From NCBI GenBank assembly GCA_036003045.1, contig DASYSS010000042.1, positions 62,001 to 126,000 of the forward strand: a stretch of DNA of 64,000 bases, read 5' to 3'. The DNA comes from Gemmatimonadaceae bacterium (GTDB taxonomy: Bacteria; Gemmatimonadota; Gemmatimonadetes; Gemmatimonadales; Gemmatimonadaceae). A program made the translations under genes and the position numbers. The number at the start of each line of letters is the position of its first letter. Positions within the stretch are counted from its first letter, which is position 1. The notes under the pieces were generated by a model. It searched no databases. It was not told the DNA's origin and saw only the letters and a program-made list of their open reading frames with translations. Shown piece by piece: positions 1 to 64,000 of this stretch.

Positions 1-217
1 CTGCTCCGACATGCATCCGCCTGAAGAAAAGCTCCGTCTGTAGCGAAAGATGCCACCGCGCAGACACGAATGGTAGAACGACACACCGTCGCGGCCGCGA
101 TCCTCGCACGCGGTTTGACCTTCTGACGATCGAAGCGCACGAAAGCGTTACCATTCTACGCGGTGAGGTGTCGTCTGCCCGAGCGCGAGCCCAGCCTCTC
201 GAGAACGCCCGTTCCGC
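1..217. other. Leading intergenic stretch
   Basis: No gene can be supported here. The short frames on both strands are arginine-rich shadows without recognisable domains. It probably contains the promoter of the hydrolase that starts at 218, but no convincing -35/-10 pair was found. Confidence 0.5.
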
Positions 218-1072
218 ATGGACGCTGATCTTCTCCGAATTCCAGTCGGTCCAGGCTCCATGCACGTGGAGCGATACGGTCACGGCGGCTCGCCGATCCT
301 CTTGGTGCACGGCTTCGGCACGTGCTCCTTCCTCTGGCGCGAGGTCGGGCCCGAGCTGGCATCGGCGAATCGCACCGCCTTCGCGGTCGACCTCTTCGGC
401 TACGGTGAATCCGATCGTCCGTTCGACGCGCAGTTCGGCATCGCCTCACAGTCCGACTATCTCGACCATGCGCTCACCGCGCTCCGGCTCACCAAAGCCA
501 CCATCGTCGGCGTCGACCTCGGCGGCGCGGTGGCGATGCATCTCGCTTATAGCCGCCCGGAGCGCGTTGAGCGCCTCGTCCTCGTCAATCCGATCGCGTT
601 CGACGAAGTCCCGGCGGACGACGTCAAAATGTTGCAGCGAAACACGGCGCGGTTCGCCATCCGTGTGTCCCGCGGACTCCTCGGCGCGGCACCGCTCGTT
701 CGCGAACTGCTCGAGCGCAGCGTTGCCGCCCCGGACAAGATGCCCGACCATCTCGTGGCCCGGTACATGGCGCCGTACGTCGGTCAGGAGGGCCTCAATC
801 ACCTCCTGTCGCTGGCACGGGCCGTGGACGGCGAAGACATGCTGGACGTCGAGCTCGGACAGCTCGATTGCCCGACCCTGATCGTCTGGGGCGACCAGGA
901 TCGTTTCCTCAGTCCGAAGATGGCCGACCGGCTCGCGGACACGATCCCCGGAAGCCGCCTCGTGCGTCTCCCCGGCACGGGCCGCCTCGTCCCCGAAGAG
1001 GCGCCGGAGACCTTGGCCAACATGATCTTGGAGTTCGTCGGCGCCGCGGGAACGATTGCCCGGGCCGATTGA
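218..1072 (+). CDS. Alpha/beta-hydrolase fold protein with altered catalytic residues
   Basis: The 284-residue protein has the alpha/beta-hydrolase order: the oxyanion-loop HGFG at residues 31-34, a nucleophile elbow GVDLGG with Asp100, and WGDQD with Asp228 at the usual acid position. The family's nucleophile is usually Ser. Asp is typical of haloalkane dehalogenases and epoxide hydrolases, but those usually have Trp after it and this protein has Leu. The catalytic His expected near the C-terminus in a GH.....E.P context is replaced by Arg256 (GTGRLVPEEAP). The fold assignment is firm, but the activity is uncertain and the protein may be catalytically inactive or use another chemistry. There is no signal peptide, so it should be cytoplasmic. 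The ATG at 218 has only a weak ribosome binding site. Confidence 0.85.
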   Translation: MDADLLRIPVGPGSMHVERYGHGGSPILLVHGFGTCSFLWREVGPELASANRTAFAVDLFGYGESDRPFDAQFGIASQSDYLDHALTALRLTKATIVGVDLGGAVAMHLAYSRPERVERLVLVNPIAFDEVPADDVKMLQRNTARFAIRVSRGLLGAAPLVRELLERSVAAPDKMPDHLVARYMAPYVGQEGLNHLLSLARAVDGEDMLDVELGQLDCPTLIVWGDQDRFLSPKMADRLADTIPGSRLVRLPGTGRLVPEEAPETLANMILEFVGAAGTIARAD

Positions 1073-1224
1073 TTGCACCGCCGGCCGACGGCGCGCGCCA
1101 GACTCGCCCGCGCAGTCGCTGAACGCGCGAAAGCGCGGCGCAACGATTGCTCAGTGGCGCACGTAGCAGAACTGACTCGATTAGCTTTAGCCTTTCCAAG
1201 TCTCTCACACCCCAACCCAGGTAC

Positions 1225-1497
1225 ATGGCCAAACAGAGAAATGGAGCGGTGAGGTCGACGCGCCTCGCGACACCGACGCCGTTCGAGGAAGCGCGCGACG
1301 AGTTGTTCCAGCACATCATGCGTTGCGGCGTAGTGGGATCGGCGCCCGAGGATCAGAGCGACTGGTTCACCGAGACGATGGCCTACATGGCCGACCGATA
1401 TCCCGAGCTCGGCACGAGCCAGATCGACGAGCTGCGCAAGTTGGGTGAGCGGTTCTCCCAGCCGCCCAAGAAGCGCGACGACACCGCAGCCGCCTAG
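1225..1497 (+). CDS. Small hypothetical protein (90 aa)
   Basis: This is a soluble protein of 90 residues beginning MAKQRNG, with no domain I recognise. The frame is open from 1147, but the ATG at 1225 is preferred because the upstream part is low-information sequence. The middle, about residues 20-75, looks helical and contains one Cys (MRCGVVG). The tail is basic then alanine-rich. The stop is followed after 16 bases by a clear rho-independent terminator, which supports a real transcription unit. It has no functional link to the hydrolase upstream, and there is no signal peptide or membrane segment. Confidence 0.6.
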   Translation: MAKQRNGAVRSTRLATPTPFEEARDELFQHIMRCGVVGSAPEDQSDWFTETMAYMADRYPELGTSQIDELRKLGERFSQPPKKRDDTAAA

Positions 1498-1513
1498 ACA
1501 TAGCTGATAGACG

Positions 1514-1539
1514 ACGCCCCCGAGGTTCGGGGGCGTTTT
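1514..1539 (+). terminator. Rho-independent terminator after the 90-aa gene
   Basis: A perfect 10-bp stem, ACGCCCCCGA paired with TCGGGGGCGT, encloses a 3-nt loop and is followed by TTTT. It lies 16 bases after the stop at 1497. It also separates this unit from the leftward genes that end at 1559. Confidence 0.85.
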
Positions 1540-1558
1540 CGCTCGCCGCTGAGGGCCT

Positions 1559-2035
1559 TTACCGCCAGCGAGGCGGCGAGCGTCGCAGCACGATTCCCAC
1601 TCGCGCGCCGCCACCCAGCCCGACTTCGAGCGCCGGCGTAAACCCGCCGCGTCGCCGGCCCTCGACGTCCACGACGATCGTCAGGTAAGGCGTTCTGAAC
1701 CCGTCGTGCTCGATCGGCGCACTCAAGCCGCCTCCCGCCGAGAACGCGAGTCCGGTCTCGCGGAGTGGGTCGAGCAGGAATCGCGCGACGAGGTCGATGC
1801 GTCCGGTCGTGAAGGAGGACGCATCGCGCCATGTCGTTCCGACTCCGCCGTCGAGGCCGACTCGCACGTATACGCCGGCCGGAAAAACGACGCCCGCGCC
1901 TCCCTGCACCGTCGTTCCGCTTGCGACGATGGCGTCGGCGCGAAGCTCGGGGTAGACCAGCGGCGTCTGCTGCGCCGCCAGGGCGGCGGGAACCGCGACG
2001 CCGATGAGAATCGCTAGCGAGCGCGCGCGTGCCAC
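1559..2035 (-). CDS. Small exported protein, probably an outer-membrane beta-barrel
   Basis: The 158-residue product starts with a GTG at 2035 and a signal peptide (hydrophobic core LAILIGVAVPAALA, cleavage after LAAQQ). The rest is rich in alternating hydrophobic and glycine strands, such as AGVYVRVGLDGGVG and PALEVGLGGGARVGIVL, as in small outer-membrane barrels. It does not match a family I can name. The gene overlaps the 3' end of the phosphatidyltransferase gene by 22 bp in another frame, so the two are probably translated from one leftward message. The frame is open much further upstream, but that part is only a shadow of the neighbour. The start is inferred from the signal peptide. Confidence 0.6.
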   Translation of the reverse strand: MARARSLAILIGVAVPAALAAQQTPLVYPELRADAIVASGTTVQGGAGVVFPAGVYVRVGLDGGVGTTWRDASSFTTGRIDLVARFLLDPLRETGLAFSAGGGLSAPIEHDGFRTPYLTIVVDVEGRRRGGFTPALEVGLGGGARVGIVLRRSPPRWR

Positions 2036-2541
2036 AAGGCGAACGTGTAGTCCAACACCGAGTAGGCCGACGCGAGGCCAACGAGCCAGAGCAGCGGCAG
2101 AACGCGCTGCGGCTCGAGCAGCAAGACAACGAACGCGATGAACTGGAGCACCGTGACCAGCTTGCCGGCGCGCCGCGCGCGCAGGTGGACCGGACGCAGC
2201 CAGGTGACGACGCGCGCCACGATGAATCCGATCGCGGTCATGATGTCGCGCGACAGCATCACCAGGCACCCGCGAATCGAAAGCGCGCCCGAATCGAGAA
2301 AGGTGATTACCGCGACGAGCGCGAAAATACGGTCGGCCAACGGATCGATCAGCGCGCCGAGACGAGTCGTCCACTTCGCGCGGCGCGCGAGCCAGCCGTC
2401 GAGCACGTCCGTCGCCGCGGCGAGCCCGACGAGTCCGAGCCGCTTGTCGACGTCGGTGACGACGGCGAAGCCCGCGGCGAGCAGGACGCGCGACGATGAG
2501 ATGATGTTCGGGAGAGCTCGGAGCCTCTCTCGGGATATCAT
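2014..2541 (-). CDS. CDP-alcohol phosphatidyltransferase
   Basis: This 175-residue membrane enzyme transfers a phosphatidyl group from a CDP-diacylglycerol-type donor to an alcohol, forming phospholipid or a related lipid. The family signature is complete at about residues 45-70: D-x2-DG-x2-AR, then G-x3-D-x3-D (DVLDGWLAR ... GALIDPLAD), the metal- and CDP-binding site. Several hydrophobic helices follow, ending in LWLVGLASAYSVLDY. The length fits PgsA-like members, but the acceptor alcohol cannot be read from the sequence. The start is the ATG at 2541. The exported barrel-like gene downstream overlaps its end. Confidence 0.88.
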   Translation of the reverse strand: MISRERLRALPNIISSSRVLLAAGFAVVTDVDKRLGLVGLAAATDVLDGWLARRAKWTTRLGALIDPLADRIFALVAVITFLDSGALSIRGCLVMLSRDIMTAIGFIVARVVTWLRPVHLRARRAGKLVTVLQFIAFVVLLLEPQRVLPLLWLVGLASAYSVLDYTFALWHARAR

Positions 2542-2663
2542 GGCCCAAACCTAACGGCGCCGTCGCGGCCGCATGCCCTCACTCGACCGGCGCGCGTGTC
2601 GAGCGGCGCTTGCCAGCGTGAAACGGCCTCCATAGCTTCGCCGATTCTCCCTCGAAAGCGACC

Positions 2664-4166
2664 GTGAACGCATTGAGAAACGTTAGTTGCGCTCTCGCGG
2701 CGGCTGCCGGAATTGTGGCAACCGCGTGTAGCGCGCCGACGACGGTGGCGAAGGTCGCCACCGTCAGCCCCTCCTCGGGCCCGATAGCCACGATCGACCA
2801 GCGCATCGGTCTCTCCGGCGTCCCCGACGTGTCGGCGGCGCTCGCCGCGGTCGATCCGAAAAACATCCGCCGCATCGATTCGACGCTCGTCTCGTTCGGC
2901 ACGCGCAACACCTTCTCCGACACGACCTCGCCGACGCACGGCATCGGCGCCGCGCGCCGCTGGATCTACTCCGAGTTCCAGCGGTATTCGCAGGCGTGCG
3001 GCGGTTGCCTGCGCGTCGAATACAACGAGAAGGTCCAGATGGTCGGGCGTGCGAATCCACTCCAGGCGAACATCGTCAACGTGCTGGCCTGGCTCCCCGG
3101 TCGCGACACGACCCGCGTCGTCGTGATGAGCGGACACTACGACTCGTGCGTCTGCGGCATTCCCAACGGCACGAACGACTCGACCTCGACCGCGCCCGGC
3201 GCCGACGACGACGGTTCCGGCAGCTCGGCGGTGATCGAGCTGGCCCGCGTCTTCTCGATGCGATTTCCCAAGGGGCTCGACGCGTCGATCATCTTCGTGA
3301 CCGTGGCCTCGGAGGAACAGGGGCTGAATGGATCGCGGCAGCTCGCCGAATGGCTGCACGAGAAGGGCTACAAGGTCGTCGCGGGAATGACCGACGACAT
3401 CGTCGGCAACGTCGTCGCCGAGGACGGCTACACCGATTCGACGAGCATGCGAATCTTCGGTGCCGACCCCGACAACTCGTCGAGTCGCGAGCTGGCGCGC
3501 TACGCGTGGGGATTGGATCGCGTGTACTTGCCGAACTTCGAAGTGCTTCCCGTATGGCGTCTCGATCGTATCGGGCGCGGCGGCGACCACGAGCCCTACG
3601 TCATGCTCGGCGATCCCGGCCTGCGATTCACCGAACGCGTCGAGAACTACAACCGCCAGCATCTCCCGACGGACGACTTCGCGCACGTCAACTTCGGTTA
3701 CGTGGCGAACGTCGCGCGCGTGAACGCGATGACGGTCGCATCGCTCGCCATGGCGCCGGCGACCCCGGCAAACGCGCGCGCGTCCCGACAGGGACGGAAC
3801 GTCGCGGAGGGAGCGTCGGGAGGTCAGGCGTGGACGTTGAGTTGGGACCCGTCGCCGGGCGCTACCGGGTACGAGCTCCTCGTTCGGCTCACGATCGAGC
3901 CGACGTGGTCAAAGGTGATTCCCCTCGGGAACATCACGCATTGCACCCTTCGACGTCAGCTCGACGACGAATGGGCCGCGGTTCGTGCGATCGGACCCGG
4001 CGGCGCTCGTTCGATGGCCGCGTCGATGCCGACGCCGAACGCGCCGCGTCCGGCGAACGGTGCGGCCGCGGCTGGACGTGGCGCCGGGGGCGCGGCCGGT
4101 GGAGGCGGCGGGGGAGCGGGCCGAGGCGGACCGCAACAGCCCCCACCCCCACCGTGCGGCGCGTAG
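2664..4166 (+). CDS. M28 family zinc metallopeptidase lipoprotein
   Basis: This is an exported peptidase of 500 residues starting at a GTG. The signal peptide ends in a lipobox (IVATAC), so the protein is probably a lipoprotein. The M28 metal site is visible: GHYDS (His158), a GADDDGSG loop (Asp181-183), EE at 217-218 and GGDHEP near residue 310. It should remove amino acids or short peptides from the N-terminus of substrates outside the cytoplasm. After the catalytic domain there is an Ig or Fn3-like stretch (about 385-450) and a low-complexity Gly/Ala/Arg and proline tail ending PPPPPCGA. It lies 37 bp upstream of the membrane gene at 4204 in the same direction, so co-transcription is likely. 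Confidence 0.88.
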   Translation: MNALRNVSCALAAAAGIVATACSAPTTVAKVATVSPSSGPIATIDQRIGLSGVPDVSAALAAVDPKNIRRIDSTLVSFGTRNTFSDTTSPTHGIGAARRWIYSEFQRYSQACGGCLRVEYNEKVQMVGRANPLQANIVNVLAWLPGRDTTRVVVMSGHYDSCVCGIPNGTNDSTSTAPGADDDGSGSSAVIELARVFSMRFPKGLDASIIFVTVASEEQGLNGSRQLAEWLHEKGYKVVAGMTDDIVGNVVAEDGYTDSTSMRIFGADPDNSSSRELARYAWGLDRVYLPNFEVLPVWRLDRIGRGGDHEPYVMLGDPGLRFTERVENYNRQHLPTDDFAHVNFGYVANVARVNAMTVASLAMAPATPANARASRQGRNVAEGASGGQAWTLSWDPSPGATGYELLVRLTIEPTWSKVIPLGNITHCTLRRQLDDEWAAVRAIGPGGARSMAASMPTPNAPRPANGAAAAGRGAGGAAGGGGGGAGRGGPQQPPPPPCGA

Positions 4167-4203
4167 ACCAGCTCGAGGTCACAACCGGGGTGCGCAGCCG
4201 CGG

Positions 4204-5787
4204 ATGAGAAACTTCCTGGCCCCGGCGCATCTCGCGTTCACGGGCATCATCCTCATCTGGAACATCGTGCTCGCCGGCCGGATCGCGCAAAACGATCAGG
4301 CCGAGCGGCCGTTGCAGATCATGTGCGGATTCGCGGCGCTCGTGATCGTGCCCGCGCTCGTTTTGTACCTCGCGACGTCCACGGTGCTGACGAATCGCGC
4401 GGTCTCCACGATGGACTGGCTTTGGCCGGCGGTTCTCGTGCTCTACGCCGTTCAGTCGGTGTACGCGCTGGTCCGCGGCCTCGTCCCCGGCGAGTTGATT
4501 CGTGAATCCGCGACGCCGCACGTCGCCGGATTCGGCCTGCCGCGATTTCTGTTCGCGTTGGGATTGCCGATCGCCACGTACAACGTGGTCATCGCCGGCA
4601 TCGGCATCGTCCGCTACATGGTGGCGCACGGCCACACGTCGGCGCAGCCATTCGTCGCGCTCCTCGGCGCGCAGAGTCTGGCGATGGTGCTCGCCGGCGG
4701 GAGCGCCAGCGTGTTGGCTTCGCCGCTCTATTTGAACGTGCCGATCATTTCGCCGGCGTTCCCGGCGCTGTACAAGTTCACGGCGCCCTTTCGCGCGATC
4801 GTTTCGGTGTACGCGCTGGCGTGGGTGGGCGTGATCGTCGTCGTCGGTCTTCCGCGCGCGGTCGTGCATTTGCAGACGTACGCCGCTCATTCGCGCGATC
4901 CGCTGCGCGAACGGCCGAACGGCGACTTCGCCATTGGGCTCAAAATTTTTCCCGACCTTTCCGGCGGCCCGCCGGCCGCCGCGATCCGCGCCGACTCGGC
5001 GCTCGCCGACACGATGGAAGTGGACGCTGTCGAAGTGGTCGTCCGTCCGGGCATCAGCCGTGGCTCGCTGGATTCACTCGCGCGCGTGATCGATCCTTGG
5101 CGCCGCGACAGCACGACGATCATCGTCGCGATCGGCTATCCGCGCATTCTCGTCCCCGAGATCCAGACGAAGCCGCTCGACGAAGGCGAGCGGCTGCTCA
5201 CGGTCCGCCGCGTCGTCGCTCGGCTTCATCCGGACATTCTGCTGCCGGCCGAAGATCCCTACGGCTCCGGCGCGCAGGCGGTGGGCTCGCTCCAGCCCGC
5301 GCGCTGGGAGTCGTACTTGATCGACGCGGTTCGCGCGGCCAAGGCCGTCGATCCGAAGGTTCGCATCGGAGTCGCCGCGTCCGACTATCGCCACGGCGAC
5401 AGCGTGCTCTTTGCGTGGGCAGCGCGGGCGCACTCGCCGATCGACATCGTCGGATTCTCGTTCTTCCCATCGCCCTACGTTGGCGGCGGCATTCAGACCG
5501 ACACGCGCACCGCCGATCGCTGGATGCGCGCGACGCCGACGACGAAAGACATGTGGATCTTCGCCACCGGCGGCTACCCGCTCGCCTACGGCGAGCGCAG
5601 TCAGTCCGACGCTATTTGGCAGGTGCTGGCGTGGGGCACCGACCATCCCGCCGTCAAGGGAACCATCGTGTACGAAGCGAGCGATTATTTGCAAGCGCGA
5701 GGACTTCGCACACCCGATGGGCGCTATCGGATGGCCACTGGTACCGTCATGCGGGCGCTATCGGGGCTGAGAGAGTCGGTGAGATAG
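4204..5787 (+). CDS. Polytopic membrane protein with large outer domain, function unknown
   Basis: The protein has 527 residues. The first 220 or so hold about six hydrophobic helices (for example at 6-25, 38-58, 73-93, 115-138 and 196-220). About 300 soluble residues follow that probably face the periplasm. This second half has an alternating beta/alpha rhythm and phrases such as GFSFFPSPY and TKDMWIFATGGYP, which recall TIM-barrel glycoside hydrolases. I cannot place catalytic residues, so this is only a fold-level suggestion. The open frame extends upstream into the M28 gene, but the ATG at 4204 begins the first hydrophobic helix. The gene follows the M28 lipoprotein gene and ends close to the convergent M16 gene. 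Confidence 0.75.
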   Translation: MRNFLAPAHLAFTGIILIWNIVLAGRIAQNDQAERPLQIMCGFAALVIVPALVLYLATSTVLTNRAVSTMDWLWPAVLVLYAVQSVYALVRGLVPGELIRESATPHVAGFGLPRFLFALGLPIATYNVVIAGIGIVRYMVAHGHTSAQPFVALLGAQSLAMVLAGGSASVLASPLYLNVPIISPAFPALYKFTAPFRAIVSVYALAWVGVIVVVGLPRAVVHLQTYAAHSRDPLRERPNGDFAIGLKIFPDLSGGPPAAAIRADSALADTMEVDAVEVVVRPGISRGSLDSLARVIDPWRRDSTTIIVAIGYPRILVPEIQTKPLDEGERLLTVRRVVARLHPDILLPAEDPYGSGAQAVGSLQPARWESYLIDAVRAAKAVDPKVRIGVAASDYRHGDSVLFAWAARAHSPIDIVGFSFFPSPYVGGGIQTDTRTADRWMRATPTTKDMWIFATGGYPLAYGERSQSDAIWQVLAWGTDHPAVKGTIVYEASDYLQARGLRTPDGRYRMATGTVMRALSGLRESVR

Positions 5788-5794
5788 GTGGACG
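5787..5794. repeat. Single GGTGGACG octamer (member of intergenic repeat family)
   Basis: One copy of the GGTGGACS octamer lies directly at the stop of the membrane gene, in the gap before the convergent M16 gene. Tandem copies of the same unit occur at 48805-48899, 58039-58078 and 59896-59911. Confidence 0.4.
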
Positions 5795-5834
5795 GGAGAC
5801 TGGGAGACCGGACCCCTGCCCTCGGCCCCCCGAC

Positions 5835-8444
5835 TCAGACTTTCTTCCCCGTCCCCCGCACAATTCCTTCCACCCGCCGCGACGGATCGAAGTGCTCGAC
5901 GGCCACGCCCTGCATGGCCGCCGGCGTCACGGCGCGAATGCGCGATTCGTACTCATCCAGCTCGGCCAGCGTTCCGAAGAGATACGCGTCGACCGCGTCC
6001 GCCAACACGGCCGCGCCGCTCTGTTGTCGAATCGCGTGTAGCCCGACGGCGTACTTTTGCGCGCGTCGTAGTTCGGGCTCCGAGACCGGCTCGTCGCGCA
6101 GGCGCGCGAATTCGGCAAGAAGACCGTCGCGCGCCGCGTCCTCCTGCTCGGGCGACGTCGCGATGTACGCGCCGAACGCCCCGGCCAGGGCGCGTTCGGC
6201 GACGAACGCGTTCACCGTGTAGCAGAGCGAGCGCTTGTCGCGCAGCTCTTCGAAGAAGCGTCCGCCGAGGCCGCTCGCGACCAGTGAAATCATCGCGGCG
6301 GCGTAGCGCGACGAATCCGATCGCGACGGACCGGAAAAGAGGAGCGCCATCGCCGTCTGCGCGCGTTCGCGCGTCTCGACCGCCGTGGCCGTCGAAGCGG
6401 GCCAGGATGGCGAGGGGATCGGCGTCACCGGCGCGCGACGCAGGTCGCCGAACGCGCGCGCCGCCAACTCGGCGAGGTACGCCGGATCCGCGTCCCCGAC
6501 GAGCGCGATGACGCACGGACTCGAGAGTGCACGCTTGGCGTGCCAGTCACGCACCTCGTCGCCGGTGATGCGATGCAACGAGTCGTCGGTGCCGCCGCCG
6601 GGCAATCCGTACGGATGGCCCACGAAGGCGGCCTCCGTCGCGAGACGCATCGGAAAGCGGTACATGTCGTCGCGCAGCGCCGCGACGTCGGCCAGCGCGA
6701 TGGCGCGTTCCGTCTCCAGCACCTCGGCGCCGAACGTCGGATGCTGCACCACGTCGGCCAGCAGCTCGACGGCGGCCGCAGCGTGGCGCGACGGAACCGA
6801 GATGCTCCAGCGGAAGCTGTCGAGGTTCGCCGCTCCGGAGACGCTGCCGCCAAGCATCTCGCCCTCTTCCGCGATCTGCTCGGCGCTACGCGACGCCGTT
6901 CCCTTGAGCGCCGTGCGGAGCATCAGCGTCGTCAGTCCGGCGAGCGCGGACTCCTCGTCACGAACACCGCCGATCATGAAGGCACCGGCGTGCACGAGCG
7001 GCGAGCCGGGCTTCCTGCGAACGAGGACCGGGATTCCTTCCGGCGAGCGATACTCGAAGACGCCAGCGGTCTCTCCGACGAACTCGGCGGGCGTAGCCGG
7101 ACCGAGCACTCGCGCTGTGTACACCGGCGCGGGAGTGAGCGGTGCCGGACGCGGCTCGCGATCGAGGAGCGCGAGCATTTCATCGGACGTCCCGGCCAAT
7201 GAGTCGCTCGCGACCGGGCGGTAGACGACGACGCCCGTGCGGTCGGACCGGAGATAATCTCTGGCGACACGCGTCACGTCGTCGCGCGTCGCGAGCATCA
7301 CTCGCTCGAAGTAGTCGTCGCCGATACGCCAGTCGCCCAGCGCTTCCCACTCCGCGAGATGGCTGGCCTGTCCTTCCATGTCCTCGAGGCGGCGGATCCA
7401 ACGCGATTCGAACACTCGCTTTGCGCGTTCGAGCTCGTGATCGCCGATCTCACCGTCGCGCGCCACGCGAATCTGCTCCCAAATCGCGCGCGCCGCGTCG
7501 CCGGCGGCGGCCGGCGGGGACTCGGCGTGAACGACGAACACCCCGATCTCGGTCGGCGTGTAATGGTAGGCGCTCACCGCCGACGCAAGACGCCTTTCGC
7601 GAACCGCGCGATAGAGTCTCGATGCGCGTCCCGCACCGAGCACAGCGGCGAGCAACTCGAGCGCGGGAGTGTCGGCGTGATTCGTGCCCGGCGTTCGCCA
7701 CCCGAACGCGAGTTGCGTCTGCGTGATGTCGCCGGTCAGGTCGCGGTAGCGAAACCCGCCCACGCCGTCCTCACTCGGCCCCGCGTCGCGCGTGGGATCG
7801 CCGGCCGCGATCGAACCATAACGTCGGCTCACGTCTGCGAGCACGGTGTCGGGGTCGACGTCGCCGACGATCGCGAGAATCGTGTTGCCCGGGCGATAGA
7901 AGTTTCGATAGAAGCCGACGACGTCGTTTTGGCGGAGCGCGCGCAGCCCGGGCTCGCGGCCGATGCGCCAGCGTCGAATGCGGTGCCGGTCGTGGAGGAG
8001 CTCGTACAACGTTTCCGTCGCGACCGCCGGCGGGTTGTCTGCTTTTCGCTTGGCTTCCTGGATGATCACCTCGAGCTCGCGCGCCAGCTCGTCGCTGTCG
8101 ATCAGCGAATGGGCGTACGCGTCCGACTGAACGTCGAGCCCGGCCTCGAGGCTCGACGATGGAAGGACGGTGTAGTAGCTCGTGTGATCGTAGATCGTGC
8201 CGGCATTGAGATATCCGCCGGCGGCTTTCGTCTCTTTGGCGATCTCACCGACGCCGCGCGTCGGCGTGCCCTTGAAGTACATGTGCTCGAGCACGTGCGA
8301 GATGCCGACGACGTCGTCCGTTTCGTCGAAGTATCCGGCGCGGACGAACGTGACGATGGCGACGACCGGCGCCGACGGGTCGCGGCGTACGAGCACGGTG
8401 AGCCCGTTCGCCAGTCGCGTGCGCACGACCGACGTCGAAGGCAT
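5835..8444 (-). CDS. M16 family zinc peptidase (two-domain, pitrilysin/insulinase type)
   Basis: A protein of about 869 residues with two tandem M16 halves. The first half carries the inverted zinc motif HxxEH (HVLEH, about residues 50-54 from this start) and the downstream ligand Glu in IIQEAKRK. The second half lacks the motif, as in paired M16 proteins where it shapes the substrate chamber. No signal peptide is obvious, so a cytoplasmic peptidase is likely. I chose the ATG at 8444, which begins just before the conserved LANGLTVLV strand. A TTG at 8477, one base after the upstream stop, would add 11 residues and is a real alternative. It is the third gene of a leftward operon after two TPR genes. 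Confidence 0.88.
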   Translation of the reverse strand: MPSTSVVRTRLANGLTVLVRRDPSAPVVAIVTFVRAGYFDETDDVVGISHVLEHMYFKGTPTRGVGEIAKETKAAGGYLNAGTIYDHTSYYTVLPSSSLEAGLDVQSDAYAHSLIDSDELARELEVIIQEAKRKADNPPAVATETLYELLHDRHRIRRWRIGREPGLRALRQNDVVGFYRNFYRPGNTILAIVGDVDPDTVLADVSRRYGSIAAGDPTRDAGPSEDGVGGFRYRDLTGDITQTQLAFGWRTPGTNHADTPALELLAAVLGAGRASRLYRAVRERRLASAVSAYHYTPTEIGVFVVHAESPPAAAGDAARAIWEQIRVARDGEIGDHELERAKRVFESRWIRRLEDMEGQASHLAEWEALGDWRIGDDYFERVMLATRDDVTRVARDYLRSDRTGVVVYRPVASDSLAGTSDEMLALLDREPRPAPLTPAPVYTARVLGPATPAEFVGETAGVFEYRSPEGIPVLVRRKPGSPLVHAGAFMIGGVRDEESALAGLTTLMLRTALKGTASRSAEQIAEEGEMLGGSVSGAANLDSFRWSISVPSRHAAAAVELLADVVQHPTFGAEVLETERAIALADVAALRDDMYRFPMRLATEAAFVGHPYGLPGGGTDDSLHRITGDEVRDWHAKRALSSPCVIALVGDADPAYLAELAARAFGDLRRAPVTPIPSPSWPASTATAVETRERAQTAMALLFSGPSRSDSSRYAAAMISLVASGLGGRFFEELRDKRSLCYTVNAFVAERALAGAFGAYIATSPEQEDAARDGLLAEFARLRDEPVSEPELRRAQKYAVGLHAIRQQSGAAVLADAVDAYLFGTLAELDEYESRIRAVTPAAMQGVAVEHFDPSRRVEGIVRGTGKKV

Positions 8445-8478
8445 CGCCGTCGACGGAGACTGGACGTTCGTCGTCAAA

Positions 8479-9525
8479 CTATGGCTTCACGAGTCCGGCC
8501 GGCCCCGCCGGGTCGCCCATTTGTTTCGGCGCGGGCGCGGGCGTGCAGCTGCTCCACGGCCCCTGCCCGGCGCGATTCATGAACGCGGTCGCCTCGGTCG
8601 TGCGGCCGAGTCGCATCAGCGTGCACCCGAGATATCCCATCGCGGTTTTGTCGCTGGGATCGGCTTGCACGGCGCGTACGTAGAAGGTTCGCGCCAGCTC
8701 GTAGTTGTTCTGCATCAGCAGGTTCGCACCCATCTCTCGCAAGGCGAGCGCGTTGTTCGGATCGGCCTCGATGGCGAGCTTCAACTCCTGCGTCGCCAAC
8801 GAATAATTGCCGACGTCGCGCGCCATTCGTGCCAAGTAGATGTGCGGGCGAGGCGACCGCGGATTCTCGCGCTCCGCCCGACTGAACGCGTTCGCTGCCA
8901 CCTCGCGCTGTCCGCGCTGGTACGCGGCGATCCCTTCCTCGAGCGGATCGCTCCCGCGTCGGCCGAAGAGGAAGTATCCGCCGCCGGCGAGGATCGCCAG
9001 CACGACGACGGCCGACGTGAGAATCGCCCACGACGGAACGTTGAGTCTTCGCCGCGCTACGAGCGGCGGCGGCGCCCCCGCCGTCTGGGGGGGGGACGCG
9101 GTGAAAGGCGTCGTTGCCGCCTCGCGAAGCATCGGGTCTCGCGGTCCGGTCGCGCTCGGCACCGGCGACGTAGCATCCACGAGCGCGCCATCGAGCTTCG
9201 AGACCGCCGCGCGTGCCGCGGCGATGTCGGACTCCGACGGCCGGTAGCTCGTGCTCTGAAGACGGTCGTGGACTGCCTGCAGCTCGGCGAGCGCGTTCGC
9301 CTGATCGAAATCGATGAGCTGCCGCTGTCGGACCTCGCGAATGAGCCCCTGGCCGGACATCGCGTTCGAGCCGGAGAGCGCGCGCAACGACGACTCGACC
9401 GCCGTCCAGATGTCGATCAGGTCCGCGGCGGTGTCTTCCGGACCGCGGATCGAGTCGAGACGAGCGACGGCGGGTCTCGCCGCGTCGAGCGCGGCGTGGG
9501 CGCTACGCTGCGCCGCCGTGGTCAC
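8479..9525 (-). CDS. TPR protein with one transmembrane segment
   Basis: A 348-residue protein starting with a GTG that overlaps the upstream stop (GTGA). Residues 1-130 are soluble and helical. A proline-rich linker leads to a single membrane helix (AILTSAVVVLAILAGGGYFLF, about 195-215). The C-terminal part has about three tetratricopeptide-like repeats (GIAAYQRGQREVAANAF, ATQELKLAIEADPNNALAL, ARTFYVRAVQADPSDKTAM). TPR domains mediate protein-protein contacts, but no partner can be read from the sequence. It lies between another TPR gene and an M16 peptidase in one operon, so a scaffold role near the envelope is a fair guess. Confidence 0.8.
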   Translation of the reverse strand: MTTAAQRSAHAALDAARPAVARLDSIRGPEDTAADLIDIWTAVESSLRALSGSNAMSGQGLIREVRQRQLIDFDQANALAELQAVHDRLQSTSYRPSESDIAAARAAVSKLDGALVDATSPVPSATGPRDPMLREAATTPFTASPPQTAGAPPPLVARRRLNVPSWAILTSAVVVLAILAGGGYFLFGRRGSDPLEEGIAAYQRGQREVAANAFSRAERENPRSPRPHIYLARMARDVGNYSLATQELKLAIEADPNNALALREMGANLLMQNNYELARTFYVRAVQADPSDKTAMGYLGCTLMRLGRTTEATAFMNRAGQGPWSSCTPAPAPKQMGDPAGPAGLVKP

Positions 9526-10658
9526 CGAACGATTCGGAGCAGCCCCGCTATGGCGCTGCCGCGGATGAAGCTCTCCGCGTCGTTCGTCGGAATGCGCACG
9601 CCGGTTTGGCGGAAGCCGTGTTTGGATACGACGTCCATGAATTCTCTCACGGAGTCCGTGGGATTGCCGGTCTCGTCGCGCAAGCGACGGACGATGTCGT
9701 CCCACGATCCAGCAAAACGGCTGCCGTCGGGTGCGATCACCTGATGCTCGAGCCCCTGCCGCTGTTCGGCGAGGGAGCTGAGCAGCGTTCCGAACAACTC
9801 GAGCTGACCGCGCGGCGATTCCGGCGCCGGCGAGCCGTCGGCGGGGCCCGGCGTGTCGAGCTCCATGAGAAGCGTGTCGACGTCGTCGAGGTCACCGGCC
9901 AACTCGGCCAAGCGGTCTTCCCACGGCTTGAGCTCGGGATCGTTGTCGCCGAGGCGATACAACGATCGCTTGAGCTCCATCAGCCGCCAGATTCCCAGCT
10001 CGTCCCAATGGTCTTCGGGCTTGGTCCGCTCGAAGTGATAGAGGGCCGCTTCGTTCTCGCCTTGGTCGTACAGGACGTTGGCGAGGTAGATGCGCGCCTC
10101 GGTGTGGTCGCCATCGATCTGCAGCGAACGACGGAGCGACGCGATCGCGCCTTCGTCGTCGCCGAGCCGATGCTGCGAGTAGCCGATGCACGCGATGCCT
10201 TCGGCGGAATCCGAAGCCTGCTGGACGGCCGTCTCGAAGAATTCCTTGGCCGCCTCGAACATCATCTTGCTGTCGCGAACGGATGCTTCGCGGAAGAGGG
10301 AACGTCCGATCTGCAGCATCAGATCGAGATCATCTGCGTAGCCAAGCTCGAGGGTTCGGCGGAAACATCGCATCGCCGAATCGTCCTGGCCGAGCTTGAG
10401 CAAAGTCTCACCGAGTCCGGCGAGCGCGTCTTCGTGCTCGGGCTCGAGCACGGCTGCCTGCTCGAAGGATTGGCGCGCCCACGCGTACTCTTCGCGCGCG
10501 AGCTGCGCGTACCCCACCCCAACATGCAGCTCCACCGAATTCGGATAGAGCGCGAGTCCCTCTCGAAGTACTGTCAGCGCGTCATCATACTGGCCGTCAT
10601 TGTACAGCTGATGCGCACGTTCATCGTACTCTTCAGAACTCAGGAACGGGGTGGCCAT
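9522..10658 (-). CDS. Cytoplasmic TPR repeat protein
   Basis: A 378-residue soluble protein made mostly of tetratricopeptide repeats from residue 10 to about 200 (for example AHQLYNDGQYDDALTVL, GYAQLAREEYAWARQSF, LGETLLKLGQDDSAMRCF). The last 150 residues are less regular and unassigned. The ATG at 10658 is chosen because GGAGG lies 10 nt upstream; a TTG at 10667 is too close to it. It heads a leftward operon whose next gene starts inside its stop codon. A plausible promoter with an overlapping inverted repeat lies at 10694-10731. Confidence 0.82.
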   Translation of the reverse strand: MATPFLSSEEYDERAHQLYNDGQYDDALTVLREGLALYPNSVELHVGVGYAQLAREEYAWARQSFEQAAVLEPEHEDALAGLGETLLKLGQDDSAMRCFRRTLELGYADDLDLMLQIGRSLFREASVRDSKMMFEAAKEFFETAVQQASDSAEGIACIGYSQHRLGDDEGAIASLRRSLQIDGDHTEARIYLANVLYDQGENEAALYHFERTKPEDHWDELGIWRLMELKRSLYRLGDNDPELKPWEDRLAELAGDLDDVDTLLMELDTPGPADGSPAPESPRGQLELFGTLLSSLAEQRQGLEHQVIAPDGSRFAGSWDDIVRRLRDETGNPTDSVREFMDVVSKHGFRQTGVRIPTNDAESFIRGSAIAGLLRIVR

Positions 10659-10693
10659 CGTCAGCAAGCCTCCAGCTCTTGAGGTGTACGCCT

Positions 10694-10731
10694 ATACTAC
10701 AATCTGGGCACTGCGAAGTTCAATAGTGAAC
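10694..10731 (-). promoter_or_regulatory. Candidate promoter and inverted repeat upstream of the TPR operon
   Basis: On the minus strand TTGAAC (10718-10723) and TAGTAT (10694-10699) are 18 bp apart. The inverted repeat GTTCA-ATAG-TGAAC at 10718-10731 overlaps the -35 element and could bind a regulator. The start codon is 36 bp downstream. The spacing and position fit a sigma-70-type promoter, but no experiment supports it. Confidence 0.45.
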
Positions 10732-10744
10732 GACGGTTCGGCGG

Positions 10745-11704
10745 TTAGTCGGACATCGTTGCGCCGCGCGTTTCCGGCGACGCCGCGAGCGCGACGGCAA
10801 TCTCGGCCGCCAACGCCGCGTTTTGCTCCAGCAATGCCAAGTTTGCGCCCAGCGAACTTCCACCGGTCAAACGAGTTACGGCTGACAACAAAAACGGTGT
10901 GACGTCGGCCCCTCGAATGTCGCCGGCGACGATGCTCTGATGGGCGGTCGCAACGGCTCTTTCCACGTCCTCGCGAGGCAGACGGTGATGGGGAGGCGGG
11001 GGTTGAACGACCAGAAGTGCCTGGCGTCGCCCCAACGCCTGGTGTGCCCGAAATACGGCGGCCACCTCCAGCGCGTTGTCGACCCTCGCGTCGAGCCTGA
11101 TGCCGGTCTCGGCCGTAAAAAATCCCGGCAGCTCCGACGTCCGAAAACCAACTACCGGAATCCCCAGACTCTCCAGGCGTTCCCAGGTGGCCGGTAAGTC
11201 GAGGATCGACTTTGCGCCGGCGCAGACGACGACGATCGGGGTCCGCGCGAGCTCAGCGAGATCCGCGGACTCGTCGAACGGCGAGTCGCGGTGCACGCCG
11301 CCGATCCCACCCGTCGAGAACACCTCGAAGCCGACCGCGCTCGCCAACGCGACCGACGCAGCCACGGTCGTCGCCCCATCGTGACGCCGCACCATGGCGA
11401 CGGGAATGTCGCGCGCTGAGACTTTTCTAATGCCGTCTCGCGCGAGGAAGCGCTCGAGCTCGTCCTCGCGGAGACCGATCGTCGGAGTACCGTGCGCGAC
11501 CGCCGTGATTCCGGCGACCGCACCGGCGACTTCGACTGCGGCCACCATGCGGCGCGCCGCTTCACGGTTCTCCGGAATAGGCAGGCCCTGTGCGAACACC
11601 GAGCTCTCGAGCGCCACAACCGGAGCTCGTTCGTCGATGGCGCGAGCGATGTGGGGCAGCACGCGAATGATCGCGGGCCGGTGATCGGCAGGAGGACGTG
11701 TCAT
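10745..11704 (-). CDS. psuG: Pseudouridine-5'-phosphate glycosidase
   Basis: The 319-residue product matches PsuG throughout. It has PVVALESSVFAQGLP near the N-terminus, GTPTIGL, the STGGIGGVHR loop near residue 140, and VVCAGAKSILDLPATWE. PsuG reversibly cleaves pseudouridine 5'-phosphate to uracil and ribose 5-phosphate, salvaging pseudouridine from RNA turnover. The usual kinase partner PsuK (PfkB family) is not next to it. The open frame runs upstream to 11863, but the ATG at 11704 fits the family. GGGAGG lies about 20 bases before it, further than normal. The gene follows the sortase-like gene on the same strand after 65 bp. Confidence 0.92.
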   Translation of the reverse strand: MTRPPADHRPAIIRVLPHIARAIDERAPVVALESSVFAQGLPIPENREAARRMVAAVEVAGAVAGITAVAHGTPTIGLREDELERFLARDGIRKVSARDIPVAMVRRHDGATTVAASVALASAVGFEVFSTGGIGGVHRDSPFDESADLAELARTPIVVVCAGAKSILDLPATWERLESLGIPVVGFRTSELPGFFTAETGIRLDARVDNALEVAAVFRAHQALGRRQALLVVQPPPPHHRLPREDVERAVATAHQSIVAGDIRGADVTPFLLSAVTRLTGGSSLGANLALLEQNAALAAEIAVALAASPETRGATMSD

Positions 11705-11769
11705 GGGAAGCGAGAGCTCGCCTCCCTTGAGTTTAACGACGGCGGCCGCGCGAGCGCGGTCGGGCCGGC

Positions 11770-12369
11770 TCAGTGGCTCGGCGCGTTGCGTCCGGGAAGC
11801 GCGACGTGAGTCGCCGTGACGATCAGGCGCTCGGGCGCGGGTCCCACGTAGCGGATGGGCCACGACGTCGTGAGGGTAAGCGTGGTGTCGGACGCGTGCG
11901 CGATCAGCCGCTCGTCCCGTCGTACGATTCGCTTCGAGACGACGATCCAGGCATCGCGGCCCAGTCCCGACTCGGTGACGACCGTATCTCCGGGGCTGAC
12001 CGAGTCGAGGTGATTGAAGTACCGGTCCCGCTCACCGGAGATGACCGCGTTCCCCATCTCCCCCGGGAACGCGCTCCCCGCGACGTGCCCCGGACCCGCG
12101 TTCAGCTCGTCGGCCCCTTCGAGGACGATTTCGTCCATGTCGATGCTGGGGATGACCAGACGGGCAACAGGCGCGCCGTCGTCGATCCAGTTTCGGCCGG
12201 GCCGGTTGTGATTCGCCGAACGCACGAGCGCGACCGCGACTTTTCCCTGGCTGTTCCACGAGTCTCGCGCGCGCTGTGCATCACGCCAACCTTCGACGTA
12301 TCGGCCCGCCGAGTAGGAGAGCATCAGCCCCCCGGCGGCGTAGAGCGAGAGTCCGAGATATCTACGCAC
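11770..12369 (-). CDS. Sortase-fold protein lacking catalytic Cys and His (class D/E type)
   Basis: The 199-residue protein has an N-terminal membrane anchor (residues 1-20) and a full sortase-like beta fold: RLVIPSIDMDEIVLEG, GPGHVAGSAFPGEMGN and the C-terminal VGPAPERLIVTA. Active sortases have His in the SGHRDT-like strand; here it is Glu113 (SGERD, codon GAG). The catalytic Cys of the LTTC.P strand is Ser169 (LTTSWP, codon TCG). Only the conserved Arg181 remains. Each change needs at least two base substitutions, so a sequencing error is unlikely. The protein probably cannot act as a Cys transpeptidase. Its start overlaps the stop of the small upstream gene by 8 bp. Confidence 0.82.
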   Translation of the reverse strand: MRRYLGLSLYAAGGLMLSYSAGRYVEGWRDAQRARDSWNSQGKVAVALVRSANHNRPGRNWIDDGAPVARLVIPSIDMDEIVLEGADELNAGPGHVAGSAFPGEMGNAVISGERDRYFNHLDSVSPGDTVVTESGLGRDAWIVVSKRIVRRDERLIAHASDTTLTLTTSWPIRYVGPAPERLIVTATHVALPGRNAPSH

Positions 12370-12634
12370 GTTGCCTCGAGGGTCGAATGCTGGTGACCAT
12401 GCCGGCGCCCGTGATGAGAAGCCCCAGTCCCAGAAGCGCGAGGAGAGGGAGGTCGCTCGCCGCAGCCGCGGTGGGAGCCTTTACCCTCGCCGGCACGGCC
12501 GGGGCAGCGGCGCCCTGTTGCACCACGGTCCCCGGCGCCGCGGGCAGTGTCGTGACCTGTGCCCAGGAGAGCACCGGACCGCCGGCGATGCTCAAAAGGA
12601 GCGCGATGAAAAGAAATGGTCGTCGTGGCGACAT
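12362..12634 (-). CDS. Small exported protein with sorting-signal-like C-terminal tail
   Basis: This is a 90-residue protein. A signal peptide (about 1-25, ending LSWAQ) is followed by an Ala/Pro-rich spacer, a hydrophobic helix LPLLALLGLGLLITGAGM and a basic tail (RPSRQR). That layout is the one used by sortase substrates. The LPxT-type box expected just before the helix is absent; the matching place reads KAPTAAAASD. GAGG lies 7 nt before the ATG. The gene overlaps the degenerate sortase gene by 8 bp. It may be a former sortase substrate, or a membrane protein that works with the sortase-like protein without covalent attachment. Confidence 0.7.
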   Translation of the reverse strand: MSPRRPFLFIALLLSIAGGPVLSWAQVTTLPAAPGTVVQQGAAAPAVPARVKAPTAAAASDLPLLALLGLGLLITGAGMVTSIRPSRQRA

Positions 12635-12812
12635 GATGATCCTCGGCCGGACAGAAAGGCATTAGCCGAGCCAGGGAGATTCGGACTTTTGGACTGAGGC
12701 GGAGCGGCGATTCAGCGGGTTGAGGGTGGCATACCGTTGCGCCCAGCCAACAATGGGCGGCGCGAACTCGACACCGGACATTTCGACCACCCTTGCCGCG
12801 CTCCCGCGCCGA

Positions 12813-13736
12813 CTATTTCGCCGCCTGCGCTTTCGGCCACGCCGCGACGACCAACGCGCCGATTTTCCCCAGCGCCACCTGGCCTTCGTTGTCCACGACC
12901 CAGCGGATGTCGGCATTCTGTTTCGTGAATCCGCACGCGACCACCCGCGACTGAAGCCTGAACAGCGCGCACTCCGTTCGCACCGAATCAGTCGCGCCGG
13001 TTTTGTGCGGAACGCTCATCCCATCGATGGCGCGTTGCATCGAATCGCCGTCGGCGTTGTTGCGCAAAATCTCGAGCATCGCTGAATCCGCCGCGGGACT
13101 CACGGCCTTTCCGTCCGCGAGGAGCTCGAAGAGGTGGGCCATCTCGTTCGGTGTGCTCACGCCCAACCCGTACTTCACCGAGCTGTCCATCGCGACGCTG
13201 GTCAGACGGAGGAAGGTTTTCGAGTGCACCTTCGTGTGCGGCAAGCCGAGGGCTTCCATCTTCGTCCAGACGCGGCGGATCGCGATGCGGTCCAGGAGGA
13301 GATTCGTCGCGGTGTTGTCGCTCAACACGATCATCAACGACGCGGCGTCGTGCACGCTGAGCGACATCCCGGAGTGCATGAACTGCAGCACGCCGCTTCC
13401 CGGGACCTGGTCGATCTTCAACACCGTCAGCGGATCGTCGAGCGAGAGCTGCTTCTTCTCGGCCAGATCGTACAGCGTGACCAGGATTGGAACCTTGATC
13501 AGACTCGCCGTCGGGAAGGTCTCGTCGCCACGCAGCGAAAGCCGTTCGCCCGTGTCGATGTTCCAGACCGTGTAGCCGAGCACTCCGCGGTGCCCCGACG
13601 CGACGGCGTCGAGCGAGCGGTGAAGCCCGGCGGTGTCGGCGCGCGCGAATCGCGAGCGTTGGGATGGCGGCCCGTTTCGCGAAACGCCCGCGACGGACAA
13701 GGCGACGGCGGCAGCCACCACGACCGCACGAATCAT
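12813..13736 (-). CDS. Class A beta-lactamase-like serine hydrolase
   Basis: A 307-residue exported protein of the beta-lactamase2/transpeptidase fold. The signal segment is residues 1-18. The active-site motifs are SxxK at Ser78-Lys81 (TASLIKVPI), SDN at 139-141 and KTG at 245-247. The omega-loop Glu with the ExxLN pattern (Glu166 in standard numbering), which deacylates the enzyme in true class A beta-lactamases, is not visible; that region reads HSKTFLRLTSVAMD. Efficient penicillin hydrolysis is therefore doubtful, and a peptidase or transacylase role is possible. Its ATG overlaps the stop of the PLP gene (ATGA), so it is the third gene of a coupled operon. Confidence 0.82.
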   Translation of the reverse strand: MIRAVVVAAAVALSVAGVSRNGPPSQRSRFARADTAGLHRSLDAVASGHRGVLGYTVWNIDTGERLSLRGDETFPTASLIKVPILVTLYDLAEKKQLSLDDPLTVLKIDQVPGSGVLQFMHSGMSLSVHDAASLMIVLSDNTATNLLLDRIAIRRVWTKMEALGLPHTKVHSKTFLRLTSVAMDSSVKYGLGVSTPNEMAHLFELLADGKAVSPAADSAMLEILRNNADGDSMQRAIDGMSVPHKTGATDSVRTECALFRLQSRVVACGFTKQNADIRWVVDNEGQVALGKIGALVVAAWPKAQAAK

Positions 13737-14947
13737 GTGACGACACTCCTCTCGGCTTCGAAGGGTTTCCACGCACCGTCGCGCAGAACGTCGTCGATCA
13801 TCGAGACGGCGCGCTCGAGCTCCGCGTCGGAGGTATAGAAATGCGGCGCGATGCGAATTCCGGCATTCGGTCGATAGTCCACGATCACGTCGTTCGCCAG
13901 AAGCGCTCGCGATACGCCGTACGAATGCGGCACGTCGAACGCGACCGTCCCTCCGCGGCGCGCCGAGTCGCGCGGCGCGGAGACCCGGTAGCCGCGCGCG
14001 TCGGCAAGCTCGATGAGACGCGACGTCTGGCGAACGCTCTTCGCGCGAATCGCGTCGATGCCGGCCCGCCGAACGATCCGCGGACCTTCGACGGCGGCGA
14101 ACAACGCGGGAATCGGCGGCGTGCCGTTCAACCAGCGCCAGGCGCCCTCGGCGTAGCGCATGTCCGACTCGAATCCGAACGGACGCTCGTGCGCCTGCCA
14201 GCCGGTGAATGATGGCATGAGCGACCTGCTCGCCTCGGGCGACGCGTACAGAAACGCGCCCCCGGGACCGCCGCACAACCACTTCAACACGCCGCCGCTC
14301 AAAAAATCGACGCCCAGTGCGGTGACGTCTACCGGCATCACGCCGACGGAGTGAAACGCGTCGAGCGATACGCGAGCCCCCACCTCGCGCGCCCGGCGAC
14401 AAATCGCCGCGACATCGAGGATGTACGCCGAGCGAAAGAGAACGTGCGAGATGGCGACGAGCGCGGTCCGTTCGTCGATCGCGGACAAGAGGCGATCCAT
14501 GTCCACGCCGACTCCGTCGCCGGAAGGGACGACCACGACCCGCGCGCCGAGGCGTTTGGCGAGGCCGTCATATATGTAGCGCACGGACGGGAAATCGAGC
14601 TCGGTCATCACGATGGCGTCGCGCGGCGGCGCATACGTGAAGGCGCTCAGAACCGACGCTTGCGCGATCGTCACGTTCGGGAGCATGGCTACGCTGCCGG
14701 ACGGCGCTCCGATGAGCGGAGCGATCTCGTCGCCGACGGACACCGGCATTTCCCACCAGCCGTCCGCCCATGCACGGACGCCGCGCTCGGCCCATTGGTC
14801 CACGTATTCGGCGAGTCGTTCGGGCACGGCGCGCGGCATCGCCCCGAGCGAATTGGAGACGAGGTACGTCGTGCGCTCGAGAATCGGAAACTCGGCGCGA
14901 AACTGGAGAAGCGCGTCTCGCACGTCCGTGCTGGTCGTGGCGCTCAC
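13733..14947 (-). CDS. Kynureninase-like PLP enzyme (aminotransferase class V fold)
   Basis: The 404-residue product has a fold-type I PLP domain. The Schiff-base Lys222 lies in GGVLKWLCGGPGG, a phrase very typical of kynureninases and their relatives, and the cofactor-binding Asp lies in SLDAFHSVG. Kynureninase cleaves kynurenine to anthranilate and alanine. Related cysteine desulfurase-like enzymes share the fold, so the substrate is not certain. The GTG at 14947 overlaps the permease stop (GTGA) and fixes the start; the further upstream open frame is a shadow. The amino-acid permease upstream and serine hydrolase downstream are translationally coupled to it. Confidence 0.8.
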   Translation of the reverse strand: MSATTSTDVRDALLQFRAEFPILERTTYLVSNSLGAMPRAVPERLAEYVDQWAERGVRAWADGWWEMPVSVGDEIAPLIGAPSGSVAMLPNVTIAQASVLSAFTYAPPRDAIVMTELDFPSVRYIYDGLAKRLGARVVVVPSGDGVGVDMDRLLSAIDERTALVAISHVLFRSAYILDVAAICRRAREVGARVSLDAFHSVGVMPVDVTALGVDFLSGGVLKWLCGGPGGAFLYASPEASRSLMPSFTGWQAHERPFGFESDMRYAEGAWRWLNGTPPIPALFAAVEGPRIVRRAGIDAIRAKSVRQTSRLIELADARGYRVSAPRDSARRGGTVAFDVPHSYGVSRALLANDVIVDYRPNAGIRIAPHFYTSDAELERAVSMIDDVLRDGAWKPFEAERSVVT

Positions 14948-16305
14948 GTGGCCGGCTCCGCAGTCGCGCGCGAGACACGCCGAGCGCGCGAGCTCCCGAC
15001 GTAGATGATGGACGCGACGGCGGCGATCGCGGCGAGCGAGGTCCACTCCAGGCGGGTGAGGCTCGTCAGCAGCCAACCGATCGCGACGAGGGCCAGCACC
15101 GGTACCGCGCCGCCCAACGGCGCGCGGAACGCAACCTCCGCGGGTCGCGTCCCCGTCGATTCGAGCCGGCGAAGCACGAGCACCGCGACGCAGCACGCCG
15201 CGTAGACCGCGAGCGTCGCCACGTTCGCGATGACGGCGAGCTCCTCGAAGGTCCCCGTCGTCGAGAGGACAATGACGATCGCCGCCTGCGCCACAATGGC
15301 GATATACGGGGTGCTGAACCGCTCGTGCACGCGCGCGAGTGCGCTCGGCAGGTATCCGTCGCGGGCGAAGGCGAACAGCATGCGCGGAACCGCGAGCGAC
15401 ACACCGGCCACGTAGCCGAACATCGACACGACCATGCCGACGAGCACGAAGGTGCGCCCGGGCGCGCCCAACGCCACCCCGGCGGCGTCGGCGAGCGGCG
15501 CGGCTCGGCCGGCGAGCGTGCTACCGAGAACGCCCTGCGCGACGATTTGCACGGTCAGATAGATCACGGTGACGACGGCCATCGCGATGAAAATGGCGCG
15601 CGGAATCGTTCGCCGCGGATCGCGCACTTCGCCGCTGGGCGCGAGGGCGCTCTCGACGCCAAGAAAGGCGAAAATGAGAAGCGTCGATGCCCGCGCGACG
15701 TCGCGAACCGGAGGCGCCGCATGCCAGACGATGTTCGACGAAACCACGGCCGCCGAGCCGAACACGACGAGCGCGACGAGAGGCACCAGCTTTGCGACGG
15801 TGACCGCCGTGTTGAAGCGACTTGCCCCCCGCACTCCCACGACGTTGAGCGCCGCCAGCGCGGCGAGCACGATGATCAGCAACGGGATGCGGACGCCGGG
15901 CGCCGCGAGGACGGGCACGAGCGACCCGAGTGCATCGGCGAAAAAAGCCGCGACCGCCGCCGCCGCAACCGTAATAGCCGACCACAGCATGAATCCGGCG
16001 AAGAACCCGACGGCCGGGCCCAGCGACAAGTCGACGAACGCGTACACGCCGCCGGTGAGCGAGACGCGGCTCCCGGCTTCGGCAAAGCAGAGTACGATGA
16101 GCCCCATCGTGACGGCGCACACGAGATACGCGATCGGCGCAGCGGGTCCCAGAACGCCGGCGATCGGCGCGGGCAAGCGGAAGATGCCGCCGCCGATCGT
16201 GATGTTGACGATGCTCGCCGCCATCCCCCACGTCCCCAACGCGCGGACCAGCGATTGCTCGCCGCGCCCGCGGGTGCCTCGATCGGCGTCGTCGGAAGGA
16301 ACCAT
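14944..16305 (-). CDS. APC superfamily amino acid permease
   Basis: This is a 453-residue inner-membrane transporter with about twelve hydrophobic helices. Diagnostic APC features are the unwound first helix with GGGIFRLPA near residue 40, FAEAGSRVSLTGGVYAF near 75-90 and the FAFLGVESA helix near 220. These proteins import amino acids or related amines, usually by proton symport or exchange. It is the first gene of the leftward operon with the kynureninase-like enzyme, so an aromatic amino acid or a derivative is a reasonable but unproven substrate. The start is the ATG at 16305. Confidence 0.88.
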   Translation of the reverse strand: MVPSDDADRGTRGRGEQSLVRALGTWGMAASIVNITIGGGIFRLPAPIAGVLGPAAPIAYLVCAVTMGLIVLCFAEAGSRVSLTGGVYAFVDLSLGPAVGFFAGFMLWSAITVAAAAVAAFFADALGSLVPVLAAPGVRIPLLIIVLAALAALNVVGVRGASRFNTAVTVAKLVPLVALVVFGSAAVVSSNIVWHAAPPVRDVARASTLLIFAFLGVESALAPSGEVRDPRRTIPRAIFIAMAVVTVIYLTVQIVAQGVLGSTLAGRAAPLADAAGVALGAPGRTFVLVGMVVSMFGYVAGVSLAVPRMLFAFARDGYLPSALARVHERFSTPYIAIVAQAAIVIVLSTTGTFEELAVIANVATLAVYAACCVAVLVLRRLESTGTRPAEVAFRAPLGGAVPVLALVAIGWLLTSLTRLEWTSLAAIAAVASIIYVGSSRARRVSRATAEPAT

Positions 16306-16470
16306 CGTCGGCGTGGCGCGGGCGAAATGTCGATCGTCGAATGAGCGGGAACGCGGCGGCGCCGTCGCGAATTCAAGAATTCACCGGCCGACGCGTACAA
16401 CACTAGATTCGCGTCGCGCGGTCCGCCACCGGTCGTTTCGCCGAACGGCGACGCCGCCGATATTCCACGT

Positions 16471-17607
16471 ATGACCCGCACGCCCACGACTCCGAGCCCT
16501 GTTCCGACCCCCACCCCACGCGAGCGCCGCATCGCGCTCGTGCTCGGCGGCGGGGGGATGAAGGGATTCGCGCACATCGGCGTCATCCAGGCGCTCGAGG
16601 AGCGCGGCATCGTGCCGACGACGTACGCCGGCACGAGCATCGGCGCGATGATGGCCGCGGCTCGCGTCGCGGGCATGTCGGCGGCCGAGCTCGTGGACCG
16701 CGCCCAATCGCTGCGGCGGCGCGACCTGTTCCGAATCAATCATTTCGGAATGCTGATGGAGCGAATGCGGTCCCCGTCGATCTACCTCGAGGAGCCGCTC
16801 CGCGATCTGACACATGCCGTCGTGCCGGAGGGGACGTTCGCCAACCTCCCCGGCCGGCTGCTCGTGAACACCGTGGACATCGAGCGCGGCATGCAGGTGA
16901 TCTGGGGGCTCAAGGGCCTGCAGAACGTCTCCGTCCGCGACGCGGTGTATGCGTCGTGCGCGCTGCCCGGCTACTTCCCGCCGGGCCGCGTCGGCGACCG
17001 CCTCTGCGTGGACGGCGGCGTGGTGGACAACCTCCCGGTGCTGATCGCGGCGGCCGACGCCGATCTCGTCATCGCGGTGGACGTCGGCAGCAGCGACTTG
17101 CGGCCCATCCAGAACGCTCTGTCGCTCGGCTTCGCGAACATCTATTTGCGCGCCGCGGCGACGATGATGCACGCGCTTCAACAATACCCACTGACGCATT
17201 GGAGCGGCCCGCCGATGGTCCTCGTGCGCCCGCGCGTCGGCGAAGACTGGCTCAGCTTCGCGAACATCGCCGCCACGATCGACGAAGGACACCGCGCCGC
17301 GCTCAAGGCCCTGGAAGACATCGACGCGTTCTACGACCAGCCCGGCGGCGTCTATCCGCGGCGGCTGTTCGAGATCGAAGTGAACCGCGACGGGTGCATC
17401 GGGTGCGGCCTGTGCGTCGCGCTCGCGCCCAGCGCGATGGCGCTCGACGGCGAAGGCAAGGCGTACGCCCTGGCACACACGGCCAATTGGTCGCCGGCCG
17501 ACGGCGAGTTCGTGCGCTTCTGCCCCACCAACGCCATCATCGCGCGAAAGATCGAGCGAATTCTGCCGCCTAAGGCTGAGCCGGAGGGCGAGCGGGGAGC
17601 CGCTTGA
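16471..17607 (+). CDS. Patatin-like phospholipase fused to a single-cluster ferredoxin domain
   Basis: The 378-residue protein begins with a Pro/Thr-rich leader. A patatin lipase domain follows with the oxyanion GGGGMKG (26-32), the nucleophile elbow GTSIG (Ser56) and the catalytic dyad Asp181 in DGG. It should hydrolyse acyl esters of lipids. Residues 300-365 form a ferredoxin-like module with CxxCxxC at Cys309, 312 and 315 and a fourth Cys351 followed by Pro, the layout of single [4Fe-4S] ferredoxins. Both parts are in one uninterrupted frame. The last 38 bp overlap the convergent RES gene. The fusion suggests redox-linked lipid hydrolysis or Fe-S sensing, but this is inference. Confidence 0.88.
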   Translation: MTRTPTTPSPVPTPTPRERRIALVLGGGGMKGFAHIGVIQALEERGIVPTTYAGTSIGAMMAAARVAGMSAAELVDRAQSLRRRDLFRINHFGMLMERMRSPSIYLEEPLRDLTHAVVPEGTFANLPGRLLVNTVDIERGMQVIWGLKGLQNVSVRDAVYASCALPGYFPPGRVGDRLCVDGGVVDNLPVLIAAADADLVIAVDVGSSDLRPIQNALSLGFANIYLRAAATMMHALQQYPLTHWSGPPMVLVRPRVGEDWLSFANIAATIDEGHRAALKALEDIDAFYDQPGGVYPRRLFEIEVNRDGCIGCGLCVALAPSAMALDGEGKAYALAHTANWSPADGEFVRFCPTNAIIARKIERILPPKAEPEGERGAA

Positions 17608-18331
17608 TCTCGAAAACGGACGCGATCGACGCGCCGTCCCACACATAGCGCAGGTGCTTCCGCTCGCGGCAGTGTGAGAGCACCCGCGGGCGAAATGCTC
17701 CGACGCACCGTCCGCCCTCGAGTCGCACCGAGTCGTAGACGACGCCGTTCGACCCACCCGCCCGCAGCACGCCGCCGAGCAACTGTGAGGCGGAGTAGTC
17801 GGTGAGGCGGTAAACGTCGGGCAGGATCGCCCGCATGCCACGCAGGTCGTGCAGCGGCGCCCTCACGCCCACGCTCAGCACACGCATGTCGAGCTCGCAC
17901 GGCGCTTCGCGCGTCGCCAACATGAACCGTTCACGGTGATACCGCGTCTCGGCGATCGCCACCGCCTCGCGCTGAGCCGCGTAGAAGACGCCGAACGTGC
18001 CGTCGCTGAACCGGCTGCCGTCGGGCGAGAGATGCGTGAACGCCGCCATGATGTAGGTCGCACCCGGGCCGACGACGCGTTCGCTCGCGTTCAACCCCGC
18101 CGCCGGACCGGCGGAGGGGCGCAGGCGCGGATTGAATGCGTCCTCGATCGCGTGCACGGCGTCACGATCCGCCGGCGCAGCAACCCGTTTGAACAGGTCG
18201 GCCGGCGGGAAGACGCTCGGGATGATCCGAACGGCGCTCTTCCAGTGAATTCGCCGAACCGGAATCGGACGGTCGGCCGACGGCGCGAGCGGCACGACCT
18301 TCGTGTCGCGGCGCGCCGGCCGCTCAGACAA
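17570..18331 (-). CDS. RES-domain toxin (NAD+ phosphorylase family)
   Basis: The product has about 253 residues. The RES family phrases are present: RFSDGTFGVFYAAQREAVAIAET (catalytic Arg, Tyr and Glu region), YHRERF, the Ser-containing YSASQLLGGVLR, and GGRCVGAFRP near the end. RES toxins degrade NAD+ and stop growth when not bound by their antitoxin. The Xre/MbcA/ParS-type antitoxin gene lies directly upstream. I chose the TTG at 18331, which overlaps the antitoxin stop by 8 bp; a GTG at 18295 is possible. The 3' end overlaps the convergent patatin gene. Confidence 0.85.
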   Translation of the reverse strand: MSERPARRDTKVVPLAPSADRPIPVRRIHWKSAVRIIPSVFPPADLFKRVAAPADRDAVHAIEDAFNPRLRPSAGPAAGLNASERVVGPGATYIMAAFTHLSPDGSRFSDGTFGVFYAAQREAVAIAETRYHRERFMLATREAPCELDMRVLSVGVRAPLHDLRGMRAILPDVYRLTDYSASQLLGGVLRAGGSNGVVYDSVRLEGGRCVGAFRPRVLSHCRERKHLRYVWDGASIASVFEIKRLPARPPAQP

Positions 18332-18734
18332 AGTCGCCGCCCCGCTCTGCGTCGAGATACGCACGCACGAGAAAGAGCCCGGCCACGCCACGGGTCATGA
18401 GCTCGAGCGCCGGCCGTCCCCCGAAGAGCGGCGCGTCGTTCGGCCGATGAATCCAGGTCGCCGCCGCGGCGTGGGGCAACAGAATCTGAAGACTCTTGTA
18501 GATCCCGAAGACGTGCGAGAGCCGCTCGAGCGTATCGGGTGGCAAGGAAGCCGGCGACGCCTTCTTCCAGCGAAAGAACGTCGTCCGCGACGGCAACCCG
18601 AGCAGCGCCATCTGCTGCGCGGTGTCGAGATCCCACTCGGCGGCGATGCGAAAAAAGGTCGCCAGACCGGCCCGCGACACGCGCGCAGGGCTGGGCGAGC
18701 TCGATGCGGTCGGGTATGGGGCGCGCAAGGCCAT
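18324..18734 (-). CDS. Xre/MbcA/ParS-type antitoxin of the RES pair
   Basis: The 136-residue protein has a helix-turn-helix-like N-terminal half (AQQMALLGLPSRTTFFRWKK) and a C-terminal toxin-binding domain (WIHRPNDAPLFGGRPALELM ... VRAYLDAERGG) typical of antitoxins paired with RES toxins. It neutralises the toxin and normally represses its own promoter. The ATG at 18734 is preferred because the promoter and two direct repeats lie immediately upstream. The longer open frame upstream is a shadow of the M20 gene. Antitoxin first, toxin second with an 8-bp overlap, is the usual order for this family. Confidence 0.86.
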   Translation of the reverse strand: MALRAPYPTASSSPSPARVSRAGLATFFRIAAEWDLDTAQQMALLGLPSRTTFFRWKKASPASLPPDTLERLSHVFGIYKSLQILLPHAAAATWIHRPNDAPLFGGRPALELMTRGVAGLFLVRAYLDAERGGDFV

Positions 18735-18736
18735 CC

Positions 18737-18790
18737 TAGTACCAAAAGGCGTTACAAGCAGAATATAGTACCAAACGGTATTAGGGCCAA
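18737..18790 (-). promoter_or_regulatory. Promoter and direct-repeat operators of the RES-Xre operon
   Basis: On the minus strand TTGGCC (18785-18790) and TATATT (18762-18767) are exactly 17 bp apart. Two direct repeats, TAGTACCAAAnGG-type, lie at 18766-18784 (filling the -35/-10 spacer) and 18737-18755 (between the expected start site and the ATG), 29 bp apart. The second copy also contains the small palindrome TACC-AAAC-GGTA. This arrangement fits autorepression by the antitoxin. Confidence 0.6.
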
Positions 18791-18831
18791 GTCGGCCGGC
18801 CGGGGCGGACCCCTCCGCGCCCCTCGCCGGA

Positions 18832-19860
18832 TCAGACCGACGCCTCGAGCGACGCGATCGCGATCCGCTCGTACGCCCCCACCGCCGCCTCGAGCTCGTC
18901 GAGCGACACGCACTCGTCGTCGCGGTGAGCGACGTGGATTGAGCCCGGACCAAACAAGTACGGCGTTCCCCAATTCGTCAGCGCCGGAATGTCGGTGGCG
19001 AACGCCGCCACCGACGTCGGAAAGCCATCCACCACCCCGAGCCGGATCGGCGGAACGACAGGCCCCCACTCGAGGTCGGCTCGGCCTCCGGCCCACTGCT
19101 CGATGATCGACTTCACGTCTTCGGGCGGCGTGACGAGCCGAATCATGAGTCTGGCCTCGGCGGCCGGCGCCACGACGTTGTCCGCGACGCCGCCGCTCAG
19201 AACACCGATGTTCACCGTGGTCGGGCCGAACAGCTCGTCCGTCGGGAACTCGATGGCGTCGACCTCGGCCAACAACCGAACGAGGTCACGTGTGGCAGAG
19301 TGACCGAGGTGCGGATACGCGGAGTGCGCGGCGTGCCCGCGCGTTCGAACCGTGACGCGAATCGCGCCCTTGGTTCCGACGGCGAGCGTGCTTTCGGTCG
19401 GCTCACCGTTGACGAGTACGCGGTTGGTTGGCGGCACCAGACCGGACACGATCGCCTGATTGGCGGCGTGCGCGCCGTCGTGCGTCACCTCTTCGCCCAC
19501 GACGAACAGCAGCGCCACCGGAACGCCGGTCTCACGCAGTCGTTCGGCGGCGCAAATCATCGATGAGGCAATCCCTTTTGCGTCGCACGCGCCCCGGCCG
19601 TACAGCTTTCCGCCCTGCCGGCGCGGCGGGATGTACGGCGGCACCGTGTCGAGATGCGTGGTCAGTGTGACGAGCGGGCTCTCGACCTCGGTCGCGAAGA
19701 CGTCGTACCGACCGGGCGAGACCGGAATGCGCCGGGTCCGCCATCCACCATCGGCGAGGTACTTGTCGAGCCAAGACACGACCTCGGCTTCACAGCCGCT
19801 GGTCGAGTCGATTGACATGAGGCTCGTTGTCAACTGAATTGGATCACTTCGCGTAGTCAT
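18832..19860 (-). CDS. M20 family metallopeptidase/deacylase
   Basis: This 342-residue cytoplasmic enzyme has the two-zinc site of the ArgE/DapE/CPG2 family: HLDTVPP, YGRGACDAKG, GEEVTHDGA and NGEPTESTLAVGTKG, with the last ligand His in FGPGSIHVAHRDDE. A lid or dimerisation domain sits between about residues 160 and 260. It hydrolyses an amide or peptide bond, but the natural substrate is not evident. Related deacylases in lysine and arginine metabolism look alike at this level. The ATG at 19860 is chosen; the much longer open frame is antisense to the S9 peptidase. It is divergent from that gene with only 51 bp between them. Confidence 0.88.
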   Translation of the reverse strand: MTTRSDPIQLTTSLMSIDSTSGCEAEVVSWLDKYLADGGWRTRRIPVSPGRYDVFATEVESPLVTLTTHLDTVPPYIPPRRQGGKLYGRGACDAKGIASSMICAAERLRETGVPVALLFVVGEEVTHDGAHAANQAIVSGLVPPTNRVLVNGEPTESTLAVGTKGAIRVTVRTRGHAAHSAYPHLGHSATRDLVRLLAEVDAIEFPTDELFGPTTVNIGVLSGGVADNVVAPAAEARLMIRLVTPPEDVKSIIEQWAGGRADLEWGPVVPPIRLGVVDGFPTSVAAFATDIPALTNWGTPYLFGPGSIHVAHRDDECVSLDELEAAVGAYERIAIASLEASV

Positions 19861-19911
19861 CTCGGCAAGATCGAACGGCCTTCCCGCACGCGCAACGCTC
19901 AGGAGAACAGC

Positions 19912-22900
19912 ATGCGCCCCCGCCCCCGCCCCCGCCCCCGCCCCAACCCACACGCTGCCCCGCGGCCTATACCCATTCTTTTTCCCGTGCGTTTCCATTC
20001 CCGCATCGCGCTGCGATTGGGATGGAGCGCGGCCTTGCTGGCGCTCGCGTCGCCCATCGCGGCGCAACGCGCGCAGGCGACCGTGCAGCAGACCGGTGCA
20101 CCCGCAGCGGCGGCGCGAAACGACGACAAGCGTGCGATGACCGTCGCCGACTACGCCAAGTGGCGCTCGATTCGCGACGTCGCCGTCTCGGACGACGGAA
20201 ACTGGGCATCGTACGGGTATCAACAGCGCCGCGTCGACGACACCCTGTACCTCGAGAGTCTCTCGGCGCACGCTGAGTCGAAGATTGCCCGCGCGTCGCG
20301 ACCGCAATTCTCCGACGACTCGAGGTGGGTCGCGTATTTCGTGGCGCCGGCTGGGCGCGCCAACGCGTCCGAGACCGAGACGCCGGCGAACGGACCGTCG
20401 CGGCTGGAGCTCAGGAACCTCGCCACCGGCGCGGTCGAATCGTGGGACAACGTCGCGTCTTTCGCGTTCTCGAAAGGTTCGGTCGCGCTGATGGTTCGCA
20501 AAGCCCGTCCCGGCGCTCCGCCCGACGCCGCGGCCGCCGGCGGCCGTGGCGGAGCCGGCGCGGCCGGTGGCGGTCGTGGACGCGGCGGCGCTGTGCCCGC
20601 GCGCGTCGACGGCACGGATCTCATTCTGCACCACCTGCGAGACGGAGGCGATGAGCTGATCGGCGGCGTCTCGTCGGCCGAGTTCAACAAGCCGGGGACG
20701 ATGCTCGCGTACACCGTCTCCGGGACCGATCGCGACGGCAACGGCTTGTTCATCGTGTCGACGTCCAACTGGCAGCGTCGTTCGCTCGACAACTCGCGTG
20801 CCGACTACACGCGGCTCACCTGGGACGACTCAGGCACGTCGGTGGCGGCGCTCCGCGGCACCGATCGCCGCGGATTCACCGAAAAGGAGAACGCGGTCGT
20901 CGCGTTCGCGTCGCTCGAGAGCGCCGAGCCGGCGTCGTTCGTGCTGGATCGGAAGGCGCTTTCCGGCTTGGCCGACAACATGGTGATCAGCGAGAAGGGG
21001 ACGCTCCAGTGGAGTCCCGACCACTCGCGAATCTTCGTCGGCCTCAAGGAGCAGGAAGCCTCACCGCCTCGCCGCGATTCGACGGCGGCCGTGGAGCCGA
21101 TCGGCAACGTCGACGTCTGGCACTGGAAGGATCCGTACATCCAACCCGTGCAGATGGTGCGCGCGCAGCAGGACCGCAACCGGACCTTCACCGCGGCGGT
21201 GCTGCTCGCGCAGAAGAAAGTCGTTCCGCTTGCCGATGCGCGGATGGATCGCGTGCAGATCACGCGCGACGGCGCGTGGGCGATCGGACAGGACGACAAG
21301 GAGTATGTGGATGATTGGAAGCCGCAGCTTTCCGACTTCTATCGCGTGAACACGACGAGCGGCGAGCGCACCTCCGTGCTCAAGGGACAGGAGCGCTCAC
21401 TCGGGTTGTCGCCCGACGGGAAGTATTTCCTGTACTGGAAGGACAAGCAGATCTGGTCGTACGACATCGCCGCGAACAAGCACGTCGCGATCACGCAGTC
21501 GGCGCCGGTGAGCTTCGTCAACGCCGAAGAGGATCACGTCGGTGAGAAGCCGTCGTACGGCATCAGCGGTTTCACGAAAGACGGCAAGTCGGTGGTACTC
21601 GACCACAAGTACGATCTCTGGCTCGTCTCGCTCGACGGAAGCGGCGCGGCGCGCAACCTCACGAACGGCGTCGGGGCGAAGAGCGATGTTCGCTTCCGCT
21701 ACGTTCGCCTCGAGCCCGACGACAACGCGCCGGCGGCGGGTGGCGGCGGGTTCGGGGGGGGCGGCGGCGGGCGCGGCGGCGGCGGCGGCGGAACGATCGA
21801 TCTCTCGAAGCCGGTGCTCCTCTCCGCGTTCAACGAGGACGACAAGAAGGCGGGCTACTATCGCCTCGAGGGCGACCAGCTCACGAAGCTCGTGTACGAG
21901 GACCGCAGCTTCGGGCGGCCGGTCAAGGCGAAGAATGCCGACCGCGTTCTGTTCACGCGCGAGACGTTCGTCGAATTTCCCGACTACTGGGTGACGAACA
22001 GCAAGTTCGAAGACCCGAAGCGGCTCACCGACGCGAACCCCCAGCAGTCGGAATTCAAGTGGGGCCACCGCATCCTGATCGACTACAAGGACAAGGACGG
22101 CCACAAGCTGCAGGGCACGCTCGCGGTTCCTGACGACTACAAGCCGGGCCAGAAGCTGCCGATGCTCGTGTACTTCTACGAAAAACTGTCGGACCAGCAG
22201 AACCATTACGAGGTGCCGCGCTACGCGTCGGCGCCGCAGTACGCGGACTACGTGAGCAACGGATACCTCGTCCTGCTCCCGGACATTTATTTCCACACCG
22301 GGCGCTCGCACACCGACATGCTGAACTCGGTGGAGGCGGCGGTGAAGCGCGCCGAGGACCTCGGGTACGCCGATCCGAAGCGCGTCGGTCTCCACGGCGG
22401 CAGCTACAGCGGTCAGGGCGGCGCGTACATCTCGACGCAGTCGAAGATGTTCGCGGCAATCGCGATCCGCGCCGCGGCGGTGGACCTCGTCGCCGACTTC
22501 AACCAGCTGTGGAAGACGACGGGCACCAACCAGCACCGCTACGACACGTACGGCCAGGGACGTTTCGGCGCGAACCCGTACGACAATCTTTCGCTGTTCA
22601 TGGATCAGTCGGCGGTCTTCCACGCGCCGTCGATGAACACGCCGCTCCTGATCTTCCAGGGCACGAACGACGGCTCGACCGAATGGCTCCAAGGCGTCGA
22701 GTTCTACAACGCGCTTCGCTTCCTCAAGAAGCCGGTGATCTTCCTGTCGTACGAGGGCGAGGGCCACGGCTTCACCCGCTACGACAACCAGTACGACGTC
22801 GAAGTGCGGATGCACCAGTTCTACGACCACTACCTCAAGGGAACGCCGGAAGCCGAGTGGATCGCGAACGGCATTCCGTTCATCAAAAAGAAGGCGCCGA

Positions 22901-23037
22901 CCGGCGCGGCCGCGCAGCCGGTGCAGTTGATGGGTGGCGGCGCGGGAATCGGCACGCCGACGCCGGGCAGTGGTGGTGGCGGCGCCGGCGGTGGTGCCGG
23001 CGGCGGACAGCCTCCGGCGGGACCGCCGAACCCGTAA
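19912..23037 (+). CDS. Exported S9 family (prolyl oligopeptidase type) serine peptidase
   Basis: This is a 1041-residue exported peptidase. The n-region is a run of Arg-Pro dipeptides encoded by five CGCCCC repeats, followed by the hydrophobic core SAALLALASPIAAQ. A beta-propeller domain fills the first two thirds. The alpha/beta-hydrolase catalytic domain near the C-terminus has Ser831 in HGGSYSGQGG, an Asp in GTNDGS and a His in GEGHGF. Glycine/arginine-rich inserts occur near residues 205-225 and 605-625, with a Gly/Pro-rich tail. AGGAG lies 6 nt before the ATG at 19912, so this start is well supported; a GTG at 19987 would give a cleaner signal peptide. A strong terminator follows. Confidence 0.9.
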   Translation: MRPRPRPRPRPNPHAAPRPIPILFPVRFHSRIALRLGWSAALLALASPIAAQRAQATVQQTGAPAAAARNDDKRAMTVADYAKWRSIRDVAVSDDGNWASYGYQQRRVDDTLYLESLSAHAESKIARASRPQFSDDSRWVAYFVAPAGRANASETETPANGPSRLELRNLATGAVESWDNVASFAFSKGSVALMVRKARPGAPPDAAAAGGRGGAGAAGGGRGRGGAVPARVDGTDLILHHLRDGGDELIGGVSSAEFNKPGTMLAYTVSGTDRDGNGLFIVSTSNWQRRSLDNSRADYTRLTWDDSGTSVAALRGTDRRGFTEKENAVVAFASLESAEPASFVLDRKALSGLADNMVISEKGTLQWSPDHSRIFVGLKEQEASPPRRDSTAAVEPIGNVDVWHWKDPYIQPVQMVRAQQDRNRTFTAAVLLAQKKVVPLADARMDRVQITRDGAWAIGQDDKEYVDDWKPQLSDFYRVNTTSGERTSVLKGQERSLGLSPDGKYFLYWKDKQIWSYDIAANKHVAITQSAPVSFVNAEEDHVGEKPSYGISGFTKDGKSVVLDHKYDLWLVSLDGSGAARNLTNGVGAKSDVRFRYVRLEPDDNAPAAGGGGFGGGGGGRGGGGGGTIDLSKPVLLSAFNEDDKKAGYYRLEGDQLTKLVYEDRSFGRPVKAKNADRVLFTRETFVEFPDYWVTNSKFEDPKRLTDANPQQSEFKWGHRILIDYKDKDGHKLQGTLAVPDDYKPGQKLPMLVYFYEKLSDQQNHYEVPRYASAPQYADYVSNGYLVLLPDIYFHTGRSHTDMLNSVEAAVKRAEDLGYADPKRVGLHGGSYSGQGGAYISTQSKMFAAIAIRAAAVDLVADFNQLWKTTGTNQHRYDTYGQGRFGANPYDNLSLFMDQSAVFHAPSMNTPLLIFQGTNDGSTEWLQGVEFYNALRFLKKPVIFLSYEGEGHGFTRYDNQYDVEVRMHQFYDHYLKGTPEAEWIANGIPFIKKKAPTGAAAQPVQLMGGGAGIGTPTPGSGGGGAGGGAGGGQPPAGPPNP
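19915..19944 (+). repeat. Five tandem CGCCCC hexamers in a signal peptide
   Basis: Five perfect copies of CGCCCC lie just after the start codon of the S9 peptidase and encode an Arg-Pro repeat. Changes in copy number would keep the reading frame and alter only the length of the positively charged n-region. Confidence 0.9.
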
Positions 23038-23056
23038 CGTCCTCTCGCATCGTTCG

Positions 23057-23091
23057 AGGACGGGCGCCGAAAGGCGCCCGTCCTTTTTTTT
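23057..23091 (+). terminator. Rho-independent terminator after the S9 peptidase
   Basis: A perfect 12-bp stem, AGGACGGGCGCC with GGCGCCCGTCCT around a GAAA loop, is followed by a run of T residues. It begins 19 bases after the stop and isolates the efflux operon downstream from read-through. Confidence 0.93.
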
Positions 23092-23125
23092 CGCCTTGCG
23101 CCATTCGGCGCTCGCACATACGTTG

Positions 23126-23141
23126 TTAACCGTATGGTTAA
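23126..23141. promoter_or_regulatory. Palindromic operator over the start codon of the TetR gene
   Basis: TTAACC-GTAT-GGTTAA is a perfect inverted repeat that contains the ATG at 23134. Just upstream TTGCGC (23096-23101) and TACGTT (23119-23124) are 17 bp apart, which would start transcription only a few bases before the ATG, giving a nearly leaderless message. TetR repressors commonly bind such palindromes and control their own operon. The promoter match is moderate. Confidence 0.6.
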
Positions 23142-23826
23142 ACCATCCAGTCTAACCCGGCGGAAAACAAGAACCGCGCCGAAGCCGGCCGCGCCGCCGG
23201 TGCGCGACCGCGACACCGAACAGCGGATCCTCGACGCGGCCCACGCCGTCTTCGTCCGACGCGGCACTCACGGCGCGCGCATGCAGGAGATCGCCGAGGA
23301 GGCCGGCGTCAACAAAGCCCTCCTCCACTACTATTTCCGCAGCAAGGCGCGCCTGTCCGAGGCGATCTTCCGACGCGTCGCGTCCGGACTCTTCGGGCGC
23401 GTCGGCGCGATCCTCGGCGGCCCCACCGCGCTCGACGAGAAAGTGCGACAGGTGGTCGCGCTCTACCTCGACCAGCTCTCCGCCACGCCGTACGCGCCCG
23501 GCTACGTCATCAGCGAGATCAACCAGCACCCCGAGCGCGCCAAGCAACTTCTCGAGGCCATCGCCCAACTCCGCGCGCAGGCAATCGGCGAGCACTTTCT
23601 CGGCACGCTCGACCGACAGTTGAAGGAGGCCGCGCGCGCGGGGCGCATCCGGCCGATCTCGCTCGACCAGTTCCTGGCGAACCTCGCGTCGCTCTGCGTC
23701 TTTCCCTTCGTCGCCCGACCGATGCTCGCCACCGTCCTCCAGCTCGACGATCGCGGCTTCGAGCGGTTCATCCGCGAGCGCAAGGCGACGCTCCCCGACT
23801 TCATCCTCAACGCACTTCGACCATGA
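23134..23826 (+). CDS. TetR/AcrR family repressor of the efflux operon
   Basis: A 230-residue regulator. A basic leader of about 25 residues precedes the TetR helix-turn-helix (ILDAAHAVFVRRG through MQEIAEEAGVNKALLHYYFR, about 30-70). The rest is the helical ligand-binding and dimer domain, ending DFILNALRP. It is the first gene of a seven-gene unit with TolC, HlyD, two ATPases and two ABC-2 permeases, and its stop overlaps the tolC-like start (ATGA). The order resembles the E. coli cecR-ybhGFSR locus, where the TetR protein CecR is the local regulator. A palindrome over its own start codon suggests autoregulation; the inducer is unknown. Confidence 0.9.
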   Translation: MVKPSSLTRRKTRTAPKPAAPPVRDRDTEQRILDAAHAVFVRRGTHGARMQEIAEEAGVNKALLHYYFRSKARLSEAIFRRVASGLFGRVGAILGGPTALDEKVRQVVALYLDQLSATPYAPGYVISEINQHPERAKQLLEAIAQLRAQAIGEHFLGTLDRQLKEAARAGRIRPISLDQFLANLASLCVFPFVARPMLATVLQLDDRGFERFIRERKATLPDFILNALRP

Positions 23827-25154
23827 CGACTCTTCGTTCATCGGTCGCGCTTGCATCGCTGGCCACGCTGTCGCTCGTCGCGACCGGCCGCGCGCAGCAA
23901 TCCTCCTGGGCCGGCCCGCGCGACTCGGTCCGCCTGTCTGCGCTGCTGCAACAGGCGACGGCCACCGATCCACGCCAGCGGCAGTTTCAGCTCTCCGCGG
24001 CGGCGAGCGCCCTTCGCCTCGAGAATATCGACGCCGACAAGAAGCCCGCGCTCGAGCTGTCGGGACAAGCGCAGTACCAGTCGGCGGTCACGACGATTCC
24101 GGTGCGGATCCCGAACATCACGATCCCCGCGCCGCCGTACGACACGTACGACGCGCACTTGAACGCGCAGCAGCCGCTCGTCACACCGACCGTCGCGCCG
24201 CGCCGCGCCGCCGAGCGCGCGCAGTTGGCGGAGACGCAGGCCGAGCTGCGCGTGGCGCTGTTCAGCGTGCGACAGGACGTGAACGACGCGTTCTTCAGCG
24301 CGCTGTTGTCGCAGGAGCGCGGCGCGCAAACGACTCTCGCCATCGCGGACCTCGACGCCCGCCTGCGCGAGACGGCGATCCGCTTGCGAGACGGCGCTGC
24401 CCTTCCCGGAGACACCGCCGCCATCGCCGCGACGATCCTCCAGCGCCGTCAAGACCTCGCCCAGTCACGCGCCGATCGGACGGCCGCGCTCTCGCGGCTC
24501 GCCGAGCTCGTACACGCCCCGATCAGTGATTCCGTGACGCTGGCGCTGCCGGACCTGGCCGCCGCGGTCGCACGCGCTCAAGCGACACCGCCGGCTGACA
24601 CTCGCTCGCGGCCGGAGTTCGCGCAATTCGAGGCGACCCGCGCCCATCTCGCGGCACAGGAAGCGGTCGAATCCGCGCAGGATCGCCCGAAGATCTCGGC
24701 GTTCGGGCGCGTCGGGTATGGGCGTCCCGGCCTGAATCAGTTGGCCTCCGGTTTTCAGCCGTACGCACTCGGTGGGCTGCAGTTCGAGTGGAAGCCTTGG
24801 ACGTGGGGCACCACGACGCGCGAGCGACAGGTACTGGAACTTCAGCGCCAGATCACGACGACGAACGAGCGTGCGTTCGCGGACCAGATCGGTCGCAGCG
24901 TCCAGCCCTTTCTCGCCACGATGACTCGGCTCGATACCGCGATCGCGCTCGACGACCGCATCGTCGCGTTGCGCACAGAGATCGAGCGCGAAACCGCGGC
25001 AAAGCTGCGCGAGGGTGTCGTCACGACCTCCGAGTACGTGGATCGCAACGCCGATGTGCTCGCCGCGCGACTCGCGAGCGCGCAGCACCGCGTCGAGTTG
25101 GCGCAGGCGCGGGCCGGCTACCTGAACATGTTGGGCCTGGAGATTCCGCAATGA
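23823..25154 (+). CDS. TolC family outer-membrane efflux protein
   Basis: This is a 443-residue exported protein with a signal peptide (residues 1-22, ending GRAQQ) and two long helical outer-membrane-efflux repeats. Phrases such as LNAQQPLVTPTVAPRRAAERAQLAETQAELR and the second-half GGLQFEWKPWTWG mark the beta-barrel and coiled-coil borders of the family. It would form the outer-membrane exit duct for the ABC pump encoded downstream. The start overlaps the TetR stop and its own stop overlaps the next start, both as ATGA. A dedicated TolC gene is absent from the similar E. coli ybh cluster. Confidence 0.9.
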   Translation: MTTLRSSVALASLATLSLVATGRAQQSSWAGPRDSVRLSALLQQATATDPRQRQFQLSAAASALRLENIDADKKPALELSGQAQYQSAVTTIPVRIPNITIPAPPYDTYDAHLNAQQPLVTPTVAPRRAAERAQLAETQAELRVALFSVRQDVNDAFFSALLSQERGAQTTLAIADLDARLRETAIRLRDGAALPGDTAAIAATILQRRQDLAQSRADRTAALSRLAELVHAPISDSVTLALPDLAAAVARAQATPPADTRSRPEFAQFEATRAHLAAQEAVESAQDRPKISAFGRVGYGRPGLNQLASGFQPYALGGLQFEWKPWTWGTTTRERQVLELQRQITTTNERAFADQIGRSVQPFLATMTRLDTAIALDDRIVALRTEIERETAAKLREGVVTTSEYVDRNADVLAARLASAQHRVELAQARAGYLNMLGLEIPQ

Positions 25155-26065
25155 CACGCAATCGTCGATTGCTCGCGCGGGCGTTCGCGGCGGGTAGCGC
25201 CTTCGTCGTCGCTGGCTGCAACAAGGAGCCCGGGCCGGATGCGTTCGGGAATGTAGAGGCAACCGAGGTCGTGGTCGGCGCGCAGACCGCTGGCCAGCTC
25301 AAAGCGTTCGAGCCGCTCGAGGGGCAGCACGTCGCCGCGGGGGATGTCGTCGCGGTCGTGGACACGAGCGCGCTCGTGCTCCAGCTGCGAGAGGCGTCCT
25401 CGCAGCGCGCGACGAGCGGCGCGCGCGTGACCGAAACCGCGCGCCAGCTCGGAGTTCTCGAGTCGCAGCGCGACATCGCCGAGCGCAACTACGAACGGAC
25501 GAAACGGCTCGTCGCCCAGCAGGCGGCGACCTCGCAGCAATTGGATCAGGCGGAGCGCGACTACAAGACGCTCCTCGCGCAGATCGAAGCCGGACACGCG
25601 CAGGTGCGAACGGCGTCTGAGGACGTCGCGTCGAACGACGCGCGCGCCGCGCAGATCCGCGACCAGATCCGCCGAAGCCGCGTCTCGAACCCGCTCCGCG
25701 GAACGGTCCTCACCACCTACACCAAGCGCGGCGAATTCGTGCAGGTCGGCCAACCGCTCTACAAGATCGCCAACCTCGACACGGTCGAGCTCCGCGCCTA
25801 CGTCACGCAGCCGCAACTCGCGCAGCTGAAGCTGGGAAAGAGCGCCGAGGTCACGTTCGACTCAGCCGACACGCACCAAACGCTGCCCGGTGTAGTGTCG
25901 TGGATCAGCTCGCAGGCGGAGTTCACCCCCACGCCTATACAAACGCGCGACGAGCGCACGAATCTCGTCTACGCCATCAAGCTGCGCGTGCCGAATCCGA
26001 ACGGCGTGCTCAAGATCGGCATGCCGGTCGACGTTCGCTTCACCGCGGTCACGGCGTCGCGATGA
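25151..26065 (+). CDS. HlyD family periplasmic adaptor lipoprotein
   Basis: The 304-residue protein has a lipoprotein signal (VVAGCNKE). A short lipoyl-like half (LKAFEPLEGQHVAAGDVVAVVD) precedes a long alpha-helical hairpin (about 75-180, rich in Glu, Arg and Gln). The second lipoyl half contains NPLRGTVLTTYTKRGEFVQVGQPLYKIANLD, and a beta-barrel domain ends IGMPVDVRFTAV. Adaptors of this kind link the inner-membrane pump to TolC. It corresponds in order to YbhG. Both junctions are 4-bp ATGA overlaps. Confidence 0.9.
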   Translation: MTRNRRLLARAFAAGSAFVVAGCNKEPGPDAFGNVEATEVVVGAQTAGQLKAFEPLEGQHVAAGDVVAVVDTSALVLQLREASSQRATSGARVTETARQLGVLESQRDIAERNYERTKRLVAQQAATSQQLDQAERDYKTLLAQIEAGHAQVRTASEDVASNDARAAQIRDQIRRSRVSNPLRGTVLTTYTKRGEFVQVGQPLYKIANLDTVELRAYVTQPQLAQLKLGKSAEVTFDSADTHQTLPGVVSWISSQAEFTPTPIQTRDERTNLVYAIKLRVPNPNGVLKIGMPVDVRFTAVTASR

Positions 26066-27054
26066 CGACCGCGGTGGGGGGAGCCGATTCGCGCGACGCG
26101 GTCGTCGTCGAGCGGGTCGGCAAGCGGTACGACACCAACGTCGCGCTCGACGACGTGTCGGTCCGCGTGGGCGCCGGAGAGGTGTTCGGCTTCATCGGCC
26201 CCGATGGCGCCGGGAAGACGACGCTCTTTCGCATTCTCACGACGCTCATCCTCCCGGACTCGGGCAGCGCTCGCGTGCTCGGAGCAGACGTCGTGAGAGA
26301 TCTGTGGACGTTGCGGCGGCAGATCGGCTACATGCCGGGCCGCTTCTCGCTCTACCCCGACCTCAGCGTCGAAGAAAACCTGCGCTTTTTCGCATCCGTC
26401 TTCGGGACGACGGTGGAGCGCGAGTACGAGCAGATCGCCCCGATCTATGTCCAGCTCGAGCCCTTTCGAACGCGCCGCGCGTCGGCACTGTCGGGCGGCA
26501 TGAAGCAGAAGCTCGCCCTGTGCTGCGCGCTCGTGCATCGCCCCAAAATTCTCTTTCTCGACGAGCCGACGACCGGCGTCGACGCGGTGTCGCGGCGCGA
26601 ATTCTGGGAGCTGCTCGCCAAGTTCCGCGCGGGCGGGCTGACGATCCTCGTTTCGACGCCGTACATGGACGAAGCGGACCGTTGCGACCGTGTCGCGCTC
26701 ATGCAACGCGGGCACGTCCTCGCCATCGACGCGCCAAAGGCGATCACGGCGTCGTACGGGCGTCCCCTGTTCGCGGTTCGCGCCGCGAACCGGTACGCCG
26801 CGATTCGCGCGCTGCGCGCCTATCGAAACACCGCGTCGGTCTATCCGTTCGGCGAGACGCTGCATTTCGTCGACGCGCGCCCGAACGCCGCGCCCGATCG
26901 CATCACCGCCGACGCGGCCGATGCGTTGCGCGCCGCGGGAATCACCGACGCGAGCATCTCGCCCGCGCAGCCGACGATCGAGGACGTGTTCATGGCTCGC
27001 ATGGGCGCGCCGGAAGGAGAAGAGTCGGCCGAACCCCGAGGCAACGCGGCATGA
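26062..27054 (+). CDS. ABC transporter ATP-binding protein (first of two)
   Basis: A 330-residue ATPase with the Walker A GPDGAGKTT (46-54), signature LSGGMKQK (from 143), Walker B ILFLDEPTTG and a switch region where Ser-Thr-Pro (VSTPYMDEA) replaces the usual His-containing TTH. The C-terminal 90 residues form an extra domain ending IEDVFMARMGAP, as in drug-export ATPases. It resembles the first half of the two-domain E. coli YbhF. In this locus the halves are two separate genes joined by an ATGA overlap, so a heterodimeric ATPase is expected. Confidence 0.9.
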   Translation: MTTAVGGADSRDAVVVERVGKRYDTNVALDDVSVRVGAGEVFGFIGPDGAGKTTLFRILTTLILPDSGSARVLGADVVRDLWTLRRQIGYMPGRFSLYPDLSVEENLRFFASVFGTTVEREYEQIAPIYVQLEPFRTRRASALSGGMKQKLALCCALVHRPKILFLDEPTTGVDAVSRREFWELLAKFRAGGLTILVSTPYMDEADRCDRVALMQRGHVLAIDAPKAITASYGRPLFAVRAANRYAAIRALRAYRNTASVYPFGETLHFVDARPNAAPDRITADAADALRAAGITDASISPAQPTIEDVFMARMGAPEGEESAEPRGNAA

Positions 27055-27821
27055 ACGGCGCGGGTGACGCGATTCGCGCGCGCGAGCTGACGCGCACTTT
27101 CGGCACGTTCACGGCCGTCGATCACATCACGTTCGACGTGAAGCCCGGCGAAGTGTTCGGGTTCCTCGGCGCCAACGGCGCCGGCAAGACGACCGCGATC
27201 CGCATGCTCACCGGCCTCCTCGCCCCGACGGGGGGCGAGGCCAGCGTGGCCGGACACGACGTCGCGACCGACAGCGAGGCGATCAAGCAGGAAATCGGCT
27301 ACATGAGCCAGCGCTTCTCGCTGTACGACGACCTCACGGTTCGCGAGAACATCCGCCTGTACGGCGGCATCTACGATCTTCCGCCGTCGGAACTCAAGGA
27401 ACGTACGCGACGCATCCTCGACCGCCTCGGGCTGGCGCGCGCCGAACGCGAGCTCGTTCGGTCGATCCCGCTCGGGTGGAAGCAGAAGCTCGCGCTGTCG
27501 GTCGCCCTGCTGCACGAACCCAAGGTCGTCTTTCTCGACGAGCCGACGAGCGGCGTGGATCCGGTGACGCGCCGCCAATTCTGGGAGCTGATCTACGAGG
27601 CCGCGCACGCGGGCACGACGGTCCTCGTCACGACGCACTACATGGACGAAGCCGAGTATTGCGACCGCATCTCGATCATGGTGTCGGGGCGGATCGAGGC
27701 GATGGGCGCTCCGGCCGATCTCAAGCAACAGGCCGGCGTGTCGTCGATCGACGAATTGTTCGTGCGTCTCGCGCGGCCAAGCGCCGAGTCGTCGAGAGCG
27801 GGCGGAGGGGCCGCCTCGTGA
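27051..27821 (+). CDS. ABC transporter ATP-binding protein (second of two)
   Basis: The 256-residue ATPase has an intact Walker A GANGAGKTT (40-48), Walker B VVFLDEPTSG and switch His (TTHYMDEA). Its signature is degenerate: IPLGWKQKLAL stands where LSGGxxQ is expected. The same substitution is usual in the second half of YbhF. Together with the preceding gene, which has the good signature but lacks the switch His, it probably forms one competent and one incompetent ATP site. Start and stop overlap the neighbouring genes as ATGA and GTGA. Confidence 0.9.
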   Translation: MNGAGDAIRARELTRTFGTFTAVDHITFDVKPGEVFGFLGANGAGKTTAIRMLTGLLAPTGGEASVAGHDVATDSEAIKQEIGYMSQRFSLYDDLTVRENIRLYGGIYDLPPSELKERTRRILDRLGLARAERELVRSIPLGWKQKLALSVALLHEPKVVFLDEPTSGVDPVTRRQFWELIYEAAHAGTTVLVTTHYMDEAEYCDRISIMVSGRIEAMGAPADLKQQAGVSSIDELFVRLARPSAESSRAGGGAAS

Positions 27822-28921
27822 AAGCGCTGTGGGGTCTGCTCCGGAAGGAGACCTACCACATCCTGCGCGACCGGCGCACGCTCGCCGTGCTGATCTTCAT
27901 GCCGATCGTGCAGGTGATTCTCTTCGGCTTCTCGATTCGGACCGACGTACGCGACGTTCGACTCGCGATCGTCGATCCGTCACCCGACGCGGCAACCCTC
28001 GAGCTCCGCGACCGGTTCAACGCGAGCGGCGTGTTTCGGACGGTCGCGGTCGTGTCCCGCGCGTCCGACCTCGACGCTCTGTTCAAGAACGACACCGTCC
28101 AGGTTTCCGTGGAGTTCGAGCCCGAGTTCGGCCGGCGCCTCGCGTCGGGGCAACCGGCGCAACTCCTCGTCACGACCGACGCGACCGAGCCGAACTCGGG
28201 CACGTCGCGGCAGTTCTACGTGAATGCCGTCATTCAGGGATACGAAGCCGAACAGCCGCAGCCGGCGGGCACAGTCCGCATCGTGCCGCAGGCGCGCTCG
28301 CGATTCAACCCGACGCGCGAAAGCACGAATCTCTTCGTCCCGGGGCTGATGGCGATGGTGTTGATGATCATCGCCGCGCTGATGACCGCGCTCTCGCTCA
28401 CGCGGGAAAAGGAAACGGGGACGATGGAAGCGCTGCTCGTATCGCCGCTGCGTCCGTGGCAGATCATCGTCGGCAAGGTCGCGCCGTATCTCGGCATCGG
28501 CTTCGTGAGCGTGCTGACGGTGCTGCTCGTCGCGCGCGTCGTCTTCCACGTGCCCATGCAAGGCAGCCTGGTGCTGCTCCTCGCCGAGGGGACGCTGTTC
28601 ATTCTGGTCGCGCTCTCGCTCGGCATCCTCGTCTCGGCGCGTACGTCGTCGCAGCGCGTGGCGCTGCTCGGCGCGCTCGTGGGCACCATGCTGCCGACGC
28701 AGATGCTCTCGGGGTTCGTGTTTCCGATCGAGAGCATGCCGACGGTGTTGCAGTGGGTGACGTTCATCGTGCCCGCTCGCTGGTTCGTCACGATCGCGCG
28801 CGGGATCATGCTCAAGGGCGTCGGCATCACCTATCTGTGGCGCGAAACGCTGGTGCTCGTCGCGATGACGCTCGTGCTGCTCGTCGCCAGCGCGCGGTCG
28901 TTCAAGGTGCGCCTCCAATGA
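27818..28921 (+). CDS. ABC-2 type permease (YbhS-like, first of two)
   Basis: A 367-residue membrane subunit starting at a GTG inside the previous stop. It has an N-terminal helix (TLAVLIFMPIVQVILFGFSI), a periplasmic domain of about 150 residues, then five membrane helices including VPGLMAMVLMIIAALMTALSLTREKETGTMEALL, the ABC-2 hallmark that contacts the ATPase. It forms the export path with the next gene. The substrate is unknown; YbhFSR in E. coli is linked with drug and cation export. Confidence 0.9.
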   Translation: MKALWGLLRKETYHILRDRRTLAVLIFMPIVQVILFGFSIRTDVRDVRLAIVDPSPDAATLELRDRFNASGVFRTVAVVSRASDLDALFKNDTVQVSVEFEPEFGRRLASGQPAQLLVTTDATEPNSGTSRQFYVNAVIQGYEAEQPQPAGTVRIVPQARSRFNPTRESTNLFVPGLMAMVLMIIAALMTALSLTREKETGTMEALLVSPLRPWQIIVGKVAPYLGIGFVSVLTVLLVARVVFHVPMQGSLVLLLAEGTLFILVALSLGILVSARTSSQRVALLGALVGTMLPTQMLSGFVFPIESMPTVLQWVTFIVPARWFVTIARGIMLKGVGITYLWRETLVLVAMTLVLLVASARSFKVRLQ

Positions 28922-30108
28922 GCGTGGCGCGGCGGCGGGGGTCCCCATTCCTACGGCGCGTGCTCGTGCTGGCTCACGCCGAGGTTCTGCACGTGACGCG
29001 CGACAAGGCGTCGCTCGTGCAGATCATCGTCATGCCGCTCATCCAGCTGCTCCTACTCTCGAACGTCGCGACGTTCGAGATCAAGCGATCGCCGGCGTAC
29101 ATCGTCGACTTCGACCATTCGAGCACGTCGCGCGGCGTCGTGAGCCGGCTGGGGTCGTCGGGATTCTTCAACATCGTCGGCCAATCGGGCTCGCCGGATT
29201 CGGCGAACGACGCGATGCTCGGCGGCCGCGCGACGCTCGTCGTGACGATCCCGAACGACTTCGAGAGATCGCTGGTGCGAACCGGCGCGGCGCCGATCGG
29301 ACTCGACGTGAACGCCGAAAAGGGGTCGGCCGCCGGAATCGTGCAGTCGTACGCGCTTCAGATCCTGACCGACTATTCGCGCGAGTTGTCGGCGCAGATC
29401 CACCCGAACGTGCGCACGATTGCGACGGGCCCGCCGGAGGAACAGCCGCCGAAGCCGGGCGTTCCCCGCATCGAGACGCGGATTCAATCGCTCTACAACC
29501 CAACGCTCAACTACAAGCACTACATGGTGCCGGGGATCCTCGTCGCCCTCGTCACGATGATCGGAACGCTGCTCACCGCGCAGAACATCGCGCGCGAGCG
29601 CGAGATGGGAACGCTCGAGCAGCTCAACGTCACGCCGATCACGCGAGCCGAATTCATCACCGCGAAGCTGCTTCCCTTCTGGGTGCTCGCGCTGATCGAC
29701 ATGGCGCTCGGCTTGATCGTCGGCCATTTGGTGTTCGGCGTGCCGATTCGCGGCAATCCGGCGCTGTTGCTGGGCGCGGCCGGCGTCTATTTGGTCGTCG
29801 CGCTCGCCATCGGGCTCTTGATCTCGACCGGCGTCGAAACGCAGCAGCAGGCGATGTTCGTCTCGTTCTTCATTCTGATGATCTACCTGTTGATGAGCGG
29901 TTTGCTGACGCCCATCGACAGTATGCCGCACTGGGTGCAAGTGGCGTCGATGCTCAATCCGGTGCGCCACTTCGTGTCGATCTCGCGGGCGGTGCTCGTG
30001 AAAGGCGCGGGTTTCATGGACATCGCACCGGCCCTCGGAATCTTGGCGGTCTATGGCGCGGCGGTATTGGCATTGGCGATCCGGTTGTACCACAAGCGGA
30101 CCGCCTAG
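28918..30108 (+). CDS. ABC-2 type permease (YbhR-like, second of two)
   Basis: A 396-residue membrane subunit with the same plan as its upstream partner: one N-terminal helix (IIVMPLIQLLLLSNV), a soluble outer domain of about 160 residues, and a membrane domain with GTLLTAQNIAREREMGTLEQLNVTPI and LLTPIDSMPHWVQ near the end. The start overlaps the upstream stop (ATGA), the last of six such overlaps. It ends the efflux operon; no terminator is evident after it. Confidence 0.9.
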   Translation: MSVARRRGSPFLRRVLVLAHAEVLHVTRDKASLVQIIVMPLIQLLLLSNVATFEIKRSPAYIVDFDHSSTSRGVVSRLGSSGFFNIVGQSGSPDSANDAMLGGRATLVVTIPNDFERSLVRTGAAPIGLDVNAEKGSAAGIVQSYALQILTDYSRELSAQIHPNVRTIATGPPEEQPPKPGVPRIETRIQSLYNPTLNYKHYMVPGILVALVTMIGTLLTAQNIAREREMGTLEQLNVTPITRAEFITAKLLPFWVLALIDMALGLIVGHLVFGVPIRGNPALLLGAAGVYLVVALAIGLLISTGVETQQQAMFVSFFILMIYLLMSGLLTPIDSMPHWVQVASMLNPVRHFVSISRAVLVKGAGFMDIAPALGILAVYGAAVLALAIRLYHKRTA

Positions 30109-30463
30109 CCCGCAGTCGGTCGGCGTTGCGCCGGTCGGCGAGCTGCGATTGGCGCACGAGGAACATTCAACGCAGATGACGCGGATATTGAAAGGCGATC
30201 CCGCAGACGAACGGCGAACGGCGTAGGTCAAAGCCTCTGTCGTTCATCTGCGTCATTGCTGTTCGCGTCTGCGTCGTCTGCGTCGAGTTTTCCTGCCCGG
30301 CCGGGACGCCGGCGGCCGCGGGCAACCAAGGTCAAGGGTTCCCCGCGCCGGGGCCGTTCGCGTTAGATTAATTCGCAGCCTGGCGGTCGACGTGCGCGTC
30401 CCGCCAGTGGCTCCGTCAGTCACCTCGCTGGGCCAAGCGCCTCGAGTCGAGAGACAAGTTCAA
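30109..30463. other. Intergenic region with inverted CGCAGATGA-type repeats
   Basis: No gene is seen in these 355 bases. Between 30170 and 30290 there are repeated CGCAGATGA and TCTGCGTC words. An exact inverted pair lies at 30170-30179 (ACGCAGATGA) and 30244-30253 (TCATCTGCGT). The last 100 bases should contain the aconitase promoter; an AT-rich TTAGATTAAT at about 30364-30373 is a possible -10 region, without a clear -35. Confidence 0.5.
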
Positions 30464-33238
<2,775 letters not shown>

Positions 33239-33357
33239 CAAGCTCCGCGCGGGTCTAGGTGTGGGCGTGGCTTAAACGGGATCGCTCCGCTGCTGGGCAG
33301 TGTCGGCAATACCGCGCTGGTCCGTGGAGCATAGTCCCACCCCGAAGACTCCGCGCA

Positions 33358-33377
33358 CCTAGCCGCTAGCGGCTAGG
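33358..33377. repeat. Perfect 20-bp palindrome over a stop codon
   Basis: CCTAGCCGCT-AGCGGCTAGG is fully self-complementary. It contains the TAG stop of the leftward SARP-like gene at 33366-33368. No T run follows on either strand, so it is not a standard terminator, though the hairpin could still stabilise or pause the transcript. Confidence 0.6.
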
Positions 33378-36107
33378 CGCGAAAAGCGAGTCGAGGCGCG
33401 CGCGGAACTGCGGGTCGGCGTTGCGCCACGCATCGCGCGCGTAGGCCGCATACACCGCGGCGCTGTCGGGTTGGTGCGCAGCGGTGAACGCGCGGGACAT
33501 CCACCAGTCGATCTCGGTGCGCGGGACGTAGCGGGCCATCGCGTCTACCGGGGCCATGTATGCGTCCCGAAGCGCGGCAATGGCGCTGTCGGGACGGCCG
33601 AGCGCGAGACGCGCGCGCGCCAGCTCGACGTTCGTGCGGGTCCACGCGTTCGCCGACCACTCGGCGGCGACCAGCTCGCGTTCGGCGTCGGCGTACTTGC
33701 CCTCGGCGAGGAGCAGGACGCCGCGAACATGGTGGTGCAGCACCTTGTCACGGCCGTAGTAGCTCTGCGCGCCGGACCGCGCAATCGAATCGACGAGCGA
33801 CCGGGCCTGGGCCGTGTCGCCGGCTCGAACGAGCGCGTCGGCTTCGAGGGCGTGCGACCACGAGAAGCCGCGCGCCTCGGGCGCGGTGAACCCAGACGCC
33901 GAAGAGCCCGGCGGATGTCCGACGCGCTCGAAGATCGCGCGGGCCTCGGCTAGATGTCCCATGCGCGCGAGGCCGTCGGCTCTGACGAGAACGAGTCCGT
34001 TGTTCGGCGGCAGCGTCGAGAGCGACGCCACTGACTCGGCGATGCGGCCACGCTCCCGCTCCAACATCACGCCGACGTCGCGGCTTCCGTCGAGCAAGAC
34101 GGGATCGCGCGTGCCTTTCCACGAGCGCAGCAACGAGTCCACGATGTCGTAGCGGCGCGCGGAGAGCATCGTTCGCGCGAAGTCGACCGCGGCGAGCGCG
34201 TTTCTCGAGAGCGCGACGTCGTGATAGCCGGCCTCCGCCGCCTCCGCTGATTTGCCGACCGCGGCGAGCGTCGCGGACAAGTTTCGCCACGCGGCCGGCA
34301 GGTCGGGCTGCAACGCCACCCATCGACGGGCCGATGCCTCCGCGCCGACGCGATCGCCCTTCGCGAGACGAACCTGCGACAGGCGCCAGAGCACCTCGCA
34401 CGGCGTGCAGGGACCGTCGCCGGCAACCATCGCCAGCGAGTCGAGGGCGAGCTCGCGCGACAACACGGTCTCGGACTCCGCCCAGCGTCCGTGCGCGGTG
34501 AGAAGATCCGCCCTCGCGCTGTACGCGCGCGGATCGTGCGGGAATCGTGCGACCAACTCCGCGCTCAACGCGTCGGCCCGCGTGCTCTCGCCGAGGCTGT
34601 CGACGTTGCGGATCTCGTCGGCGAGCCGCTCGAGCTCGGGAAGACGATCTTCGTGTCGGGTGGCAAGAAGCCCGAGGCGATGCGCGCCGGAGTCGTCTCC
34701 CACGGCGTTGGCCATGTTCTGACGGGCGCGAATCGCCTCGACGAAACCGGAATCTTCCGCGATTGCCGAATCGAGTTGGCCGGCCGCGTCGGCGAACTTC
34801 TCCGAGGCGGCGGCCATCATGCCGCGCGTGAAGTGGCGGTACGCGTCGGCGTTCGAGGTCTCGATGCCCGAGTAACGCGCCGTCCCTCGGGGACCGGCCG
34901 CGAGAATCGTCGCGACGCGCGCGGCCGCCTGTCGCCCGAGCTCGACGGGATTCGACGCGAGGATCGTGAACGCCTCCGACTCCGCCGCGTCGCCGACGTT
35001 TCTCACGGTCACGTCGAGGACGTAGCCGTTGGGCGCGACCGACAGACCGCCGGTCACCGACCACCCGGCGCGCAGGCGGCGCGCGACGTCCACCGCCTGT
35101 TGTTCGTTGAGCCGCGCCGAGCCGGAACCGGCGAGCCGCGCGACGACGTCGCGTACGCGCGCCGGGGCGACGGATTCCACGCCGCGCAATCCGTCCAAAT
35201 CGCTCGCGATCATCCGCGGCAGCGCGACGCGCAGCCACTCGATCGACGTGTCCCCGCGCACGTCTTCGATCGATGTGACGGCGACGACCGGATGCGTTGC
35301 CGCCGCCGCTTCGCTCGATGCGCGTCGGAATTGCCAGACGACCGCGATGACGATCGCCGCCGCCAAACTGGCGAGAACGAGCGGCCGCCGGCGTTTCCCC
35401 GCGATCGGCGTCGGTTTCAAGGAAGGCGTCGGCTCTGCCTCGACCGACGGCGCCTCGACGCGCGGCGACGCCGGAACGCGCGCGGGCTCCGCGACCCTAC
35501 GCTGAGCTGTAAGTCGTGCGATCGAATCCGCCGCCGAAGTGGAGCTCGACGCGGCGTCGAGCCACCGCTCGGCAAGCACCAGTGCTTCGTTCGACTGGCC
35601 ATCCCTCTCGAGCCGCGCGACCCGTCGCTCGCACGCTTCGACGAACCGCCGCTCGAGCTTACCGCGCTCGCGACTCGCCCAGTCCTCGAAGTCCGGCGCG
35701 TCGGGAACATGGACGGCGTCGAGAAAACGGCCGCCATAGAGCGCGACCGCACGCCGGTCATCGCCGGCTTCGATCGCGGCGCTGAACTGCGCGCTGTCGA
35801 CTTCGACCCGCGCGTCGTCGGACAGCGCGATGTGGTCGCGCCGTGAAGTGATCGCGTCCGCGCCGAGCACAGCGCGCAGACCGGAGAGCGCGTTCGAAAG
35901 CGAGTGTCGGGCGCGAGTTTCGTCTTCGCCGCCCCAGAACATCGCGACGAGCTTGTCTCGCGACACGTCCTTCGCGGACAGCGCGATCACTGTCAGCACG
36001 GCGAGATGACGCGGCCGAATCTCCGCGAGCGACTCAGTCTCACCATCCACGACGGTGAGCGTCAGTCGGCCGAGCGTGCGGAGCCGGAAGTAACGGCGCG
36101 TCAACAT
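33366..36107 (-). CDS. SARP/BTAD-type regulator with transmembrane helix and TPR region
   Basis: The 913-residue protein begins with an OmpR-like winged helix (residues 8-95, including RPRHLAVLTVIALSAKDVSRDKLVAMFWG). A bacterial transcriptional activator (BTAD) helical domain reaches about 195. A Pro-rich linker leads to one membrane helix (PLVLASLAAAIVIAVVW, near 245). The outer part has a segment for small-ligand or FlgO-like folding (about 270-400) and many TPR-like repeats to the end. It is probably a membrane-bound transcription regulator whose outer repeats sense something. The ATG lies inside a 14-bp palindrome, which suggests self-control. Confidence 0.85.
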   Translation of the reverse strand: MLTRRYFRLRTLGRLTLTVVDGETESLAEIRPRHLAVLTVIALSAKDVSRDKLVAMFWGGEDETRARHSLSNALSGLRAVLGADAITSRRDHIALSDDARVEVDSAQFSAAIEAGDDRRAVALYGGRFLDAVHVPDAPDFEDWASRERGKLERRFVEACERRVARLERDGQSNEALVLAERWLDAASSSTSAADSIARLTAQRRVAEPARVPASPRVEAPSVEAEPTPSLKPTPIAGKRRRPLVLASLAAAIVIAVVWQFRRASSEAAAATHPVVAVTSIEDVRGDTSIEWLRVALPRMIASDLDGLRGVESVAPARVRDVVARLAGSGSARLNEQQAVDVARRLRAGWSVTGGLSVAPNGYVLDVTVRNVGDAAESEAFTILASNPVELGRQAAARVATILAAGPRGTARYSGIETSNADAYRHFTRGMMAAASEKFADAAGQLDSAIAEDSGFVEAIRARQNMANAVGDDSGAHRLGLLATRHEDRLPELERLADEIRNVDSLGESTRADALSAELVARFPHDPRAYSARADLLTAHGRWAESETVLSRELALDSLAMVAGDGPCTPCEVLWRLSQVRLAKGDRVGAEASARRWVALQPDLPAAWRNLSATLAAVGKSAEAAEAGYHDVALSRNALAAVDFARTMLSARRYDIVDSLLRSWKGTRDPVLLDGSRDVGVMLERERGRIAESVASLSTLPPNNGLVLVRADGLARMGHLAEARAIFERVGHPPGSSASGFTAPEARGFSWSHALEADALVRAGDTAQARSLVDSIARSGAQSYYGRDKVLHHHVRGVLLLAEGKYADAERELVAAEWSANAWTRTNVELARARLALGRPDSAIAALRDAYMAPVDAMARYVPRTEIDWWMSRAFTAAHQPDSAAVYAAYARDAWRNADPQFRARLDSLFAPSR

Positions 36108-36113
36108 GTTGAC
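36100..36113. promoter_or_regulatory. Perfect 14-bp palindrome over the start codon of the SARP-like gene
   Basis: GTCAACATGTTGAC is fully self-complementary and includes the leftward ATG (36105-36107). Its position would let a dimeric protein block translation initiation or transcription. It lies 111 bp upstream of the divergent OmpA-like gene, so it could serve both. Confidence 0.45.
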
Positions 36114-36224
36114 ATGGTGAGATCGCGTGGACGGCGGCCGCCTAATATAGCGCCGCGTTCGCGAGGCCGCGCGCGGCCGGATCCAGTCCCGCTCTCATAC
36201 GAATCACCTCCGGAGTCTCTCCAC

Positions 36225-37580
36225 ATGCCCCAACTCCCGGTCATCACGCCGACCCGACAGTCGTCCGGACGCGTCCGCGCAATTCTCGTCCTGACAATGC
36301 TGCTCGGATCCGCCCTCCCGTTTGCCGGCGCCAACGCGCAAGGCCTCATCGATCGCGCAAAACAGAAGATTCAGGATCGCGTGAACAACGCCGAGGACAG
36401 CCTGACCGACGCCGCGCTCGACAAAGCGACGGGCGCGATCACGTGCGCGGCGACCAACACCCAATGCATCCACAAAGCGTTGGGCGCCGGAAAGACCGTG
36501 AAGGTCGTGGACAAGAACGGAAAACCGGTGTCGGCCGCCGACTCCGCGAAGGCGGTCGACGCGGCGGGCGGTGTGCCGGCCGCGATGCAATCCGCATCCG
36601 CGACATCGAACGGCACCGCCGCGACGAGCACGTCGGTGCCGGCGTTCGACAACACGGTGCTGGTCAACTACGACTTCGTTCCCGGCGACCGGGTGATTTT
36701 CGCCGAGGACTTCTCGAAGGACGCCATCGGCGACTTCCCGAAGCGGCTCGAGCTTCGCCACGGCAACTTCGAGGTCGCGAAGTGGCAGGGGCAGCAGTAT
36801 CTGCGCACGAACAGCAGCGGAGTCGTCACCATCCCGCTTCCGGAAGTTCTCCCGCAACGATTCACCTTCGAAGCCGACTACAGCGGCTCCAGCGGCTGGA
36901 ACCTCGAAGTGAACTTTGCCGACCCTGACGCGGTCGACAATCTGGCGCAGGCTTCGTTCTCGCCGGGCAGCGGGCAATTGGCGGGTGGCGGTGTGAGTTC
37001 AGGGTCGGATCTGCCCGAAGCCGCTGTGAAGCCCATCGCGCACGTCGCGGTGATGGCCGACGGCAAGTACGTGAAGATGTACGTGAATGGCGTTCGCGTG
37101 TCGAATGTGCCGAACGCGAACATTGGTCGCGGCAAGGTCGTGGTCGTGGGCCTTCCCGGCAGCGAGGATCAGCCCGGGTATTTGTCGAACATCCGGATTG
37201 CCGCCGGCGGCAAGCCGCTCTACGACGCCATCATGGCCGACGGACGCGTCGCGACGCACGGCATTCTGTTCGACACGGGCAGCGATCGCATTCGAGGCGA
37301 GTCGAAGCCGACGCTCGATCTCATCGGGCAGATGCTCAAGGACCACGCGGATCTCAAGCTCACCATCGAGGGACACACCGACAACGTCGGCTCGGCGGCG
37401 TCGAACCAGACGCTGAGCGACAGGCGCGCCGCCGCCGTTCGCCAGTTTTTGATCGCGAACTATCACGTCGACGCCGCGCGACTTGGGAGCAAGGGTTTCG
37501 GCTCGACGAAGCCGGCCGCGTCGAACGACGCGCCGGAAGGCCGCCAGCAGAATCGCCGCGTCGAGCTGGTCAAGAACTGA
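36225..37580 (+). CDS. OmpA family protein with a large N-terminal extracytoplasmic region
   Basis: A 451-residue exported protein. The signal peptide (about 1-40, hydrophobic LVLTMLLGSALPFAG, cleaved after ANAQ) is followed by a helical segment, a central beta-rich domain (about 135-330) resembling a lectin/LamG fold, and a C-terminal OmpA peptidoglycan-binding domain. The last shows GILFDTGSDRIRGES, LTIEGHTDNVGS and LSDRRAAAVRQFL. It should tether an envelope structure to the cell wall. CGGAG lies about 10 nt before the ATG at 36225. The open frame upstream of this start is not coding. Confidence 0.88.
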   Translation: MPQLPVITPTRQSSGRVRAILVLTMLLGSALPFAGANAQGLIDRAKQKIQDRVNNAEDSLTDAALDKATGAITCAATNTQCIHKALGAGKTVKVVDKNGKPVSAADSAKAVDAAGGVPAAMQSASATSNGTAATSTSVPAFDNTVLVNYDFVPGDRVIFAEDFSKDAIGDFPKRLELRHGNFEVAKWQGQQYLRTNSSGVVTIPLPEVLPQRFTFEADYSGSSGWNLEVNFADPDAVDNLAQASFSPGSGQLAGGGVSSGSDLPEAAVKPIAHVAVMADGKYVKMYVNGVRVSNVPNANIGRGKVVVVGLPGSEDQPGYLSNIRIAAGGKPLYDAIMADGRVATHGILFDTGSDRIRGESKPTLDLIGQMLKDHADLKLTIEGHTDNVGSAASNQTLSDRRAAAVRQFLIANYHVDAARLGSKGFGSTKPAASNDAPEGRQQNRRVELVKN

Positions 37581-37599
37581 ACACCGGCTCGGCCCGGCG

Positions 37600-38559
37600 A
37601 TGAGAATGCGCGCGCGGTCCGCCGTGCCGGCGTTCGCCCTCGCTCTTGCTCCGTCGTCGGGGCTCGGAGTTGGGGCGACGCCGGTGGTCGACGGTGGAAC
37701 CGTGTCGCTCGTCGGCAGCGTGCACGGCGCAATCCCGCCCGCGGCGTGCTCGGAGGCTGGAGCGTCCGGCGTGAGACTGCGCTCGTTCGGCGAGACGACG
37801 CCCAGCGGCTCTCGCCATCGCACGTTCGAGATTCGGGTCGCATCGTCGTGCGTCGCGCCGCTGTACCAAGCTCTCTTCTCGCGCGAGCGGCTCGAGGTAC
37901 GAATCGTTCCACCGGCCGGCGAACGATCGACCGCCGTCGCGTTCGACGACGCGCATCTCACCCGCGTCGAGCTCTCGACCGCTGCCGACGAGCGTGGAAC
38001 ACGCTATCCGTTGATCACGCTCGATCTGACGGCGACGCGAGTGACCGGCGTGCCGCCCCACGGAACCGCAAACGGACGACTCAACTACTCGGACATCTCA
38101 CCAGTGCCGCGCGGCGTGGCCGAGTCGTGGGTGCGGAACGGGGTGGCGGGAACGAGCGTGCGACTCGCTGGCGGCGCGCGCGCAGCGGGTCTGGACGTGA
38201 CGTTCGCGTCCGGTGATCAGCGCATCGCGGCCGCGTGGGCCGTCGACGAGCGCACGGGCCTCCCGAGAGACGACTTGCACATCTCGATCGATCCGATCGA
38301 CAAGACGGCCGGTGGCGACGACTCGGAGGTCGCGTCGGCCGTCGAAAGCGGCCACGAGTTGACCGAGGCCGTGATCTCGTTCCTCGGGCGCGACGGCGCG
38401 GCGGGAATCGTCGTGTGGCTCAAGCGCGCCTCGCTCGCCGGATTCAACGCGCCGACGGCGACGCCCTATGGAGCCCGAGGTGTCGGGCACTTGTCACTCG
38501 TGACGCGGCAGCTCGCGATCACGGACATCGCGTCGGGGCGCACCGCCGCGTTTCCCTGA
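37600..38559 (+). CDS. Exported protein of unknown function, possibly with two related beta domains
   Basis: The 319-residue protein has a short signal segment (AVPAFALALAPSSGLGVGA). I do not recognise a firm family. The sequence seems to contain two similar halves. Each has a region of the type IDP.D..... then ISFLGRDGAAGIVVWLKRASLAGF and a later LSL..RQLAITDI strand, which weakly recalls Hcp-like beta barrels. This is a visual impression only. It follows the OmpA-like gene by 19 bp and precedes another exported unknown by 25 bp, so the three probably form one transcription unit. Confidence 0.62.
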   Translation: MRMRARSAVPAFALALAPSSGLGVGATPVVDGGTVSLVGSVHGAIPPAACSEAGASGVRLRSFGETTPSGSRHRTFEIRVASSCVAPLYQALFSRERLEVRIVPPAGERSTAVAFDDAHLTRVELSTAADERGTRYPLITLDLTATRVTGVPPHGTANGRLNYSDISPVPRGVAESWVRNGVAGTSVRLAGGARAAGLDVTFASGDQRIAAAWAVDERTGLPRDDLHISIDPIDKTAGGDDSEVASAVESGHELTEAVISFLGRDGAAGIVVWLKRASLAGFNAPTATPYGARGVGHLSLVTRQLAITDIASGRTAAFP

Positions 38560-38584
38560 CAAAAACGCACATACCACTTTTACG

Positions 38585-39844
38585 ATGCCACCGATTCGTC
38601 CCTTTGCCTTCTGGGCCACCGCCGCGCTCTGCTCGACCGCCGCGCTCGCCCAGGGCGACCCGAAGGCTCATCCCGGCACTCTCTCGGCCAAGCCCGACGT
38701 CGGACACGGCAAGCAGATGCCGCCGGGCGCGCAGCGCACCTTGGCGTTCGCGTCGGCGCAACGCGTGCTCGACCTCCTGCGCAGCGACGCCGCGCTCGCG
38801 AATCCGATCGGCTATTCGGTCGTACTGCGACGGCTCGCCAGCGAGCGGCTCTCCGGCGACGCGCCCGGCATGCCCTATCACGAAGCAGTCCTCGGGGAGC
38901 TCACCTACTTCGGGCTCGAGGACAATGGACACGGGGGTAAGGAGATCGGGCCGACGGGAGGCATCGTGTCCTTCCACGTCGCGATCAACACGGTCGGCAG
39001 CGAAGCTGAAATCGAGAGTACCGACGAAGAAGCCGACCACGGCCCACGCATCATGTACGATCTCAAGAAGACAGGCGATTTCCGCGGACGCCCCGTGTAC
39101 AACGGCGCCTGCACGTATGTCTCCCGTGGGCCGGCGCCGCCGGTCGTTCCGCTGACGAAGGAGCGGTACTACACCCTCGAGCTGCTCAAAGCGAAGGCCG
39201 CATCCTCTTTCCACGCCGGGCAGCACGCGGCGACCACGTCGACACCGGCGAGTGATGCGCTTCAGAAGTTCTTGCGCGACCGCCCGCAGCGCGAAGCGTC
39301 GAACCGCAAGACCATCGACGCCCTGCGTGCAGCAGGCGCGGACGCGGCGACGATCCAGCAGATGACCGACGCGTTCCATGAGGCCGAGAAACAACAGGAG
39401 GCCGGCCTCCGCGGGGCGGTCGCCGGCGGCTCGGATCAGAATATCCAAGACATCGTCAAACAAGGTCGAGAGGCCGAGGCGGCGCACATCGCCGAGCTCC
39501 GGTCGAGCCTCGACGCGCTCTCGCCCGAAGAACGAAAGTCGCCCGCGTATCTCATCGACCACGGCCGAGGCTACTACACGCTGGGCAGCAAGGCCGATGA
39601 AGACGTGATTCTACCGATGCAACCGAATCCCGCGTTCTACGACGCGTCCCTCTCGCCCAACCTTCCGCAGGTGCTGTGGATCTGCCTCCCCGGGCTCCAA
39701 GGCGTGGCCGACTCGACCTACCAGACATACGCCGGCGAAGAGCGCGAACAGGAGAGAGCGACCGCCGAGAGACACCTGGCGGACGCGATTCGAGTTCGCG
39801 ACAAACTGGATTGGGCGGCGTTGGAGGCGCTGGTGAAACCGTGA
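38585..39844 (+). CDS. Exported protein of unknown function (419 aa)
   Basis: This protein has a clear signal peptide (FAFWATAALCSTAALAQG). The mature part starts with a charged region, then a beta-like section with GPTGGIVSFHVAINTVGSEAEIE. A long charged helical segment follows (about 225-320, with AEKQQEAGLRGAV and EAAHIAELRSSLDAL), probably a coiled coil. No known motif is visible. Two Cys lie at about residues 177 and 359 in addition to the one in the signal peptide. It is the third gene after the OmpA-like gene, so an envelope role is plausible. Confidence 0.65.
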   Translation: MPPIRPFAFWATAALCSTAALAQGDPKAHPGTLSAKPDVGHGKQMPPGAQRTLAFASAQRVLDLLRSDAALANPIGYSVVLRRLASERLSGDAPGMPYHEAVLGELTYFGLEDNGHGGKEIGPTGGIVSFHVAINTVGSEAEIESTDEEADHGPRIMYDLKKTGDFRGRPVYNGACTYVSRGPAPPVVPLTKERYYTLELLKAKAASSFHAGQHAATTSTPASDALQKFLRDRPQREASNRKTIDALRAAGADAATIQQMTDAFHEAEKQQEAGLRGAVAGGSDQNIQDIVKQGREAEAAHIAELRSSLDALSPEERKSPAYLIDHGRGYYTLGSKADEDVILPMQPNPAFYDASLSPNLPQVLWICLPGLQGVADSTYQTYAGEEREQERATAERHLADAIRVRDKLDWAALEALVKP

Positions 39845-39914
39845 AGGGGCCGCGGGGCCACAGGGCCGGAACGACTCATGAGATTTTGAGTAGTTCCGGC
39901 CTCCCGACCTCCCC

Positions 39915-41063
39915 TCAGTATTTCGGCACGCTCGGATCTACCTCGTCGCTCCACCGCAGAATCCCACCGGTGAGATTCGTCGCGCGGAAACCGGCGGCGC
40001 AAAGCCGCTGCACGGCGTCGGCACTTCTGATTCCCGAGCGACAGTACACGACGATGTCGCGCTCGCCGTCGAGCGAGGACATCGCGGCGGGGAGCGAGCC
40101 GAGTGGAATGAGCTTGGCGTTCGGAAGCACGCCCAGTCGCCACTCATATGGCTCGCGCACGTCGAGCAACTCGAGGTCGTCGCCGCGCGCGAGCGCCTCC
40201 GCCAGTTCGCGGGGCGTCATCTCGGGAACGCGTGTCATGTTCGCGGTAGTCGTTGTCGGTGAAGTGCCGCAGTACTCGTCGTAGTCGATGAGCCGGGTGA
40301 TCTCGCGCGTGCCGCACGCCGGACACGTCGGATCGCGCCGCACGCGCACGGTGCGGAAGTTCATGCCGAGCGCGTCGACGAGCAGCAACCGACCGATCAG
40401 CGCGTCGCCCGCTCCGAGAATCAGCTTGAGCGCTTCGGTCGCTTGAATCGTTCCGACGAGACCCGGGAGCACGCCGAGCACTCCGCCCTCCGCGCAACTG
40501 GGCACGCTGCCCGGCGGCGGCGGCGACGGAAAGAGACAGCGGTAGCAGGGCCCGTCGGCCGTCGAGAAGACCGATGCCTGTCCGTCGAAGCGAAAGACGG
40601 AGCCGTACACGTTCGGTTTGCCGAGCAGCACGCAGGCGTCGTTGACCAGGTAGCGCGTCGCGAAGTTGTCGGTGCCGTCGACGATCACGTCATACCGGCC
40701 GAGGATCTCGAGCGCGTTGTCGGACGTGAGACGCGTCTCGTGCGTCTCGACGTTGACGTTCGGATTCAGATCGGTGATTCGCGCTCGCGCCGACTCGAGC
40801 TTGGGTCGGCCGACCGCCGCGGTGCCGTGCAGCACCTGGCGTTGGAGATTCGACACGTCGACGACGTCGAAGTCGACGATGCCGATCGTTCCGACGCCTG
40901 CCGCGGCTAGGTACAGCGCCGCCGGTGAGCCGAGACCACCCACCCCGACGAGCAGCACGCGCGCTGCCTTGATTCGTTGCTGACCGTCGAGGGCGACGTC
41001 GGGCAGAATCAGATGGCGGCTATAACGGAGCAACTCGTCGCGCGAGAGATCCAGTGGATCCAT
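39915..41063 (-). CDS. moeB: MoeB/ThiF-type adenylyltransferase with C-terminal rhodanese domain
   Basis: The 382-residue enzyme joins an E1-like adenylation domain to a rhodanese domain. The first has the nucleotide loop GVGGLGSP (about 40-47), the DFDVVDVSNLQRQ strand, the CYRCLFP and CPACG zinc pairs and a candidate catalytic Cys in SVPSCAEGG. The rhodanese part (from about 280) carries the active Cys341 in VVYCRSGIRS. These proteins activate the C-terminus of MoaD- or ThiS-like carriers and pass sulfur to them, for molybdopterin, thiamin or cysteine synthesis. No carrier gene is next to it, so the exact pathway is open. Confidence 0.92.
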   Translation of the reverse strand: MDPLDLSRDELLRYSRHLILPDVALDGQQRIKAARVLLVGVGGLGSPAALYLAAAGVGTIGIVDFDVVDVSNLQRQVLHGTAAVGRPKLESARARITDLNPNVNVETHETRLTSDNALEILGRYDVIVDGTDNFATRYLVNDACVLLGKPNVYGSVFRFDGQASVFSTADGPCYRCLFPSPPPPGSVPSCAEGGVLGVLPGLVGTIQATEALKLILGAGDALIGRLLLVDALGMNFRTVRVRRDPTCPACGTREITRLIDYDEYCGTSPTTTTANMTRVPEMTPRELAEALARGDDLELLDVREPYEWRLGVLPNAKLIPLGSLPAAMSSLDGERDIVVYCRSGIRSADAVQRLCAAGFRATNLTGGILRWSDEVDPSVPKY

Positions 41064-41101
41064 GCCGAAAGCTACAGCGCGCGCGACGCACCGGTCCGGC
41101 C

Positions 41102-41142
41102 GAAAAAAACCGGCGCGCCCGGAATTCTGTGAGGCGCGCCGG
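41102..41142 (-). terminator. Rho-independent terminator of the LVIVD gene
   Basis: On the minus strand a perfect 10-bp stem, CCGGCGCGCC with GGCGCGCCGG around a 13-nt loop, is followed by seven T residues. It sits 15 bases after the stop of the LVIVD gene and before the start of moeB. Confidence 0.92.
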
Positions 41143-41156
41143 CTGCGGCGATTCCC

Positions 41157-43139
41157 TTACCTCGATGCCGACGCCAGATCGCGGACCGATTTTGCGAGCA
41201 GCTGAACCTTTGCCGGGTCCGATGATCCGCGGGCGTCGCCGTCGAGGCGGCCGGCAAGCTTGTTCAACGACTCGCGGCGGTCGACGCCGGACTTGAGCTC
41301 CGCCTCGGACAGCGCGGAACGCACCGCGGTGAGGCCGTTCGCCGAGAGTCCGTGCGAGCGCTCGAGTTGGTCGGTGTAGGCGCGCGACAGCGCGAACGAC
41401 GCGGGCCAGACGAACTTCGGCTGTCCCTGCGCGTTGAGGTAGTCCATGTGCACCGTCTTGGCGGCGTCGATCTCGTTCGCCGTGAGCATCGGATTCGGCG
41501 TGAGCTCGAGCACGTCGAGACCGCGCGCGATCTCGGAGCTCACGATCGCGCCGTTGTACCAGTAGACGGACCACGAGCCGGCCATGGACATACGCGTTCC
41601 GTCGATCGGACCGCGGTCGAAATACGCGATCTCCGTGGCGTGCTTGGGATCGGTCCAGTCGAACACTGAGAGACCGCCCTGATACCACGCCTGCACCATG
41701 ACGTCTCGGCCCGGAATCGGGATCAGCGAGCCGTTGTGGGCGACGCAGTTTTCCTGCGGCGTTTGCGCCGCCGGCATCTTGTAGTAGCCCTGGAAGTGCA
41801 TCTTGTGGCTCGCGTCGATCGTGAACATCGCGTCGGCGCCCCACTCCTTCGGATCGGTCGACCGGCACTTCGGCGCACCACCTCCGCCCCACTCGTCGCT
41901 GAACAGCACCTTCGTCCCGTCGTTGCTGAACGTCGCCGAATGCCAATATGAGAAGTTGGAATCCGCAGCGGCATCGATGCGCACGGGATGCGCCGGGTCA
42001 TGGATGTCGAGCAGCAGACCGTAACCCTCGCAGGCGCCGCCGGCGTAGCCGATCGACGGGTACACCGTGATGTCGTGGCACTGCGTGGGGCCGGCGTTCG
42101 GATCGTCGTCGGTGATGCCGAACATCACCTTGATGATCCCCGGCAGCTCGCGCCGCAGCGTCGCGCTGTCGGCGGCCGTCGGAGCCGAACCCCCGCGCGC
42201 CTTCACGACGCTGTCGAGAATCGGCTTGACGAATCGGTCGGAGAGGACGTGAGTCTCGCCCTCGATGTCGACCACGAAGCGGCCCTGAGCGCGGGCCTGG
42301 TCCAGCTCCGCCTTGTCCGCGGCGGTCGGGCCGTGAATCGCCGGCTTCGTGAGGTCGTTGAAGATGCGCGGCGAGCTCACGATTGCTGCTTTCTCGGGAT
42401 GCGCGAGGGGAACCTTGATGACCTCGATGCGGAAGAGCGGCGAATTCGGGTCCTTCGAGGGTGACAGGTTCGAGCATCCGGCCAGCTCTTTCGGGTCGCG
42501 TGGGCCCGCCGAACCGGAGATGTAGACGTAGACGTTGTCCGGGTCCTTCGGATCGGCCAGGACCGTGTGCGTGTGCGATCCGCGACAGGTCTGCACGTTC
42601 GCGATGTATTTCGGGTTGGCGATGTCGGTGATGTCGAAGATTCGAATTCCGCGAATGCGCTCGGAGCTCACCGAGGCCTCGACGCCTTGTCCGCCGCAGT
42701 CCAGTCGAGCGGTCTCCGCTTCGGCCGACACAAACAGCAGGTTCTTGTAGACCGACACGTCGCTCTGCGACGCCGGGCAGAAAAACGCCGTCTTGAGCGC
42801 CGGGCGGGCGGGATTGCTGATGTCCCACACCTGATAGCCGGCGAAACTGCCCTGGATCGCATAGGGTCCGCTGAACGCGAGATCGGAATTGACCTGGCCG
42901 AGGAATTTCTCCGACGGCCGAGTCGTCGAGAGCAGATGCATGTTCCACTCGGCCTGCCCCGCGTCCCAGATGCCGGCCTTGAGACCGATGCGTCTGTCGG
43001 GGTTCGGCGCCGCCACGCCGAGCGAGGCCGCCTGCGCCCCGGCGGCCGGTGCGAGAACCGCGAAGCCGGATGCGACCGTACCGAGCAGCGCCATCGCGCG
43101 CCTCGAGGCGAGCCGAGAAAAAACGGACATCAATGGCAT
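41157..43139 (-). CDS. Exported LVIVD-repeat beta-propeller protein
   Basis: The 660-residue protein has a signal peptide (about 1-37, AMALLGTVASGFAVLAPAAGAQA). It contains repeated units such as GYQVWDISNPARPALK, GIRIFDITDIANPKYI and LLLDIHDPAHPVRI, the LVIVD pattern of secreted propellers. Several Cys may form disulfides outside the cytoplasm. No enzyme motif is visible. AGGAG lies 8 nt before the ATG at 43139. It follows the DUF305 gene by 63 bp on the same strand, and the two are probably one operon ending at the terminator at 41102. The molecular role is unknown. Confidence 0.85.
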   Translation of the reverse strand: MPLMSVFSRLASRRAMALLGTVASGFAVLAPAAGAQAASLGVAAPNPDRRIGLKAGIWDAGQAEWNMHLLSTTRPSEKFLGQVNSDLAFSGPYAIQGSFAGYQVWDISNPARPALKTAFFCPASQSDVSVYKNLLFVSAEAETARLDCGGQGVEASVSSERIRGIRIFDITDIANPKYIANVQTCRGSHTHTVLADPKDPDNVYVYISGSAGPRDPKELAGCSNLSPSKDPNSPLFRIEVIKVPLAHPEKAAIVSSPRIFNDLTKPAIHGPTAADKAELDQARAQGRFVVDIEGETHVLSDRFVKPILDSVVKARGGSAPTAADSATLRRELPGIIKVMFGITDDDPNAGPTQCHDITVYPSIGYAGGACEGYGLLLDIHDPAHPVRIDAAADSNFSYWHSATFSNDGTKVLFSDEWGGGGAPKCRSTDPKEWGADAMFTIDASHKMHFQGYYKMPAAQTPQENCVAHNGSLIPIPGRDVMVQAWYQGGLSVFDWTDPKHATEIAYFDRGPIDGTRMSMAGSWSVYWYNGAIVSSEIARGLDVLELTPNPMLTANEIDAAKTVHMDYLNAQGQPKFVWPASFALSRAYTDQLERSHGLSANGLTAVRSALSEAELKSGVDRRESLNKLAGRLDGDARGSSDPAKVQLLAKSVRDLASASR

Positions 43140-43202
43140 GGTGGGACTCCTGTTGCGAACGACTGTTGGAATTGAATGACGCTGCGACCCGCGACACGCC
43201 GA

Positions 43203-43880
43203 CTACGGAGAATCGCCGGTCACGATTTGAGTGAGCATCCGCCGCATGCGGGCGATCTCGGTCGTCTGATCGACGTGGATGTCGTTGGTGAGCTTGAATA
43301 CCAGCTCGTCCTGCGCGGCGCCGTCGTGCTTGAGCAGGTCGTCGACCATCGAGACGGCGCCCTGGTGGTGTTGGATCATGAACCGCAGAAAAAGCTTGTC
43401 GAACTCCGGGCCGCGCGCGGCATCGAGCTGTTTGAGCTGCTCGTCCGTGAGCATGCCGGGCATGAGCATTTCGTGCTCCACCCCGTCCATCGTCATCTTC
43501 ATCGGAACGGGCTTGGCCTCGGGCACCGGCTGTCCGCGGTCGCGGAGCCACATCTGCATGATGTTGATCTCGTCTCTCTGCGCGTTGGTGATGCGGTCGC
43601 AGAGGGTCTGAACGGACGGACCCGCGCCGTGCGTACGCGCCCACCCGGCCATGACGAGCGCCTGTGCGTGGTGCGCGATCATGCCGCGCATGAAATCGAT
43701 GTCGGGCCGCGTGTAGGGACGGTTGACGCTGTCCTTCTTCGCCTTGGCCATCGCCGCGCGGTCGCTCGGCGTCGGTTGTCCTTGCACCGACGCGGTCTGC
43801 CCGAGACCGGGCGAAGTTCGAAGCCCGATCGCGGCGATGATGGCCGCGACCAAGCGCCACTGGGTTTTGGTTGCTTTCAT
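43203..43880 (-). CDS. Exported DUF305 domain protein
   Basis: This 225-residue protein has a signal peptide (LVAAIIAAIGLRTSPGLGQ) and the helical DUF305 domain. The His/Met-rich motifs DFMRGMIAHHAQALVMA and RFMIQHHQGAVSMVDDLL are clear and suggest metal binding. In other bacteria DUF305 proteins are often found with copper-handling genes, so a metal-related periplasmic role is likely but unproven. The ATG at 43880 is chosen because GGAG lies 8 nt upstream and the signal peptide starts there; the open frame to 44021 is non-coding. An LVIVD gene follows. Confidence 0.86.
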   Translation of the reverse strand: MKATKTQWRLVAAIIAAIGLRTSPGLGQTASVQGQPTPSDRAAMAKAKKDSVNRPYTRPDIDFMRGMIAHHAQALVMAGWARTHGAGPSVQTLCDRITNAQRDEINIMQMWLRDRGQPVPEAKPVPMKMTMDGVEHEMLMPGMLTDEQLKQLDAARGPEFDKLFLRFMIQHHQGAVSMVDDLLKHDGAAQDELVFKLTNDIHVDQTTEIARMRRMLTQIVTGDSP

Positions 43881-43976
43881 AAGGCGTGCTCCAACGACTG
43901 CGACGAGGCTCATATAAGGTAGAGACGGCACAGTTCCGCGCGAGCGAGGTCGTGACGAATGGCACACACGAAACGC

Positions 43977-44019
43977 GGCGCGGGGAAGGCGGCGCTCTTC
44001 GCGCCACCTCCCCCGCGCC
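43977..44019 (-). terminator. Strong hairpin after the glycine-zipper gene, possible terminator
   Basis: GGCGCGGGG pairs perfectly with CCCCGCGCC at the base, and GGCGC pairs with GCGCC near the tip. It lies 31 bases after the stop at 44051. Only three T residues follow on the minus strand, so termination may be partial. Confidence 0.45.
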
Positions 44020-44050
44020 ACTTTGTCAGTTCCTTACAACGACGCTCGCC

Positions 44051-44545
44051 CTACCAACCCGACTTCCGGGTGATGTCCACGTTGTTTCCGATCACGCCGC
44101 CGAGCACGCCTCCGATCGCCGCGCCGATGAGGCCGCCTTTGACTTTGTCGCGGCTCGTCGTGGCGCCGAGGACGGCACCCGCCGCCGCTCCGATCGCCGC
44201 GTCACGCTGCGTGTGCTTTTCGACGACGACCGGCGGTGTCGCGGGAGCCGGATAGTAGCGGGAGTTGCTACTGGAGCTCGAGCGTCGCGCCGTGGACGTC
44301 GGCCGGCGATAGACCGGCTGACGGGCGACCGTCTGCACCGCTCGCGGCGCGTTCGACGACGCGTATTGCGGCGCGGTCTGCTGCGCGTACCCCGCCTCGT
44401 TGGGGTTGAAGTTCGGATTGTAGGCCTGGGCCTGCGATGCCAGCGCGAGATCGTTTTTCAGCGCGTCATCGGCGGTGTTGCCGCGGCCACATGCCGCCAC
44501 GGCTACCAGTGCCGGCGCGAAGACCAACCACCTGACAGTACGCAT
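44051..44545 (-). CDS. Glycine-zipper lipoprotein
   Basis: This is a 164-residue lipoprotein (lipobox VAVAACG). A disordered Asn/Gln/Ser-rich middle with a run of Ser (RRSSSSSNS) leads to a C-terminal glycine-zipper segment. There AAIGAAAGAVLGATTS and GGLIGAAIGGVLGGVIGNN form paired GxxxG helices that can insert in or pack on a membrane. Such proteins are common small outer-membrane lipoproteins of unknown role. A GGGGGG run lies 7 nt before the ATG at 44545, which favours this start over the ATG six bases upstream. Confidence 0.78.
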   Translation of the reverse strand: MRTVRWLVFAPALVAVAACGRGNTADDALKNDLALASQAQAYNPNFNPNEAGYAQQTAPQYASSNAPRAVQTVARQPVYRRPTSTARRSSSSSNSRYYPAPATPPVVVEKHTQRDAAIGAAAGAVLGATTSRDKVKGGLIGAAIGGVLGGVIGNNVDITRKSGW

Positions 44546-44816
44546 GACCATTCCCCCCGAAATGAAATTCGCGTCAGTGCCGCTCGTGCCATGCATCAGA
44601 GGCATATGGCACGTGCCGTTCCGGCTTCTAAGCCGCGAAATCGGCGGTTGGCCCTCGCGGGCGTCCCGATTCGGGACATCGACTGTCCACAATCGGCGGC
44701 GGGCCGGGCGGTGGCTGTCCTGCGCGTGCGAGATACTTTCGTTTTCGTTAGCGTCGGTTCCTGTTAGTTTCGATTCTGGCTCGTCTCGCACCTCATTCCA
44801 CCGGGGCTCTCTCCTC

Positions 44817-45419
44817 ATGATGCGCTTCAAGAGAAGCGGCGTTCTGCTGCCCATCGCCGCGTCGGCGTTTGGCGCGGCACTCGCCGGCGCGCAACAGCCG
44901 GCGGCTCCGCAGCCGGGCGGCGCGGCATCCGCGCCGAACGTCGGCCAGGCGGCTCCCGATTTCACGCTTCCGGGAGCGACCCGGTTCGGCGTGTTGAAGG
45001 AACCCGTTCGACTCGCGGATTACCGCGGACAGATCGTCGTGCTCGCGTTCTTTCCCAAGGCGCGGACAAAAGGCTGAACGATCCAAATGGAGGCGTACCG
45101 TGATCAGTACGCCACGCTCTTCAACGCCGGAAAGAAGGTCGTCGTGATCGGCATCAGCACCGACGCCGATACGACGCAAGCCAATTGGGCGCACGATTCG
45201 GGATTCCCGAATCTGTTCGCGAGCGACCCGGATCAGGCGGTCGCCAAGCTCTATGGCTCGGCGGACAACAAGCTCGATACGCGCAACGTTTTCGTCGTCG
45301 GTCCCGACGGCAAAATCGCCGCGCGGATGATGAAGTTCAACGTGCTGGCCGGTGACGCATACACCGAGCTTGGCACGGACGTCGCGAACGCCCTGAAATC
45401 GCTGGGGCCGCAGCACTAG
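44817..45419 (+). CDS. Exported AhpC/TSA peroxiredoxin, predicted selenoprotein (in-frame TGA at 45075)
   Basis: Read through one TGA, this frame gives a 200-residue peroxiredoxin. It has a signal peptide (residues 1-27, ending LAGAQQ), then APDFTLPG, VVLAFFPKARTKG, the TGA codon at position 87, TIQMEAYRDQY, VIGISTDADTTQANWA and NVFVVGPDGKI. The family's peroxidatic site is PxxxTxxC; here PKARTKG is followed exactly by TGA in place of Cys. The frame is otherwise intact, and codon use is the same on both sides. A SECIS-like hairpin follows. I therefore predict selenocysteine at residue 87 of a peroxide reductase in the periplasm. It has no Cys anywhere. A recent nonsense mutation is the main alternative. 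The start may be the ATG at 44817 or 44820. Confidence 0.82.
45075..45113 (+). promoter_or_regulatory. Putative bacterial SECIS element
   Basis: Fourteen nucleotides after the TGA at 45075-45077 a perfect 7-bp stem begins: GGCGTAC (45092-45098) with GTACGCC (45107-45113), around the 8-nt loop CGTGATCA. The loop starts 21 nt after the TGA and has G as its second base. Known bacterial SECIS elements have a short stem and a small loop with a G in the first two positions at about this distance, where SelB binds. All these conditions are met. Confidence 0.75.
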
Positions 45420-45420
45420 G

Positions 45421-46758
45421 GTGACGGCGATCGATGTGCCGGCGGCCGCCGGCCGAGCGCTCGCTTTAGAGTTGTATGATGCCGCGGTCGCCGCCGCCGC
45501 ACCGGGGCCGGCGGCGGCGCGTGCCGTCGACGCGCTGGCGCTGGAGCGCGGGTCGCGGCTGTGGATCTTCGCATTCGGCAAGGCGGCGCGTCCGATGGCG
45601 GCGGCCGCGGTGACGTCGACGCTTCGGTCGCTGCACTCGATCGTCGGCGGGTTGATCGTCGCTCCGGACGAGGCGCCGTCCCCGTATCCGACGATCGTTT
45701 CGATGCGGGGCGATCACCCGTTGCCCGGCCGCCACTCATTCGAAGCCGCGGCGAAGATCGGAGAGATCGCATCGGGCCGGCGTTCGTCGGACGTCGCGAT
45801 CGTGCTCCTCTCCGGCGGCGCGTCGAGCCTCATCGGCGCGCCGGTGCGCGCGATCAGCGAATCGGATTTCGTCGTGCTCCAGGAGCTCTTGCTGGGCTCC
45901 GGTCTCGACATCGCCGCGATGAACACGGTGCGAAAGCGATTTTCGCGTTGGGGTGCGGGCCGACTCGCCCTCGCGCTCGCGCCGGCCACGACCCACTGTC
46001 TCGCGATCTCCGACGTCGCCGGCGACGACTTGAGCGTGATCGGGAGCGGGCCGTGCATTCCCGACGGGTCGACCGTCGCCGACGTCGCCAATCTGCTGCA
46101 CAAGGCCAATCTCTTCGCGCGTCTCCCCGCGGCGTGCCGCGAGTATCTCACCGGCGTCACGCGCGGCACCGTTCCGGAGACTCCGGCCAAGGCGCACCCG
46201 GCATTCGCACACATCACCGGCCGCGTCATCATGAACAATCGGCTCGCGCTCCACGGCGTCGCCGCCAAAGCCGACGAGCTGCGACTGACGGCGTCTATCG
46301 CGCCTGAGCGACTCGACGGCGAAGCGGCGCGCGCCGGCGAAGCGATCGCGCGGTCGTTGATCGGCGCGGCGTCGCAGGGCGCGAACAACGCGTGCCTCGC
46401 GTGGGGCGGCGAGACGACCGTGACGCTGAGCGGCTCGAGCGGCGCGACGATCCTCGGCGGCCGATGCCAGGAGCTCGCTCTCGCCGCGGCGCGCGTGCTT
46501 CATCAAGCCGGCGCGGACGCGGCCGGCATCGCTCTCCTCGCTGCCGGCACTGACGGCCGGGACGGCGCCACCGACGCGGCCGGCGCCATCGTCGACCACA
46601 CGACGTGGAGCGCGGTCGCCGAGGGTGGCCGCGACCCCGCGAACGCGCTCGCGGCGCACGAGTCGTACAAGGCACTGCGCGCGGCGAGCGCGCTCATTCC
46701 GCGGCGCGACACGGGCACCAACGTGAACGACGTCGTCGTCGGCGTGATCGTCCGCTGA
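45421..46758 (+). CDS. Glycerate 2-kinase (MOFRL family)
   Basis: The 445-residue cytoplasmic kinase matches the glycerate kinase type II/MOFRL family. It has IFAFGKAARPMAAAA near residue 50, DHPLPGRHS, the LLSGGASSL loop near 130, NTVRKRFS, and the C-terminal MOFRL domain with TDGRDGATDAAGA and TNVNDVVVG. It phosphorylates glycerate to 2-phosphoglycerate with ATP, linking glyoxylate or serine breakdown to glycolysis. The GTG at 45421 is one base after the peroxiredoxin stop, so the two genes are probably co-transcribed. Confidence 0.92.
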   Translation: MTAIDVPAAAGRALALELYDAAVAAAAPGPAAARAVDALALERGSRLWIFAFGKAARPMAAAAVTSTLRSLHSIVGGLIVAPDEAPSPYPTIVSMRGDHPLPGRHSFEAAAKIGEIASGRRSSDVAIVLLSGGASSLIGAPVRAISESDFVVLQELLLGSGLDIAAMNTVRKRFSRWGAGRLALALAPATTHCLAISDVAGDDLSVIGSGPCIPDGSTVADVANLLHKANLFARLPAACREYLTGVTRGTVPETPAKAHPAFAHITGRVIMNNRLALHGVAAKADELRLTASIAPERLDGEAARAGEAIARSLIGAASQGANNACLAWGGETTVTLSGSSGATILGGRCQELALAAARVLHQAGADAAGIALLAAGTDGRDGATDAAGAIVDHTTWSAVAEGGRDPANALAAHESYKALRAASALIPRRDTGTNVNDVVVGVIVR

Positions 46759-46818
46759 CGTTCGGCGCTTCGGCGCCGGCGCAAATCTGCGCTCTCCGGC
46801 GTCGTTAGTTTTCCGCCC

Positions 46819-47745
<927 letters not shown>

Positions 47746-47761
47746 TCGATCCCAACCTGAA

Positions 47762-48805
47762 ATGACGGTTCGTTTCCCGGCGGAATTCGAGCCGCACGCG
47801 GCGACGTGGATCGCGTGGCCGCATCACGAGCCCGATTGGCCCGGAAAAATCGAGCCGATCGCCTGGGTCTACGCCGAGATCGTGCGCGTGCTCGCGAAGC
47901 ACGAGCGCGTCGAGATTCTCTGTCACGACGAGGATCTGCGCGAGTCGGCTCGCAAGACGATCGAAGCGCATGGAGCTCACGACAACTATCGACTCCACGT
48001 CCTTCCGACTGATCGCGTCTGGCTCCGCGATTCCGGACCGACCGGCGTCGTCGACGAAGACGGACGCGTTCGTCTCGTGAACTGGCGCTTCAACGCGTGG
48101 GCCAAGTACGACAACTACGCGCTCGACGCCAAGGTCGGCGAAGCAGTGGCCGGCATCACGGGGTTGTCGCGCGACGAACCCAAGAGGCCGGACAACGACG
48201 ATCGCGTCGTCCTCGAGGGCGGCGCGATCGACACCGACGGCGAGGGCACGCTGCTGGTTACCGAGGAGTGCCTGCTGTCCGACGTGCAGGTGCGCAATCC
48301 CGGACTTTCACGCGACGGGTACGAGGAGGTCTTTCGAGACGCTCTCGGAATCCGCCAGACGATCTGGCTCGGCGAGGGATGCGTCGGCGACGACACACAC
48401 GGCCACGTCGACGACGTCGCCCGATTCACCGCGCCGGGCGTCATCGCTCTGGCATACGAGCCCGACCCCGCCGACGACGAGAATCATCGTCGTTCCGAGG
48501 ACAACCTCGATCGACTCCGTCTTGCCGGCTTCGACCGAGGAGGGAATCAGCACGTCGCGACACTCCCCTTCCCACGCCCCGTCACGATGAACGGTGAGCG
48601 CCTGCCGGCGAGCTACGCGAATTTCTACGTGGGCAATGGCGTGGTCATCGTCCCGACGTTCAACGACCCCAACGACCGCGTTGCGCTGAACACGCTCGCG
48701 GAGCTCTTCCCCGGCCGCGAAGTAGTCGGGATCCACGCCGTGGATCTCGTCTGGGGCCTCGGCACGCTGCACTGTTTGACGCAGCAGCAGCCGAAAGGCA
48801 GGTAG
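47762..48805 (+). CDS. aguA: Agmatine deiminase
   Basis: The 347-residue enzyme of the peptidyl-arginine-deiminase fold converts agmatine to N-carbamoylputrescine and ammonia. It shows WIAWPHHEPDWPGK near the N-terminus, DRVWLRDSGPT, VLEGGAID, the His-Asp-containing GHVDDVARF and the nucleophile Cys338 in LGTLHCLTQQQP. It is paired with aguB, which uses its product. The stop lies at the edge of an octamer repeat that separates it from the convergent AAA+ gene. Confidence 0.95.
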   Translation: MTVRFPAEFEPHAATWIAWPHHEPDWPGKIEPIAWVYAEIVRVLAKHERVEILCHDEDLRESARKTIEAHGAHDNYRLHVLPTDRVWLRDSGPTGVVDEDGRVRLVNWRFNAWAKYDNYALDAKVGEAVAGITGLSRDEPKRPDNDDRVVLEGGAIDTDGEGTLLVTEECLLSDVQVRNPGLSRDGYEEVFRDALGIRQTIWLGEGCVGDDTHGHVDDVARFTAPGVIALAYEPDPADDENHRRSEDNLDRLRLAGFDRGGNQHVATLPFPRPVTMNGERLPASYANFYVGNGVVIVPTFNDPNDRVALNTLAELFPGREVVGIHAVDLVWGLGTLHCLTQQQPKGR

Positions 48806-48899
48806 ACGGGTGGACAGGTGGACCGGGACAAAACGGCGACGGGTCGATGGTCCGCTGTTAGCCGACCATCCCGTCCACCCGTCCACGCGTCCACCCGTC
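48805..48899. repeat. Inverted GGTGGAC/GTCCACC octamer repeats between convergent genes
   Basis: The left arm 48805-48823 holds two GGTGGACN units. The right arm holds three GTCCACSC units in a row (48873-48880, 48881-48888, 48889-48896). The arms are nearly complementary over 19 bp, so a long hairpin can form between aguA and the AAA+ gene. It could end transcription from both sides, although no T run is present. Confidence 0.7.
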
Positions 48900-48902
48900 G
48901 TG

Positions 48903-49940
48903 CTACTTCCCCTGCGCGTCCCTCAACCGATACGCCTTGAGCTTTCTCGCAAGCGTTGGGCGCGAGATGCAGAGAATTCGCGCGGCGGCGCTCTGGTTGT
49001 TCTCGGTCAGGCGCAGCGTGAGTTCGAGCGCCTCGCGCTCGATGTCGCGAAGACGCTTCCCTTCGCCGGGAATGCGAATGTCGCCGAAGCTCACCGTGCC
49101 GTGGAGCGCGCTCGCGCCCGCACGCTGCTGGTTGATCATCAAATGCTCGGCGCCGATCACCGGGCCGGTGGCCGAGTTGGCCGCGCGGTCGATGACGTGC
49201 TTCAGCTCGCGCACGTTGCCGGGCCAGCGGTGAGCCCGGAGCACGGCGAGCGCGTCGAGGCCGATCTGACGGCGAGCCTCGCCGCGGATGCGTTGATTCT
49301 GAGACAGGAAGTGGTCCGCGATCAGCCGCACGTCATCGTCGCGCTCGCGGAGCGGGGGCAGCTCGATGCGAAGCACGGCGAGACGTGCGGCAAGATCGTC
49401 GCGGAACGTTCCCGCTGAGACAGCGTCCTCGAGACGCGATCGGGTCGCGGCGATGACGCGGCAATGGACGGGAACGTCGGTCGGGGGAGCGGCGCCGAGT
49501 CTCGGCACACCATACTCCTCGAGCGAGCGGGCAAGCCGGTCCTGCAACGACAGCGGCAGCTCGCCGATTTCGTCGAGATAGACGGTGCCCCGTCCGGCCA
49601 GCTCCAGCGCTCCGGCGCGACGCGGCGCGTCGCGGTGGGCGGGGTCCGAGCCGAAGAGCTCCATCTCCAATATTGCCGACGGAATCGACGCGCAGTTGAT
49701 CGCGATGAACGGATCGTTGGCGCCCGCGCCAGCCGCGTGAATGCAGCGAGCCAGCAGGTCCTTTCCGGCGCCCGCTTCGCCGTACAGCATCAGCGCGCGC
49801 ACCGGAGTTCCGGCGACGCGGTGAGCCGTCTGAATCGTATGGCGCATCACAGCGCTGCCGGCGATGACCGGTGCGAACTCGAAACCGGTATCGCGCGCGC
49901 CGACTGGGCGCCGAGGCGAGGGCGCGGTCACCGGGTCCAT
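48903..49940 (-). CDS. AAA+ enhancer-binding-type regulator without GAFTGA loop
   Basis: The 345-residue protein has a sigma-54 activator-like AAA+ domain and a C-terminal Fis-type helix-turn-helix (NNQSAAARILCISRPTLARKL). Walker A is GEAGAGKD (54-61) and Walker B is GTVYLDE (118-124); the arginine-finger and sensor regions FRDDLAARL and WPGNVRELKH are present. The GAFTGA loop that touches sigma-54 should follow ELFG at 94-97, but the region reads SDPAHRDAPRR. It has no receiver or other N-terminal input domain. It probably regulates without sigma-54, like TyrR-type relatives. It lies downstream of the giant c-di-GMP gene on the same strand. Confidence 0.86.
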   Translation of the reverse strand: MDPVTAPSPRRPVGARDTGFEFAPVIAGSAVMRHTIQTAHRVAGTPVRALMLYGEAGAGKDLLARCIHAAGAGANDPFIAINCASIPSAILEMELFGSDPAHRDAPRRAGALELAGRGTVYLDEIGELPLSLQDRLARSLEEYGVPRLGAAPPTDVPVHCRVIAATRSRLEDAVSAGTFRDDLAARLAVLRIELPPLRERDDDVRLIADHFLSQNQRIRGEARRQIGLDALAVLRAHRWPGNVRELKHVIDRAANSATGPVIGAEHLMINQQRAGASALHGTVSFGDIRIPGEGKRLRDIEREALELTLRLTENNQSAAARILCISRPTLARKLKAYRLRDAQGK

Positions 49941-50057
49941 CCGAAGAAAGGTCCGTGATGCTTCACGCGAAAGTGTCTCCTAGGGCGTTTACGAGCGCTA
50001 TCTCACCGAGTATCGGCCGCAGCGGGCGGAATCCGTAGTGCCGAACAAGGCGGCTGA

Positions 50058-53000
50058 TCAGGCGGCGGCGCTCGCCAACAAGCTCATTCGGGCGTTGATG
50101 AGCCGCTTGCGGGCGCCGGTCAGCCCGAACGTTTCGACCTCGGGCAGCAGCTGGTCGATCAGCGCGACCAAGGGCGAGACTTCGCGGCGTAGCGAGGGCG
50201 CGCACTCCGACACCAGATACGCCGCGAGATAGATGTCGTGTTGACCGGCCAGCGTGACCGCGTCGGCGAGCAGCCGCATCGCGTGTGCGTCATCGCCTCG
50301 CTCCGCCGCGAGGCGGATGCGAAGCGCGTCGACCAGATCGCGCCCTTGGAACCACCACTGGGGGCGCGTTTCGACGTTGGCGCGAATCCAACGCATGGCG
50401 TCCTCCGCCACCGAGCGCGCTCCAACGGCGAGAGCGGCGAGCGCCTGTCCGGCGCGCGCGCCCAGCTCGACGTCCGGCTGTCCGATGCGCGCCGCGACCG
50501 CCATCACCTGCTCGTAGAGAGCGGAGGCGGTCCCCCAATCCTCCGCTTCGCGCGCAAGATGGGCCATGTTGAACAGCGTCGACAACCGATCCGTCTCGTT
50601 CGACGACTCCGCGAAACGCTCGAGCGCGTCGCCATAGCGCTCGCCGGCGAGCGCGAGCTGGCCGCGTCGCAGGTAGAGCGTCCCGAGATTCAGCGAGGCG
50701 AGTCCGGCGAGATCGCCCGCCTGCGCCGACTGCGCCGTTTCGAGGCCGCGGTCGTAGGCGGCTTCCGCCGCCGCCATGTCGCCCGCGCGCTGATAAATCT
50801 TGCCGATGTTGATTTGGCAACGCGCTTCGCCGCTGCGGTCCCCCGCGGCGTGGAAGAGCGCCAGCGCGCGTCCGTAGAAATCCTGCGCTTCGGTGGCGTT
50901 CGTGTCCTTGATGGCGCTGCCCAGACGCGTGAACGATTCGGCGAGAAGTCGCGAGTCGTTCGCCGCTTCCGCCGCCGCCACGGCCTCGCGCGCCACTCCC
51001 TCGGCGGCGGCGCCGTCGCCGAGGCGATCCTGGCAATGCGAGATCATGGTGAGCAGCGCGGACTCCTCGGCGCGGTCGCCCAGCGACCGCGCTTTCTCGA
51101 GCAGCTCGGTGCACACGGCGATCGTTTCTCGGGCGGGCCGTCCTTGCAGCGAGCGAGTTCGCTCGCGCATGCGGCGCAGCGCGAGCAGCGTATGGTCGTT
51201 CGATCCGTCGCCGATCGTGGCCAGCGCGCGGTCGCACAGCTCTTCCGTCAGCGCGTGGCGCCCTTCTATCTCCGACACTTCGGCCAATCCGAGCAGCGCG
51301 CTCGCGCGTTCTCCCGGACCCGGAGCCGCCCGTTCGGCGATCTCGAAGAATCGCCGGGCGTCGGCCTGCGCGTACATCGACAGCGCCTCGTGGCCGGCCA
51401 TGATCGCGTGCGGATACGCCTTGAGCGGCAGACCCGCGCGCTCGTAATGCACCGCGATGGCCGGCGCTTTGTCGGGCGTGCGCTCTTCCATCGCCGCGGC
51501 GACCCGCTCGTGGATGCGCGCCAGCCGACGCGGATTGATCGACCGGCGAACCGCGTCGACCAGAAGCCCGTGCGTGAACGAGAACTCGCAGCCGCTCGAG
51601 TCGGTCGCCTCGAGGACCGCGTGCTCGATTCCTTGGTCGAGCGCGTCGAGCACCTCGTCTTCGGTACCGGCACCCGCCGCGACGGCGAGGTCGATGTCGA
51701 ACACGCGCCCGATCACCGCGGCGGTGTTGAGGATGGAGCGCGCCTCTGGAGTGAGCCGATCGAGTCTGCGGCCCATCAGGCCGCTCAGCGCGGTCGTCAG
51801 CTCACGCGAAGGCTCCGACCACAATCCCCAGCGCCCGTGCTCGAAGCGCACCACGCCCGCGTCGAGGAGAATGCGCACGACCTGCGTGGCGAGCAGCGGA
51901 TTCCCCTCGGAGTAGCGCTGTAGATACGTCGACAGTTCGCGGCTCGCTTCGCCGCCGAACACGCCGGACAGCCACTGCCGCAGATCTCCGTCCGAGAGCC
52001 GCGACAGCGGGACCTCGTTGAAACGTTCGTCGCGCAGCAGCCGGTTGCGACGCTCCAGTGCCGGTCCCCGCATGTCCTCGGTTCGCATCGTCATGCACAG
52101 GAGGATGTGCTCCATTTCGAGTTGCGACATCACGTGCTCGAGGACGTCCCAGCTCCCCGCGTCCGCCCACTGCATGTCGTCGAGAAGGACGACGACGGGA
52201 TTCGTCTCCGAGGCCAGCCGCAGATACCAAACGATCTCGTTGAGCAGCGCGTACCGGTTCGCCTCGGGCGCCAGCGCCGCGGTCGACATCGACGACACGA
52301 GCCTGGGCAGCTCGTGCCACTCGCGCGCGCCGACGATGCCGAGCGAGTCGATCGCGGTGAGCACTTCGGCCCAAGGCGCGTACGGCGGCTTGTTCCCCGC
52401 CTCGCTGCACTGACCCGCCACGAGACAGCCGGCGCGCAGACGCGCTTCGCCGGCCAGGCGCCGGACCAGCGACGATTTACCGACGCCGGCTTCGCCGACG
52501 ACCGACACGAGCTGTGGTCCGTTCTCGACTGCCTCGAGGATTCGCAGAAGACGCCTGCTTTCGGATTCGCGGCCGACGAAGTGCTTCAGGTTGATCGCCG
52601 GGCCCTGCGACGTGCTGTCGCCTTCAGACGCCGACACCACCGTGTCGCGCCCGCGGCGCTTCGCCTCGTACATCGCGCGATCGGCGACGGCGAAGAGCGC
52701 GTCGAAGTCGCGGTGTTCGGGCCGCGCGCCGGCGACACCGATCGACAACGTCGCCGAGATGGAGCCAGAGCGCTCGCGCAGCGGAATCGAAGTCCGTCGC
52801 ACCGTGGCGCGAATGCGTTCGGCGAGCTCGCCCGCCTCGTCGATCGAGGCGTGGGGCAGCAGGATCACGAACTCGTCGCCGGCATATCGGCCGATGATCC
52901 CCGACGACGCCGCGAGCTCGCGTAACGTGCCGGCGATGACGCGCAGCACGGCGTCACCCTGCAAGTGTCCGTGCTGGTCGTTGACCTGCTTGAACTCGTC

Positions 53001-54761
53001 GACGTCGAGGACGATGAGCGACATCGTCGCGAAGGTGCCGCGCTCGCCGAGAATCGTGTTCGCGATCTCGATGAAGGGGCGCCGCGTGAGCAGACCGGTG
53101 AGGTCGTCCGACGGCCCAGCGACGGTGAGCTCTCGCGCCGGCGTGACGCGGTGTTCCGGTGTCGGATGCGCCTGCGCCGTGACGCGCTGCCGCATCGACG
53201 GGGCGCGCGTGCGCATGAGGTCCTCGAACAATCCGAATAGGGCGGGGTCGAATTGCCCCGGGTCGGAGCGCATGATCTCGAGCGCCGCTTCGTGCGACAG
53301 CGCGCCCTTGTAGCTCCGCTTGGACAAGAGCGCGTCGTAGACGTCGGCGATGCAGAGCATCCGCGCCGCGCGCGGAATCTCCTCTCCGGCCAACCCGTCG
53401 GGGTATCCTTGGCCGTCCCAGCGCTCGTGGTGCGATCGAACCATCGGCCCGACTTCGCCGGGAAAATCCATCTCGGCGAGCATCTCGACGCCCGCGACCG
53501 GGTGGCGCTTGATCAGCTCCCACTCATCGGGCGCGAGCTTGCCGGGCTTGTTCAGAACCTCGGCCGGGATGATGAGCTTTCCGATGTCGTGGACCGTCGC
53601 GCCCATGCGAAACCAGAAGAGCTCGCGCGATTCACAGCCATCGCGAATCGCCAGCGCGCACGCGAGGTCGGCGACGCGCTCGCAATGACCCTGCGTGTGC
53701 CGGTCCTTCGATTCGATCGAGCCGGCCCACTGGCGCGCGACGTCGAGAAACTGGCGCTCGAGCCGCGCCGCGCGGCGGTCGACGTCGACGACGTCGCCCG
53801 CCACCGCCAGCTGCGTGAGAATGGCGTGGCCGCGATTGAGATGGATGAGCGCATCGCGGAGGCGCCCCTGCGGGCGGCACGCCTCAGCGTGCTCGCGTGC
53901 GGTCTCCGCGGAGAGCAGCAGGTCGCGCTGGTCGACGGCGATTTGCTGCGCGCGCTCGAAGTGCTGCTCCGCCGCGCCGAATTGGCCGGTCTCACGCGCG
54001 ATCGCGCCAAGGTGCTTCTCGATTTCGCCGAGCGCGTCGACTTCCGGCGATCGCTCGGCGAGCGAGCGACCCGTCTCGCAGGCCGTGGCCGCCGATACGA
54101 AGTCGCCGCGGGCGATTTCCAACGCGGCGCGCTGCGCTTCGATTCGCACGCGTTCCGGGATGTCGCCGAGCGCCTCGGCGATTTGCGCGGCCTCGTCGAT
54201 CGTGCGGGCCGAGTCCTCCCATCGTTCCAGGTCCGTGCAGAGTCGAGCCATGCCGCGCAGCGACGCCAACACCTCTTTGGGCACACCGAGGGCTCGGTAT
54301 TCGGCCAGGCTCGCGCGATGATCGCGCAACGCCCTGTCGTGGTCGCCGCGCACCATCGCGATGAGGCTCAGGCTCTCAGCCGCCATCGCGGCGAGGCGCG
54401 TCTCCTGTGTGTCGAGCGCGCGCCCGCGCGCTTGGAGATAGAGCGTCTCCGCGCGATCGAGATTGCCGAGCCGCCGGTGGATGTCGGCTTGCTCGTGAAA
54501 CGCCTTCCCGATCTCCGCGTCGTGGTCGGCCAGTTCGGCGATGGTGAGCGCCGCCTCGAAAGCGTCGAGGGCGGCGTCGATGTCGCCGGCGTCCCGGAAC
54601 AGGCGGCCGATCCACCGCAGCAGGGATGACGCGATTGTGGCGTCGGCGCTCCGATCGAGCGAGAACAGCGCCCGCTCGTACAGCGCCCGCGCGTCATCGC
54701 GCCGGCCTTCCCGGTCGGCGAGCTGGGCCTGTTGGATGAGGATGTCGACCGTCGGCGTCAT
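50058..54761 (-). CDS. TPR / HD-GYP / GGDEF / STAND-ATPase / TPR multidomain protein
   Basis: The 1567-residue protein has five parts. Residues 1-330 are TPR repeats. An HD-GYP phosphodiesterase follows, with HD at 391-392 (VHDIGKLIIP) and HHERWDGQGYP at 444-454. The GGDEF domain has AGDEF at 627-631 and no RxxD inhibitory site before it. A STAND-type ATPase has Walker A GEAGVGKSS (756-764) and LLDDMQWAD. TPR repeats then run to the end. HD-GYP domains degrade and GGDEF domains make cyclic di-GMP, so both may be active in one chain. No signal peptide or membrane helix is seen. The ATPase and repeats suggest a ligand-driven switch. Confidence 0.9.
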   Translation of the reverse strand: MTPTVDILIQQAQLADREGRRDDARALYERALFSLDRSADATIASSLLRWIGRLFRDAGDIDAALDAFEAALTIAELADHDAEIGKAFHEQADIHRRLGNLDRAETLYLQARGRALDTQETRLAAMAAESLSLIAMVRGDHDRALRDHRASLAEYRALGVPKEVLASLRGMARLCTDLERWEDSARTIDEAAQIAEALGDIPERVRIEAQRAALEIARGDFVSAATACETGRSLAERSPEVDALGEIEKHLGAIARETGQFGAAEQHFERAQQIAVDQRDLLLSAETAREHAEACRPQGRLRDALIHLNRGHAILTQLAVAGDVVDVDRRAARLERQFLDVARQWAGSIESKDRHTQGHCERVADLACALAIRDGCESRELFWFRMGATVHDIGKLIIPAEVLNKPGKLAPDEWELIKRHPVAGVEMLAEMDFPGEVGPMVRSHHERWDGQGYPDGLAGEEIPRAARMLCIADVYDALLSKRSYKGALSHEAALEIMRSDPGQFDPALFGLFEDLMRTRAPSMRQRVTAQAHPTPEHRVTPARELTVAGPSDDLTGLLTRRPFIEIANTILGERGTFATMSLIVLDVDEFKQVNDQHGHLQGDAVLRVIAGTLRELAASSGIIGRYAGDEFVILLPHASIDEAGELAERIRATVRRTSIPLRERSGSISATLSIGVAGARPEHRDFDALFAVADRAMYEAKRRGRDTVVSASEGDSTSQGPAINLKHFVGRESESRRLLRILEAVENGPQLVSVVGEAGVGKSSLVRRLAGEARLRAGCLVAGQCSEAGNKPPYAPWAEVLTAIDSLGIVGAREWHELPRLVSSMSTAALAPEANRYALLNEIVWYLRLASETNPVVVLLDDMQWADAGSWDVLEHVMSQLEMEHILLCMTMRTEDMRGPALERRNRLLRDERFNEVPLSRLSDGDLRQWLSGVFGGEASRELSTYLQRYSEGNPLLATQVVRILLDAGVVRFEHGRWGLWSEPSRELTTALSGLMGRRLDRLTPEARSILNTAAVIGRVFDIDLAVAAGAGTEDEVLDALDQGIEHAVLEATDSSGCEFSFTHGLLVDAVRRSINPRRLARIHERVAAAMEERTPDKAPAIAVHYERAGLPLKAYPHAIMAGHEALSMYAQADARRFFEIAERAAPGPGERASALLGLAEVSEIEGRHALTEELCDRALATIGDGSNDHTLLALRRMRERTRSLQGRPARETIAVCTELLEKARSLGDRAEESALLTMISHCQDRLGDGAAAEGVAREAVAAAEAANDSRLLAESFTRLGSAIKDTNATEAQDFYGRALALFHAAGDRSGEARCQINIGKIYQRAGDMAAAEAAYDRGLETAQSAQAGDLAGLASLNLGTLYLRRGQLALAGERYGDALERFAESSNETDRLSTLFNMAHLAREAEDWGTASALYEQVMAVAARIGQPDVELGARAGQALAALAVGARSVAEDAMRWIRANVETRPQWWFQGRDLVDALRIRLAAERGDDAHAMRLLADAVTLAGQHDIYLAAYLVSECAPSLRREVSPLVALIDQLLPEVETFGLTGARKRLINARMSLLASAAA

Positions 54762-55001
54762 GTCACGCGGCGATCTCGATGCTTGAGCCGATAATAAGGA
54801 ACAAGAGACGCTGAGTACGCGTCCCCTCAGCTAGTATCGGCTGGATCGAACGTGTCCAAAGCACCTGTCTAACCGCTTGCAGGGACGAGGGAAACGCGGG
54901 TCGGCCGTACGTCTGGCGGTCGTTACAGTCGGCCCGCGTCTTTCGTCCTCGCTGTTGCCCACCCCGGTGTCTTGGCCGGGAGCCTCCTCCATCCGGTGTC
55001 G

Positions 55002-56090
55002 ATGGTTCAGAAACGCATCGTCCTCGCTCTCGTCGGTCTCGCCGCGTGCTCACACGACACGGCGCGCACCGTGACGTTCGGCGCGGCCGGACCGTTCAGT
55101 CAGGCCTACGGTCTGGCGAACAAGCAGGGCATTCAGCTCGCCGTCGACGAGATCAACGCCAGCCCGGCGTGGGGAACCACCCGCCGCCTGTCGGTTCAAT
55201 TCGCTGACGATTCCGGCAACGGCGTTCGCGCCAGCTCGGTCGCGCAGTCGTTCGTCAACAGCCCGCGCATCGTCGCCGTCGTCGGGCATGTGAACTCGGG
55301 CGCGATGGTGTCCGCGGCGCACGTCTACGACCAGCACCTCGCGGCGGTCGCCACGACGGCGACGTCGCCCGCGTTGACCGGAATCTCGCCGTGGACGTTC
55401 CGCGTGATCCCGAGCGATTCGGCGAACGGCCAGACGATCGCACGCTTCATCAACGCGCGCGGCCGGAAACGCGCCTCAGTTCTCTACGAAAACAATCCGT
55501 ACGGCCGAGGCCTTGCCGAAAACTTCAAGCGCAGCTTCGCCGGAACGATCATCAGCATCGACCCAATCGGCGAAGACTCGGCGCAACGCTTCGAGCCATT
55601 CGTCACGTGGTTCAAGAAGCAAAAGCCCGACGTGGTGTTCATCGCCGGCACGGATGCGTCGGGACTCGCGTTCCTCAAGGAAGCGCGCCGCCAGAACCTC
55701 GACGCGGATCTCGTCGGCGGCGACGGTTGGCAGACGGTCGCCCCGAGCCCGTTGGCGGAAGGCGTGTTCGTCGGCGCGCCCTTCAGCGCGCAGGACCCGC
55801 GCCCCGAAGTGCGGGCGTTCGTCACCGCCTATTCGAGAAAGTTCAACTCGATTCCCGACGGCAACGCCGCGCTCGCCTACGACGCGACGAAGCTGCTCGC
55901 GCACGCGGTTGAGCAAGTCGGCCCCGATCGCGTGAAGATCCGCGAATACCTCGCGAACCTCACCGAGACCAGCGCGTTCCACGGCGTGACCGGAGCGATT
56001 CGGTTCCGCCCGGACGGCGATCCGATCGGAAAAGGCATCGTCATGACGCGCGTACACGAAGGCGCCATGCAACTGGAGGCGACCAAGTGA
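55002..56090 (+). CDS. Branched-chain amino acid type substrate-binding lipoprotein
   Basis: The 362-residue protein has a lipoprotein signal (VGLAACSHD) and a type I periplasmic binding fold: [50 protein letters not shown] and [10 protein letters not shown]. It should bind an amino acid or similar small molecule outside the inner membrane. No ABC permease genes are near. Instead its stop overlaps the GTG of a chemoreceptor gene (GTGA), so it probably presents ligand to that receptor. I prefer the ATG at 55002 to a TTG at 54972. Confidence 0.88.
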
Positions 56091-57796
56091 GCCTGCTCGA
56101 CAACGCGCAGTTCAACACGATTCGAGGTCGCCTGTGGATCGGCTTCGGCGTTCTCGTCGGCATTCTGCTGCTGGCGGGATTCGAGGCGCGGCGCGCCCTG
56201 ACGGGAATGTCGCGCGAGATCGTCGCGTCGCTCTCCGAGGTGGAGTCCGAGGCGGCGCTCACGAGCCAGGTCTCGGCCGACGTCGCCAAGACCATCGAGG
56301 CGGCGTCGCGCTATCTCGACACGCGCGACTCGTCGGCGCAGTCGGCGTTCCGCGCGTTCGGCTGGGCCGCGCACGAAGTGCAGCGACAGATGAACAGCCG
56401 TCCGAACCAGTCGGCGTCCGAAGTCGCCGCGATCGCGACCATCGACAACAAGCTCTCCGAGATGGAGATCCACTACGCGCTCGCCCATCGCCTGGCCGAC
56501 CTCGGCCGGGCCGACGAGGCGCGCGTGGCGTCGAGCGCTGCGCGGCGGTCGATCGACGAGTTGCTCGCCGATATCGCGCTTCTCGGACGCATCAAGGCCG
56601 AAAAGGTGGCCGCGGCACGTCAGGACCTCGCATCGGAAACCGCGCAGCGGTCCGACCTCCTGCTCTCGATCATCGGACTGGCGCTCGTCTTCGGCATCAT
56701 CGTCGTGATGTTCACCGTGCGGCACATCAGCGAGCCGCTCGAGCTGCTCGTCACGCACGCCAAGCGCCTGAGCGACGGCGACCTCGCCAGCCGGACCGAC
56801 GCCTCGATGCCGGGCGAATTCAGCATTCTCGCATCGGCGATGAACCAGACGGGCGAATCGCTGTCGCGCGTCGTGAACGTCGCCGCGCGGACCGCCGACG
56901 AGGTCTCGAGCTCGGCCCACGACCTTGCGTCCGTCTCCGAGCAGATCTCGTTGTCGGCGAGCCAAATGGCGAGCGCGATGACGGAGGTGTCGCACGGCGC
57001 CGAGGCGACGGTTCACCAGCTTCGCTCGGTGGATGAAACCCTGCAGGCGATCCGCGAGGCCGCGACCGGCGTCCGCAAACGCTCGGACGAAGTCACCCAC
57101 CTCGCGCAGAACATCGAAGGCGCGGCGCAAGCGAAACGCGTCGAAATCGACCGCGCACTCGGCATTCTCGTCGACGTCAAGTCGAGCGTGGAGCGTGCCG
57201 CCGCCGAGATCGGCCACTTGAACGCGACGGTGAGCGACATCAACCAGTTCGTCCAGTCGGTGAGTCAGATCGCCGACCAGACGAACCTGCTGGCGCTCAA
57301 CGCCGCCATCGAGGCGGCGCGCGCCGGCGAAGCCGGGCGCGGGTTTGCGGTCGTCGCCGACGAAGTCCGCAAGCTCGCCGAACAGTCGCAGCGCGCCGCC
57401 GACGACATCGTGCAGATGACGACGGTCGTCACCGCGCGTGTCACGAGCAGCGCCAAGGCCATGGAATCGAGCGCGGGCCGCGTGATCGAGATCGAGCGCG
57501 TGTCACGGGACATCGACGCCGCGCTGCACACGATCAGCGACGCCGCCGAACGCACCCGCATCGCCGCGATCGGCGTCACCGGCGCGGCCGAGGCGAACGC
57601 CTCGGCCGTCAACCACGCCGCCGTGAGCCTCGAGTCGATCGCCAAGACGGCCGAAGGCCACGCCGCCGCCGCGGAACAGGTCAACGCCTCGACGCAGCAG
57701 CAGAGCGCTGCCTGCGAACAGATGACCTCCGCGTCGAACGTGCTGCTCGCGGGATCGACTCAGCTTCGGCAGCTCGTCGGGACGTTGAAGACCTGA
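56087..57796 (+). CDS. Methyl-accepting chemotaxis protein
   Basis: The 569-residue receptor has TM1 at about 15-35, a helical outer domain of roughly 150 residues, TM2 at about 190-212 ([16 protein letters not shown]), a HAMP linker, and a long cytoplasmic coiled coil. The signalling tip from residue 397 is [18 protein letters not shown] followed by [12 protein letters not shown], where CheA and CheW bind. There is no C-terminal CheR-binding pentapeptide. It is translationally coupled to a periplasmic binding lipoprotein gene, suggesting indirect ligand sensing through that protein. Confidence 0.93.
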
Positions 57797-57940
57797 TTCC
57801 GGTGGGCGGGTCGACCGCGGGGCCGCTGGGCCGCGTCGGGTCGCAACTACAACGGCGCCCCGCGAAGAGCATCCAGGCATATACCTATCGTCCCCCGCGA
57901 ACAAGCTCCGTCGCCAAAAACGATTTGAACGAACGCCAAG

Positions 57941-57995
57941 AAAAAAAACTTGGGGAACGGCGACCGGGCATGTCCCCGACGTCGCGTTCCCCAAG
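57941..57995 (-). terminator. Rho-independent terminator of the M28 gene
   Basis: On the minus strand CTTGGGGAACG pairs with CGTTCCCCAAG, with further paired bases inside (CGAC with GTCG, CGGG with CCCG). Eight T residues follow. It lies about 85 bases after the stop of the M28 peptidase at 58081. Confidence 0.9.
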
Positions 57996-58038
57996 CTCCA
58001 AATCTCAGCCTCTGACTTCTTGCTTCTCGTTCTTACCG

Positions 58039-58078
58039 GTCCACGGGTCCACCGGTCCACCGGTCCACCGGTCGACCG
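58039..58078. repeat. Five tandem GTCCACCG octamers
   Basis: Five head-to-tail 8-bp units: GTCCACGG, three of GTCCACCG, and GTCGACCG. They end 3 bases from the stop of the M28 gene. The same unit is found singly or in tandem in four other intergenic places in the window. Confidence 0.85.
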
Positions 58079-58080
58079 GC

Positions 58081-59877
58081 TTACTGCCTGCACCGCGCCT
58101 TCGGATCTCCGACCGGATGATCGACCTTCGGCCGATGGTCGAGATCCGACACGTACACGCCGAGGTCGTACATGAAGTTGCCGATCTTCGCCATGTGCGG
58201 ATAATCGATGTACTCCGGCTCGTCGGTCACCTGGTGATAGTCACCGTGTAGGCCGGTCGTGACAAAAACGATCGGAATTCCATAACGAGCGTAATTGAAA
58301 TGGTCGCTGCGGCAATAGATGTTCTCGGGGTGGCCGTTGGCGTCGAACTGGTAGTCGAACTTGAACGGCTGCGCGAGCTTCTTGTTTTGCGCCTCGACGA
58401 TGTCGCCGAGCTCGGTCGACACCCGACGGCCGCCGACGAGCTGCAGGTAGGCCGGGCCGCCCTCGAACAGATCGTTCGCCGCACCGCGCCCGACCATGTC
58501 CATGTTCAGCTGCGCGACGATCGAATCGCGCGGCACCGGCGGGTGATCGGTCACGTACGCCGACCCCCACAGCCCTTTCTCTTCGCCGACGTGCCACACG
58601 AACAGCATGGACCGCTTCGTCTCCGGCTTCGACTTCGCGAACTTCTCCGCGACCTCGAGCAACGTCACCGTCCCCGAGCCGTCGTCGTCCGCGCCGTTGC
58701 TGATCGAGTCGAGCCGCACCCCGCCGTTCACCTTGCGCACGCTGTCCAGGTTGACGTGGATGGCTGCGATCTGCGCGTTCAATGAATCGAGGTGGGCCTG
58801 TTGCGCCGCCGTCGCCTGCGAGCACTCGGCCTGCAACCGCCCACCGCAGATGTGATTCTCGAGATTGTAGAGCGCGATGTGCTCGCGAATCGGGTACGCC
58901 GCCTGGTTGAACAGATGCAGCGAGTCGTGGTCGATCGGCGCGCCTTGGCGAATCCCGATGTGGTCGTTGTGCGCCCCCATCGCCACCCACTCGTTCTTGA
59001 GCTTCGGATCATGTCCCGGATACGCCGCGACGACGTTGCGCGCCGGGGCCGGCGTGTCGATGAACTTGACGTTGAAACTCACCGTCTTGCCCGCCGTTCC
59101 CTTCGCCATCCCGTCGAGCGAGGCACCGAGCAGCTGCTCGGCGGCCGCGCGGGACATCGTGATCTGAGGTGCCGACGCCGAATCACTCGCGTCCGCCTTG
59201 AGCTGCACGTCGCCCTCCCGCGGGTGCATCGCGGCGCGGACCTGCGCTTCCGAGAGCTGGTCCGAGATCGTCACGGTTCCCGCCGCCGCGCGGGCCACCG
59301 GGTTACCGCCGCCGAAGCCACCGCGTCCGCCGCGACCGCCGCCGCCGAACCCACCGCGTCCGCCGCCGCGGCCCGCCGGCGCGCGATACGCGATGATTTT
59401 GCCCTGCACCTGCTCGGCGGTGAGACCGCCGGTCGTATCGCCCTGCAAGCCGCCGTAGATGATCGGCGCTTCGCCGAGCGAGCGGACGTTTCCACGCCCG
59501 GTGGCGATGAAGTCCGTGCCCGCGTGAAGCGTGACGCTTCCCGAGCTGATCGTGGACGCCGGGTCGAGGGAGCGGCGGATCACCGGCACGTTCTGGAAGT
59601 AGGTGCCGTTGTCGCCCATGGGCACGAGGCCGAGCGCCTTCACCTGCGCGGCGATGTAGTCGGTCGCTTTCACGTGGCCGCGCGTGCCGGTCTCACGGCC
59701 TTCCATGGAGTCGGCCGCGTAGATGTAGAGGCGCGTCTCCAGGTCGCCGGCGGTGATGGCCGCCCCGGTGGCCTGCGGCTTGTGAGTCGTCGGCTGCGTC
59801 TTCGGATTCTGCGCAGCCAGCGCGATCGGCGCGACCATCGCGCCCGCCAAGAGTCGAACCGTTCTCAATGATCTCAC
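58081..59877 (-). CDS. Exported M28 family metallopeptidase with PA-like domain
   Basis: The 598-residue exported peptidase has a signal peptide (about 1-22, ending LAAQN). A protease-associated-like domain around residues 110-250 contains a Gly/Arg-rich loop (RGGFGGGGRGG, about 170-195). The M28 catalytic domain has AMGAHNDHIG, NGADDDGSG, GEEKGLWGS, LNMDMVGR and a final His/Asp region GLHGDYHQVTDEPEYI. It should cleave amino acids from peptides outside the cytoplasm. It ends at a tandem octamer repeat and a good terminator. It is the second M28 peptidase here, not closely alike to the one at 2664. Confidence 0.9.
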   Translation of the reverse strand: MRSLRTVRLLAGAMVAPIALAAQNPKTQPTTHKPQATGAAITAGDLETRLYIYAADSMEGRETGTRGHVKATDYIAAQVKALGLVPMGDNGTYFQNVPVIRRSLDPASTISSGSVTLHAGTDFIATGRGNVRSLGEAPIIYGGLQGDTTGGLTAEQVQGKIIAYRAPAGRGGGRGGFGGGGRGGRGGFGGGNPVARAAAGTVTISDQLSEAQVRAAMHPREGDVQLKADASDSASAPQITMSRAAAEQLLGASLDGMAKGTAGKTVSFNVKFIDTPAPARNVVAAYPGHDPKLKNEWVAMGAHNDHIGIRQGAPIDHDSLHLFNQAAYPIREHIALYNLENHICGGRLQAECSQATAAQQAHLDSLNAQIAAIHVNLDSVRKVNGGVRLDSISNGADDDGSGTVTLLEVAEKFAKSKPETKRSMLFVWHVGEEKGLWGSAYVTDHPPVPRDSIVAQLNMDMVGRGAANDLFEGGPAYLQLVGGRRVSTELGDIVEAQNKKLAQPFKFDYQFDANGHPENIYCRSDHFNYARYGIPIVFVTTGLHGDYHQVTDEPEYIDYPHMAKIGNFMYDLGVYVSDLDHRPKVDHPVGDPKARCRQ

Positions 59878-59895
59878 TGTCGTCTCGTTGAGGAA

Positions 59896-59911
59896 GGTGG
59901 ACGGGTGGACC
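59896..59911. repeat. Two GGTGGACS octamers
   Basis: GGTGGACG and GGTGGACC lie head to tail 18 bp upstream of the M28 start, in the divergent gap before the PLP gene at 60125. The remaining gap up to 60124 shows no riboswitch or other element that I can support. Confidence 0.6.
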
Positions 59912-60124
59912 GTTGACCGCTCCCACTAGCGCCAGCGGCGGCTGATCACTCCAAGCCGACAACCCACCACTCGGAACCGCCGTTGCGCGGCTCCGCCTTT
60001 CATACGTCCCAAAATCTGCCCCCGCTGCCAGCCCTTTCGCCATTGCCGCGACGCCATTCCCCGTTGACCTTCCGACCGGGCCGCGACGCACCGCGCGTCC
60101 GGGATTCCCTTCCCGCCAACGACC

Positions 60125-61246
60125 ATGCGCATCGAAACCCTCGCCGTGCACGCCGGTCACGACGTCGACCCGTCGACGGCCGCCGTGACGCCGCCGATTT
60201 ACCTCTCGACGACCTTCGCCCGCGACCCGGACGGCAGCTACCGCGCGGGCTTCCTCTACTCGCGCTACACGAACCCGAACCGGGCGGCGCTCGAGCGTTG
60301 CTTGGCCGAATTGGAAGGGGGGGCCGCGGCCGCGGCGTTCGCCTCGGGATCGGCGGCGACCATGACGCTCCTGCAGGCCTTGGGTCCGGGCTCTCACGTC
60401 ATCGTCCCCGACGACGCCTACTTCGGTACGATCAAGCTCGCGCGCGACGTTCTGGGCCCCTGGGGGCTCGAGCTGTCCATCGTCGACATGACGGATCTCG
60501 ATGGTGTGCGCGGCGCGATGCGGAAAAACACGCGCCTCATCTGGATCGAGACGCCGTCCAATCCGCTGCTGCGCGTGGTGGACGTCGCTGCCATCGCCGC
60601 GATCGCGCGCGAAAGCGGCGCGCTCTGCGCGGTGGACAACACGTGGGGCACACCGGTGCTCCAGCGCCCGCTGGCCTTGGGCGCCGACATCGCGATGCAC
60701 GCCACCACCAAGTACCTCGGTGGCCACAGCGACGTCCTCGGCGGCGCGCTCGTGTTTCGAGAGATCGGCGACCTCCACCAACGCGTCGCGGCGATCCAGA
60801 TGACCGGCGGCGCGGTGCCGTCGCCGTTCGAGTGCTGGCTCACGCTGCGCGGCGTCCGCACGCTGCCCGTTCGCGTGCGCGCGCAGAGTGAGAGCGCGAG
60901 CGAGTTGGCGACGTTTCTCGCGAACCACCCCTGTGTCGAGGCCGTGCACTATCCCGGGCTGGCGTCGCACCCGGCGCACGCGATCGCGCGAAAGCAAATG
61001 TCGGCGTTCGGGGGAATGCTGTCGGTCCAGGCGGGGAAAGGCCGCGCACAGTCGCTCGCCGTCGCGGGACGCCTCAAGCTGTTCACGCAGGCGACGAGCC
61101 TTGGCGGCACGGAAAGCCTGGTCGAGCACAGGGCGTCGGTCGAGGGCATCGGGACGCGAGCGCCGGAGAATCTGCTCCGGGTGTCTGTGGGGCTCGAGCA
61201 CGTCGAAGACCTCAAGGCGGACTTCGACCAGGCGCTGCGCGGCTGA
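60125..61246 (+). CDS. Cystathionine gamma-synthase/lyase family PLP enzyme
   Basis: The 373-residue enzyme belongs to the Cys/Met metabolism PLP family. It shows [10 protein letters not shown], the active-site Tyr in [41 protein letters not shown] and the Schiff-base Lys196 in [12 protein letters not shown]. Members make or cleave cystathionine in the methionine and cysteine pathways. Synthase, beta-lyase and gamma-lyase cannot be told apart reliably by eye. The stop overlaps the queC start by one base (TGATG), so expression is coupled to the queuosine genes even though the pathways differ. Confidence 0.9.
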
Positions 61247-61938
61247 TGGGAGGGCCGAAGGCGGTGCTGCTATTGAGTGGCGGATTGGACTCGACGACCT
61301 TGCTCGCCGTGGCGCGTCGCGACGGATTCGATGTGCACGCGATGACCTTTCGCTACGGCCAGCGTCACGCGAACGAGATCGACGCGGCGCGCCGCATCGC
61401 GACGCGGTTTGGCGCGCGGGAACATGTCGTGGCCGACGTCGACCTGCGGACGTTTGGCGGCTCCGCGCTGACGAGCGACGACATCGACGTGCCGCGCGAC
61501 CGCGACGTCGCCGAGTGCGGCGTGCCTGTCACGTACGTGCCGGCACGCAACACGATTTTCCTCTCGTTCGCCCTCGCGTGGGCCGAAGTCCTCGGCGCGG
61601 CGGACATCTTCATCGGCGTGAATGCGCTCGACTATTCCGGGTACCCGGACTGCCGTCCCGAGTACATCGACGCCTTCGAGCGCATGGCGAATCTCGCCAC
61701 GCGCGCCGGCACCGAAGGGAGCCTGCTCCTTCGCATCCGGGCTCCGCTCATCAACCTGACCAAAGCGCAGATCATCCGGCTCGGTACATCGCTCGGCGTG
61801 GACTACGCGATCACGCAGAGCTGCTACGATCCCGATTCGACCGGCGCGGCCTGCGGCCACTGCGACGCTTGCCAGTTACGCCTGAAGGGATTCTCCGAAG
61901 CCGGAATCCCTGACCCAGCGCGATATCGGTCGCAGTAA
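61246..61938 (+). CDS. queC: 7-cyano-7-deazaguanine synthase
   Basis: The 230-residue enzyme turns 7-carboxy-7-deazaguanine into preQ0 with ATP and ammonia, a step of queuosine biosynthesis. It has the PP-loop [10 protein letters not shown] near the N-terminus, [21 protein letters not shown] and the zinc-binding Cys cluster near the C-terminus (SCYDPDS then CGHCDAC). The start overlaps the stop of the upstream PLP gene. queE, which supplies its substrate, follows after 39 bp. Confidence 0.96.
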
Positions 61939-61951
61939 AACACTTTCTCCG

Positions 61952-61976
61952 GTCCACCGGTCCCACCTGTCTACCC
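61952..61976. repeat. Degenerate GTCCACCG units between queC and queE
   Basis: One exact GTCCACCG unit (61952-61959) is followed by two imperfect ones (GTCCCACCT and GTCTACCC). They end directly before the GTG start of queE, where a ribosome binding site would be expected and is not seen. Confidence 0.5.
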
Positions 61977-61977
61977 A

Positions 61978-62607
61978 GTGTACACCGTCAAAGAGATCTT
62001 CTACACCCTCCAAGGCGAAGGCGCCAATACCGGCCGACCGGCGGTGTTCTGCCGTTTCGCCGGATGCAACCTGTGGACAGGGCGCGAGTCCGATCGCGCG
62101 ACGGCGATTTGCGATTTCTGTGATACCGACTTCGTCGGCGTCGGGCCCGATGGAGGAAAGTTCGCGACCGCCGGCGCGCTCGCCGACGCCGTGGCATCGC
62201 GCTGGCCGGTCACATCGGATCGAAGCCGGTTCGTCGTCTGCACCGGTGGCGAGCCGCTCCTGCAACTTGACGAGGCGGCGATCGACGCGCTGCACGCGCG
62301 CGGTTTCAAGGTCGCGGTGGAGACAAATGGGACCATGCAGCCACCGCCGGGACTGGATTGGATTTGCGTAAGCCCAAAGGCACGGGTGCCGCTCGAGCTT
62401 CGCCACGGGGACGAGCTCAAGCTCGTGTATCCCCAGCCGGGCCTCGATCCGAGCGGTTTCGAGTCGCTCGCGTTCGGTCAATTTTTCCTTCAGCCCATGG
62501 ACGGCCCAGCCGTATCAGAGAATACTGAAGCTGCCCTGCGGTATTGCCTCTCGAACCCCCGGTGGAGGTTGAGTCTGCAGACACATAAAATGTTGCGCAT
62601 TCGGTGA
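61978..62607 (+). CDS. queE: 7-carboxy-7-deazaguanine synthase (radical SAM)
   Basis: The 209-residue enzyme makes 7-carboxy-7-deazaguanine from 6-carboxytetrahydropterin. It starts with VKEIFYTLQGEGANTGRP. The cluster-binding motif is the long QueE form Cx14CxxC: Cys30, Cys45 and Cys48 (AGCNLW ... ICDFCDTDF). CTGGEPLLQ and VETNGT are the SAM-binding strands. It starts with GTG directly after a short octamer repeat, with no clear ribosome binding site. Together with queC upstream it covers two successive steps; queD and queF are not in the window. Confidence 0.95.
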   Translation: MYTVKEIFYTLQGEGANTGRPAVFCRFAGCNLWTGRESDRATAICDFCDTDFVGVGPDGGKFATAGALADAVASRWPVTSDRSRFVVCTGGEPLLQLDEAAIDALHARGFKVAVETNGTMQPPPGLDWICVSPKARVPLELRHGDELKLVYPQPGLDPSGFESLAFGQFFLQPMDGPAVSENTEAALRYCLSNPRWRLSLQTHKMLRIR

Positions 62608-62698
62608 TGCGATTTGTGGCACGGGGTGAGTAAGTGCGTTGCAGGCGGCGGCCAAAAGTGCTCGTTGAACCGCGTCGGACGAACCTTAACTCGTACCG

Positions 62699-62727
62699 TT
62701 GACCGAATGCCGATCACGCCGTAGACT
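62699..62727 (+). promoter_or_regulatory. Candidate promoter of the NlpC/P60 gene
   Basis: TTGACC (62699-62704) and TAGACT (62722-62727) are exactly 17 bp apart and lie 26 bp before the ATG at 62754. This is the best sigma-70-like match noticed in the window. Confidence 0.6.
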
Positions 62728-62753
62728 GACCGAGACTTTTGAGCCGCCTAACC

Positions 62754-63362
62754 ATGATTCCATCGTCGCCAAACCGCTTCGCACGAATGAAGGTCGCGCT
62801 CGTCGCGATCGCGTTCGCGTCGATGGCGTTTGCCCCGGCGATGGCGCAAGACGCCAAGACCGTCGAGGTGAAGCCGTTCGAGGCCAAGCCATTCACGGCG
62901 ATGAGCAACTCGGCTCAGGCGATGCGCGATTCCATCGTCTCGATGGCCCGCGCGCAGATCGGCACGAAGTACCGGTTCGGCGGCGGTTCGCCTGAGAAAG
63001 GCTTCGACTGCAGCGGCCTGGTGAAGTTCGTGATGGCCGCGCTCAACCTCGATGTCCCGCGGACGGCCAAGCAGCAAGCCAAGGTCGGCCTCGCGATCAT
63101 CAAGGACACGAGCCGCTTGCTCCCCGGCGACGTGCTCACGTTCGGCAAGGGCAAGAAGGGCGCGGTGAGCCACGTCGGCATCTACGTCGGCGACGGCCGC
63201 TTCGTGCAGGCCAGCAGCGCCGCGGGCCGGGTCATCGAAACACCGCTCGACCGGCCGGCCTCTCCGCGCATCAAAGTCTGGCGCGGCGTGCGCCGCATCC
63301 TCCTCCTCGACGACAGCACGGCGACGACACCGCCGGCCGTCGCGGCCAAGGGCGGCAACTAA
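62754..63362 (+). CDS. Exported NlpC/P60 cysteine peptidase
   Basis: The 202-residue exported hydrolase has a signal peptide (VALVAIAFASMAFAPAMAQ). Its NlpC/P60 domain runs from about residue 60. The catalytic Cys86 lies in GFDCSGLVKF and His140 in AVSHVGIYVGDGRF. Such enzymes cut D-gamma-glutamyl-meso-diaminopimelate or similar bonds in peptidoglycan peptides. The domain stands alone without SH3 or LysM modules. I use the ATG at 62754, just after the candidate promoter; an ATG at 62787 gives a shorter, more typical signal peptide. Confidence 0.88.
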   Translation: MIPSSPNRFARMKVALVAIAFASMAFAPAMAQDAKTVEVKPFEAKPFTAMSNSAQAMRDSIVSMARAQIGTKYRFGGGSPEKGFDCSGLVKFVMAALNLDVPRTAKQQAKVGLAIIKDTSRLLPGDVLTFGKGKKGAVSHVGIYVGDGRFVQASSAAGRVIETPLDRPASPRIKVWRGVRRILLLDDSTATTPPAVAAKGGN

Positions 63363-63420
63363 ACGCCCCGTTCGTCGGCTCGCCGTAATTCTACAGAACG
63401 AAAGCACTGAACGCGGACGA

Positions 63421-63446
63421 GCGCGGATTTCAAGAACAATCCGCGC
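63421..63446. repeat. Intergenic inverted repeat GCGCGGATT/AATCCGCGC
   Basis: A perfect 9-bp inverted repeat with an 8-nt spacer lies between the convergent NlpC/P60 and CapA-like genes. CGCGGA-type words recur around it (63411-63480), similar in style to the region at 30170-30290. No T run follows. Confidence 0.5.
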
Positions 63447-63497
63447 GGACGTGCCTTGTGAATCAGCGATCATCCGCGATCAGGCCGTCGTCGTGTT

Positions 63498-64000
63498 TTA
63501 GGGTTTTCGAATCGGGATCCCCCGTTTCGAGAGGCGGCCAGTCGAGTCCACGCGGGCGCCCGACGTTGGAAAATCCAGCGCGCTGAGCGAATCGATCAGG
63601 CTAAACGCACGATGTGTTTGATCTCGCTGGAGAACCCCCGGCCACAGCTGCATCGTCGGCCGAAGCTCGGCGTCTGACACGTAGGCCGCCGAGTCGATCG
63701 TCGCGCAAGCGACGGCGCCGCGATTCGTCGGCTCGTGCATGTTGAACGGTCCGTACGTGAGCAGGTTGCCGAGCGAATAGAACACGAGGCGGTCGTCGCG
63801 CCATTCCGCCGCGCGGAGCACATGCGGCCCGTGGCCGACGACGAGCGTCGCGCCGCCAGAGAATGCGGCGTCGGCAAAGCCGACGGGATTGCCGCGATCC
63901 ATTCCGAGAAAAAGCTCTTCGGCGTTCCGCGTGCGCTGCGCCGGCGGACCCTCGGCGCCAAGGTGCATCGTCACGACGACGATCGGATAACGGTCGGCGG
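63498..64000 (-). CDS. CapA-like metallophosphatase family protein (partial, runs off the window)
   Basis: Only the last 167 or so codons are in the window; the frame is still open at 64000. The visible part has VVVTMHLGAEGPPAQ, a degenerate VVGHGPHVLRAAEW and VFYSLGNLLTYGPFN, the C-terminal half of the CapA/PgsA poly-gamma-glutamate family, which has a calcineurin-like phosphoesterase fold. Its role in this organism cannot be judged from the fragment. It is convergent with the NlpC/P60 gene. Confidence 0.8.
   Translation of the reverse strand, partial: ADRYPIVVVTMHLGAEGPPAQRTRNAEELFLGMDRGNPVGFADAAFSGGATLVVGHGPHVLRAAEWRDDRLVFYSLGNLLTYGPFNMHEPTNRGAVACATIDSAAYVSDAELRPTMQLWPGVLQRDQTHRAFSLIDSLSALDFPTSGARVDSTGRLSKRGIPIRKP

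Follow-up and report, generated by a model that had tools for sequence, protein, structure and literature searches.

The question raised by this locus is whether a peroxiredoxin reading frame that contains a TGA codon encodes one full-length selenoprotein or a gene that has been broken. The locus lies in a 64,000-nt stretch of Gemmatimonadaceae DNA, hereafter the window. The initial annotation had described the frame as continuous from 44817 to 45419 except for one TGA at 45075, had placed that codon at the peroxidatic Cys position of a peroxiredoxin motif, and had read residue 87 as selenocysteine (Sec, U). A scan of the frame reproduced these coordinates exactly; two in-frame stops were found, the TGA at 45075-45077 and the terminal TAG at 45417. 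Translation through the TGA gave a product of 200 residues with U at position 87, in the context FFPKARTKG-U-TIQM. This is the peroxiredoxin active-site motif PxxxTxxC/U, of which P80, T84 and U87 are all present, and the TGA aligns exactly with the peroxidatic Cys column of the homologues. The features of the locus are as follows.

44817-45419, plus strand: predicted Sec-peroxiredoxin gene (200 aa, U87, stop TAG); read-through product matching Pfam AhpC-TSA at 101.3 bits (cut-off 26); same-genus homologues with one TGA are 70-79% identical.
44817-44897, plus strand: signal-peptide-like N terminus MMRFKRSGVLLPIAASAFGAALAGAQQ, with a basic start, a hydrophobic core and AGA-Q evident in the sequence; similar in homologues.
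45075-45077, plus strand: TGA, predicted to specify Sec87, the peroxidatic residue (PKARTKG-U-T).
45092-45113, plus strand: putative SECIS hairpin, GGCGTAC / loop CGTGATCA / GTACGCC, fitting the published bSECIS model (PMC13188914), conserved and with compensatory changes.
45421-46758, plus strand: DUF4147-MOFRL gene (glycerate 2-kinase type, by Pfam), a syntenic partner outside the Sec mechanism.

The TGA codon serves as the normal stop of the window genes at 45421-46758, 46819-47745 and 39915-41063, and an altered genetic code was ruled out because these neighbouring genes end in it. The same observation argues against read-through by some means other than Sec, such as a suppressor tRNA or the insertion of Trp or Cys, although the Cys homologues look functional, so that Cys insertion could conceivably yield an active enzyme. 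As the list of open reading frames includes a downstream frame starting at ATG 45087, the locus might also be taken to encode a short N-terminal protein and, separately, one of 110 aa. Such a split would, however, run through the active site of the AhpC-TSA domain; moreover, the Cys homologues are single continuous proteins, and the ATG is absent from some of the Sec forms (GTG in L128 and CAT in L134). We consider an arrangement of two proteins to be extremely improbable.

If the TGA is read as Sec, the genome is expected to carry the corresponding machinery, and the initial annotation had named the absence of selB or selC as a finding that would speak against its proposal. All four genes, selA, selB, selC and selD, were found in the source genome. 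The tRNA-Sec gene (selC) scored 70.1 bits against a cut-off of 47 and was called by ARAGORN as tRNA-SeC with the anticodon TCA; SelD (377 bits) is encoded directly upstream of it on the same contig. SelA scored 550 bits, and SelB is full-length (610 aa; 360 bits with its neighbour in frame). Secondary tRNA-Sec matches scoring no more than about 50 bits were set aside as look-alikes, for example of tRNA-Ser, because ARAGORN named two such matches in the source genome tRNA-Ser. The source assembly comprises 5.37 Mb in 106 contigs and is 98.5% complete with an estimated contamination of 4.3%, and the membership of individual contigs is thus uncertain.

A lone in-frame TGA that interrupts a peroxiredoxin gene intact in all other respects has the look of a new nonsense mutation, which would make the gene a pseudogene, or of a sequencing error. 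Its distribution among relatives bears directly on this reading. Homologues occur in 176 of 179 Gemmatimonadaceae genomes; the TGA form is present in at least 98 family genomes, and 35 have Cys forms only; these counts and those for SelB below cover the matches listed (E to about 1e-44). Detailed examination of 70 family homologues placed the TGA at the identical codon in every one, and TGA forms were also found in further families of the order and class. A TGC in sister genomes had been named at the outset as a second possible ground for rejecting Sec; in all five same-genus genomes a single TGA is found instead, and it occupies this codon. When named genomes were scanned for the pattern, the element was recovered from MAGs that carry the labels Gemmatimonadetes/Gemmatimonadota, Gemmatimonadaceae, Gemmatimonadales, Gemmatimonas and Longimicrobiales, as well as from a few labelled only 'uncultured bacterium'. 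Judged by these closest relatives, the window would belong to Gemmatimonadota. Judged from these comparisons, the TGA is not an isolate-specific mutation, being present at the same codon throughout these genomes of the family and in relatives from the order and class. The codons downstream of the TGA are, in addition, strongly constrained. The pseudogene reading appears already refuted by the conservation of the TGA across genera, and we regard it as having next to no chance of being correct.

The TGA form also co-occurs with SelB, which argues further against a pseudogene. SelB was detected in 84 of the 98 TGA genomes versus 3 of the 35 Cys-only genomes (Fisher p 1.7e-16, a value that overstates independence as the genomes are related). 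Among the 14 TGA genomes with no SelB match, many of which are incomplete assemblies, tRNA-Sec of at least 66 bits was found in 12 and SelA in 9; SelA was found in none of 11 Cys-only genomes lacking SelB. Four of the five same-genus genomes carry SelB independently; in the fifth, tRNA-Sec and SelA were found. One relative with the TGA gene, G124 (78% complete), yielded no SelB, SelA or strong tRNA-Sec, which probably reflects missing data. The presence of a full Sec machinery that tracks the TGA form across genomes is difficult to reconcile with read-through that inserts some other residue. On the tree, 9 changes between Sec and Cys are needed, and at least 6 of them are forced by supported branches. 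In genomes of genus g7 (L062, L063, L065, L066, L069, L070, L071, L072 and L075) a Cys copy and a Sec copy of this peroxiredoxin stand in tandem.

The initial annotation had also pointed to a hairpin 14 nt past the TGA with a perfect 7-bp stem and an 8-nt loop, and the structure at 45092-45113 was found exactly as described, with a predicted energy of -10.3 kcal/mol. Its loop, CGTGATCA, starts 21 nt past the TGA and has G at position 2. The bSECIS model specifies a loop of 3-9 nt, a stem of 4-16 bp, a G among the first two loop positions, a distance of 16-37 nt from the UGA and an energy of at most -7.5 kcal/mol (PMC13188914), and the window hairpin lies within all of these bounds. No credible SECIS match was obtained in Rfam. 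When the same peptide was recoded synonymously, 6.2% of the recodings produced a hairpin as stable, and comparison with shuffled sequences gave a z-score of -1.96; the hairpin was for these reasons dropped as stand-alone proof. Taken alone it is weak and not significant evidence; the comparative evidence is convincing.

A simple downstream hairpin within the bSECIS bounds was found in 69 of 70 Sec homologues, as against 1 of 40 Cys homologues. We compared codon choice at positions encoding the same amino acid, using the six codons that hold most of the stem and loop. At these codons the divergence is 0.019 among Sec forms and 0.403 among Cys forms, and elsewhere in the Sec genes it reaches 0.42 upstream and 0.395 downstream. 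The core GCGTAC-CGTGATCA-GTACGC has hardly changed among the Sec forms of the phylum, and where the stem does change it mostly changes pairwise. The outer pair is seen as G-C, C-G, T-A or A-T and is paired in 58 of 70 Sec forms, a number reached in none of 2000 shuffles (maximum 47); two inner pairs have swapped from G-C to A-T, in L115 through two substitutions that change amino acids. This pattern is the strongest evidence that the hairpin is used as RNA. Conservation of the hairpin in TGA forms only is again at odds with read-through without Sec, which we judge to be very unlikely. The prediction of selenocysteine at residue 87 is supported by the machinery genes, the conservation of the TGA and the constraint on the SECIS. 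Within the frozen loop, positions 45101-45106 hold a self-complementary hexamer, TGATCA, which is almost invariant among Sec forms.

The predicted structure of the read-through product agrees with its assignment as a peroxiredoxin. The AlphaFold2 model has a mean pLDDT of 85.7, its nearest PDB matches are Bcp-type peroxiredoxins (9a4d and 3drn), and U87 is located at the start of helix 85-96, where a peroxidatic residue would be expected. Among 36 Sec homologues R156 is invariant and T84 nearly so. The window protein contains no Cys, hence no resolving cysteine, and is not of the 2-Cys type; 68 of 89 Sec forms are likewise free of Cys, and in the others the listed Cys lies at least 66 residues before U. 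Oxidised selenium would therefore need a thiol reductant from outside the protein, and such a '1-Sec' cycle is most likely. AhpE likewise works with a single catalytic residue. It is the signal-peptide-like N terminus, common to the window protein and its homologues, that makes action outside the cytoplasm probable.

A gap of 1 nt separates the peroxiredoxin stop from the DUF4147-MOFRL gene, which lies directly downstream of the Sec-peroxiredoxin gene in 27 of 68 loci of relatives. Elsewhere in the same genome a Bcp/PrxQ peroxiredoxin (L004:1501-1857, minus strand, contig C28) was noticed as a second candidate for a selenoprotein. It has a TGA at the peroxidatic Cys (FFYPKDDTPG-U-TVEAC), and the Cys that follows five residues later (UTVEAC) is likely to be the resolving one. 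With U read as C, this candidate passes NCBIfam NF006960 (151 versus 140 bits).

Taking the evidence together, we hold it to be almost certain that the locus encodes one full-length selenoprotein, with Sec put in at the UGA by way of SelB and the hairpin; the product is most likely a 1-Sec peroxiredoxin and probably exported. During translation, SelB carrying Sec-tRNA-Sec would bind the hairpin at 45092-45113, and the UGA at 45075 would be decoded as selenocysteine. The product, a predicted thioredoxin-fold peroxiredoxin of the Bcp/PrxQ-AhpE type, would probably go to the envelope. There its Sec87 selenol, assisted by Thr84 and Arg156, may attack H2O2 or organic hydroperoxides; the oxidised selenium would then be reduced by the outside thiol.

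A 2026 review (PMC13188914) describes the proline of the PxxxTxxU motif as highly conserved. Here F, Y, I, V or S takes its place in 65 of 89 Sec forms versus 0 of 42 Cys forms; the window protein itself retains Pro. Sec forms with a replaced Pro were noted among L028-L056, L097-L136 and L235-L253, and Cys groups that sit amid Pro-less Sec forms keep the Pro (L057-L059, L061 and L068; also L254). In a test of whether loss of Pro goes with Sec along the tree, no pair ran in the opposite direction, but with 3 independent pairs on supported branches the outcome is not significant. The contrast is a lead and not a result. It is conceivable, if somewhat doubtful, that these proteins form a phylum-wide family of envelope 1-Sec peroxiredoxins in which selenium relaxes the need for an active-site Pro that the Cys enzymes require. 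The contrast in Pro, together with the predicted exported, single-chalcogen design, might surprise specialists.

Gemmatimonadota include many soil and freshwater organisms that are presumed to be aerobic. As aerobic bacteria rarely retain selenoproteins, according to the 2026 review (PMC13188914), a predicted Sec peroxidase conserved in much of this phylum is a useful case. Because standard annotation splits the gene, an antioxidant enzyme that is presumably exported goes unseen throughout a phylum widespread in the environment. A search of titles and abstracts, conducted mostly outside subscription papers, found no published report of a Gemmatimonadota Sec-peroxiredoxin family. The window gene adds to the known Sec-peroxiredoxins a member that seems not to have been reported and that is conserved in a large part of the phylum.

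Sec-peroxiredoxins of the TxxU kind (PF00578/COG1225) are known, for example the enzyme of Eubacterium acidaminophilum (PMC13188914, PMC9312934), and the window protein shares with them the AhpC/TSA domain, the TxxU motif and the replacement of the peroxidatic Cys by Sec. Compared with a part of the known set, it differs by its signal-peptide-like N terminus and its lack of Cys, and its relatives differ by their frequent replacement of the motif Pro; against NCBIfam peroxi_PrxU (NF040737) it scores 54.5 bits, far under the cut-off of 270. Bcp/PrxQ and AhpE peroxiredoxins (PDB 3drn and 1xvw) are among its best matches in sequence and fold, but the window protein has Sec in place of Cys and an N-terminal extension, and it is 24-30% identical to Bcp-type structures. 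The Cys homologues from Gemmatimonadota (for example L057-L061) share the same domain and in some genera stand in tandem with Sec copies, whereas their codon is TGC or TGT, they show no SECIS constraint and they always keep the motif Pro; a more distant Cys homologue, L002, is present in the source genome itself. The repeated switches between Sec and Cys and the contrast in Pro between these two forms of one enzyme provide a natural experiment on the effect of selenium at a peroxiredoxin active site.
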